DNA from: a virus
IMG/VR virus record: IMGVR_UViG_3300038701_003480
Location: 1-33,020 of that record
Strand: one strand, 5' to 3'
DNA: 33,020 bases
The notes below the pieces were generated by a model. The model saw only the letters and a list, made by a program, of their open reading frames with translations, made no database searches and had not been told where the DNA came from. Below are positions 1-33,020 of this stretch, piece after piece (position 1 is the first letter of the stretch; each line of letters opens with the position of its first letter). Position numbers and translations under genes: made by a program.

Positions 1-61
1 GAGACACGCCTGCCCCTGTCGTGAGTGTGGAATTCTGGGATAAAATTGAACGATATATGAA

Positions 62-1738
62 TCAACCGATGAATGTGGAGATGAAGGGCGAGTCGACCTT
101 TCCTGTGAGTTTCCCTTTGAGCGCACCAAAGATCAGTGTGTCGCCGGCATCGCTCAGGTGTGGTGCCTGCTCCTGTGGGTAGTCTGGGCGCTTCTCTTTG
201 GACTTATCCTTCTCGAAGCCATTGCGCGATGTTGTTCTCATCGCTGTAAGCTTACAGCTCAATGCCCAATCTGCAGCGTTCTTCTCATTGAACTCGAAGA
301 TAGGTAGTGACGGATCATCTCCCTTCAATATCCTATCCCACATCTTATACCTGAAATCAGGGGTTGGTGTCGCGCCAATGTCATGAAGCTGCACGGCCCA
401 ACTACCATATTCATCATCCTTTCGGAGATGGTCAGCGAAGTCCTGAAAATACTTTACATCATTGATTGCATTGGTACCTTTAGCCGTGTGGTCGTAATAG
501 TATCGTACAGTCTTATCCTTATGGTGTTGGTAATACTTCTTGAAGTCAGCGGCCAAGTGTCGCAACTTCTTTGGGTGCAGCACATACATGCTGTTCACAA
601 AGCGGTACTTCTCACCATACACCTGGCCTACTACCAGGCAATTGATCGAGCCGCCGTAATCCATCCCAATATCAAGCGGTCGGTCAGGCAGTATGTCGCT
701 GTCCATGCGTGAATCTTGTTCGGATGCTTTCTCAAGGTCATAGCCTAAGCTGTCAAGGTATGAGTTGTTGTGCATGACGTAGCCATGGTCTCTGTCAGAC
801 AGGTTTGGGTAGAATCCCATTGGCACTTCATCGAGTCTCTTGTTTAAGATCGATGTCTTGAATACGGCAGGAGAAAGGGTTTTCCTCATAAGATGGAAGT
901 ACTCTTCTCCAAGTATGTGGATGTTCTCAAAGCTATCGGCCTCGGAATAATAGATCAAGGGAGCTACTCCATTTCTCGGGTTGCCTTTTCTGATCATATT
1001 GAGCTCCTCAATGAGCTTTTTCATTCGTGACTTCAGCACCAGCTTACTCTTTGCGTTGTAGCTAGGAAGCTTCGCCTTCATCTCATACAGCTTCTGTTGT
1101 AACTGAAGAATCAACAGGTACCGCTCATAGTTATTCCTATCAAGGAAATCTTCTTTCTTATCCAATAGCCACATCCCCTTCTCTGATGTAGGCATATCAG
1201 TTGTGAGCAGAATAGAGTGGTGATTTGATAGATGTCCAAACCTTTCCCTGTGTCCTCGGTTGGCAGGAAGAAGTTCCTCTTCATACCTCTTTCTGTGTAA
1301 GAATTTCGCCTCATCCCCCACGATCCAATCGATGTTGAGGCCGTTTGCGCTGTTTGGGCGATCCTGAGACACGAGCATCATCCCTGAACCATTTCTCCAG
1401 TGCATGAAGTACTGAGCTTTCAATGGGCAATTGTATGGGCGATCCCACTTTAGCTTTCTTGGAGCGAATTCTCCAAAGAAGTAGTCTCTCCCCCTCACAT
1501 ATCCAAGTCTATCCAAACCCTCCAATGTTCCAGGAAGGGTTTTCGTGAGCATCGATTGATAGGTGTCCGCTACCATAATCCCCAATGATCGAGGCATATC
1601 GAACACGTTCTCTACTATTCTCGGAGCTATAAGACCGGATGACTTACCGGTACCCCTGCCCCATATTGCGTACTCCACAGGGGCTTTAACGTAGTAAGAC
1701 CGCAACTGCGGGGGGTTCATGTATACAGTGTTGCTCAT
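62..1738 (-). CDS. terL: Terminase large subunit (packaging ATPase/nuclease)
   Basis: This 558-residue protein is the motor that pumps phage DNA into the prohead and cuts it. A Walker A motif (WGRGTGKSS) lies near residue 26 and a Walker B-like IVGDEA near residue 140, giving the ATPase half. The C-terminal half carries the spaced acidic residues expected of the RNase H-like nuclease: DIGMDYGG near residue 357, YYYDHT near 415, and SDAGDTL near 530. Length is normal for the family. It starts at ATG and overlaps the stop of the upstream small-subunit candidate by 4 bases, so the two are translationally coupled. A portal gene would be expected next but is not in the window. Confidence 0.93.
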   Translation of the reverse strand: MSNTVYMNPPQLRSYYVKAPVEYAIWGRGTGKSSGLIAPRIVENVFDMPRSLGIMVADTYQSMLTKTLPGTLEGLDRLGYVRGRDYFFGEFAPRKLKWDRPYNCPLKAQYFMHWRNGSGMMLVSQDRPNSANGLNIDWIVGDEAKFLHRKRYEEELLPANRGHRERFGHLSNHHSILLTTDMPTSEKGMWLLDKKEDFLDRNNYERYLLILQLQQKLYEMKAKLPSYNAKSKLVLKSRMKKLIEELNMIRKGNPRNGVAPLIYYSEADSFENIHILGEEYFHLMRKTLSPAVFKTSILNKRLDEVPMGFYPNLSDRDHGYVMHNNSYLDSLGYDLEKASEQDSRMDSDILPDRPLDIGMDYGGSINCLVVGQVYGEKYRFVNSMYVLHPKKLRHLAADFKKYYQHHKDKTVRYYYDHTAKGTNAINDVKYFQDFADHLRKDDEYGSWAVQLHDIGATPTPDFRYKMWDRILKGDDPSLPIFEFNEKNAADWALSCKLTAMRTTSRNGFEKDKSKEKRPDYPQEQAPHLSDAGDTLIFGALKGKLTGKVDSPFISTFIG

Positions 1739-2355
1739 TTCTCTTCCGTGTAGTCTACATCTTCTGCTCCATCGAACATCTCACGCATCACCTTAGTTCG
1801 GAGTTCGTTTACCTTCTTCACCCGCTCAACCCCAATATCCTCTGGTGAGGATGTAATGTTGACAGGCACCGCTCCAATAGCATCCCAGTCTGGTTCATCA
1901 GAATCAAGGTCATTGAAATCACCTAACGTTCGGCGGAGTTCGCCGAGGGTGTCGGTGTATGCCTTCATGAGTTTCGCGTCGGAGATGGCAATCATATCCC
2001 CTTTCTCATTCTCCCTGAAAAGGTCCTGCTCCATTCCGGTGAGCGCCCTCATGATTTTGTCAATCACCATTTGGCGGTAATACGCCTTATCGATTCGCAG
2101 TTTAGATCCGAAAATGTACTTGGCATCCATTACCACTTTATGAGCTTGCCTCAATGTAAGCCCGTACTTCTCTCCAAGCATCTTTTTTGCGCGCCTATCC
2201 CCCCATTGACGGATCAAGTTGTCGGCTGCGTCATACCGCTCGTACATCTTCTGTTCATGCTCAGATAGATGCTCAACCTTTCCATTCAAGTATGCAACAA
2301 TCCTGTCCGGATCTGTTGCGGCGGCCATTACTTCAGTAGGTAGCTTATCGGCCAT
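1735..2355 (-). CDS. Probable terminase small subunit
   Basis: About 206 residues from the ATG; a TTG 21 bases further upstream is the alternative start and I judge it less likely. The middle (LGEKYGLTLRQAHKVVMDAK) looks like a helix-turn-helix for DNA recognition, and the protein is charged and mostly helical, as expected of the DNA-binding terminase subunit that selects phage DNA for packaging. The call rests on this helical, HTH-like composition and on its position directly before the large terminase gene, with a 4-base overlap. It overlaps the upstream gene by about 11 bases. No family signature is certain by eye. Confidence 0.65.
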   Translation of the reverse strand: MADKLPTEVMAAATDPDRIVAYLNGKVEHLSEHEQKMYERYDAADNLIRQWGDRRAKKMLGEKYGLTLRQAHKVVMDAKYIFGSKLRIDKAYYRQMVIDKIMRALTGMEQDLFRENEKGDMIAISDAKLMKAYTDTLGELRRTLGDFNDLDSDEPDWDAIGAVPVNITSSPEDIGVERVKKVNELRTKVMREMFDGAEDVDYTEEK

Positions 2356-3016
2356 GTTTTTCAATGAATTCGTCAATTTGCTTCAACGTGTTTTGACATT
2401 CGCGGTACTTATCCGGGTTCTGTAACACCCCGTTTTTTTTCTTGTAGGTGTTCTGCTTGCGGATGTAGTTCACCGACTCAACTTGCTCCTGGAGCAATTG
2501 TGCCGCGTGCTTTAAATCTGACATGCTTTTTTTTGGTTCTGTGCCGGGTAGGCGTTTTTTGTGATCATGGTAATAGTCCAACTTTTCGTAAATGGACTTG
2601 ATTTCTCTGTCGTTTGAAAGAATTTGAAAGGCCAATGACTCCGATCGCCGGAGATTCGGTGATCTTCTCGGGGTCCCTTTTCTGGTGAATAGCACGTTGT
2701 ACAATTCTCCACGCAAACGCGACATTTCCTCGTACAGCATTTTTTGCTTTTCCTCAAGATCTCGTAAGTCCTTTGGAAAGTCTGAAGTGTCGTACTTCTT
2801 GTATTTGGTTCCTGATGGCTTTAGGTGATGTTCTGCTTTTTGAAATAGCTCAGAAACTTTCTTTCTGGAGAATGGAGAGTCGATAGGTATAAGCTTCAGG
2901 AATACGGGCTTCACTAAACCCTCTTCAATCATGGTTTGGATAATCTTCTTCGCGTCCTCGAAATTCTCGCCCTCGTTTCTCCAAACGGCGATTCTATTGT
3001 AGATGGAATTCCCCAT
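2345..3016 (-). CDS. Hypothetical coiled-coil protein upstream of terminase
   Basis: A 223-residue, highly charged protein that I do not recognise. The stretch from about residue 80 to 110 (DLRDLEEKQKMLYEEMSRLR) and another near 165-185 have heptad-like patterns of long helices or coiled coils. There is no signal peptide and no membrane segment. It is the first gene after the intrinsic terminator at 3024-3057, so it probably heads the packaging operon (this gene, small terminase, large terminase). Its 3' end overlaps the next gene. A packaging accessory role is inference from position only. Confidence 0.6.
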   Translation of the reverse strand: MGNSIYNRIAVWRNEGENFEDAKKIIQTMIEEGLVKPVFLKLIPIDSPFSRKKVSELFQKAEHHLKPSGTKYKKYDTSDFPKDLRDLEEKQKMLYEEMSRLRGELYNVLFTRKGTPRRSPNLRRSESLAFQILSNDREIKSIYEKLDYYHDHKKRLPGTEPKKSMSDLKHAAQLLQEQVESVNYIRKQNTYKKKNGVLQNPDKYRECQNTLKQIDEFIEKHGR

Positions 3017-3023
3017 TTTCTGG

Positions 3024-3057
3024 TAAAAAAATCCCCCAGAACGAAACCAGGGGATTT
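3024..3057 (-). terminator. Intrinsic terminator of the capsid/tail-tube operon
   Basis: Read on the minus strand, an AAATCCCC arm and a GGGGATTT arm enclose a 13-14 base loop and run into a T-rich tail of seven T. It follows the stop of the small gene at 3072-3257 and precedes the packaging genes, so it separates head/tail transcription from the terminase operon. Confidence 0.75.
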
Positions 3058-3071
3058 ACTATCTGCTTGTT

Positions 3072-3257
3072 TTACTCTGCCGAAGCTTCAGATTCTTTCT
3101 TTGCCCTTTTTGGAGCCTTAACGATGTGCGGGAAACTTGGATCCAGTGCTAGGCGCATTGCCGATTCTGGGCTCATGTTTCGCGTATCGTAAGAGTTTCC
3201 TCTGTGGTTGAATACCACAGGACAAGACTTCAGCTTTTTTACTCCGTCGATTTTCAT
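3072..3257 (-). CDS. Small hypothetical structural-operon protein
   Basis: A 61-residue basic protein with an acidic, Ala/Glu/Ser-rich tail (KKESEASAE). It is the last gene of the capsid/tube operon, only 2 bases after the tube-like gene and just before the intrinsic terminator. I do not recognise a family. Small proteins in this position may be head-tail joining or decoration factors, but nothing in the residues proves it. The start is an ATG directly downstream of the preceding stop. Confidence 0.6.
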   Translation of the reverse strand: MKIDGVKKLKSCPVVFNHRGNSYDTRNMSPESAMRLALDPSFPHIVKAPKRAKKESEASAE

Positions 3258-3259
3258 GA

Positions 3260-3790
3260 TTACGCCGATGGTTCAGTGATGGTGCCCGGGTAGAACAAGA
3301 GTGAGCCTTGATATGCTCTGATCTTGAACTCATATCCCTTAACGCCCTCCTTGATGGTTCCGGACTTATAGCTATCCTCAACAATCTTGGCTGGAGCACA
3401 CGCTGTTCCCACTTGCAACTTCTTCGTTCCGTTACACGGGAAAGGTTCAACGATGCAGATCAAATCCGGATCATCCAACAAGAACGCCTCAAACTCTTCA
3501 TCGGTTCCTGGGAAGAATGCTGAGATGTCTACCATCTTGCCTTTACTGTCTTCCTCACCAACTACAGATGTTTCCAGCGATCGTTTTTCTGCCGTGGTGT
3601 ACATCAAGCGGAATCCTTCTGTTCCTGTGAAAGTATGATCGCCGTCGATGGTCACTTTCTCAGCTTGGGTAGATGGTGATGCGTACACTCCAGCGAGGGT
3701 GTCGAAGTCTCCCAACTCAGCGTACCAAATGCGGCCAAGACCGGGGTTACGATCTACACCTGCTACTTTGCTTGCAATGTCAAAATCCAT
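3260..3790 (-). CDS. Virion structural protein, tail-tube-like
   Basis: A 176-residue protein rich in beta-prone segments, Gly, Asp and Thr, with no membrane or signal sequence. Motifs such as GRIWYAELGDFDTL, an internal DGDHTFTG turn and the C-terminal KGYEFKIRAYQGSLLFYPG recall small beta-barrel tube or decoration proteins. It sits two genes after the major capsid gene in transcription order and is tightly packed with its neighbours. Either major tail tube or capsid decoration protein fits. I favour tail tube weakly, because such proteins are commonly found close behind the capsid gene. Confidence 0.45.
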   Translation of the reverse strand: MDFDIASKVAGVDRNPGLGRIWYAELGDFDTLAGVYASPSTQAEKVTIDGDHTFTGTEGFRLMYTTAEKRSLETSVVGEEDSKGKMVDISAFFPGTDEEFEAFLLDDPDLICIVEPFPCNGTKKLQVGTACAPAKIVEDSYKSGTIKEGVKGYEFKIRAYQGSLLFYPGTITEPSA

Positions 3791-3796
3791 GGATGC

Positions 3797-4111
3797 TTAG
3801 TTTAAGAGGGTGAGGAATGAAACTTTCTTGCGAATCATATCCAAGATCAACTGCTTGTACTTGGTTGGATTCGAGGCAATATCCTTGGCGGTTACAACTT
3901 CTCCTTTGTGCTTGATGGCCGGAATTGAGATGCGGTACTTCTTACCGTCAAAGTCGAATACGTAGCCTTTTTCAGGCTTAGAGTTAGCCGCCTCTTTGTT
4001 AGCTTTCTGGAGTTCTTCGATGGTTTCTGTGAGGGCTTGGTTCTCTGCTTCGAGTTCCAACACCTTCTCAACCAGCTCCTCCTTTTTCAATTTTGAATAG
4101 TCTGCTGACAT
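3797..4111 (-). CDS. Hypothetical protein with N-terminal coiled coil
   Basis: 104 residues in two visible parts. Residues 5-45 (KKEELVEKVLELEAENQAL and onward) form a clear leucine-heptad coiled coil. Residues 48-90 (GYVFDFDGKKYRISIPA) form a small beta-rich domain, followed by LILDMIRKK. It lies between capsid and tube-like genes in the same direction. It may be a small structural or head-completion factor. I do not recognise the family. Confidence 0.65.
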   Translation of the reverse strand: MSADYSKLKKEELVEKVLELEAENQALTETIEELQKANKEAANSKPEKGYVFDFDGKKYRISIPAIKHKGEVVTAKDIASNPTKYKQLILDMIRKKVSFLTLLN

Positions 4112-4128
4112 TTCTTTTGGTATTAAGT

Positions 4129-4148
4129 CCCGGGGATTGCTCCCCGGG
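4129..4148 (-). terminator. GC-rich hairpin after the capsid gene
   Basis: Perfect 7-base arms CCCGGGG and CCCCGGG around a 6-base loop, in the short gap between the capsid stop and the next gene. There is no T tract on either side, so it is probably an attenuator or mRNA-stabilising hairpin rather than a strong terminator. It would allow abundant capsid mRNA with less readthrough. Confidence 0.5.
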
Positions 4149-4167
4149 TGATTTTCAATTCAGTGAA

Positions 4168-5124
4168 TTAAGGGTTGAGTTCCAGGTCGTTTGTGTACAC
4201 GATGCCAGGAATGACAAAACCGTATCCTTTGAAGAAATCTGTCCAGAGTTTCACCTTACGGTCTTCACTCTCGATCTCCCACATACCTTGATTCTTGCCA
4301 TGCTTCCAAACGCAGTACTGGTTCTCTTTTGGAGTACACCAAACCTTCTGAGAGCTTCCAAGAGCTTCATCACCATGAACCGTGATGTTTGGATGAAGGA
4401 AGAATCTGTCCAGCTCTGCCTGGCCGTAGTACAGGTTGTACTTCGCAGCCTGACCAGCACGGAATCGATTCAAAAGAGGAATACTCATAACCAAAGTCAT
4501 AGGTTGGTTCTGGTAGCGAGCATCAATAGCTTGAACAAACTCTGTTTCCAACTCTGTTACGAAGTCGGTAGCTGTAGTACTCCAAGCACCAATTGCAAAC
4601 GGAGTGATATCGCCGGCGGTGATATGATCATTGATGATCTTCTTCACACCATTCATAGCCGTGCCTGCAGCACCTGCAGTTCCAGGTGTAACAGCGGCAA
4701 ACTCTCCAGCATAAGCCTCGTTCAAAATCACATCCTGAGACATCTTTGGAATGAGGTGTTCTTCCATGAGCCAGCGAACAAATGGCCACTCTTTGCGATC
4801 GAGATCACCTGAAGCAAGAAATCCGAGCCATGATTCTTCCAGTTCATCTGGATAATCCTCGAAGTCTCCTTTGATCTTCTTGAGCTGAATGGGTGCAGCA
4901 GTAAACGTTACTGCTCCGGTAGGAGTCCACGCTTTTTGGAATGGCTGTGCCAATCTACTCAGCGCCGCAGAACCCAACTGAAAGAGTGTGTTATTCGTCT
5001 CGCGAATGGTAAACAGTTGGTCAAATGTGTTTTGGTAGTACAATTGTTTGTACAGTCGTTGAGCATTTTGGCCTGAATTCAAGTAATAGGCCCCGTACTC
5101 GCTGATAATATCCGAAACTGTCAT
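4168..5124 (-). CDS. Major capsid protein (HK97-like candidate)
   Basis: 318 residues, no signal or membrane segment. It follows the protease-scaffold gene directly, which is the usual protease-then-capsid order of HK97-fold phages. The sequence has an N-terminal helical region, a Gly/Ala-rich loop (GTAGAAGTAMNGV) near residue 150, and a C-terminal part with MTLVMSIPLLNRF, like the central domain of such capsids. The 24-base gap to the protease gene and the following hairpin suit a highly expressed gene. The fold itself is inferred from position and composition. Confidence 0.8.
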   Translation of the reverse strand: MTVSDIISEYGAYYLNSGQNAQRLYKQLYYQNTFDQLFTIRETNNTLFQLGSAALSRLAQPFQKAWTPTGAVTFTAAPIQLKKIKGDFEDYPDELEESWLGFLASGDLDRKEWPFVRWLMEEHLIPKMSQDVILNEAYAGEFAAVTPGTAGAAGTAMNGVKKIINDHITAGDITPFAIGAWSTTATDFVTELETEFVQAIDARYQNQPMTLVMSIPLLNRFRAGQAAKYNLYYGQAELDRFFLHPNITVHGDEALGSSQKVWCTPKENQYCVWKHGKNQGMWEIESEDRKVKLWTDFFKGYGFVIPGIVYTNDLELNP

Positions 5125-5149
5125 AGTTTAAAACGGGTTATGATTGGGG

Positions 5150-6316
5150 TTAAAAAATTGTTCCTGATTCTTTAAGGTTGTCCGCGCGCTTGTTGTGCGG
5201 AAGTGAAGCCAACTCTGCCATTGGATCTTCATTTGGTACTGGGTCGTCTCCAGCCTTAGCTGGTGCCGGAGGCGCCAACTCATCAAGCTTTGCTTGAGCC
5301 GCATAGTGATCGGCTTTGAGCTTATTTACCGTGTCGGCGACATCAGAAGCGGACTCAACACCAACTGCAGTGCAAATGCTTGCAAGGGTGTCTTGTGCTT
5401 CTTTCAGCTCATCGCTGGCCTTATCAGCTTTTGCCTGAGCATCGGCGAGATCTGATGGGGTAATTACCTCACCTTCTTTAAGCGCCGCGTTCACTTCTTC
5501 GGTGATGTTCTGCTTCTCTTCCACAGTCAACACCTTGTCGAAAGCTCCTGATTCGAGCTTCGCCTTCAGATTTTCGAAATTCATCGGGGTATGATTTGGG
5601 TTTGTTTTTTGCGATTTGATGCGCGACTGAACGAAGTCGATCCACTTCTCACGATCTACATCTTTAGATGCCTGTGTTTTCAACAGCTTGGCAGCCACCT
5701 GCTGCGGACCTTTTGCCTTCATTTCCTTGGTAGAAGGCATTCCTTCAACATCATAGTTGGCAACTTCATCAATTAGGCCAAGATCAAGGGCTTCATCTGA
5801 GTTGTAGTAGTTGTCTTTGAAATTCAGGAAGTCAGATTTGATTACATCTTCGCTCTTGCCTGTTCTATCTACCAACATGAGTGCGAGACTACGGTCATAC
5901 TTATCCAAGGAATCTGCGAACTCTCGCAGTTCCTGAGCATTACCATAAGTGAAGCCCCATGCATTGTGAATCATGAGCAGAGAGTTTTGAGCCATAAATA
6001 CTTTGTGACCGCTCAAAAGAATGAGGGCGGCCATGCTCATTGCTGCTCCATCGTTGTATGTGTGGACCTCCTTTTTAGACTGGGAAATGATATTGGAGAT
6101 GGCCAGCCCCTCAATCACCGAGCCGCCAACCGAGTTGATTCGAACGTTGATTCGGTCGTACTTTTCTTCAAGGGCTTTGAACTCTTCTCTGAACTGAGAA
6201 GCCATATTGATTTGCTCCCAGGTGTTCCAGTCAAAACCTCCAATTTCTCCGTAGAGAAGAATGTCGGCCTCTGATGAACCTTCCTTTGCAATTACCGTCC
6301 AATACTTCTGATCCAT
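5150..6316 (-). CDS. ClpP-like prohead protease fused to scaffold domain
   Basis: About 388 residues from the ATG (a TTG lies 12 bases upstream). Residues 1-200 are a ClpP/SppA-type serine protease: INSVGGSVIEGLAI is the substrate-binding strand, DGAAMSMAALILLSG carries the catalytic Ser, and LLMIHNAWG the His. Residues 245-385 are acidic, Ala- and Glu-rich, with coiled coil (KADKASDELKEAQDTLA), typical of a scaffold. The scaffold would help assemble the prohead and then be digested by the N-terminal domain. The capsid gene follows. An internal ATG (MNFENLKAKLES, near 5583) could give scaffold alone. Confidence 0.88.
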   Translation of the reverse strand: MDQKYWTVIAKEGSSEADILLYGEIGGFDWNTWEQINMASQFREEFKALEEKYDRINVRINSVGGSVIEGLAISNIISQSKKEVHTYNDGAAMSMAALILLSGHKVFMAQNSLLMIHNAWGFTYGNAQELREFADSLDKYDRSLALMLVDRTGKSEDVIKSDFLNFKDNYYNSDEALDLGLIDEVANYDVEGMPSTKEMKAKGPQQVAAKLLKTQASKDVDREKWIDFVQSRIKSQKTNPNHTPMNFENLKAKLESGAFDKVLTVEEKQNITEEVNAALKEGEVITPSDLADAQAKADKASDELKEAQDTLASICTAVGVESASDVADTVNKLKADHYAAQAKLDELAPPAPAKAGDDPVPNEDPMAELASLPHNKRADNLKESGTIF

Positions 6317-6406
6317 ATGCAATCTCAAATGAATAACTGGCTTGTAGCCGTTCTTGAGACCGCAAAATGGGTAGATGTAAGTCGGGAAACAGGACGCTAT
6401 TTACCC

Positions 6407-6883
6407 CTAAAAATCGTACTGAGCGAATGGAAGTTTGTTGGTTGCCTGGATGGATATTTCCATTTTAGTACCGTCTCCGAACTTCTGGCCATCGTTCACA
6501 GAAGTGGCAATAACCGACACCGGGTCGTCGGGTGTTCCAACTATCTTGATTAAGCCGTTCTGATCCTTGTACTTGAGGATGTAATTCTTTCGTTCGGCTT
6601 CGTGTAGAATGTTGCGTCGAGCAGACGTGGTAAGTGCCGCAACTCCCCGTAACTGAAAGGCGTACAGAGCTGAACCGTTTTCTTCTACCCGGTTTTCAAC
6701 TGGTCGTGTGGTCCACCTGGTGAACACCATTTCTTCCCAGTCGTTTTCTCCGGAAAAAACAATCTCATCCAGAAACGAGAGGTTGGCAATATCCGGCCAT
6801 GTGTCAATTCCATTTTCTACATCGTAAAGCCAAACTTTGCATGTGCCGCCATGGGACTGTTGAGAAGGTTTATCAAGGAGCAT
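6407..6883 (-). CDS. Hypothetical virion-associated protein
   Basis: 158 residues starting at ATG, soluble, with beta-prone character and no cysteine-rich or catalytic motif I can name. The C-terminal part (GDGTKMEISIQATNKLPFAQYDF) looks like an edge strand plus tail, such as occurs in small head-tail or baseplate components. It lies about 90 bases ahead of the protease gene in the same direction, so it is probably part of the late operon. Function is not recognised. Confidence 0.6.
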   Translation of the reverse strand: MLLDKPSQQSHGGTCKVWLYDVENGIDTWPDIANLSFLDEIVFSGENDWEEMVFTRWTTRPVENRVEENGSALYAFQLRGVAALTTSARRNILHEAERKNYILKYKDQNGLIKIVGTPDDPVSVIATSVNDGQKFGDGTKMEISIQATNKLPFAQYDF

Positions 6884-6921
6884 ATCGCTTGTTTTATCTG
6901 GACAATTTTGAACTAAAAAAA

Positions 6922-7407
6922 TTACAGGTGAGCGCGCATCAACTCAAAATGTTTTTCTCTGGCCCTTTGGAGCATTTTTATACATGCATCATCAAGCAAT
7001 TCATCGCTACTGATGTCGTACTTCCCGAAAAATGCGTTTATCACATCGGTTTCTTTTGCGTTTTCATCAATCTGCTTGGCCACAAAAGAATCCATCAACA
7101 GCTCATTTCGCCACCACTTATCAAAAAACTGATTCAGTACTTTCATTTTATCTGGCGGAATCCAGTAGTGCCTGTACCTGGTAGACGAATGTAGAGGCCT
7201 AACTTGATGTGGTAGGGTAATCACTACCTGATTCTCTGTGTGGTACTTGTGTTTTTTCCAGTCATCAGGTCGAGGCTCCATCATTAGGTCCAGGGCTTTC
7301 CTGAGCATCGGCTTGTACACGCTTTGCTTTTTGTACTCCCCGAGGTGATGGTAAGCCCATTGGCCGGAAACATGATCGAGGTGAAGGAACAATACTGTTT
7401 TTGCCAT
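6922..7407 (-). CDS. Hypothetical His/Trp-rich protein in late operon
   Basis: 161 residues, soluble, unusually rich in His, Lys and Trp (for example DDWKKHKYHTENQ, RYRHYWIPPDKM, FDKWWRNELLMDSF). The N-terminus MAKTVLFLHLDHVSG reads like a beta strand then loop. There is no metal-binding triad I can establish. It directly follows the stop of the gene at 7408 with no spacer. I do not recognise the family. Confidence 0.6.
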   Translation of the reverse strand: MAKTVLFLHLDHVSGQWAYHHLGEYKKQSVYKPMLRKALDLMMEPRPDDWKKHKYHTENQVVITLPHQVRPLHSSTRYRHYWIPPDKMKVLNQFFDKWWRNELLMDSFVAKQIDENAKETDVINAFFGKYDISSDELLDDACIKMLQRAREKHFELMRAHL

Positions 7408-7800
7408 CTACAAAATCACTTCATTGTTGTGAACAGAGTCTTCAGCAACATCTACAAACTCCCAATCTGCAGACGATGTATTAAGGATTCCCTTCTGCTC
7501 AATAATTGCAAGAGCGCCAGTTAAGAATGCCTGCTCTATCACCTCTGAGTTAATGCGGTTGGAATTATCATCAAGCAGGGCCGTGATCATACCATCAAGC
7601 TCAGCATATGGGATGATAGTTTCCTCTGGATTGATGAGTCGAGGCTGACCATCTACCAAATGATAGTACACGTTGTTTACTTCTACCCGTTGCTTGATGT
7701 CATTGAAGTACTTGCCTCCAATTCTCATGTATACAATTCCGCTCTGGTTTCCAAGAGTTCCAAAGCTCACGGGGTTTATGGTTCGGATTACTTTCTTCAT
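7408..7800 (-). CDS. Hypothetical protein in late operon
   Basis: 130 residues, soluble and acidic at the C-terminus. The N-terminal MKKVIRTINPVSFGTLGNQSGIVYMRIGGKYF is beta-rich and is followed by HLVDGQPRLINPEETIIPY. It abuts the gene at 6922 (adjacent stop and start) and is separated by three bases from the large receptor-like gene, so it is co-transcribed. A small baseplate or fibre-assembly role is possible, but that is inference from the neighbours only. Confidence 0.6.
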   Translation of the reverse strand: MKKVIRTINPVSFGTLGNQSGIVYMRIGGKYFNDIKQRVEVNNVYYHLVDGQPRLINPEETIIPYAELDGMITALLDDNSNRINSEVIEQAFLTGALAIIEQKGILNTSSADWEFVDVAEDSVHNNEVIL

Positions 7801-7803
7801 CGA

Positions 7804-9033
7804 TCAAAGGAATGAGGCGTAGTCGCCAGGTTGAATTTTTCTGCAGATGTATAGCCCATGAAGTGTGCTTGCGGTTTTGTTTCTACGCTGGCAATCGCCC
7901 TGATCATTTACTGCCCAAGCGGTAGTTGTTGGTGTTTGATCTGGCTCACCGGTCCAAGCGTAAGTATCGTACTGGCTACTGATGAGATTTCGCTTGGAGA
8001 GGTTATGATCGGTTTGGTAGTAGTTCTCGTACTTATCCGGGTAGAATACTTTGTAAAAGATGTCTTTTACAGGTACCATCACCCAATCTGAAAATCCTTT
8101 GAACGACATTGCGTTGAGCGCAGCAACCTGATCTAAGCAGCTTTCCCAATCTGTAACCACCACATTTGGTTGGTAAAAGTGAATACCGGTTAGCCAATCT
8201 ACTGGGCAGTACTCATCTCCATGGGTGAATTGAGAAATGTCCCATGTGGTTCTGTTTGCCGATGGAGCAAGTCCATCAATGGTAGTGTACCTATCTGTGT
8301 TTCCCCATGGGTTTAAGCTGTTTGCAGACAACGTGTACGGATCTGCCCCCAACTGCATCAACTGAATCGGGCTTGCTCCATAATCCCAAAAATCGAACCA
8401 GCCGGAAGCAATGAGGCTGTACAAATCGCCGGCATACTGAGAGGAATACCCAAAGCTGGTTCTGTGATCAAAAGGCAGAACAGGCATAAACTTCTTCTCA
8501 ATGGTTGGGCAAGCAGTAGCGATAAAAGGGACCCCCGCAGGTGTAGGAACCACACGGCCGTCACTGTCTACATTGTCTACATCTGCAATCTCCTCAGAAA
8601 TGTCTGGAAATGTCACACTCCCGTCCAAATTGAGTTCGGGATTGGATGACTTTGAGAGCAAAATTGATTCGAGAGAGTTGGTCACAAGGACCTTTGGACC
8701 GGTAAGGATTGAACCCGGTTTGAGTTCCCTTGAGACTGCAACCTCCTTTTCTGAATCGGCATAAATAGTTGAGTTCGGAATTAAGATGTTCTTGTTGGCC
8801 TGAGATGTATCGGAATACCCGGGGACATCGGTATCCGTGTCGTCGTCTTTACCCGGTGATTTTGAAGTTATTGTGATGTCTGGACCGATATGGGTTTCCC
8901 CACCTTCAATTGACACCTGGTAGGATTGATCTGAATTTTCGTAGGTAGCCGGGAGGCATTCTCCGCCGATCGTTTGAACCGGGAAGCTCACCTCTACATT
9001 AAGTGTGGTTGGAAATGATACGGTTACTTCCAT
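7804..9033 (-). CDS. Receptor-binding/tail-fibre-like protein, DUF1566-type C-terminus
   Basis: About 409 residues from ATG (an in-frame GTG precedes it by 3 bases). The N-terminal 130 residues are beta-rich, with an Asp-rich linker (PGKDDDTDTD). The C-terminal 150 residues match the look of the Lcl/DUF1566 C-type-lectin-like fold: FKGFSDWVMVPVKDIF, YDTYAWTGEP, then TAWAVNDQGD and a closing LYICRKI with paired Cys. Such domains are displayed at phage tips for host binding and are common targets of diversity-generating retroelements. It follows a BppU-like baseplate gene, overlapping at the start. No reverse transcriptase is present in the window. Confidence 0.7.
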   Translation of the reverse strand: MEVTVSFPTTLNVEVSFPVQTIGGECLPATYENSDQSYQVSIEGGETHIGPDITITSKSPGKDDDTDTDVPGYSDTSQANKNILIPNSTIYADSEKEVAVSRELKPGSILTGPKVLVTNSLESILLSKSSNPELNLDGSVTFPDISEEIADVDNVDSDGRVVPTPAGVPFIATACPTIEKKFMPVLPFDHRTSFGYSSQYAGDLYSLIASGWFDFWDYGASPIQLMQLGADPYTLSANSLNPWGNTDRYTTIDGLAPSANRTTWDISQFTHGDEYCPVDWLTGIHFYQPNVVVTDWESCLDQVAALNAMSFKGFSDWVMVPVKDIFYKVFYPDKYENYYQTDHNLSKRNLISSQYDTYAWTGEPDQTPTTTAWAVNDQGDCQRRNKTASTLHGLYICRKIQPGDYASFL

Positions 9034-9035
9034 CA

Positions 9036-9410
9036 CTAAATAGCCTGATTTCGAATGGTTACTCCATCCATGTAGAAGATCTTCTCAACCTTTTGGATCT
9101 GATGCTGGGAACTATCGGTGAAATCAACATCCTCGACTCCGATTTTAACCTCCGCATCAATCCACCCTTTACGAGCTCCTGAAGTAGCCTCTCGTTTTAC
9201 GTGGATCTGAACGAGGCCATTTGCATCATCCAAAATATCAATCAACTCGGTACCTGAAAGTGAGCCGGCAGTGTGTCTACAGAATACTTCTCCATTGTCG
9301 TAAACAAGAAAGATCGCAAGTCCCTCAAGAGATGAAATTGCTATAGGATCACCATTTGAATCGGTGAGGGTAAAGTTTATCGGAATGTCCTCGCCAGTGT
9401 GTTTTTTCAT
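9036..9410 (-). CDS. Baseplate protein, BppU N-terminal-like
   Basis: 124 residues. The pattern DIPINFTLTDSNGDPIAI then GLAIFLVYDNGEVFCRHT and GARKGWIDAEVKIG resembles the N-terminal domain of BppU-type baseplate upper proteins, a beta-sandwich that anchors receptor-binding proteins to the baseplate. It is followed directly by the DUF1566-type receptor-like protein, which fits an anchor-then-tip pair. It is the first late gene after the cassette-like array, so its promoter would have to lie in or beyond the array. Confidence 0.55.
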   Translation of the reverse strand: MKKHTGEDIPINFTLTDSNGDPIAISSLEGLAIFLVYDNGEVFCRHTAGSLSGTELIDILDDANGLVQIHVKREATSGARKGWIDAEVKIGVEDVDFTDSSQHQIQKVEKIFYMDGVTIRNQAI

Positions 9411-9481
9411 CTCAGCATTTTAGCAAAGATGCGGCGTATACAAGCTATTTGATGGACAACTCAAATGTAGGGAAAATACAC

Positions 9482-9536
9482 ACAACTCTTGCTAAAAGCC
9501 ATGCTTCGCACGGGCGTTTAGCTTGGAGTTATGCAC
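9482..9536 (-). repeat. attC-like imperfect inverted repeat (copy twin of 26.9 kb)
   Basis: Arms run AACTCTTGCTAAAAGCC and GGCGTTTAGCTTGGAGTT around a short loop with mispaired bases. It lies immediately downstream of the small gene at 9542, the usual place of attC in a gene cassette. The first 28 bases from 9484 recur exactly at 26936-26963. The ends (AAC and GTT) recall attC core boxes but do not match the consensus perfectly. Confidence 0.55.
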
Positions 9537-9541
9537 AAGCA

Positions 9542-9811
9542 CTACTCATCGTCATTTTCAACCTTTTTAGGTCTTAATACCAACATCAAAGAGTCTGTAT
9601 TCTCATAAGCACGCAAATAACCGCCTTTACATTGGTTTACTGTATATCCTTTGGCACTCGCTGGGCTTCTGTCATACAAAGTACCTGTGTGTGTTTCAAG
9701 CGTAATGTCATCCTGTGGTGTTATCATTTTTAACGCTTGCTTTTCGCTGTCATTTTCAGGAGTTAACATTATTTGCTTAATTCCGTCTGCTATAATAATT
9801 GCTGTTTTCAT
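9542..9811 (-). CDS. Cassette-borne hypothetical protein
   Basis: 89 residues beginning MKTAIIIADGIKQIMLTPEN, a mixed alpha/beta small protein with no membrane segment. The C-terminal half YLRAYENTDSLMLVLRPKK is beta-like. It is flanked on both sides by attC-like inverted repeats and is visibly AT-richer in its intergenic DNA than the phage structural genes. I do not recognise its family. It is probably one cassette of the array, and it is not required by any phage module I can see. Confidence 0.6.
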   Translation of the reverse strand: MKTAIIIADGIKQIMLTPENDSEKQALKMITPQDDITLETHTGTLYDRSPASAKGYTVNQCKGGYLRAYENTDSLMLVLRPKKVENDDE

Positions 9812-9849
9812 TTTTCGTATTTTAATTAAGTTAAGTTTTTAATTTACCG

Positions 9850-9955
9850 TGCCAGATGCATAACAAAGTGTATAGCAAATAGCCGATTAAGGTTTGTAAT
9901 CAATTTCAAGGTTCGTGCTTCGGCTACTTGCCATACACGAGCCGTTGTGGTGCAT
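9850..9955 (-). repeat. attC-like imperfect inverted repeat
   Basis: The arm at 9868-9886 (GTGTATAGCAAATAGCCGA) and the arm at 9920-9938 (TCGGCTACTTGCCATACAC) pair at 17 of 19 positions. Outside them sit GCATAACAA and TTGTGGTGC, resembling the outer boxes of an attC site. It lies between two small genes in the same direction. Confidence 0.6.
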
Positions 9956-10180
9956 TTAAAGACACACTTCTAAAATATCGTCATTATCTATAACCACGTT
10001 TATTTTACCATTCTTCGCTTCTCTGCAAGTTAAAGCCTCATATCTTACTATTTCGTGAGTTCCGAAGTTTAGGTAATTAAGATATTTAATGGTAAAATAT
10101 TCAGGCTTACCATTACGTCTTGGGTTTTTTGCAAGGACTTTATCACCTGCTTTTGCTTTAAAATTAATTGTTACTTCCAT
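9956..10180 (-). CDS. Cassette-borne small hypothetical protein
   Basis: 74 residues: MEVTINFKAKAGDKVLAKNP then a basic turn and EYFTIKYLNYLNFGTHEI, ending in DDDILEVCL-type acidic sequence. The predicted all-beta pattern suggests a small SH3-like or barrel domain, but no family is recognised. It lies between two imperfect inverted repeats and fills its cassette almost completely, with the stop only a few bases from the downstream repeat. Confidence 0.6.
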   Translation of the reverse strand: MEVTINFKAKAGDKVLAKNPRRNGKPEYFTIKYLNYLNFGTHEIVRYEALTCREAKNGKINVVIDNDDILEVCL

Positions 10181-10189
10181 TTAAAAAAC

Positions 10190-10327
10190 GCACCACAACA
10201 ATGTATAACAGCAATAGCGGTTGTAGTGCTTAATTTTAACACTATTGCTTTTTATTAATATTTCAGTTAATCCGACAATCATTCTTTTTTTAATCCGCTA
10301 CTGCGGTTATACTCAACGTTGTGCGCA
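10190..10327 (-). repeat. attC-like imperfect inverted repeat, long spacer
   Basis: The arm at 10203-10220 (GTATAACAGCAATAGCGG) pairs with that at 10295-10312 (CCGCTACTGCGGTTATAC) at 16 of 18 positions, with a 74-base AT-rich spacer. Flanking CACAACAAT and CAACGTTGTGCGC extend the dyad. The long variable spacer is like the long terminal structures of chromosomal integron attC sites. No gene lies in this stretch. Confidence 0.6.
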
Positions 10328-10328
10328 A

Positions 10329-10481
10329 TTAAGAATCCGCTTTAAGAAACCTAATTGAATCCTCATAGCTTTTTATTAGCCTATCGTAGGCTCTTGCAAC
10401 TATATCATTTTCTTGATTTGCTTGCTTCTTTTTTGCTAACCACAAATGAAGTTGCATAAGTTTAATTGTAATCCAAGTCAT
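10329..10481 (-). CDS. Very small cassette protein (50 aa)
   Basis: An open frame from ATG to TAA encoding 50 residues: it begins MTWITIKLMQLHLWLAKKKQ and ends YEDSIRFLKADS. It is basic, helical, and fills the space between two attC-like repeats, which is what supports it as a real cassette gene. There is no family recognition. The hydrophobic N-terminus could be an amphipathic helix. Confidence 0.5.
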   Translation of the reverse strand: MTWITIKLMQLHLWLAKKKQANQENDIVARAYDRLIKSYEDSIRFLKADS

Positions 10482-10492
10482 AATTTAACTTC

Positions 10493-10585
10493 GCACAACA
10501 AAGGCTAAAAAGCATAGCCATGCGACTTTTTGTGTTTTAATGAAGCGTGATTCAGTGGCTACGCTTCTTAGCCAAACCGTTGTAG
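10493..10585 (-). repeat. attC-like imperfect inverted repeat
   Basis: The arm at 10503-10520 (GGCTAAAAAGCATAGCCA) and the arm at 10556-10573 (TGGCTACGCTTCTTAGCC) pair at 16 of 18 positions. Outer boxes GCACAACAAA and CCGTTGTAGG flank them. It lies directly after the stop of the 114-residue cassette gene. Confidence 0.6.
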
Positions 10586-10591
10586 GTAATG

Positions 10592-10936
10592 CTAATCCCA
10601 GTACCAATTGCGAAACATTCTTCTCCCAAAGTAGTTAGCACACTTCCAGAACTGTTCGGTTCTGTCTTCAAATCGTTCTGCCATACTTTCAGGTATCGCA
10701 CAAGATTTGACCTTAGTTCCAAAGCAAAGAACGCCCAAAAACTTAGCTCCAGCATAAAACCTACCATCTGTGCATCCTATCCACCAAATACCCGTTTCAG
10801 TATCTCGATATATTCGATTCATTACACGTTTCTTTTTCAGAAACTTTTGAAGGTTTGGACTCCACCAAGCACTACCTACAACATCTGCTAAAAAAACATT
10901 GTCAGTAGGTTTTTGAATTGTCATTTTGTTACTCAT
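10592..10936 (-). CDS. Cassette-borne hypothetical protein
   Basis: 114 residues, basic, with a Trp-rich centre (SAWWSPNLQKFLKKK, TETGIWWIGCTDGRFY) and a C-terminal FGRRMFRNWYWD. A second ATG four codons in is an alternative start. There are several cysteines but no regular metal-binding spacing. It sits in the cassette-like array with an inverted repeat directly downstream. I do not recognise the family. Confidence 0.6.
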   Translation of the reverse strand: MSNKMTIQKPTDNVFLADVVGSAWWSPNLQKFLKKKRVMNRIYRDTETGIWWIGCTDGRFYAGAKFLGVLCFGTKVKSCAIPESMAERFEDRTEQFWKCANYFGRRMFRNWYWD

Positions 10937-10991
10937 TGTTTGTCTGTTTTTGAAAGTTAGTAATCAACGTTTTTTAGCAGTAACCGTTGTG
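10937..10991 (-). other. Intercassette spacer with weak attC-like ends
   Basis: A 55-base gap between two small genes. It contains AACCGTTGTGCTAC at its right end, matching the outer box of the other repeats, but I cannot find a long paired arm. It may be a degenerate recombination site. Confidence 0.3.
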
Positions 10992-11267
10992 CTACATAGG
11001 TTTATTGCATCCAAAAGCCTTACAACTACTTGGTTTAATGCACTCTTCGCCTTTTCTGTGGCTACATTCCTGCAACTGTTCGCTTTGCCCTACAACATCA
11101 GGTATAGTTAATTTTTTCAAATCAGCTACAACAGCGCAAATAGCCTGAGCATAATGGGAGTTTTGAAGCCTATCTTCTTTTGTGTACATCAACGGGTCAT
11201 CACACACTCTTCTGTGTAAAGCTATTTGCTCATCCCACTTTTCAATCAATTTCTGTAATTCATTCAT
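10992..11267 (-). CDS. Cassette-borne hypothetical protein, Cys-rich C-terminus
   Basis: 91 residues. The N-terminal half (MNELQKLIEKWDEQIALHRR) is helical. The C-terminus has four Cys plus a His (ECSHRKGEECIKPSSCKAFG), which could bind a metal. It lies between cassette-like spacers and has the same orientation as its neighbours. No family is recognised; the Cys cluster is the only functional hint. Confidence 0.6.
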   Translation of the reverse strand: MNELQKLIEKWDEQIALHRRVCDDPLMYTKEDRLQNSHYAQAICAVVADLKKLTIPDVVGQSEQLQECSHRKGEECIKPSSCKAFGCNKPM

Positions 11268-11289
11268 AATTTATCTATTTAAGTCAAAA

Positions 11290-11375
11290 ACTAACCATAC
11301 CTGCGGCACGTTGGTGTGCATTTAGGATGCTTGCACCATAGTTCGGTGTGCCATCGGTTTCATACCTATTTTGTT
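11290..11375 (-). repeat. Inverted-repeat boundary of the cassette region
   Basis: Several short pairings occur here: TTGGTGTGCA against TGCTTGCACCA, and CGGCAC against GTGTGCC, nested around a small loop near 11330. It marks the junction between the small AT-rich genes and the replication operon, where an array entry site would lie. It is less regular than the sites at 9.85-10.6 kb. Confidence 0.4.
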
Positions 11376-11387
11376 TGTGTTTCCTGT

Positions 11388-11669
11388 TCAATAACTCTCC
11401 CGCCTTACATAGTACGGTAGAGGTGTGGATTCATCGGTGCTGGCCTTTGAGATCCGGTATACCTTTTCACGCTGAATGAGCGACTTGAGGTATTCCAGGT
11501 TTGTCTCTGTACGTAAGCGCCCCATGAATAAATTTTCAGACTCATCTGCATAGAGGTATGGCATGAGCATGTTGAGGCGCTCATTTCCATTTCCATCAAT
11601 ATGGGTGAAATCATCCCATGTTGCGAGCTCCCAGTAGGAGTCGAGACGTATGAGTTTTGGTGATATCAT
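11388..11669 (-). CDS. Hypothetical protein, end of early region
   Basis: 93 residues starting MISPKLIRLDSYWELATWDD, acidic in the middle, soluble, no motif recognised. It is separated from the helicase gene by the repeat-rich candidate origin and is the last same-direction gene before the cassette-like array. Its base composition is closer to that of the phage genes than to the cassettes, so I count it as phage backbone. Confidence 0.55.
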   Translation of the reverse strand: MISPKLIRLDSYWELATWDDFTHIDGNGNERLNMLMPYLYADESENLFMGRLRTETNLEYLKSLIQREKVYRISKASTDESTPLPYYVRRESY

Positions 11670-11739
11670 TGTATTCCTATAAAAATTTAGCTCAAGGGAA
11701 AATTCGGTTTTCAGCTAATAATGAGTTTTAAGGGCAATA

Positions 11740-11880
11740 ATTCCGTTCCAACGTTCCAACAATCCAACAGTCCAACAAAAACACCTAGTAATCCAACAGT
11801 ATCCAACAGTATCCAACACATATATATATTCTATCTTATTATTATTCAATTACTTATTATATTGTTGGAACGTTGGAACA
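11740..11880. other. Candidate replication origin: TCCAAC iterons plus AT-rich segment
   Basis: Seven direct copies of TCCAAC start at 11747, 11755, 11763, 11771, 11792, 11802 and 11812, mostly 8 or 10 bases apart. They are followed by about 45 bases of almost pure A/T. Then come two inverted copies at 11864 and 11872. The outer 16-mer at 11745-11760 is an exact inverted repeat of 11864-11879. Iterons beside an AT-rich unwinding element are the plan of many phage and plasmid origins, and this lies directly behind the helicase gene. The segment 11670-11923 has no gene. Confidence 0.6.
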
Positions 11881-11923
11881 GATGTTTGTTCTGTTTTCAT
11901 AAATCTATCTCTATTGGGTGTTT

Positions 11924-14155
11924 TTAGAATACTTGCCCATTACCATTTGGCCAGTTCTTAGGGGAAACCTTACTATCCATAGGGTATTCAGAATCTGGTT
12001 CATTCATTCCAACATTCTCCAACCTTGGATCCCATTTTTGGGCAATTTGAATGTCTTTTAGCTCCGTTTGTTGGATCGTTGTGTCGAAAACAAGTCCACT
12101 GGTGTTTTTTGTTACACCTTCACCCTTCTTCCATCTTGTACTCTTAATGACGCCTAAATAGCCTGCCGAATTCTCCAGGTATTGGCTCAGAGATTGTTTA
12201 TTCATTCCTGTTTTTCCCCATTTCCTACGGTAGCTTTCCAGGTATTCAGAGTGTATATCATTAAGCCTTACAACAAGAAGGTCACGTTTAGATTCAAAGT
12301 CGATTTGCTTGTATCCTTTTTTTCCATCTGTGACTTTGATGCTCGAAGCATCGGGTATGAACTTATAGTGCCATTCTTCAGTTATTTGCCCTTTTTCCGC
12401 AAGGTTCTCTACTATATTCCAGAACTCTCCTAAAGAGTCACTTTCTTGGATGAGTGAACTTACCCTTGCAACCTCAGATCTGATCCATTGATCAATTTCA
12501 TCATTTCTCCATGGGAGGGTAAATCGGTTCCCAACAAACTTTAAGCAAGCCGATAGAACGCAGTAGTTACGGAGCACTCTTTCAAGGAAGTTTGTTTTAG
12601 ATGAGCTTAAGTAATCTCTTGTCTCAGAAAATACATCTGCAAAAATTCTACTGTACTTGTTCTTGAATTCTGTTCTGAATGGAATCAATTCCCTGACAAG
12701 TCCAGTTAATCCTTTTTGTTCAAGATCCTCTTTTAGATGCCGATACGCCTCCACTTGCTCTTTCGGTCTGTTCCTATTCGATTGCCCATCGAATGGAACC
12801 AGAATACATCGGCTAAGAGCAGAATTATCGTCTCTAGTGCTCAAGTATTGGCCAGTGAGAACTACAGCACTGTTGTATTTTTGAGTTTCAGTTTTTCTTT
12901 TGGAGCCCCCTTTCCCGCGCTGTCTCCCAGCACCGTCAAAAATTGACTTAATCGTTTGAAACCTTTCTTCATCGATTGCATTGTCATCAAACTCATCCAT
13001 CCATACCACACAATTTCTGAACTGTTCCAGGTACCTTGAAAAGGCGAATGCCGTTCCATGGTTCAAATTGAAAGGAGGCATTTGATTGAAGAAAAATGCA
13101 CTGATAGACTCTGCAAACTTCGACTTTCCGCTTTGCTTTTGTCCATAGCATGAAAGAAGGGGACAGTTATTATCCAGTTGAAATACAACGTCCTTGAATA
13201 ATCCAATCACCACAAAACCTACCGCTGCAATAGCCTTACCCGGATACACCTTTTCCATAAGTGATGTCCATTCTTCAAAGTTTATTTTGGGCTCTATGAA
13301 TTTGATATATCGATCATTTTCATATTCATCCTCCTCCATTAGTCCCTGATAAACTTTACTCGCAGCAGGACTAAAGAACCTTTCCTTATTGTAGTCTGCT
13401 ATTCCCATTTCGTCAAAATGCACAAGGTTGTTCTCAATATCTAACATGGAGTTATACCAAGCCCAAAACCCCTTTGACTGCCATCCCAGTGTTCGCAGCT
13501 CATAGCACATAGGAAATGAGTTGCTGATTTTACTCAGTATTTTCATCAGGTGAACCTTTGTGCCAAAAAACAAGTAGTTGCCCTGTTCAAATACGGTTTT
13601 GCAGAATTGATCTAAACTAACCATTGCCCCGCTAGGCATCTCTATCACCTGATTTGATATTCCATTATCAATTTCCAGAATTCGCTTGTTATCCTCTAAG
13701 CTGTTGATGTGAAAGAATGGCTTAATTATGAAGTTGCTCTTTTGAGTAAACCCTTCTTTTGAAGGGAAGTAGTAGCCCGTTTTCAGTCCATCTGTGACTT
13801 CAAAAAAACCATACTTGTGATACTCTTGCTTATCCACTCCAGGTGGCAACTGAATATCAAACTCATTTACTGATGTTGAAGGTCCGGTTTTATCCTTCCT
13901 GATGTTTTTACTCATTCCACTTTTGAGGGCTTCATCATATTCCTTGCTTTTAATCTTGAACTGCTTCATCAATTGAGACTTGTAGTCTTGCCTCACAGTA
14001 AGGCTAGGAATTTGATTGACTGCAATTGCTACTTGTTGAATTGCTTCACTTTTTAGGTAGGCATCATCTCCGGCTTCACCGATTAAGTGTTGAGCCATCC
14101 ACACAACTCCATCTTGTTTCATGGAGCTTACAGTATCGGTTAATTTGTTGGTCAT
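11924..14155 (-). CDS. Replicative helicase with DnaG-C-like N-terminus
   Basis: 743 residues. The first ~85 residues (GEAGDDAYLKSEAIQQVAIA, then VRQDYKSQLMKQFKI) resemble the C-terminal, helicase-binding segment of DnaG primase. The central part has a Walker A motif (CYGQKQSGKSKF) near residue 340 and a Walker B motif (CVVWMDEFDD) near 400, then SAVVLTGQYLSTRDD, a sensor-like strand, as in SF3/DUF927-type phage helicases. It would unwind DNA at the origin. The primase at 16.4-17.5 kb ends about where this N-terminus would continue. The candidate origin lies directly downstream. Confidence 0.7.
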   Translation of the reverse strand: MTNKLTDTVSSMKQDGVVWMAQHLIGEAGDDAYLKSEAIQQVAIAVNQIPSLTVRQDYKSQLMKQFKIKSKEYDEALKSGMSKNIRKDKTGPSTSVNEFDIQLPPGVDKQEYHKYGFFEVTDGLKTGYYFPSKEGFTQKSNFIIKPFFHINSLEDNKRILEIDNGISNQVIEMPSGAMVSLDQFCKTVFEQGNYLFFGTKVHLMKILSKISNSFPMCYELRTLGWQSKGFWAWYNSMLDIENNLVHFDEMGIADYNKERFFSPAASKVYQGLMEEDEYENDRYIKFIEPKINFEEWTSLMEKVYPGKAIAAVGFVVIGLFKDVVFQLDNNCPLLSCYGQKQSGKSKFAESISAFFFNQMPPFNLNHGTAFAFSRYLEQFRNCVVWMDEFDDNAIDEERFQTIKSIFDGAGRQRGKGGSKRKTETQKYNSAVVLTGQYLSTRDDNSALSRCILVPFDGQSNRNRPKEQVEAYRHLKEDLEQKGLTGLVRELIPFRTEFKNKYSRIFADVFSETRDYLSSSKTNFLERVLRNYCVLSACLKFVGNRFTLPWRNDEIDQWIRSEVARVSSLIQESDSLGEFWNIVENLAEKGQITEEWHYKFIPDASSIKVTDGKKGYKQIDFESKRDLLVVRLNDIHSEYLESYRRKWGKTGMNKQSLSQYLENSAGYLGVIKSTRWKKGEGVTKNTSGLVFDTTIQQTELKDIQIAQKWDPRLENVGMNEPDSEYPMDSKVSPKNWPNGNGQVF

Positions 14156-14161
14156 AGTTGG

Positions 14162-14389
14162 TTATTCCTCTGGTTTAAAGTATTCTCTTACAGTATCGAT
14201 TGATAGTTGGAAGAAGGTGATTTCCCCGGGCATTTTACAGGTTACTGCTCTGCAGAACTGGTCCTGTACAATGACTTCGATTTTCTCTCCTGGCTTCCAG
14301 TTGTAGTCCATTTCATTTTTCCATGGCGTGTGGCAGGTATACACACCAGGCTCAATGATCAGGTCGGTTAGTAGCATTTGGTTTGACAT
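14162..14389 (-). CDS. Small hypothetical early protein
   Basis: 75 residues: MSNQMLLTDLIIEPGVYTCH, then beta-like KPGEKIEVIVQDQFCRAVTC and a helical C-terminus ending in EYFKPEE. It is all soluble, with three Cys without metal spacing. It precedes the helicase by 6 bases in the same direction, so it may be a small accessory factor of replication. No family is recognised. Confidence 0.6.
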   Translation of the reverse strand: MSNQMLLTDLIIEPGVYTCHTPWKNEMDYNWKPGEKIEVIVQDQFCRAVTCKMPGEITFFQLSIDTVREYFKPEE

Positions 14390-14418
14390 GGTGTTAGGTT
14401 GTAGTCCTCATAGGACTT

Positions 14419-14625
14419 CTATTGTTCATTTGGTAATTTCTTGGCATACTCCCTATACTCTTTCACCCTTTCTTTCAAGTGCGAGAGTGAATTTTGAGAC
14501 TTTCGAATCAACTCTATTGGAGCTCCCCTATCAATCAAATAACGATGGTGTAACCTCTCTTTTTCCACCATAATCTCAATTGTTGGGATAATGTCGATGA
14601 GTAGCTTTTGCTTGAAGTTCTCCAT
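14419..14625 (-). CDS. Small helical hypothetical protein
   Basis: 68 residues from the internal ATG (MENFKQKLLIDIIPTIEIMV). A longer frame upstream overlaps the next gene out of phase and has a Cys/His-rich, non-helical extension, so I rejected that start. Nearly the whole chain is amphipathic helix with many Lys and Glu (RKSQNSLSHLKERVKEYREY), perhaps a short coiled coil. It overlaps no neighbour. Function is not recognised. Confidence 0.55.
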   Translation of the reverse strand: MENFKQKLLIDIIPTIEIMVEKERLHHRYLIDRGAPIELIRKSQNSLSHLKERVKEYREYAKKLPNEQ

Positions 14626-14636
14626 TGAAGTTTGCT

Positions 14637-14879
14637 TTATTTCAGAATTATGATGTATTGATAAAACAGAATTGATATGTAGTAAGCCACAATAAGTGAT
14701 GCGATTACTGCAAAAACATCCATCCATTCAACGAGCTTTGTTGGTGTCCGCTCAAAGAATTTTGTAGGCAAGCACGGTGTAATGATGTATTTAACGATCA
14801 ACAGGATGATACCAAATGATATGAGGAAAACCGCAAGCATGATGTTGATTACTGTATAGGGTATTTCGGTAGGTGTCAT
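14637..14879 (-). CDS. Small two-helix membrane protein
   Basis: 80 residues with two strongly hydrophobic segments: residues 12-33 (MLAVFLISFGIILLIVKYII) and 56-76 (AVIASLIVAYYISILFYQYI), joined by a short basic loop (PTKFFERTPTK). It is an inner-membrane protein, probably with both ends on the same side. Its place amid replication genes is odd for a holin, and I would not call it one. Superinfection exclusion is possible but unproven. Confidence 0.6.
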   Translation of the reverse strand: MTPTEIPYTVINIMLAVFLISFGIILLIVKYIITPCLPTKFFERTPTKLVEWMDVFAVIASLIVAYYISILFYQYIIILK

Positions 14880-14886
14880 TGTTCTT

Positions 14887-14985
14887 GGACGTTTTTTGTG
14901 ATTTCAGTATTGGATATCGTTAGCTCTTTGCCTCTGAGCGCGAAAAAGAGGGTTTAATTCTCTAGGACGCTTTTTGTGATTTCAG
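14887..14985. repeat. 21-bp direct repeat at gene end
   Basis: GGACG[T/C]TTTTTGTGATTTCAG occurs at 14887-14907 and 14965-14985 with one mismatch. The right copy encodes the end of the neighbouring protein (EITKSV); the left copy lies in the spacer beyond its stop. It looks like the remnant of a duplication or recombination at that boundary. Confidence 0.7.
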
Positions 14986-15481
14986 ACCGAATTGCTTCAA
15001 ACTCTTTGCGAGTGATCTCCACCACATTTGGATCGCTAGGCTCCCAGCGATCATCTAGCATCACAATAATTACTTCCCCAACAATCTCTACAAATGGGAA
15101 GGTGAACTGTGGAATTTGTGGCAGGTTTAGAATTTCCAGAGGCTTATCATACATGGATCCTTTTAGCCCATTCAAAAGGAAGCTGTTCATGTCTCTCCCT
15201 AATTTGGTCCTCCTGTTTGGCACAAATACCCCTGGGTAATCTTTACTTTCAATCCATATGACTCGATCAACACGGCCCTTGTCAATAAATTCGAACCCAT
15301 CATATTGTGTTACACGTCTGAAGTTTAATTGCCCAGAAGTCCCTAAGTATGCCTTGAATTCAAGCTGAACTCGTTGTTCAATTGCTTCTCTATTGAGTTT
15401 TTCAATTTCACGTTCCTCCTGTCTCATGGAAAACAATTCCTTGTAGACTTTGCATTCTGTGTTTTCGATTTTGTAGTACAT
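14954..15481 (-). CDS. Conserved phage hypothetical protein
   Basis: 175 residues. The N-terminal third is highly charged and helical (MRQEEREIEKLNREAIEQRV). The rest is mixed, with DYPGVFVPNRRTKLGRDMNS and FVEIVGEVIIVMLDDRWEPS. I associate this type of sequence with Bacteroidetes phage early regions, but with no assigned function. It sits between the methyltransferase and the small membrane protein. There is no signal or membrane segment. Confidence 0.65.
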   Translation of the reverse strand: MYYKIENTECKVYKELFSMRQEEREIEKLNREAIEQRVQLEFKAYLGTSGQLNFRRVTQYDGFEFIDKGRVDRVIWIESKDYPGVFVPNRRTKLGRDMNSFLLNGLKGSMYDKPLEILNLPQIPQFTFPFVEIVGEVIIVMLDDRWEPSDPNVVEITRKEFEAIRSEITKSVLEN

Positions 15482-15515
15482 GATTTTTGGTTATGGTCTT
15501 AAATAGACCGCGTGA

Positions 15516-16400
15516 TCACAATGTCATTTCATTCATTTGATCGATCACTTTGAAAATCTCCAAAGCGACCTGTGGAACTATAGCGTTTCCGAATCCTTTG
15601 ATAGATTCGTTTCGCCATTTTGAAAAGGTAATTCCGTCCAATTCGGTGGGAAGCCCATCATTTCCGCCACAAACCGGGGGTTGAGTTGGGAAGTTTTGCC
15701 AGTTTGTTTTCTGGCTCTCTTTGTTAACGAATCTTGGTTTTCCTTCCCAGTTGTCTTGAACCCTTCCGAGGCTTGGGGTGTTGGTAAAAGTCCCCGATTC
15801 GCCATTTCCCCAACTGTCATTCCAAACCCGTTTCCGTTTATGCCCCTCGCCTTCGCCTTTTTTCTCCTTCGATCGATTTTCTCCAGATCTCCTTGATTCG
15901 TGTCCATGACTATCGGAGTAGGCAATAAACCAGACTCGATCTCTTCTGTGGGGAGCGTTGACGGCGCAAGCTGGAAGTATAATCGGCACGACCTCGTACC
16001 CTTCAGCTTCCAGGTCAGATTGCACCTCGTCGAAAACCAATCCCCGGCTCCAACTAACAATTCCGCGAACGTTCTCGCCCACAACCCATATCGGTTGAAT
16101 CTCCCGAATTGCTCTAAGCATTTCTGGCCAGAGATGTCGATCATCTTCTTTTCCTTTTCTTTTTCCGGCAGTGCTGTACGGTTGGCAGGGGAATCCGCCT
16201 GTGAGCACGTCGATTCTCCCTCTCCAAACAGTGAAATCTGTTTTCTTGATATCGTCATAGCTTTTTGCATTTGGCCAGTAGTGACTCAGAACTTTCTTTC
16301 CAAACTCGTTCCATTCACAATGGAATTTGTTTTCCCATCCCATCCATTCAGCGGCGAGGTCAAAGCCTCCAATTCCTGAAAAAAGTGATCCGTGAGTCAT
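15516..16400 (-). CDS. dcm: DNA (cytosine-5) methyltransferase
   Basis: 294 residues with C5-MTase motifs in order: SLFSGIGGFDLA (I, SAM binding), GGFPCQPYS (IV, catalytic Cys), VVGENVRG (VI), RRDRVWFIAYS (VIII), and FGNAIVPQVALEIF (X). The target-recognition region between VIII and X is Gly/Lys/Asn-rich. It would methylate host-type sites on phage DNA to evade restriction; no cognate endonuclease is visible. It overlaps the primase start by 4 bases. A second, protein-like frame lies wholly inside this gene (separate entry). Confidence 0.92.
   Translation of the reverse strand: MTHGSLFSGIGGFDLAAEWMGWENKFHCEWNEFGKKVLSHYWPNAKSYDDIKKTDFTVWRGRIDVLTGGFPCQPYSTAGKRKGKEDDRHLWPEMLRAIREIQPIWVVGENVRGIVSWSRGLVFDEVQSDLEAEGYEVVPIILPACAVNAPHRRDRVWFIAYSDSHGHESRRSGENRSKEKKGEGEGHKRKRVWNDSWGNGESGTFTNTPSLGRVQDNWEGKPRFVNKESQKTNWQNFPTQPPVCGGNDGLPTELDGITFSKWRNESIKGFGNAIVPQVALEIFKVIDQMNEMTL
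15578..16270 (-). CDS. Protein-like overlapping frame nested in the methyltransferase
   Basis: A 230-residue frame on the same strand, shifted relative to the methyltransferase and free of stops. It has two matching blocks ESGLLPTPIVMD and NRGLLPTPQASEG, and near its end LNPRFVAEMMGFPPNWTELP. It also has YGLWARTFAELLVGAGDW and CNLTWKLKGTRSC. From memory, proteins with the same layout (repeated LPTP-A/S-D blocks, then NPRFVxxMMGFPxxW) occur as free-standing phage proteins, so I judge this an overprinted gene rather than a chance frame. Its function is not known to me. The alternative is that one frame merely preserves ancestral sequence. Confidence 0.55.
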   Translation of the reverse strand: MQKAMTISRKQISLFGEGESTCSQADSPANRTALPEKEKEKKMIDISGQKCLEQFGRFNRYGLWARTFAELLVGAGDWFSTRCNLTWKLKGTRSCRLYFQLAPSTLPTEEIESGLLPTPIVMDTNQGDLEKIDRRRKKAKARGINGNGFGMTVGEMANRGLLPTPQASEGFKTTGKENQDSLTKRARKQTGKTSQLNPRFVAEMMGFPPNWTELPFQNGETNLSKDSETL

Positions 16401-17494
16401 GCGACCGGTTCTAGTTTTTGATTCTCTTTTTCGGCACCGTGCATTTTCACAAAGTCTTCGGGGTCTACACCCTTTTCAAACTCGATTACCTTGCACTGTA
16501 AGCCGCTCTTGAGCACTTCTGTAATGGATTTGATCATTGCCCGTTTCCCAGCATCATCACCATCAAATGCGAGGGTGATTGTTCTTACATATCGCTTGAG
16601 TCGTGACACATTCTTTGGTGTGAGCGCAGTACCCATGCATCCAACCGTATTTGAGAAGCCAGCCTCATGGAATGCCATCACATCCGTATATCCTTCCATC
16701 ACAATTGCCTCACGTGATTGATTCATGCTCTTGACGGCATGATTCATCCCAAACAGGGCAGATGACTTATCGAACACCTTACTCTCTCTTCCGTTGATGT
16801 ACTTTGGATCCTTGTCGGTGAACTCTCCACCGGGATATATTCTACCTCCAAAACTCACCACGTTGTTTCTGTGGTCCAGAATGGGTATCATGATCCGGTT
16901 TCTGAAGAAGTCGAACTGCTTAGCCTCGTTCTTTTTTACAACCAGTCCAGCATCAATACACTCGCTCAATATTCCTTTCTCAACAGCCATACCCTTGATG
17001 AAGTCCCAAGAATCTGGAGCATATCCAATCTGCCACTTTATGATTTGGTCTTGACTGAATCGAGAATTGATGTAGGATTTTGCAGGGTGGTCTTCAGGGA
17101 GCTGTCGGTACTGCTCCTGGTACTTGATTGCCGCTGCTTTAAGAATGTCGGTTAGCTTGTATTTCGAGCGCTCTTTATCGGTTACTTGATCTTCATCTTC
17201 GTATTCAACTTGAATTCCGTATTTATCGGCTACCCATTTAATAGCCTCCGGATAAGTCATTCCTTGAGATTCCATCAAGAAGCTGATCGCATTACCTCCC
17301 TTTCCGGAGGAGAAGTCTTTCCAGATTTCTTTTTTCGGAACTACGTAGAACGAAGGCGTTTTTTCAGATGTGAAAGGAGAAAGTCCCTTGTAATCTGCCC
17401 CAGCTTTCTTAAGCTTCACAAACTGCCCAATTACATCTTCAATCTGAACCGACTCAAACACCCGGTCGATAGTGCTACCGCTAATGAGTGTCAT
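16397..17494 (-). CDS. dnaG: DnaG-type primase, zinc-ligand-less, C-terminally short
   Basis: 365 residues from the ATG that overlaps the upstream stop by 4 bases; a TTG further upstream is less likely. Residues 35-80 align with the DnaG CHC2 region, but the ligands are replaced: GLSPFTSEKTPSF, WKDFSSGKGGNAI. The TOPRIM core is intact: IVMEGYTDVMAFHEAG (catalytic Glu) and TLAFDGDDAGKRA (Asp pair). It makes RNA primers. The usual ~150-residue helicase-binding C-terminus is missing; a similar segment starts the helicase at 11924-14155. The zinc-less form is, as I recall, the flavobacterial type. Confidence 0.85.
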   Translation of the reverse strand: MTLISGSTIDRVFESVQIEDVIGQFVKLKKAGADYKGLSPFTSEKTPSFYVVPKKEIWKDFSSGKGGNAISFLMESQGMTYPEAIKWVADKYGIQVEYEDEDQVTDKERSKYKLTDILKAAAIKYQEQYRQLPEDHPAKSYINSRFSQDQIIKWQIGYAPDSWDFIKGMAVEKGILSECIDAGLVVKKNEAKQFDFFRNRIMIPILDHRNNVVSFGGRIYPGGEFTDKDPKYINGRESKVFDKSSALFGMNHAVKSMNQSREAIVMEGYTDVMAFHEAGFSNTVGCMGTALTPKNVSRLKRYVRTITLAFDGDDAGKRAMIKSITEVLKSGLQCKVIEFEKGVDPEDFVKMHGAEKENQKLEPVA

Positions 17495-17922
17495 GCTTTT
17501 TGGGTTTTGAATACAGAAACAAGTCTCTTCCAAAATTCAGCCCATCGCATCTTGAAGGTTGGGCGAATTCGTTTCACATCGGCCGTTTGGATTGGTGTTT
17601 CAGATCTGCGCGTTTCTTTCTTCACTCGAGTAGATTGCACTTTTACCTTCTCACATCCAGCCACGTATCTATCTACTGCATCCCACCCGTACTTGCGTTG
17701 AATCTTCTTGAGCTCTTTGAAGTGGTTTACGTAAAGAGGCATCTGTGTGGCATACCACTTTTTAGGGTCTACATATTTCCCTCCAACCTCATGTGTTCCA
17801 TTCCAAATAAGCGCTTGCCCCAAGAAGCTACGCTGTACCATAATTTGATTACCATCCTTGTCATGGTGCACCATTAAAGGGAGCGATGCGGCAATTGACT
17901 GAAGTGTTTTATTTCTGCTCAT
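17491..17922 (-). CDS. Hypothetical early protein, basic
   Basis: 143 residues, strongly basic in the second half (VKVQSTRVKKETRRSETP) and in FKMRWAEFWKRLVSVF, a possible amphipathic helix. The first 75 residues (MVQRSFLGQALIWNGTHEVG) are mixed. It sits between the DnaA-like and primase genes, with 4-base overlaps on both sides, so it is translationally coupled within the replication operon. A DNA-binding accessory role is possible. I do not recognise a family. Confidence 0.65.
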   Translation of the reverse strand: MSRNKTLQSIAASLPLMVHHDKDGNQIMVQRSFLGQALIWNGTHEVGGKYVDPKKWYATQMPLYVNHFKELKKIQRKYGWDAVDRYVAGCEKVKVQSTRVKKETRRSETPIQTADVKRIRPTFKMRWAEFWKRLVSVFKTQKA

Positions 17923-18290
17923 ATCACGGATTTAATCAGTTCGTCGATTTGGTGAAATCTTTGTTCATACAGCTTATCCACCTCAGAAAGTGCCTCCACA
18001 GTTCGTGAAGCGTGCAAAACGGTTGCATGATCCTTTCCTCCAAGCGCGTTTCCAATAGATGCCAATGCTAATGTTGTTCTCATTCGGAGTGATGCCATTA
18101 TCATTTGGCGGGGTTCACAGATTTCCCTTTTGCGGGTTTTGCTCTTGAGTTCCTTTTCATCAATACCCAACTCAGCGCATACTTTTGAAATAGCCCACTT
18201 TACTCGTAATGATTTTGGGTTCTTGAAATCACTACCGAGTAGACTATTGAGCACAACACTCTCAATTTGAATTCCTCTAAATGCATCCAT
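17919..18290 (-). CDS. Stand-alone DnaA domain IV-like DNA-binding protein
   Basis: 123 residues. The C-terminal part matches the DnaA domain IV layout: SKTRKREICEPRQMIMASLR then TLALASIGNALGGKDHATVL with HASRTV following, the signature that binds DnaA boxes. There is no AAA+ domain. Such isolated DnaA-C proteins may bind the phage origin or block the host initiator. It is the fourth gene from the early promoter and couples by a 4-base overlap to the next gene. The iterons near 11.8 kb are not DnaA boxes, so its target is uncertain. Confidence 0.8.
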   Translation of the reverse strand: MDAFRGIQIESVVLNSLLGSDFKNPKSLRVKWAISKVCAELGIDEKELKSKTRKREICEPRQMIMASLRMRTTLALASIGNALGGKDHATVLHASRTVEALSEVDKLYEQRFHQIDELIKSVI

Positions 18291-18292
18291 GA

Positions 18293-18715
18293 CTATTGGT
18301 TTTTCATTGGGTTAGTCATTACGGGAGCGAGGGTTTTGTCTACCGACTCGGCATACATCTTGAGTTTATCCCACAGATTGAGAATCTCTTCCTTTCCATC
18401 TTCCCATTTTATTTTGTTGATGAACACCTCTTCTTTCTTTAGCATTCGCGCAATAGTGATGTCTTCATTTGCTTGTTTGCATGAAAAGGCATTGGTGAGT
18501 CTCACGACGATATCAGCATCTATGATTGCTCGGATTCGTCTTTTTGCCCGTTCTGCTTCTTCCAGGTCATTGAAGTAGTGGTTTCCGATAAAAGCCTTGG
18601 GGTGTTTAGACTCCATTTTCCAGCGCTGCATGAGCGCTGTGAATTCAGCTTTCGTGCTTTCCAGCTTTTTATCGGAGCCAACGGGGCCAATTACATAAAC
18701 GATGTTGTAATTCAT
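18293..18715 (-). CDS. DUF4406-like protein (nucleoside deoxyribosyltransferase-like)
   Basis: 140 residues. The opening NYNIVYVIGPVGSDKK strand and turn, the middle IIDADIVVRLTNAFSCKQAN and the following EDITIARMLKKEEVFI follow the pattern of DUF4406 and nucleoside 2-deoxyribosyltransferase-like Rossmann proteins, where the Asp before the LTN segment and a later Glu sit near the ligand site. A nucleotide-salvage or nucleotide-binding role is therefore plausible, but the catalytic residues are not certain here. It lies in the early operon. Confidence 0.6.
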   Translation of the reverse strand: MNYNIVYVIGPVGSDKKLESTKAEFTALMQRWKMESKHPKAFIGNHYFNDLEEAERAKRRIRAIIDADIVVRLTNAFSCKQANEDITIARMLKKEEVFINKIKWEDGKEEILNLWDKLKMYAESVDKTLAPVMTNPMKNQ

Positions 18716-18732
18716 AGTGGTTATGGATTTTA

Positions 18733-19005
18733 TCAGCTCTGGTTACAGAACTGGTTGATTTGCTTTAAGAGGGATAGTCCGGAAGCAGATCCGCTTCCTG
18801 GAATTATGCGTTCAATGTGTTGCATGTTGCTCTTGATGAACTTTCGAACGCCGTTGTCATTTGCGTATGGGTAAAACTCAACCCATGTACTCACTTTATT
18901 CAGTGATGGTGCAACCTCATACTCAGGTACAAGAGACTTCCCTGTTTTGATCAGGTACCGTCTTGATCTTACGATCTTCTTCAAAAGCTTTATTCCTTCG
19001 CTCAT
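18733..19005 (-). CDS. Small hypothetical early protein
   Basis: 90 residues, basic N-terminus (MSEGIKLLKKIVRSRRYLIK), soluble, with the middle VSTWVEFYPYANDNGVRKFI. It overlaps the Cro-like gene by 4 bases and is followed by the DUF4406-like gene. No motif is recognised. It is the second gene of the early transcript, a position often held by small regulatory or replication-helper proteins. Confidence 0.6.
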   Translation of the reverse strand: MSEGIKLLKKIVRSRRYLIKTGKSLVPEYEVAPSLNKVSTWVEFYPYANDNGVRKFIKSNMQHIERIIPGSGSASGLSLLKQINQFCNQS

Positions 19006-19268
19006 AGGTCGGCCTCCTCAAGTTTTACCTTACCCTCTGCTACCTTCTCCAACTTTTGTTTGCGATTATCTTCCTCCTCAGCAATCTCAAGGAGCACTCT
19101 TAGAATTTCGTGATGCCGCTTTTTCCCCGTCTTTACCTGAGAGATGTATGAGCTTGAATATGCGCGTGAAGTGCGCTTCTTAACCATATCGATGTAGTCA
19201 CTAGGGAGCCTTGATGCTAGTGCTTCAATTCCCTTTTTCGATAATTGGTGCGGTTTTTGATTCTCCAT
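19002..19268 (-). CDS. Cro-like early regulator (candidate)
   Basis: 88 residues. The segment DMVKKRTSRAYSSSYISQVK then TGKKRHHEILRVLLEIAEEE fits a small helix-turn-helix fold in which SSYISQVKTGKK would be the recognition region. The rest is charged and helical. It is the first gene of the minus-strand early operon and faces the XRE repressor across a 138-base region with operator-like dyads, the classical place for a Cro protein. Confidence 0.6.
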   Translation of the reverse strand: MENQKPHQLSKKGIEALASRLPSDYIDMVKKRTSRAYSSSYISQVKTGKKRHHEILRVLLEIAEEEDNRKQKLEKVAEGKVKLEEADL

Positions 19269-19304
19269 TAACTAATAGTTCACCGATTTTTAACCGATTT
19301 TTTA

Positions 19305-19335
19305 CAAAGGTAAACTTTTACTTTACATTGTCAAG
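19305..19335 (-). promoter_or_regulatory. Early promoter (Bacteroidetes type)
   Basis: Read on the minus strand: CTTGAC, then 17 bases, then TACCTTTG, an exact match to the TAnnTTTG -7 element of Bacteroidetes. Transcription would start about 30 bases before the Cro-like gene. A dyad of operator-like sequence sits just behind it. Confidence 0.7.
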
Positions 19336-19387
19336 TGTTTTGGTATTTCAATACCGTTTAACGGTATCCTGATAAAATAATACTTGA
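19331..19387. promoter_or_regulatory. Divergent control region with nested dyads (operators)
   Basis: A perfect 17-base inverted repeat (ATACCGTT-T-AACGGTAT) is centred at 19359, overlapped by GGTATT-TC-AATACC at 19342-19355. TCAAGT at 19331 and ACTTGA at 19382 are placed symmetrically about the same centre. The symmetry, between repressor and Cro-like genes and beside the early promoter, suggests repressor and Cro binding sites. This is inference from sequence only. Confidence 0.65.
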
Positions 19388-19411
19388 CCTGTAGTACCGA
19401 GATTTGTGTCA

Positions 19412-19807
19412 ATGCCACACACAATACACATAGGACAAGCGATTGATGCGCGCATTAAAGAGCTGGGGCTGCAAAAGAAACATGTAGCCGAGCAAATGGC
19501 CATGTCGCGTCAGAATCTCAACAACATCTTCAACTCCGACACCATTCGTACCGATCAGCTCGAGAAGTTCTGTGAGGTGCTTGAGAAGAACTTCTTCCTC
19601 CTATATAAAGGACTGGGGAATGACATCAATGAGCATGGCGACACCCAGAACATCACGATTCAGATAGATAAAGAAGGTCATTTGAAGGACAGCAATACAG
19701 CAAAGAAGCTTGATGTACTTTACCGGAAAATGAATGAGATATCTGCCCAGTTGGAAGACATTATGAAAGCTGAAGCGATAGCTTCTGTCCAAAAAACGTC
19801 CAAATAA
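19412..19807 (+). CDS. XRE-family repressor (cI-like)
   Basis: 131 residues from ATG; an in-frame GTG lies 6 bases upstream. Residues 10-60 form an HTH of XRE type (KKHVAEQMAMSRQNLNNIFN, with the DQLEKFCEVLEKNFFLL helices after it). The C-terminal part is a coiled coil (LDVLYRKMNEISAQLEDIMK), likely for dimerisation, with no protease domain. It is divergent from the early operon and followed by an intrinsic terminator, so it is the lysogeny repressor candidate. The ATG lies so close to the possible promoter that the mRNA may be leaderless. Confidence 0.8.
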   Translation: MPHTIHIGQAIDARIKELGLQKKHVAEQMAMSRQNLNNIFNSDTIRTDQLEKFCEVLEKNFFLLYKGLGNDINEHGDTQNITIQIDKEGHLKDSNTAKKLDVLYRKMNEISAQLEDIMKAEAIASVQKTSK

Positions 19808-19884
19808 AAGACTTGAAAAATCCCAAAAGCCTTAATAGGACAGGGTTTTAGAACTGCGTGATGCATTCCCGTCCAGACCGCCGG

Positions 19885-19908
19885 GAGCCCTTTCAAACGA
19901 AAGGGCTC
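19885..19908 (+). terminator. Intrinsic terminator after the repressor
   Basis: Perfect 10-base arms GAGCCCTTTC and GAAAGGGCTC with an AAAC loop, followed by TCTTATT. It stops transcripts from the repressor before integrase. A broader inverted repeat (CCAGACCG with CGCTCTGG) surrounds it. Confidence 0.75.
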
Positions 19909-19913
19909 TCTTA

Positions 19914-19935
19914 TTAAAAAGCTTCTATACACCGC
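19914..19935. repeat. 22-bp direct repeat, copy 1 (upstream of integrase)
   Basis: AAAAAGCTTCTATACACCGCT-C, repeated with a single change at 29001-29022. It lies between the repressor terminator and the integrase start, where an att or arm-binding site could be. The role is unproven. Confidence 0.6.
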
Positions 19936-19967
19936 TCTGGATGGGGATTTTAGAAATAAATGAACCA

Positions 19968-21173
19968 ATGAGCCAAAACGTACAAAAAAGCAATTCTGGA
20001 CAGGATTTGTCCAAAATTCGTCCAACCGACTTCAGGTTTTCGAAAACCGTTTATCTCAACTCTTATCGAGATGAATCTGGAAGAGGTCAGGTTTACCTCA
20101 GTGTGACCATAAACCGCAAGAGAACCAAGATCCCATTGGGCATATATGTGCGCCCTGATCATTTCTCTAAAAAGTCAAAACGCATCCTCTCATCATGCAA
20201 AGAGGCCAACGATTACAATCTCATCATCGGCCAAGCAGAAAAAAAGGCAAACGACATACTCGTTCGTCATCGGCTGGATGACAAGCCGATTTCGGCATCT
20301 GAGTTCAAGAGCAAGTATTTCTCAGGTCCTAGTACCGGAAACTTCATCGAGTTTGGACTGGCAACTATCAAAAAAAGATCGGGTGAACTCAGTGCTCAAA
20401 CCATCCGCACACAAAAAGGAGATTTTGGAAAGTTGACTGAATTCAAGTCATACATTGGATTTGGAGATTTAGACTATCAACTCATCTTCGATTTTAACCA
20501 CTGGATGAGCACCCACCTACTGAATAAGCAGAACACCCGCCAAAAAACATTAAAGACAATCCGTACCTACGTTCGAATAGCATTGAAGCAAGGGTACATT
20601 GCTGAAGATCCTTTTAAGGATTTCAAGATATCGGTACAGAAAACCCAAAAGGTATATCTCGAACCGGATGAAGTAAAGAGGCTTGAGGGATTGTACGATA
20701 GTGGCGAGTTGCCTACTGGCTTGCAGAACACTCTACAGTGTTTTCTGTTCTGCTGCTTTTGCGGTGGAGTTCGTGTTTCTGACGTTAAGCAGCTCAACCA
20801 ACACAACGTGAAAGGCAATCGATTGGTCTACGTTCCTCAGAAAACCAGGTCAAAAAGCACCAAGATGGTGGAGGTTCCTATAATTGATCGCGCAAAAAAA
20901 TACATGAATAAAGAAGGCATGTTGGTAAACTCCTACACCAACCAGGTGATGAATCGAAACCTAAAAAGGATTGCCAATCTTGCCAACATAGATAAGAAGG
21001 TGACTTTTCACGTGTCGAGACACACCTTTGCCACGCTATTCATTAACACTGGAGGAAGCGCAGAAGTTTTGCGTCCGCTCATGGGGCATGAAAGCCTTAA
21101 GTCGACCATGGTATATGTGTCGGTTACAGAGCAGGCGAAAAAGGAACAGATATCACGGATGAACAATGTTTAG
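19968..21173 (+). CDS. int: Tyrosine-family site-specific integrase
   Basis: 401 residues from the second ATG (MSQNVQKS), which has an A-rich upstream region; an ATG at 19941 is the alternative. The N-terminus is an arm-binding domain (YLNSYRDESGRGQVYLSVTI), the middle a SAM-like core-binding domain, and the C-terminus the catalytic domain: GGVRVSDVKQL (Arg), HVSRHTFATLF (His-x-x-Arg), LMGHESLKSTMVYVS (His and Tyr). It integrates and excises the phage. It is convergent with the tape-measure gene: the two stop codons overlap (21170-21173). Confidence 0.92.
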   Translation: MSQNVQKSNSGQDLSKIRPTDFRFSKTVYLNSYRDESGRGQVYLSVTINRKRTKIPLGIYVRPDHFSKKSKRILSSCKEANDYNLIIGQAEKKANDILVRHRLDDKPISASEFKSKYFSGPSTGNFIEFGLATIKKRSGELSAQTIRTQKGDFGKLTEFKSYIGFGDLDYQLIFDFNHWMSTHLLNKQNTRQKTLKTIRTYVRIALKQGYIAEDPFKDFKISVQKTQKVYLEPDEVKRLEGLYDSGELPTGLQNTLQCFLFCCFCGGVRVSDVKQLNQHNVKGNRLVYVPQKTRSKSTKMVEVPIIDRAKKYMNKEGMLVNSYTNQVMNRNLKRIANLANIDKKVTFHVSRHTFATLFINTGGSAEVLRPLMGHESLKSTMVYVSVTEQAKKEQISRMNNV

Positions 21174-23803
21174 GCCGCGACCCCCGCGAGCTTTTCGACC
21201 TTATCCTTCCGTGCCGTTTCATCTTCAAGATCATTCAGAAGCAAGTTCACCTTGAACTCTTTTTGCCACTTATCCATTGCGGCAAGAATCATTTGCATGT
21301 CTTGGTTGGATCCTGCCGCCCTGCCTGCTCCGAACACCCCACCTTTTTCCATCATCACAGCTTCGGAAGCTGCGCTATAATTTATACCGGGCACTTGTCC
21401 GCTCTGGTTGATGCGTTGAAGGGTGGGCAACGTGCTTGCGTTTACAGCACTCTTTCTGATTATCATCTCTCCCCCTTCTAGTTCGGCTCTTACCTGCCCA
21501 GTTCTTGGGTCAATCACTGGCATGCCTCTTTCCGCATGGGAAGGTCCATTCAATGGTTCAAACAATCCACCTTGCTCATATTTCTGCGCGGTGATCAGTG
21601 CCACTTGCCCTGCTGTTGACGCTATGATGCCGGGGATCACCGTTGGAGACAGCACGCCTGTTTGAGCCATTGCCTTGGTTACAGCAAGCGCACCGTTGAT
21701 AACAGCTTGAGCGATGTCCAGTATTTTTTTCTTCTGGAATGCTTTCTTCTGGACCCTCTCTTTTTCCTTCTCGTACTTCACCTCAGTTATAAGGCCCATT
21801 TCTTTTCGCTTCTCAAGGGCCTCCAATTCTCGCTGTTCTGCATTTGAAGCAACTTGTTCCAGAAGTTGGAATCCATTATCGAAGCCTTCACCCAGAATTT
21901 CCAGCTTTTCCTGCTTGATTTGTTGCGCGTATTCCTCTTCCTTTTTCTTCTCTTCTTCCAGATACTCATCATGCATTTGGTTTCGAACATCGAGACCTTC
22001 GGCCATGAGTTGTTTCTTCACCTCTTCAATCTCAACTGCCGCATCGATTTCTGAAGCCTTCTGAATTTCGAGCCGCTCCATGGTGGATCGGATGATTCTG
22101 TTTACTCCATTGTCTTCTTCATTTGACCCGTTCGAGCCGCCCTTATCTTGTGCCTCTCGTTGTTTGTTTCTAGCATCTCTTAAGGCTAAATCGAGTGCAT
22201 CGACTTCTCTCTTTATCTGATCTGGATTATACAGTATGCTTCCTGTTTCATCAAACTTTTTCTTTATCTCCAGATAATCCTTGTATAGTTGAGTTAAGTA
22301 CTTCTGCGCAGCAGGTATACCTTCTTTTGCAACTTTTTTCTGCGCTTCAATTCTTGCATTGGCGAGTCGTTCTTCCTCGTCTTTAATCTTTCTCAGTTCT
22401 CGATAACTCTTCTCTGCCGATTCAAGTCGCTCATCATCCTTACCAGTTATTCGATTATAAATATCATCGATAAAGAAGGGGAGTTTTGAAGCTTCTTCTC
22501 TAGCATCAAACAATTCTTGCTCCGCGATGTACAAGTCTTTTGCTGTGCCCTCTAACCCCTCTAATTCGGCTTGTGCCAAATTTGAAGCCTCACCAAATCC
22601 TACCTGCTCCTTGATCATGATTCTAGTCACACTCAATACACCTGTCAATGTGTCTGTAAGCGTAGTAAGCATACCGTCACTTTCCATTACAGCAAGCATC
22701 AGGCTGTCATAGCTTGAACTCAATCGCTCTTGGGCAGACTTTAAATTGTCTGAATTTACTATGGCTTGCTGATAGGCAGTTGTGGTACCGGTGATTGCCT
22801 CTGTCAACTCATCTACTCTTGTTCTGTTTTGAGCCAGTATCTGCGCCCCAGTAACATTTTCCTTTCCAAAAATTTTCGTAAGCGCAACTGTATCATTCAT
22901 AATTGGCTCTAGGTTTTCAAGAGCCTTATTAAAATCAAATTGTCCATTTGTGAAATTTGCCTGATCACCCTGCATAGCAATCAAGATGTTCCTGAATTGA
23001 GTACCTGCTTTTGAGGCATCCAACCCCTTTTCCCCAAAGGTTTCTAGTACGGCAACATTCTTTTCAATCGCAATGCCCGCCGAAGCAGCTCCTGGACCTA
23101 CGTTTGCCAACGCTTGAGAAAGGTATGGTACCTCTTTCGCTCCTTTTTGGGATGCCGCCGCAAGTGCATTTATGTACCTGTCAGCTTCCGAAGTTTCGGC
23201 GTTATTGGCATTCATTATCAAGGTGAGGTCTTGTATAGACTTTGTAAGGTCCTCTCCTGTAGCTTTGCTCATTACCATTGCTTTTTCGGTAAAATCAGCA
23301 AGGGCCTTAGTGTTCTCCAATAATTCAGGTCGCGCACTTCCTGCCAGTTTGTACGCTTCTAGCACATTAGTAGCAGTAACGCCGAATTGAATCCCCGCTT
23401 TTTGTGCCTGCTCCCTCAAATATTCCAGATCTTCTCCATTCGCTCCAGTAATAGCCTGAAGCTCATCAAGCGTTGCGTTAAATTCTTTTGTCGTCCTTAC
23501 GGCGCTTCCGACTGCAGCAGTTACGGCGCCAATAGATACAAATGAAAGCAATGCGCCTTTGATTACGCCCCCCATTCCTTTCCATGCGCTTCTAACACCA
23601 CCAACCTGCCTCCGATGGTCATCGAGCATACCCCTCACCCTTCTGAGTTCTCTGACCTTTTCGTTATATTCTTTGGTCCCCCGGGTAGTGTTCTTCACTT
23701 GATTCCTGAGTCGATGAAATTCTTTCTCTACCGCTTTGATCGAGTTTTCAATCTCTTTACCGTTGATACGGATGGTTACTTTTCTATTCTCGTTTGCTGC
23801 CAT
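21170..23803 (-). CDS. Tail tape-measure protein
   Basis: 877 residues. The N-terminal region is a long basic helical stretch (KEIENSIKAVEKEFHRLRNQ), then a PhageMin_Tail-type core with LLSFVSIGAVTAAVG, VGPGAASAGIAIEKN and FGEKGLDASKAGTQFRNILI. A long coiled coil occupies residues ~440-700, and hydrophobic segments occur near 705-735 (AQAVINGALAVTKAMAQ). It sets tail length and is carried in the tail lumen. The size indicates a long-tailed (siphovirus-like) virion. It follows the tail-completion-like gene with one base between them. Confidence 0.9.
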   Translation of the reverse strand: MAANENRKVTIRINGKEIENSIKAVEKEFHRLRNQVKNTTRGTKEYNEKVRELRRVRGMLDDHRRQVGGVRSAWKGMGGVIKGALLSFVSIGAVTAAVGSAVRTTKEFNATLDELQAITGANGEDLEYLREQAQKAGIQFGVTATNVLEAYKLAGSARPELLENTKALADFTEKAMVMSKATGEDLTKSIQDLTLIMNANNAETSEADRYINALAAASQKGAKEVPYLSQALANVGPGAASAGIAIEKNVAVLETFGEKGLDASKAGTQFRNILIAMQGDQANFTNGQFDFNKALENLEPIMNDTVALTKIFGKENVTGAQILAQNRTRVDELTEAITGTTTAYQQAIVNSDNLKSAQERLSSSYDSLMLAVMESDGMLTTLTDTLTGVLSVTRIMIKEQVGFGEASNLAQAELEGLEGTAKDLYIAEQELFDAREEASKLPFFIDDIYNRITGKDDERLESAEKSYRELRKIKDEEERLANARIEAQKKVAKEGIPAAQKYLTQLYKDYLEIKKKFDETGSILYNPDQIKREVDALDLALRDARNKQREAQDKGGSNGSNEEDNGVNRIIRSTMERLEIQKASEIDAAVEIEEVKKQLMAEGLDVRNQMHDEYLEEEKKKEEEYAQQIKQEKLEILGEGFDNGFQLLEQVASNAEQRELEALEKRKEMGLITEVKYEKEKERVQKKAFQKKKILDIAQAVINGALAVTKAMAQTGVLSPTVIPGIIASTAGQVALITAQKYEQGGLFEPLNGPSHAERGMPVIDPRTGQVRAELEGGEMIIRKSAVNASTLPTLQRINQSGQVPGINYSAASEAVMMEKGGVFGAGRAAGSNQDMQMILAAMDKWQKEFKVNLLLNDLEDETARKDKVEKLAGVAA

Positions 23804-23804
23804 G

Positions 23805-24179
23805 TCAGAAGTTCATTGCTTTTACTGTGAGATCGCCCGACAATCTGGCCAGATCATCTGCGAGTTTCGGTGTTACTTGGTTGAGCGCTTTTGAGATGAA
23901 TCCAGAGCCTGGAAACCCGCCTGTGTAATATGAGAACCCACCTCGCTGCACGGTTTGTGGCTTTACCCCATGGTGAAGTATGTAGCCACTACGCTTCATG
24001 CTCACCGAAATACCCCACACATCACCACCTCCATCTTTCCTCACCCGACCATTCATACCCCTGATCAACGTTCCTTTGTCTCGGTGTCCGGCGGCGGCGG
24101 CCTCTTGCCTTAGCTTTTGTGCGGTGGTTCGCGCATATGGCGATACAACAGATTCTATTTGTTTGGAAACATCACTCAT
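23805..24179 (-). CDS. HK97 gp10-like tail-completion protein (candidate)
   Basis: 124 residues beginning MSDVSKQIESVVSPYARTTA, basic, with SVSMKRSGYILHHGVKPQTV and a Gly/Ser turn before the helical end (SKALNQVTPKLADDLARLSG). The Arg/Lys-rich basic loop and the SGYILHHG segment are like head-tail or tail-completion proteins of the gp10 type. It lies immediately before the tape measure. The family match is by eye and not certain. Confidence 0.5.
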   Translation of the reverse strand: MSDVSKQIESVVSPYARTTAQKLRQEAAAAGHRDKGTLIRGMNGRVRKDGGGDVWGISVSMKRSGYILHHGVKPQTVQRGGFSYYTGGFPGSGFISKALNQVTPKLADDLARLSGDLTVKAMNF

Positions 24180-24204
24180 TGATAACTATCTATTTAGTTA
24201 TTGC

Positions 24205-24972
24205 TTAATCGTGTGAAGTGCAGAATCGACTGAGCACGTAGATCAAGTCACCAGACTCAACCCGGTAGTTGTTCGTGTAGTCTCCTTTTGCCGTTTCCGG
24301 CTCGATGAACTCGTATGGATCAAAGTAGAATTCGTAATCTCCAGATGTGTACCAGGGCTCAACCGTAACCACATCTTCACAAAGTGGCGATGGGGAGTTG
24401 TTGATGAGCACGAACACCGAATCTTCTCTGGTGTACTCAACATTGTTGTACCAGCACTCAACCTTCATGAGAAGAGTGCCGTTGCATTCCGGCACAAACC
24501 CTTCGCATGGAACGGTGAAGGTTGCAAATTGAAGGTATGGCCCGCGACCGGCATACTCTCCATTGATGTAGTAGAATGTGCTGTCCCATTGCATATCAGG
24601 ACGGTACTCCATTGCCCCATCATCGGCCCTTGAGTAGACGAAAACAGGCAACCTCCCAAGCCCGCAAAAATTTACATCTTGAATATGACTCTGTGCGGCA
24701 GGTTGAAGATCAGGGTACTGCCTTCCGAAGTTTGGAAAAACCTCTTCTGTTAAGGTGTTGGTAGTGAAACACTCTAAAACATCTGTGCGCCTTGCGCTTT
24801 CAACAAGGCAGGAGTCTACCGTTTCTTTTGAGATTCCAAGATCAAGATTGTTTTCTCGCTCAAACTTTTGAATGAGTTGGGTAACTTCTGCGCTCTTGTT
24901 TTCTGGAATTTGCTTGATGCATCCACAAACAAGAATTGCAGATAAAATAAACAGGGTGGTTCGGAGAAACAT
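24205..24972 (-). CDS. Exported lipoprotein of unknown function
   Basis: 255 residues. The N-terminus MFLRTTLFILSAILVCGCIK is a signal peptide with a lipobox-like end (LVCGC), so the mature protein would be attached to a membrane through the Cys. The mature part is acidic, Tyr-rich and beta-prone, with several Cys pairs (CTTNTL, NFCGLGRL, TVPCEGFVPECNG, FCTSHD). Phage lipoproteins can block superinfection or act as host-surface morons. It sits between the small plus-strand gene and the tail genes. Confidence 0.65.
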   Translation of the reverse strand: MFLRTTLFILSAILVCGCIKQIPENKSAEVTQLIQKFERENNLDLGISKETVDSCLVESARRTDVLECFTTNTLTEEVFPNFGRQYPDLQPAAQSHIQDVNFCGLGRLPVFVYSRADDGAMEYRPDMQWDSTFYYINGEYAGRGPYLQFATFTVPCEGFVPECNGTLLMKVECWYNNVEYTREDSVFVLINNSPSPLCEDVVTVEPWYTSGDYEFYFDPYEFIEPETAKGDYTNNYRVESGDLIYVLSRFCTSHD

Positions 24973-25071
24973 ACTATTGAGGTTTTAAGTACGTTTCAAA
25001 AATCACAGTCTGAGAATAGAAAAACTGGACAACAGGAACCTCCGAGGCATTGCAACTTAAATACAATTACT

Positions 25072-25326
25072 ATGTCAGAACAACTGAAGCCTATCCAAAA
25101 TGCCTTGGAAAACGGATCGATCACCGAAAAACAGATCGAGATTTTAATGGAGCTCCACGATCTCAACGCCTACGAACAACTGTTGGAGCTTTTGCAAAAC
25201 CACGTGATTGGTATCATCACCAGAAAAGATGAACAGGCTTTTGAGCTGCTTTCATCTCACCCATCGAGACACCAACTTCACGACGTCTTTCAAGTTCTGA
25301 CCAAGCTGGTAATTGTCTCCACTTAA
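25072..25326 (+). CDS. Small plus-strand accessory protein
   Basis: 84 residues, helical, acidic in the first half (ENGSITEKQIEILMELHDLN), with a C-terminal QVLTKLVIVST strand. It points against all its neighbours and has its own terminator directly after the stop. The segment MELHDLNAYEQLLELL resembles LLLHDNIHWRVFRDAV in the plus-strand protein at 29338-29649, so the two may be distant relatives. It may be a moron expressed from the prophage. Function is unknown. Confidence 0.65.
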   Translation: MSEQLKPIQNALENGSITEKQIEILMELHDLNAYEQLLELLQNHVIGIITRKDEQAFELLSSHPSRHQLHDVFQVLTKLVIVST

Positions 25327-25331
25327 TACAA

Positions 25332-25351
25332 AGCCCCGGATTCCCGGGGCT
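25332..25351. terminator. Intrinsic terminator after the small plus-strand gene
   Basis: Arms AGCCCCGG and CCGGGGCT with an ATTC loop, followed by TGTTTGTTT on the plus strand. It lies between two convergent genes. The minus side is less T-rich. Confidence 0.75.
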
Positions 25352-25368
25352 GTTTGTTTCATTTCACT

Positions 25369-25842
25369 TTAAGTTCGCATACCCCGCCCCTCAAAAATAT
25401 ACCCGATCAAGTCCTTTTTATGCAAAACATCAAGGGGCAATATACACTCCTCAATAAACTCTTTGAAGAGTCCAAAATCTTCTCGTTGAGCAGCCTCAGT
25501 ATTCATATAGTTCTCAAAAAACTCATCAGGATTATCCATTGCGGATAGCATATTCTCACGGTTTTCTTCTTCCGATTTATTCTGTTTCTGCACCCAACCC
25601 TTAATTTCCTGTGCGATTAATATTCTCTTAGCCAATCCAGCGATAGAAGTTAGCGAATCTTTTGAACCGTATCCTTGATTACCTATGAATTGGAAATCAA
25701 CCTTGCACCCAGAACAAATCCAATTTGAATCCCAAGAACCTGATCTATATAAGATCAGGTTTCCACCACATTCCGGACACTCTCCATTCTTGAATTTATC
25801 CTGAATATCGGATTCACTATACCTTTTTTTAAATAGTGTCAT
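25369..25842 (-). CDS. Hypothetical zinc-ribbon protein
   Basis: 157 residues. Two Cys pairs (GECPECGGNL and WICSGCKVDF) with about 18 residues between them form a zinc-ribbon-like module at residues 18-46. The rest is helical and acidic (KSEEENRENMLSAMDNPDEF). It overlaps the upstream small gene by about 14 bases in a different frame, so it appears to be in one operon with the patatin-like gene. A role with the patatin product is possible but unproven. Confidence 0.6.
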   Translation of the reverse strand: MTLFKKRYSESDIQDKFKNGECPECGGNLILYRSGSWDSNWICSGCKVDFQFIGNQGYGSKDSLTSIAGLAKRILIAQEIKGWVQKQNKSEEENRENMLSAMDNPDEFFENYMNTEAAQREDFGLFKEFIEECILPLDVLHKKDLIGYIFEGRGMRT

Positions 25843-26056
25843 AGCTTGGTTTTAATTTTATCCCTTTCATTTTCTGAATCTGCTCAAGCAGATCTCTCGT
25901 TAACTCATAGTACTCCTTAACGAAGTTATGTACTTCTGGTGTTTGAAGTGTAGACTTCTCCAGAAACGACTTGTACTCTTGGTGCTGCTTTTCAAGAGCA
26001 ACTTCGAGGATGAGTAGTTGATCTTTATGGGTGATATGAAGTACGTCACCCAACAA
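25829..26056 (-). CDS. Small helical protein, TTG start
   Basis: 75 residues, starting at a TTG (there is no ATG near the 5' end) directly within the end of the patatin-like gene (11-base overlap). It is entirely helical and charged (QLLILEVALEKQHQEYKSFL and EYYELTRDLLEQIQKMKG), with no membrane segment. Tight coupling on both sides suggests it is translated with the patatin-like protein. Because the start is non-standard I am less sure of it. Confidence 0.5.
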   Translation of the reverse strand: MLGDVLHITHKDQLLILEVALEKQHQEYKSFLEKSTLQTPEVHNFVKEYYELTRDLLEQIQKMKGIKLKPSYDTI

Positions 26057-26909
26057 AGCTCATCCCCTCTTTAAAGCAATGATTGTACAATCGCTGTTGC
26101 CGTTCAACATCTGTGTCGTAAACGCTTTTCATGATGTTCGGCATATAGAACTCCCGTAGCACCACACCGTTTTTCAAACACCAGTTCCGCACATGCTCCC
26201 GGTCGTTCTTACTGATTTCATACTGCTGTATCTCAAGAGTTCTCTGGAGTACTTGGAGGGCGTTTTGTGGGAAAAAGGCATCGTCCAAAACATCGTCCAA
26301 TTCCTTTGGCCTTGCGAATACCACGAACAACTCCTCTATCCCTTCAAATTCCTCAAGAGATTTTACCGGTAGGTGATTCCTTACACCTCCATCGGCATGG
26401 TATTCCAATGAGCTTTCCACATCGGCGAAAACAGGTATTGAGGCAGAGCTTACGATCTCATCAATAAATCCTGATCGGGTAAAGTGCTCGAATTCTGAAA
26501 CTCGAATAGAGCCATTCGCCAACGCAACCGACTCAACAAATACCCTCGTGCCTGAGTTCCGGATCTGAACGGAGTGCTTCGCTTCAAAATGTTGGAGTAG
26601 CGTTTTCTCAAGGTTCGACATATCGCCCAGATGAGTTCTACCGGTAAGCGCTCCCCAAATGGCATACAGCGAGAGCCTTCCACGTTTTGTGAATGGGCTC
26701 CTTTTCCAAAACATGCCAGGCTTTATATTCTTGAACAAGTCTGCCTTTTCTAGCACGGCTCCTGCCGCCACAAATGGAGAAATAATTGCCCCGGCACTCA
26801 CGCCGGCAACATAATCGAACTGCAATCTTTTGGATTCAAATGCAGCGGCATATCCGGCATGGCCAGCGATCTTTGTTCCTCCTCCTGAGAATATGATTCC
26901 TTTTTTCAT
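26046..26909 (-). CDS. Patatin-like phospholipase
   Basis: 287 residues. The three family motifs are intact and in order: FSGGGTKIAGHAG (oxyanion hole) near residue 7, AGVSAGAI with the G-x-S-x-G nucleophile Ser near residue 38, and YHADGGVRNHLPV (Asp of the dyad) near residue 171. There is no signal peptide, so it is cytoplasmic or membrane-associated and would hydrolyse acyl lipids. It is coupled to the two small genes downstream. Patatins act as effectors in CBASS defence, but no cyclase is here. A lysis or exclusion role is possible. Confidence 0.8.
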   Translation of the reverse strand: MKKGIIFSGGGTKIAGHAGYAAAFESKRLQFDYVAGVSAGAIISPFVAAGAVLEKADLFKNIKPGMFWKRSPFTKRGRLSLYAIWGALTGRTHLGDMSNLEKTLLQHFEAKHSVQIRNSGTRVFVESVALANGSIRVSEFEHFTRSGFIDEIVSSASIPVFADVESSLEYHADGGVRNHLPVKSLEEFEGIEELFVVFARPKELDDVLDDAFFPQNALQVLQRTLEIQQYEISKNDREHVRNWCLKNGVVLREFYMPNIMKSVYDTDVERQQRLYNHCFKEGMSFVG

Positions 26910-26929
26910 GTCAATTCTATTGTTTCACA

Positions 26930-26986
26930 CCTCATAACTCTTGCTAAAAGCCATGCTTCGCACAGCGTTTAGCATGGAGTTAGCCA
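26930..26986 (-). repeat. attC-like repeat, near-identical to the one at 9.5 kb
   Basis: The 28 bases at 26936-26963 equal those from 9484, and the following arm differs by a few bases. It forms an imperfect inverted repeat with AACTC and GAGTT ends. It lies directly after the stop of the 103-residue gene, as in a cassette. Confidence 0.6.
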
Positions 26987-26989
26987 CCA

Positions 26990-27301
26990 TTAAAACGCCT
27001 TCAATTTAGCGTACCTTTCAGCAGTCATTACCACAGATGAAGGGTAAGGACTTACAGCGTATTTTATTGCTTTAGGCGTTACAGTGATGGTATTATACCA
27101 ACTCCATCTTTTCTCAATACATTCCTCACCTTTAATTTTTTGTTCCATATCAGAGTTATCGACCACTTCCATTAAACCACAGAATTCAAGTATCTTCATT
27201 AGCTCGCCATTCGGCATAGTGCAGAAATTAACGGTGGCTAACAATGGCTCATACTCCATGCCTTTGTCTGTGCTTTTTTGAGTGTTTTTTGCTTCGCTCA
27301 T
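26990..27301 (-). CDS. Cassette-like hypothetical protein
   Basis: 103 residues beginning MSEAKNTQKSTDKGMEYEPL, soluble, with an ILEFCGLMEVVDNSDMEQK middle and a C-terminal TVTPKAIKYAVSPYPSSVVM. It is not recognisable as a phage function. Its flanks are an attC-like repeat downstream and a hairpin-rich junction upstream, while its neighbours (patatin, membrane protein) are otherwise contiguous phage genes. It looks like a single captured cassette. Confidence 0.6.
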   Translation of the reverse strand: MSEAKNTQKSTDKGMEYEPLLATVNFCTMPNGELMKILEFCGLMEVVDNSDMEQKIKGEECIEKRWSWYNTITVTPKAIKYAVSPYPSSVVMTAERYAKLKAF

Positions 27302-27319
27302 AGTTCAGTAATATTTGAA

Positions 27320-27365
27320 AGTTTCGCTCTCGTTTTACGGCACGAGAGCATAGTCGTAGCCGTTA
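27320..27365. repeat. Hairpin-rich upstream junction of the solitary cassette
   Basis: GCTCTCG pairs with CGAGAGC (7 bases), and ACGGC with GCCGT just outside. This 62-base spacer lies at the 5' side of the cassette-like gene and may be the partner recombination site. Confidence 0.4.
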
Positions 27366-27791
27366 AGTATCCCTCTCAGGATGCTTGTACACGCACCCGT
27401 GTTTTCTGCAATCGAATTGGTCACTGTACATCCGGTAGAAATGTTGAATTTCGGAGATGGTAAATGAGGCCTTCTGGCTTACGTTGTAGTCGTATTGAAT
27501 GTCTTTGAGCCACCCCTTTACAACTCGTTGCCGTAGAATACCACCCACAAAAGCCACCACGATAAAAAGGACAACGGGACCGATAAGCCACCAAAGGGAA
27601 TTCTGCCACCCAATCTTATGATCAATAACAGCAGCAAATGAGAGCGCCAGAATTCCGGCGAAGATTCTGAGGAATTGGCCGTACCTGTCTTTGTAGGCAA
27701 CAAACTTTTCGTAAGGCGTAAACCACGATGGGCGATTTACAAACGTGCATGCGAACTTCTCCAACAAATGGAAGTCAATTTCTTTGCTCAT
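27363..27791 (-). CDS. Membrane protein in the lysis block
   Basis: 142 residues. Two hydrophobic stretches, residues 42-60 (FLRIFAGILALSFAAVI) and 66-88 (SLWWLIGPVVLFIVVAFVGG), make it an inner-membrane protein with both ends probably cytoplasmic. The C-terminal end DCRKHGCVYKH has paired Cys and His. It overlaps the endolysin stop by 4 bases and is therefore translated with it. It may be a spanin-like, anti-holin or exclusion protein. Not recognised. Confidence 0.65.
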   Translation of the reverse strand: MSKEIDFHLLEKFACTFVNRPSWFTPYEKFVAYKDRYGQFLRIFAGILALSFAAVIDHKIGWQNSLWWLIGPVVLFIVVAFVGGILRQRVVKGWLKDIQYDYNVSQKASFTISEIQHFYRMYSDQFDCRKHGCVYKHPERDT

Positions 27792-28240
27792 GGGTTAAAA
27801 AAATAGAGGTGATCCAATCCTGTGTATGCATTGTCGATGTGGGTCCAAGTTGGGGTGTGGCTAAAATTCTCCAGACGGGTAATTCTTCCGGTGGTGATGA
27901 ACCGTGCCTCCATCTGCTTAATCACATCGTGAATTTCTTCTGGTGTTCTGCCTGGTACCACAAGATCAAACGCCCTCCCAAACTTGTGCTGTGAGTACTT
28001 AGCCCCAACTGCAGAATTCATTGGCCGGAGGCCGTTGAACTTCCTTTTACCACCCACAGCCCAGTTGTTCACGGTAATAGGCTGATCGATGTAATTGCGA
28101 ATGGCTTGTAATCCCTCAACAATTCTTCTGTCCAAAAACTTCTCGGCTTTTCGTGTGCCGTCATAGAAATCGGGGTGAACAAGTTCATCGAGATAGAAGT
28201 TCCCGATTACTTCAATCCTGTCTTTGCTTGCGATTGTCAT
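27788..28240 (-). CDS. Endolysin: M15-type peptidase
   Basis: 150 residues from the ATG (MTIASKDR); an upstream TTG/ATG extension is possible. It has the metallopeptidase signature SQHKFGRAFDLVV (zinc-binding His and Asp) near residue 95 and the partner WTHID near residue 140, typical of the M15 D-Ala-D-Ala carboxypeptidase-like phage endolysins. It would cut the peptide part of the cell wall at lysis. There is no signal peptide, so it depends on a holin. It is adjacent to the holin-like gene, overlapping it slightly. Confidence 0.88.
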   Translation of the reverse strand: MTIASKDRIEVIGNFYLDELVHPDFYDGTRKAEKFLDRRIVEGLQAIRNYIDQPITVNNWAVGGKRKFNGLRPMNSAVGAKYSQHKFGRAFDLVVPGRTPEEIHDVIKQMEARFITTGRITRLENFSHTPTWTHIDNAYTGLDHLYFFNP

Positions 28241-28409
28241 CTGTAGTTGCTTTGAAAAAGACCAGTAGCACATCTCCAATAACCGCAGCCGCGATTAAGG
28301 TTCCGAAAATCACGTTTTGCCACCAGGGCAACCCGTCTTCTATCATGTACCATACGCCAAGGGCGGCGGCAACAAGTACAATTGCGAGGTGAATGTATTT
28401 ATAGTGCAT
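28212..28409 (-). CDS. Holin-like small membrane protein
   Basis: 65 residues from the ATG. Two hydrophobic segments, IHLAIVLVAAALGVWYM and WWQNVIFGTLIAAAVIGDVL-VFF, are joined by a short acidic loop, and a charged tail (KATTDDNRKQRQD) follows. Size, two membrane helices and a charged C-terminus, plus position directly before the endolysin with overlap, fit a class II holin. The assignment is by features and context only. Confidence 0.6.
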   Translation of the reverse strand: MHYKYIHLAIVLVAAALGVWYMIEDGLPWWQNVIFGTLIAAAVIGDVLLVFFKATTDDNRKQRQD

Positions 28410-28852
28410 CAACTGGGGGTTTTTGAGAGGAACTTGTACATAGCCAAAATGCTTGTGATCAACAGAATGAAGCTAATCCACGCGAACCCACCTTCTCCAA
28501 ACACCTTTTTGAAAAAGCCATCTGCACCATTGTCGCTCAAGTGATAGAACTTTCTACCTGGAGCGTTTTCGAAACTATGTAAGTGATTGAGATACCAACT
28601 AAATGCGGTTCTACGCATCACCAAGTGAGTGACGGCAAAAGGCCATAGATCAACATCTATCAAAATCAAGGTGAACATCAATAACCCCCAAACCAAAGCG
28701 TAAAAGATGTGATAGTTCTCATCGTGAATTTTGTGAGACCAGGTAAACGACTGCCCCCAAGTCATGCTTTGAATATGGTAATGAGCAGTTGCTTCACATA
28801 GACATGTGAAAAGTGAGAACAACCAAAGAGTTGTAATGAGAGAAATATCCAT
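28409..28852 (-). CDS. Membrane protein upstream of holin
   Basis: 147 residues. Hydrophobic segments occur at residues 3-18, 49-67 (IFYALVWGLLMFTLILID) and 123-140 (WISFILLITSILAMYKFL), with several His (HYHIQS, WSHKIHDENYHIF, THLVMRR, HLHSF). It touches the holin-like gene by one base. The many His residues in and near the membrane segments are notable and might bind metal or haem, but no family is recognised. Confidence 0.65.
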   Translation of the reverse strand: MDISLITTLWLFSLFTCLCEATAHYHIQSMTWGQSFTWSHKIHDENYHIFYALVWGLLMFTLILIDVDLWPFAVTHLVMRRTAFSWYLNHLHSFENAPGRKFYHLSDNGADGFFKKVFGEGGFAWISFILLITSILAMYKFLSKTPS

Positions 28853-28859
28853 GATTGAT

Positions 28860-29045
28860 TTTGGTTAAAAGAATCCTGTGCCCAACGCCCCACCCTCGAA
28901 AGGGATAGAGCGTCCTTAACCAAAACTATTACTAACCTAAACCACGAATGCGGTTTATATGGAAAACTCCTCGTTTGGAGCGTTGGACACAGGAATCAAA
29001 AAAAGCTTGTATACACCGCTCGTTTGCGGATTGGATTACTAAAGT
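28860..29045. repeat. Gene-free spacer with multiple inverted repeats
   Basis: An 18-base inverted repeat (28870-28887 against 28979-28996, 16 of 18 pairs) brackets a segment containing AAACCAC-GAAT-GCGGTTT. Two small hairpins share the loop TCGTTT: CTCC-TCGTTT-GGAG near 28968 and CCGC-TCGTTT-GCGG near 29018. The 22-base repeat at 29001-29022 matches the one upstream of integrase. Confidence 0.6.
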
Positions 29046-29082
29046 AGTGAAATTCAAGTGTTTCTTTACACTTGTAAAGCAT
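28996..29082 (-). CDS. Candidate 28-aa leader-type ORF with strong SD
   Basis: ATG at 29082 is preceded, 6 bases away, by an AGGAGG, unusually strong for this organism group. The frame encodes 28 residues: MLYKCKETLEFHYFSNPIRK followed by RAVYTSFF. It may be a small protein or a leader. The C-terminal half lies over the 22-base repeat, and a similar frame (GVYRSFF) exists at copy 1. There is no other support. Confidence 0.3.
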   Translation of the reverse strand: MLYKCKETLEFHYFSNPIRKRAVYTSFF

Positions 29083-29104
29083 TTCTTTCCTCCTCTTGTG
29101 TCAA

Positions 29105-29160
29105 TTGGAACGGTATTTGTCTACTTATACGGTACTTACAGTAAAGTTGTTCGGTACTCG
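29105..29160. promoter_or_regulatory. Operator-like CGGTA half-sites and shared words
   Basis: ACGGTA at 29110 and 29129 and CGGTA at 29152 repeat the half-site of the early dyad at 19351-19367. TTGTGTCAAT and TCAAGTGTTT, close by on the left, also occur in both regions. It is probably a second binding region of the same regulator. Confidence 0.4.
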
Positions 29161-29192
29161 ATTTCTTGATTCTACCACAACAGTGGTGCAAT

Positions 29193-29224
29193 TTTGAATC
29201 GACAAATGGTTGGAGCATATTTTG
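29193..29224 (+). promoter_or_regulatory. Candidate promoter for the RNA leader and gene
   Basis: TTTG, 21 bases, then TATTTTG, which resembles the Bacteroidetes TTTG/TAnnTTTG pair with one base missing in the -7 box. Transcripts would start about 20 bases before the structured RNA. Confidence 0.45.
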
Positions 29225-29245
29225 TGCGCCAAATTCTGAATAATA

Positions 29246-29348
29246 ACAAGGCACCAGGAGACTCGGTGAAAGTCCGAGACAATGCGCGCGAAAGCCGACT
29301 GTTTGTCACCACCTGGTGCTATTTTAAACCATGCGCTATGACAAACAG
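29246..29348 (+). ncRNA. Structured 5' leader, possible regulatory RNA
   Basis: The outer helix GCACCAGG (29251-29258) pairs with CCTGGTGC (29312-29319). Inside are a CTCGG/CCGAG hairpin with loop TGAAAGT (29262-29278) and a GACAA/TTGTC pair (29278-29307). The 3' strand of that pair continues as CTGTTTGTCA (29299-29308), which is the exact complement of TGACAAACAG (29339-29348), covering the start codon region of the next gene. This suggests two competing folds. I do not recognise a known RNA family. Confidence 0.5.
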
Positions 29349-29649
29349 CCGCGAAACTGCACCCGGAGCAATTAAACCGGAACAATCCCAACAAGTAATG
29401 GAGTTGATAGAGAAGTGTGAAAAGGACTTAACCCTTCACGATCTCAAAAACCTGTTACTACTCCACGACAACATTCACTGGAGAGTTTTCAGAGATGCTG
29501 TAACAATGCTCGTGGCCGACGCCCTGGCAAGCGACAACGTTCTTGTGGTACAAGACTTGGGAATGGATGTTGCCCCTGGAACAAAGAAAATATGGGAGCT
29601 GCAAACAGCACTTGATGTTTCAGGACTCCTACAGGAAAACGAACGCTAA
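29338..29649 (+). CDS. Plus-strand accessory protein behind the RNA leader
   Basis: 103 residues from the ATG at 29338. A longer frame begins upstream but would translate through the structured RNA, so I rejected it. The protein is helical and soluble: KPEQSQQVMELIEKCEKDLT, then LLLHDNIHWRVFRDAV and MLVADALASDNVLVVQDLG. The HD-x-x-x-W/Y region resembles the plus-strand protein at 25072-25326. It is followed by an intrinsic terminator. Function is unknown; a prophage-expressed moron is plausible. Confidence 0.7.
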   Translation: MTNSRETAPGAIKPEQSQQVMELIEKCEKDLTLHDLKNLLLLHDNIHWRVFRDAVTMLVADALASDNVLVVQDLGMDVAPGTKKIWELQTALDVSGLLQENER

Positions 29650-30137
29650 TCTAAGGCCCCTCCCCGGAGGGGCTTTCTATTCCAGTTGTGCAAAGCCAAG
29701 TTGAAAGAAAGTACTGATGTAGTGAGCGCAAGGAAGGCTTCGTTCTCACGGTTTTCAGAAAGCAACAAACCTGTGGCCACACCACCACCAACAAATCCTA
29801 TTATACCAGCCACCTGTTTAACTGTCCTGGATCGAGAGTCATGAGGAGAAAGAACAAGATCACCAGACTTAATCCGTTTTCGTTCCTGGTACGCAGATTC
29901 GATATTGAAGTACGAGCCGTATGCAAACACAATGGCCCCAAAGTCTAAAATCTGAGTGTTGTCTGATGAAATCGCAAACGCTGATACTGGAAGAGAAATT
30001 GCCGATAGTGCCAACCCAAAATTTCTATTCTTCACCACATCCTTTTGATAAGATGACAACCTCAGATCCTGTGAATGAACTGAGAAAGAAAACAAGAGGG
30101 CGAAAGCTGTGATGTAGATGACAAGTTTTGATTTCAT
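29646..30137 (-). CDS. Exported membrane-associated hypothetical protein
   Basis: 163 residues. A cleavable-looking signal sequence (MKSKLVIYITAFALLFSFSV, then HSQ) is followed by DLRLSSYQKD. Later hydrophobic segments include FGLALSAISLPVSAFAI and VAGIIGFVGGGVATGLLL, so it is probably an envelope protein. It is beta/Gly-rich in the middle and ends with NRKPLRGGALD. It follows the tail protein gene by 47 bases. The location between tail and lysis genes suggests a moron or an envelope-modifying protein. Confidence 0.65.
   Translation of the reverse strand: MKSKLVIYITAFALLFSFSVHSQDLRLSSYQKDVVKNRNFGLALSAISLPVSAFAISSDNTQILDFGAIVFAYGSYFNIESAYQERKRIKSGDLVLSPHDSRSRTVKQVAGIIGFVGGGVATGLLLSENRENEAFLALTTSVLSFNLALHNWNRKPLRGGALD
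29654..29678. terminator. Intrinsic terminator inside the end of the convergent gene
   Basis: AGGCCCC and GGGGCTT form the stem (TCCCCGGA in the loop, or a GCCCCTCC/GGAGGGGC pairing), followed by TCTATT. It lies within the last codons of the minus-strand gene (its C-terminus PLRGGALD), so the sequence does double duty. Confidence 0.7.
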
Positions 30138-30184
30138 GGGGCAAACATTTACTCAAATGTAAATCAAAAACTATTCCATCAAAT

Positions 30185-32266
30185 TCAAGGGTTTATTTTC
30201 CGGAGCTCCAGTTTTGCTTTCACCGATGAATCGTCGGTGAACTCAGGCACAATCTTCTCTGGAATGTACTCCACACCATCTATTTTGATTTTACTCTTAA
30301 GTAATTCTCCCGCCGAACGCTTTAGTAGACTATGGATCGTAATGCGCGAACTCTGATAGAGTTTCTGAACGAAGGCCTTCCAAAATACTTCATACGCGCC
30401 AATATTCTCTCTTTCGTATAGCAATGAGAAGTCCGAAACCACATTCCCATCGTAGTCGTACTCGTATGGAGAACTCAACGGGTAATCATTTACACCGCCT
30501 GGTTGAAATCCATGTTTTATACTGAAGTACAATGGCCACGTTCTTTGTCCTTGCTCTTGCCATGAGCTGCTGCCCTCTTCATCATACACTCTGCAGAGAA
30601 CTTCTTCACTATCCATTTCTATGAGATCAATCTTAGGAAGCTTGGCGCTGGAAACGACCGACTCTGATCTTCCACTTCCAATCTGAACGCCGTCAATCTT
30701 TGGGCCTAAAACCACCCACTCCCAGTTGGTTTCGCCGTCATTGAGCTTTGCAACATACCAGTTATTCGTTTGAAAGGCATGAGCAATCCGCCCGGGCTTG
30801 GGAATCGGTAAATCATCAACGGTGTCAAAGCTCCCCTCTATCCGAAGGTCGCTCACATCTGTTTTTGAGTTCCCCCAGTTGATCTTGAGCAAGCGTTCTT
30901 CAAGAATCTCCTTTTTGTACTCGTACCCAAAGTCATCGATTGTAACAAAATCCTGCCCTAAAACCTGATCATATAAAGTGCAGAATCCAACCTTACTCAA
31001 GTCGTTAAAGAAGACGTTGATACCAAATGCCTTTCGGATGGCTATCAAGAAGTCTGAAATGGTAATATCAGGAAGGCAATCGCCGATCTTGAATTGGCCT
31101 AAGAATCTATTGCTATCGGCAAAAGCAGAAATAACGGGTGTAATACTGATGGTAGAGCCCTCCAGCACCTCTATGGTGGAAAACCCTGAATCCAACAATA
31201 GCCCACAGGGATTGGTTAAAGAAGAATTGAGCGGTATGACTCCGGTGTAGGTTACGGTTTCGTTTCCAGATCCGGTATACGTCCAAATTGGAGATGCATA
31301 ATGACCTGGAATAAATAAGCCAACATTATCAGGGCCGGTCTTATCGCCAAAAGCAATAGTAATGTCAAAACGATAGTCGCCAGTTACCGGAATTGGGAAG
31401 AAATTCCCTGACAACTCATTTACGCCAGCCACTGTAAAATCTTCCACTACTTCATCAAAAAGTGGATCTGGCCAAGTATAATCGGTTGGGATTTCCACAT
31501 CTGCACTTGTAGTTAGTAGACAGCTTCCAAGCACACCAATATCATCAAGGGAATGAAGGCCCTCAACCAATACCTTTTGCAGCTTGGGGTTTTCGAATAC
31601 GTCACCTGTAGCCTCATATCCGAAATACTCGAAGCAGCGCTTCAGCACCTCCAGCATGTAAACCGATGGAGCAAGCCCATAGCTCGTACTACTGTCAGTA
31701 TTAAAACGGAACGACTGACTGGACTGATCAAAACTGTTGAAGTCAGTTCCTGAATAACCGTCTTCTACCGAGTAGTGCGAAAGATTCCGGAATGGTGAGA
31801 AATAAATCTTTGAATCTGGGTAGCCCGCCTGGGAAGCGGTTTTTGCCGCGGCTACAATTTCTGTTTGGCTATCTCCAAGGTCTATTTCTTCATCGCAAAC
31901 GGTACGGATAGATACATCGCTAATGTTGCTCGCCCATCCGTTCACGATAAATGATGTGTCGATTGAGCCCTTCTCGCGAGACTTATTGACTTCCTCGATT
32001 AGCAATAGACCAACATATTGGATGTTTCCTCTGAAGTAAAATCTACTTTCCACAAATAGAGGCGTATCCCGCACGAACTTACTTTCGGCCATACCAAGTA
32101 ATTCGGAGTTGCCCTCTAACGGGAACTCAAGCCCAAAACTGTAGGTGCCTGGAATCCTACTGAATTCAAACACCGGGCTCTGCTGCTGAAATTGAGCCTT
32201 TTGCTTTGGGGTGAGATTCAAAAACCTCTCTTCTCCATCTACAATTACGCTAATCGCTATTGCCAT
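30185..32266 (-). CDS. Large tail/baseplate protein
   Basis: 693 residues, start at ATG. The N-terminus (MAIAISVIVDGEERFLNLTP) and FEFSRIPGTYSFGLEFPLEG are beta-rich, of the kind seen in tail-tip proteins of Bacteroidetes phages. There are no membrane segments, a Gly/Asp-rich middle and SSRITIHSLLKRSAGELLKS near the end. It overlaps the upstream partial gene by 10 bases. It probably forms part of the tail tip. No catalytic motif is seen. Confidence 0.65.
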   Translation of the reverse strand: MAIAISVIVDGEERFLNLTPKQKAQFQQQSPVFEFSRIPGTYSFGLEFPLEGNSELLGMAESKFVRDTPLFVESRFYFRGNIQYVGLLLIEEVNKSREKGSIDTSFIVNGWASNISDVSIRTVCDEEIDLGDSQTEIVAAAKTASQAGYPDSKIYFSPFRNLSHYSVEDGYSGTDFNSFDQSSQSFRFNTDSSTSYGLAPSVYMLEVLKRCFEYFGYEATGDVFENPKLQKVLVEGLHSLDDIGVLGSCLLTTSADVEIPTDYTWPDPLFDEVVEDFTVAGVNELSGNFFPIPVTGDYRFDITIAFGDKTGPDNVGLFIPGHYASPIWTYTGSGNETVTYTGVIPLNSSLTNPCGLLLDSGFSTIEVLEGSTISITPVISAFADSNRFLGQFKIGDCLPDITISDFLIAIRKAFGINVFFNDLSKVGFCTLYDQVLGQDFVTIDDFGYEYKKEILEERLLKINWGNSKTDVSDLRIEGSFDTVDDLPIPKPGRIAHAFQTNNWYVAKLNDGETNWEWVVLGPKIDGVQIGSGRSESVVSSAKLPKIDLIEMDSEEVLCRVYDEEGSSSWQEQGQRTWPLYFSIKHGFQPGGVNDYPLSSPYEYDYDGNVVSDFSLLYERENIGAYEVFWKAFVQKLYQSSRITIHSLLKRSAGELLKSKIKIDGVEYIPEKIVPEFTDDSSVKAKLELRKINP

Positions 32267-33020
32267 GTCCTGTTGATCTTACTGTATGCCTTTTCTTCGT
32301 TCAGCAGAAGGGTTATTTCATTCGGAATAACATTGGTACTTCTAAAGTCTTTGAGGCCGGTTGCGAAAGTGGTTTCATCAATTCGGCAACCGATACGCTT
32401 ACCATCTACAACCATCCATATTCTACGAGCAGTCATGAGCTCCTGCAGCCTTTCTGCTTGCCCTTTACTCATACCCCCGGTAGAAACGGTAATTCTCGGT
32501 TGTACAAGTTGGTTGTAGTCCAAATTAGTGATGTCGGCCTCTGTGCTTTCCAAGTTTCTGGGCAGTTGAAGGGTCTCAAAACTGTTGCTTGCCTCCATTT
32601 GCCGCTCACCCTCAAGTGAAATCCCCTCTTCAAGCCCATAGCTGTTCGTGAAGATCAGATTCACCGCCATTTTTGTGGGTTTGATGATCTTGAACTCCTG
32701 CCGAGCAACCAAGCCTCCAAGGTTCGTGATCACATCAATTCGGTACCGTATCGGGGTTTTATCGGGGTTCTCTTCATCTAACTTCATTTGGTTGTACCCG
32801 CATGGAACAGAATACACGCTGTTGTTGGCGAACTGCACTCCAAGATAGCTCAAAACGTAGGTCCAGAAGTTCGGGTTGGTGTCGGATGTTCCATCATCAA
32901 ACCAAACCGTCCATCTTATCCGTAAATCTGTTCTGGATTCAGAAGCATCCATGTTCACGAAATGGAGCCAGTCTACAGAGTCTACAAAGCAATAGTCGAC
33001 CTCTGGCCGCCAAGTAAGTT
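32257..33020 (-). CDS. Tail protein, 5' end outside window
   Basis: The frame stays open from the window edge: 20 residues precede the first in-window start-like codon (GTG at 32958), ending VDSVDWLHFVNMDASESRTD, so the gene begins beyond the right edge. The visible 254 residues are beta-prone, with DLRIRWTVWFDDGTSDTNPN and IRYRIDVITNLGGLVARQEF. Together with the next gene it forms the tail-tip pair. The function is inferred from position. Confidence 0.7.
   Translation of the reverse strand, partial: LTWRPEVDYCFVDSVDWLHFVNMDASESRTDLRIRWTVWFDDGTSDTNPNFWTYVLSYLGVQFANNSVYSVPCGYNQMKLDEENPDKTPIRYRIDVITNLGGLVARQEFKIIKPTKMAVNLIFTNSYGLEEGISLEGERQMEASNSFETLQLPRNLESTEADITNLDYNQLVQPRITVSTGGMSKGQAERLQELMTARRIWMVVDGKRIGCRIDETTFATGLKDFRSTNVIPNEITLLLNEEKAYSKINRTWQ

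Follow-up and report, generated by a model that had tools for sequence, protein, structure and literature searches.

Introduction

A 33,020-base virus record (IMGVR_UViG_3300038701_003480; hereafter the window, meaning the whole stretch of DNA that was analysed) carries a run of very small genes parted by imperfect inverted repeats, which raises the question of whether these genes are mobile cassettes of the integron type and, if so, how each cassette is built and which enzyme could move it. Phage CALINs have been reported in Polaribacter phage P12002L, Tetrasphaera phage TJE1 and Pseudoalteromonas phage PH101, and IntI1 recombined 5 of 6 tested phage sites (Qi et al., 2023; PMC9892861); Cellulophaga goes unmentioned in the main text of that report. 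In the Bacteroidetes proper, a complete integron is reported only from Salinibacter ruber (IntegronFinder 2.0; PMC9024848), and an extra domain is treated as a defining feature of IntI (Ghaly et al.; PMC9668308). A preliminary description of the window proposed that the small genes are integron cassettes with attC-like sites carried by a phage, a proposal that the present analysis upholds. Phage CALINs being already known, what appears to be new here, judged from sequence, is the polarity of the genes, the translation of the sites and the type of recombinase.

The Phage Record

The window encodes a tape measure protein, a head maturation protease, a primase and a DNA methyltransferase, together with a patatin-like lipase and an M15 peptidase, and its phage-type tyrosine integrase (19941–21173) carries the Arm-DNA-bind_5 and SAM_5 domains. 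These two domains are typical of Bacteroidota elements. Given the phage genes and this integrase, the window most likely represents a temperate phage that infects Bacteroidota. DNA and protein searches found no close relative: near and distant DNA searches among phages gave short matches only, one of which led to the isolated Cellulophaga phage phi19:3 (KC821608), and searches with the primase or the cassette proteins C1, C2, C4 and C5 gave no useful relative. An Rfam scan of the window returned no match.

The preliminary description saw no integron integrase, and none was found: the phage integrase, the only tyrosine integrase encoded, is also the best match in the window to the IntI model TIGR02249, scoring 45 bits where the cut-off is 265. 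Within the record as it stands, possibly a fragment, the window has neither an integron integrase with an adjoining attI, as a complete integron would, nor the XerA-like recombinase that accompanies related arrays elsewhere.

Two Arrays of Small Genes and attC-Like Sites

Array 1 lies on the minus strand at 9483–11316 and consists of five small genes with imperfect hairpins bearing AAC/GTT outer boxes between them (Table 1). The five reading frames were correctly placed by the preliminary description and all run in one direction; they are co-oriented with the phage operon, as are all the cassette genes. G+C content is ~35% across array 1 vs 45% to its left. Four hairpins described earlier were recovered (9484–9531 as J5, 9868–9938 as J4, 10203–10312 as J3 and 10503–10573 as J2), and the extent of the system had been underestimated, J1, the tentative J0 and a second array having been overlooked. 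Array 2, at 26935–27368, is one cassette that reads J6, then C6, then J7.

On the minus strand each junction follows the plan NNNNAAC-spacer-stem-loop-stem-spacer-GTTNNNN, and the AAC/GTT boxes are present at all window sites. An attC-like site finder gave two sites scoring at least 18 in the 2-kb interval vs 0.005 expected per dinucleotide shuffle, and an orientation-specific finder returned J1–J4, each of them on the minus strand, and a single weak site besides. The minimum-energy fold of J1 is unremarkable on energy alone (z −0.4), and the R′ box of this site lies inside the C2 reading frame. J0 can be paired manually, GGTATGGTTAGTTTT with AAAATTAACTATACC, with both of the conserved G.T positions described below, and folds accordingly; its match to the covariance model R1 (16 bits) is not significant. 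Among the cassette proteins only C5 matches a PHROG family, one to which no function is assigned.

Table 1. Features of the two arrays in the window. R1, covariance model of the sites; own ends, matching positions of 14 between the two ends of a cassette.
Feature	Position	Strand	Length	R1 match	Fold z	Own ends	Remarks
J5	9483–9530	−	48 nt		−3.3 to −3.5		Short attC-like hairpin, end of array 1; too short for R1
C5 gene	9542–9811	−	89 aa			9/14	PHROG 29681 (no function assigned); own ends end at R″ 9528
J4	9858–9950	−	93 nt	80.3 bits, E 2.1e-14			attC-like
C4 gene	9956–10180	−	74 aa			13/14	No family match
J3	10193–10324	−	132 nt	75.5 bits, E 2.1e-13	−2.4/−2.8		attC-like
C3 gene	10329–10481	−	50 aa			12/14	
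J2	10493–10585	−	93 nt	60.2 bits, E 2.9e-10	−3.1		attC-like
C2 gene	10592–10936	−	114 aa			13/14	Starts in J1 loop
J1	10876–10992	−	117 nt	49.6 bits, E 4.5e-8			attC-like, partly coding
C1 gene	10992–11267	−	91 aa			9/14	Cassette status uncertain; own ends tied with two other cassettes
J0	11090–11316	−	227 nt				Tentative long attC-like site, mostly coding for C1
J7	26935–26981	−	47 nt		−4.1		Hairpin ending array 2; second copy of J5
C6 gene	26990–27301	−	103 aa			13/14	Starts in J6 loop
J6	27236–27368	−	133 nt	49.9 bits, E 3.8e-8			attC-like, partly coding

A Site Family with a Covarying Stem

The 5′ half of J4 was made into a degenerate pattern with which IMG/VR was scanned, and all 12 of the loci that matched also had a complementary 3′ half and a GTT box, neither of which the pattern demanded. 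Model R1 was built from 28 sites of those loci, none of them from the window. The 28 sites align well on a common 17-pair stem in which 97.9% of cells are paired, a percentage inflated by the choice of 17 of the 28 sites with a pairing-based finder (the 12 pattern matches are unaffected), and two-sided changes occur in 14 of the 17 pairs. The covariation score of these sites is 0.70 vs 0.17 in shuffles, none of which did as well, and pairing falls to 25–53% when the partners are slid. At two stem positions the gene-sense strand almost invariably has G.T, and the other strand accordingly has A.C mismatches.

R1 matches five window sites (J4, J3, J2, J1, and J6; E 2e-14 to 5e-8), of which J6 was a new location. 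Sites homologous to J4 are present in three contigs (L020, L025, and L049). No R1 match was found in ~300 kb of control phage DNA (16 control loci, two additional phage genomes and one other region of a phage); among the phages without a match were P12002L and a Vibrio phage with a true Vibrio integron. An exact J4-type pattern, too narrow for the purpose, had no match across 84,980 genomes. The window shows what marks a CALIN: two or more attC-like sites inside 4 kb (J1–J4 by R1) that form a conserved single-strand hairpin with outer R boxes, and no integron integrase nearby in a record that is possibly a fragment.

Cassette Ends, Unit Boundaries and Gene Polarity

A cassette that circularizes at the R box must have its own two ends pair. 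Among the cassettes examined, own ends agree at 8.75 of the 13 positions beyond GTT vs 4.34 where two boxes meet at a junction and 4.41 for pairs drawn at random (n = 57 and 83, the former being cassettes); the agreement covers positions 1–10 and 12–14, the exception being position 11, which shows a conserved G/A difference in 39 of 46 and so once more a G.T pair. In the window, the own ends of C2, C3, C4, and C6 agree at 12 or 13 of 14 positions and always better than with the ends of any other cassette, while those of C5 and C1 agree more weakly (Table 1). As in classical cassettes, the own ends are complementary, so that a circle would form a complete site, and this complementarity reads as the mark of units mobilized as circles. 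Inverted ends on each unit would also be expected of transposon-like or MITE-like elements with ~14-base terminal inverted repeats, a reading that we consider extremely improbable, since successive units adjoin in head-to-tail order, each intervening hairpin itself belongs to a unit, and complete arrays end at a tyrosine recombinase whose insertion site is fixed.

The boundaries of the unit are given by a 360-nt block shared, at 99.2% identity, by contigs L024 and L050, whose flanks are unrelated; it begins near one AAC box, ends exactly at the next, and holds a hairpin together with the gene downstream. In the longer sites, moreover, the loop often supplies the start codon, and the open frame takes in the L′ and R′ boxes before it enters the gene, to end at the next box. 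Reading frames of this build are C2 in the window, which reads through both boxes of J1, and gp033 of phi19:3; C6 in the window likewise starts inside its site, and the leader MKKEQNLNNAETQALNIPVV precedes different proteins in phi19:3 and in contig G009. Because of the boundaries of the shared block and of these reading frames, the cassette unit is an attC-like site plus the gene downstream of it, which reverses the unit of gene plus following repeat that had been proposed for the window.

That small phage genes are merely parted by transcription terminators or other RNA hairpins, with no mobility, would account for hairpins between co-directional genes, several of which fold well as single strands. 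It is nevertheless very unlikely: no T-run follows the hairpins, the AAC/GTT boxes are conserved, end pairing is specific to each cassette, a near-identical unit lies in unrelated flanks, and homologous sites adjoin a recombinase, as described below.

The classical attC has the form TAACAA...CGTTA. Relative to it, the cassette genes point the opposite way, and the classical order, in which a gene in the attC sense is followed by its attC, is not found here. Genes of the viral arrays lie on the R1 strand 41 to 1; on Bacteroidota plasmids that carry the same sites they lie on the strand opposite R1, 11 to 1.

Recombinases and an attI-Like Motif in Related Loci

Array-adjoining genes in three viral contigs and a Persicobacter plasmid give partial matches to TIGR02249 that always skip model positions ~195–250; in one of the three viral contigs (G006) the recombinase gene is interrupted by a stop. 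The recombinase of contig G009 (~265 aa) has the XerA model NF040815 as its best NCBIfam match. Compared with IntI4 (2a3v), it is ~48 residues shorter in the stretch from its position 172 to 210, and it aligns with Xer structures in one stretch. The array-adjoining recombinases thus lack the additional domain near patch III by which IntI is recognized.

Relatives of this recombinase are encoded in at least 374 IMG/VR stretches. R1 sites, 129 in number, are held by 26 of the 75 recombinase-bearing viral loci that were scanned; every one is on the recombinase strand, and 126 are upstream of the recombinase. In the interval from the last cassette to the start of the recombinase, the attI-like motif AACTATTATATATA or a variant was found within 130 nt of the recombinase at 47 of 70 loci, vs 85 of 4824 control windows, and the single cassette of contig L050 ends at the attI-like motif without a recombinase match. 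In make-up, the recombinase-bearing viral arrays have everything of a complete integron except the IntI domain. A terminase model was matched by 9 of 29 array-bearing records, including the 266-kb contig G009, which indicates that at least part of the array contigs are phages; some may be host DNA.

The Short Hairpins J5 and J7

The hairpin that ends array 2 differs from J5 by one gap and three substitutions over 48 aligned columns. A pattern drawn from J5 and J7 had no other copy in the viral contigs, and the two hairpins match neither the TATATA attI motif nor R1. The presence of this short hairpin in two copies, both at the corresponding end of their arrays, suggests that J5 and J7 are resident docking sites, J5 being a putative resident site in the position that attI occupies in related systems. 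The outer end beyond J5 (GTTGTGTGTATTT) resembles that beyond J0 (GTTGGTGTGCATTT), a likeness expected if the cassettes entered one resident site.

Proposed Mechanism

The reading that we hold with good confidence, from sequence comparison, is that the window represents a temperate phage, whose host is probably one of the Bacteroidota, and that it carries two integrase-less arrays of the integron type, whose cassettes would move as circles and whose recombinase would likely be supplied in trans. Array 1 would comprise four or five cassettes and array 2 a single one, each cassette consisting of the body of an attC-like hairpin and the small gene after it. The two ends of a cassette would pair over ~14 bases in the circle, which would be inserted next to the resident short hairpin J5 or J7. 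The genes run opposite to the polarity of the site, and some of them start inside it. Since the window has no array-type recombinase, what it carries is an integrase-less array, a CALIN, that was probably filled in trans; the enzyme would most likely be a small XerA-like recombinase from the host or a co-infecting virus, of the kind that adjoins the same site family in viral contigs and Bacteroidota plasmids. We infer that such a recombinase acts on the window sites and that J5 and J7 serve it for docking; the same enzyme could also reshuffle cassettes beside them. The cassette genes would probably be read from the phage's own promoters.

We lean slightly toward a broader reading, in which Bacteroidota phages have a distinct class of integron with a small XerA-like recombinase devoid of the IntI domain, a TATATA-type attI and inverted genes that often start in the site, the window phage being a client that has two docking sites and takes up cassettes by means of a recombinase provided in trans. 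If this is true, the recombination site is also a translated sequence. Such phages seem, from the comparisons made here, to exchange single genes as integron-bearing bacteria do; were this real, single-gene exchange by cassette capture would be common in Bacteroidota phages and run by a simpler, Xer-like enzyme, the shuffling of small accessory genes between unrelated phages would be explained, and the evolutionary step from Xer to integron integrase would become testable.

Relation to Known Systems

Like the phage CALINs of Qi et al. (2023), the window has attC-like sites and small genes in a phage with no integrase. It differs from them in that R1 matches nothing in P12002L, the genes are inverted relative to the site, the ends pair over ~14 bases, the sites are translatable and the related recombinase is XerA-like. 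With class 1 and Vibrio integrons it shares imperfect palindromic sites, GTT-type R boxes and one small gene per site, and the related viral contigs share with them an integrase divergent from the attC polarity; unlike in those integrons, the recombinase is ~48 residues short at the extra domain of IntI, the genes are reversed, and R1 is unmatched in Vibrio sites. No description of integrons of this polarity or enzyme was found in the open-access literature, and the wider class to which the window arrays belong may be new.

These comparisons bear on the possibility that the arrays are standard cassettes, each a gene with a downstream attC of the IntI type, captured from a bacterial chromosomal integron. 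Such an origin would fit the attC plan, the single small genes and the missing integrase, as well as the known phage CALINs with attC sites active with IntI1 (PMC9892861) and the Bacteroidota plasmids, on which sites of the same family accompany genes that lie in the usual orientation. We regard it as improbable because the common unit is an attC plus a downstream gene, the genes of viral arrays are inverted, the associated recombinases are without the IntI-specific segment, and R1 fails on Vibrio integron sites. The preliminary description had likewise derived the array from a chromosomal integron; exchange between phages appears at least as likely a source, because the closest arrays found are those of other viral contigs and of the isolated Cellulophaga phage.

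In that phage, phi19:3, R1 identifies three sites (85, 84, and 43 bits). As in the window, a reading frame starts inside a site, the cassette ends have the G/A mismatch, and a gene with the VVGxSEQ motif of C1 is present (gp032). The array of phi19:3 ends in the attI-like AACAATGTTATATAAC near a 418-aa tyrosine recombinase (gp036), whereas those of the window end in J5 and J7 with no recombinase nearby. The rAID-1 of gut Bacteroidales was considered as a parent system and set aside; its recombinase is related, but no R1 site was found in the Parabacteroides distasonis locus L062, which we take to be rAID. Arrays on Bacteroidota plasmids (Persicobacter, Flagellimonas, Chryseobacterium) have both the same R1 site family and the same recombinase family and differ in the usual orientation of their genes; their recombinases are annotated as 'site-specific tyrosine recombinase/integron integrase'.

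Related Arrays in Phages and Plasmids

Arrays with attC-like sites of the R1 family, defined by a covariance model, were found in phages and on Bacteroidota plasmids (see table). The isolated phage phi19:3 encodes a tyrosine recombinase (gp036, 418 aa) beyond the attI-like end of its array, and an attI-like motif with a XerA-like recombinase also marks the array end of IMGVR_UViG_3300000931_000001, likely a jumbo phage, whose genome is probably circular because one cassette array spans both contig ends.

Loci carrying or related to R1-family arrays
Locus	Source	Coordinates	Features
L053	Cellulophaga phage phi19:3	641-3901	Three R1-family sites; attI-like end
L056	Flagellimonas marinaquae plasmid NZ_CP092416.1	7889-9983	Two R1 sites; dihydrofolate reductase family gene; erm(F)
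L033, L047	Persicobacter psychrovividus pPP2		R1-family sites in large cassette arrays; genes oppositely oriented
L064/G009, L043-L044	IMGVR_UViG_3300000931_000001 (265,845 bases)		About 27 R1 sites
L062	Parabacteroides distasonis plasmid NZ_OY725747.1		Recombinase, then T6SS immunity genes (Tdi1, SMI1/KNR4)

In the Flagellimonas array, ends agree across 9 bases (GTTATGCGG), and the stretch reaches an attI-like site followed by a recombinase annotated as 'xerA'; this type of integron, with R1-type sites and a XerA-like recombinase, may carry resistance genes. Compared with it, an Arenibacter plasmid (L060) has the same attI and a similar recombinase, but the sequence on the far side of the AAC box differs. 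On pPP2, cassette gene WP_338398677.1 occurs twice. The Parabacteroides array, which resembles rAID-1, is headed by a related recombinase, and the R1 scan found no R1-type sites in it.

Translated Recombination Sites

Open reading frames begin in the loop of a recombination site, with the frame crossing the R′ outer box, in the large viral contig (L044), in phi19:3 and in the window at 10876-10936, where site J1 and gene C2 overlap. Among such site-internal starts, one leader peptide is common to different proteins.

Candidate Replication Origin

Window positions 11742-11882 hold a 22-base inverted repeat (95%) around TCCAACA units and AT-rich sequence, adjoining the primase/ATPase gene at 11924-14155; this region resembles an iteron-containing replication origin.
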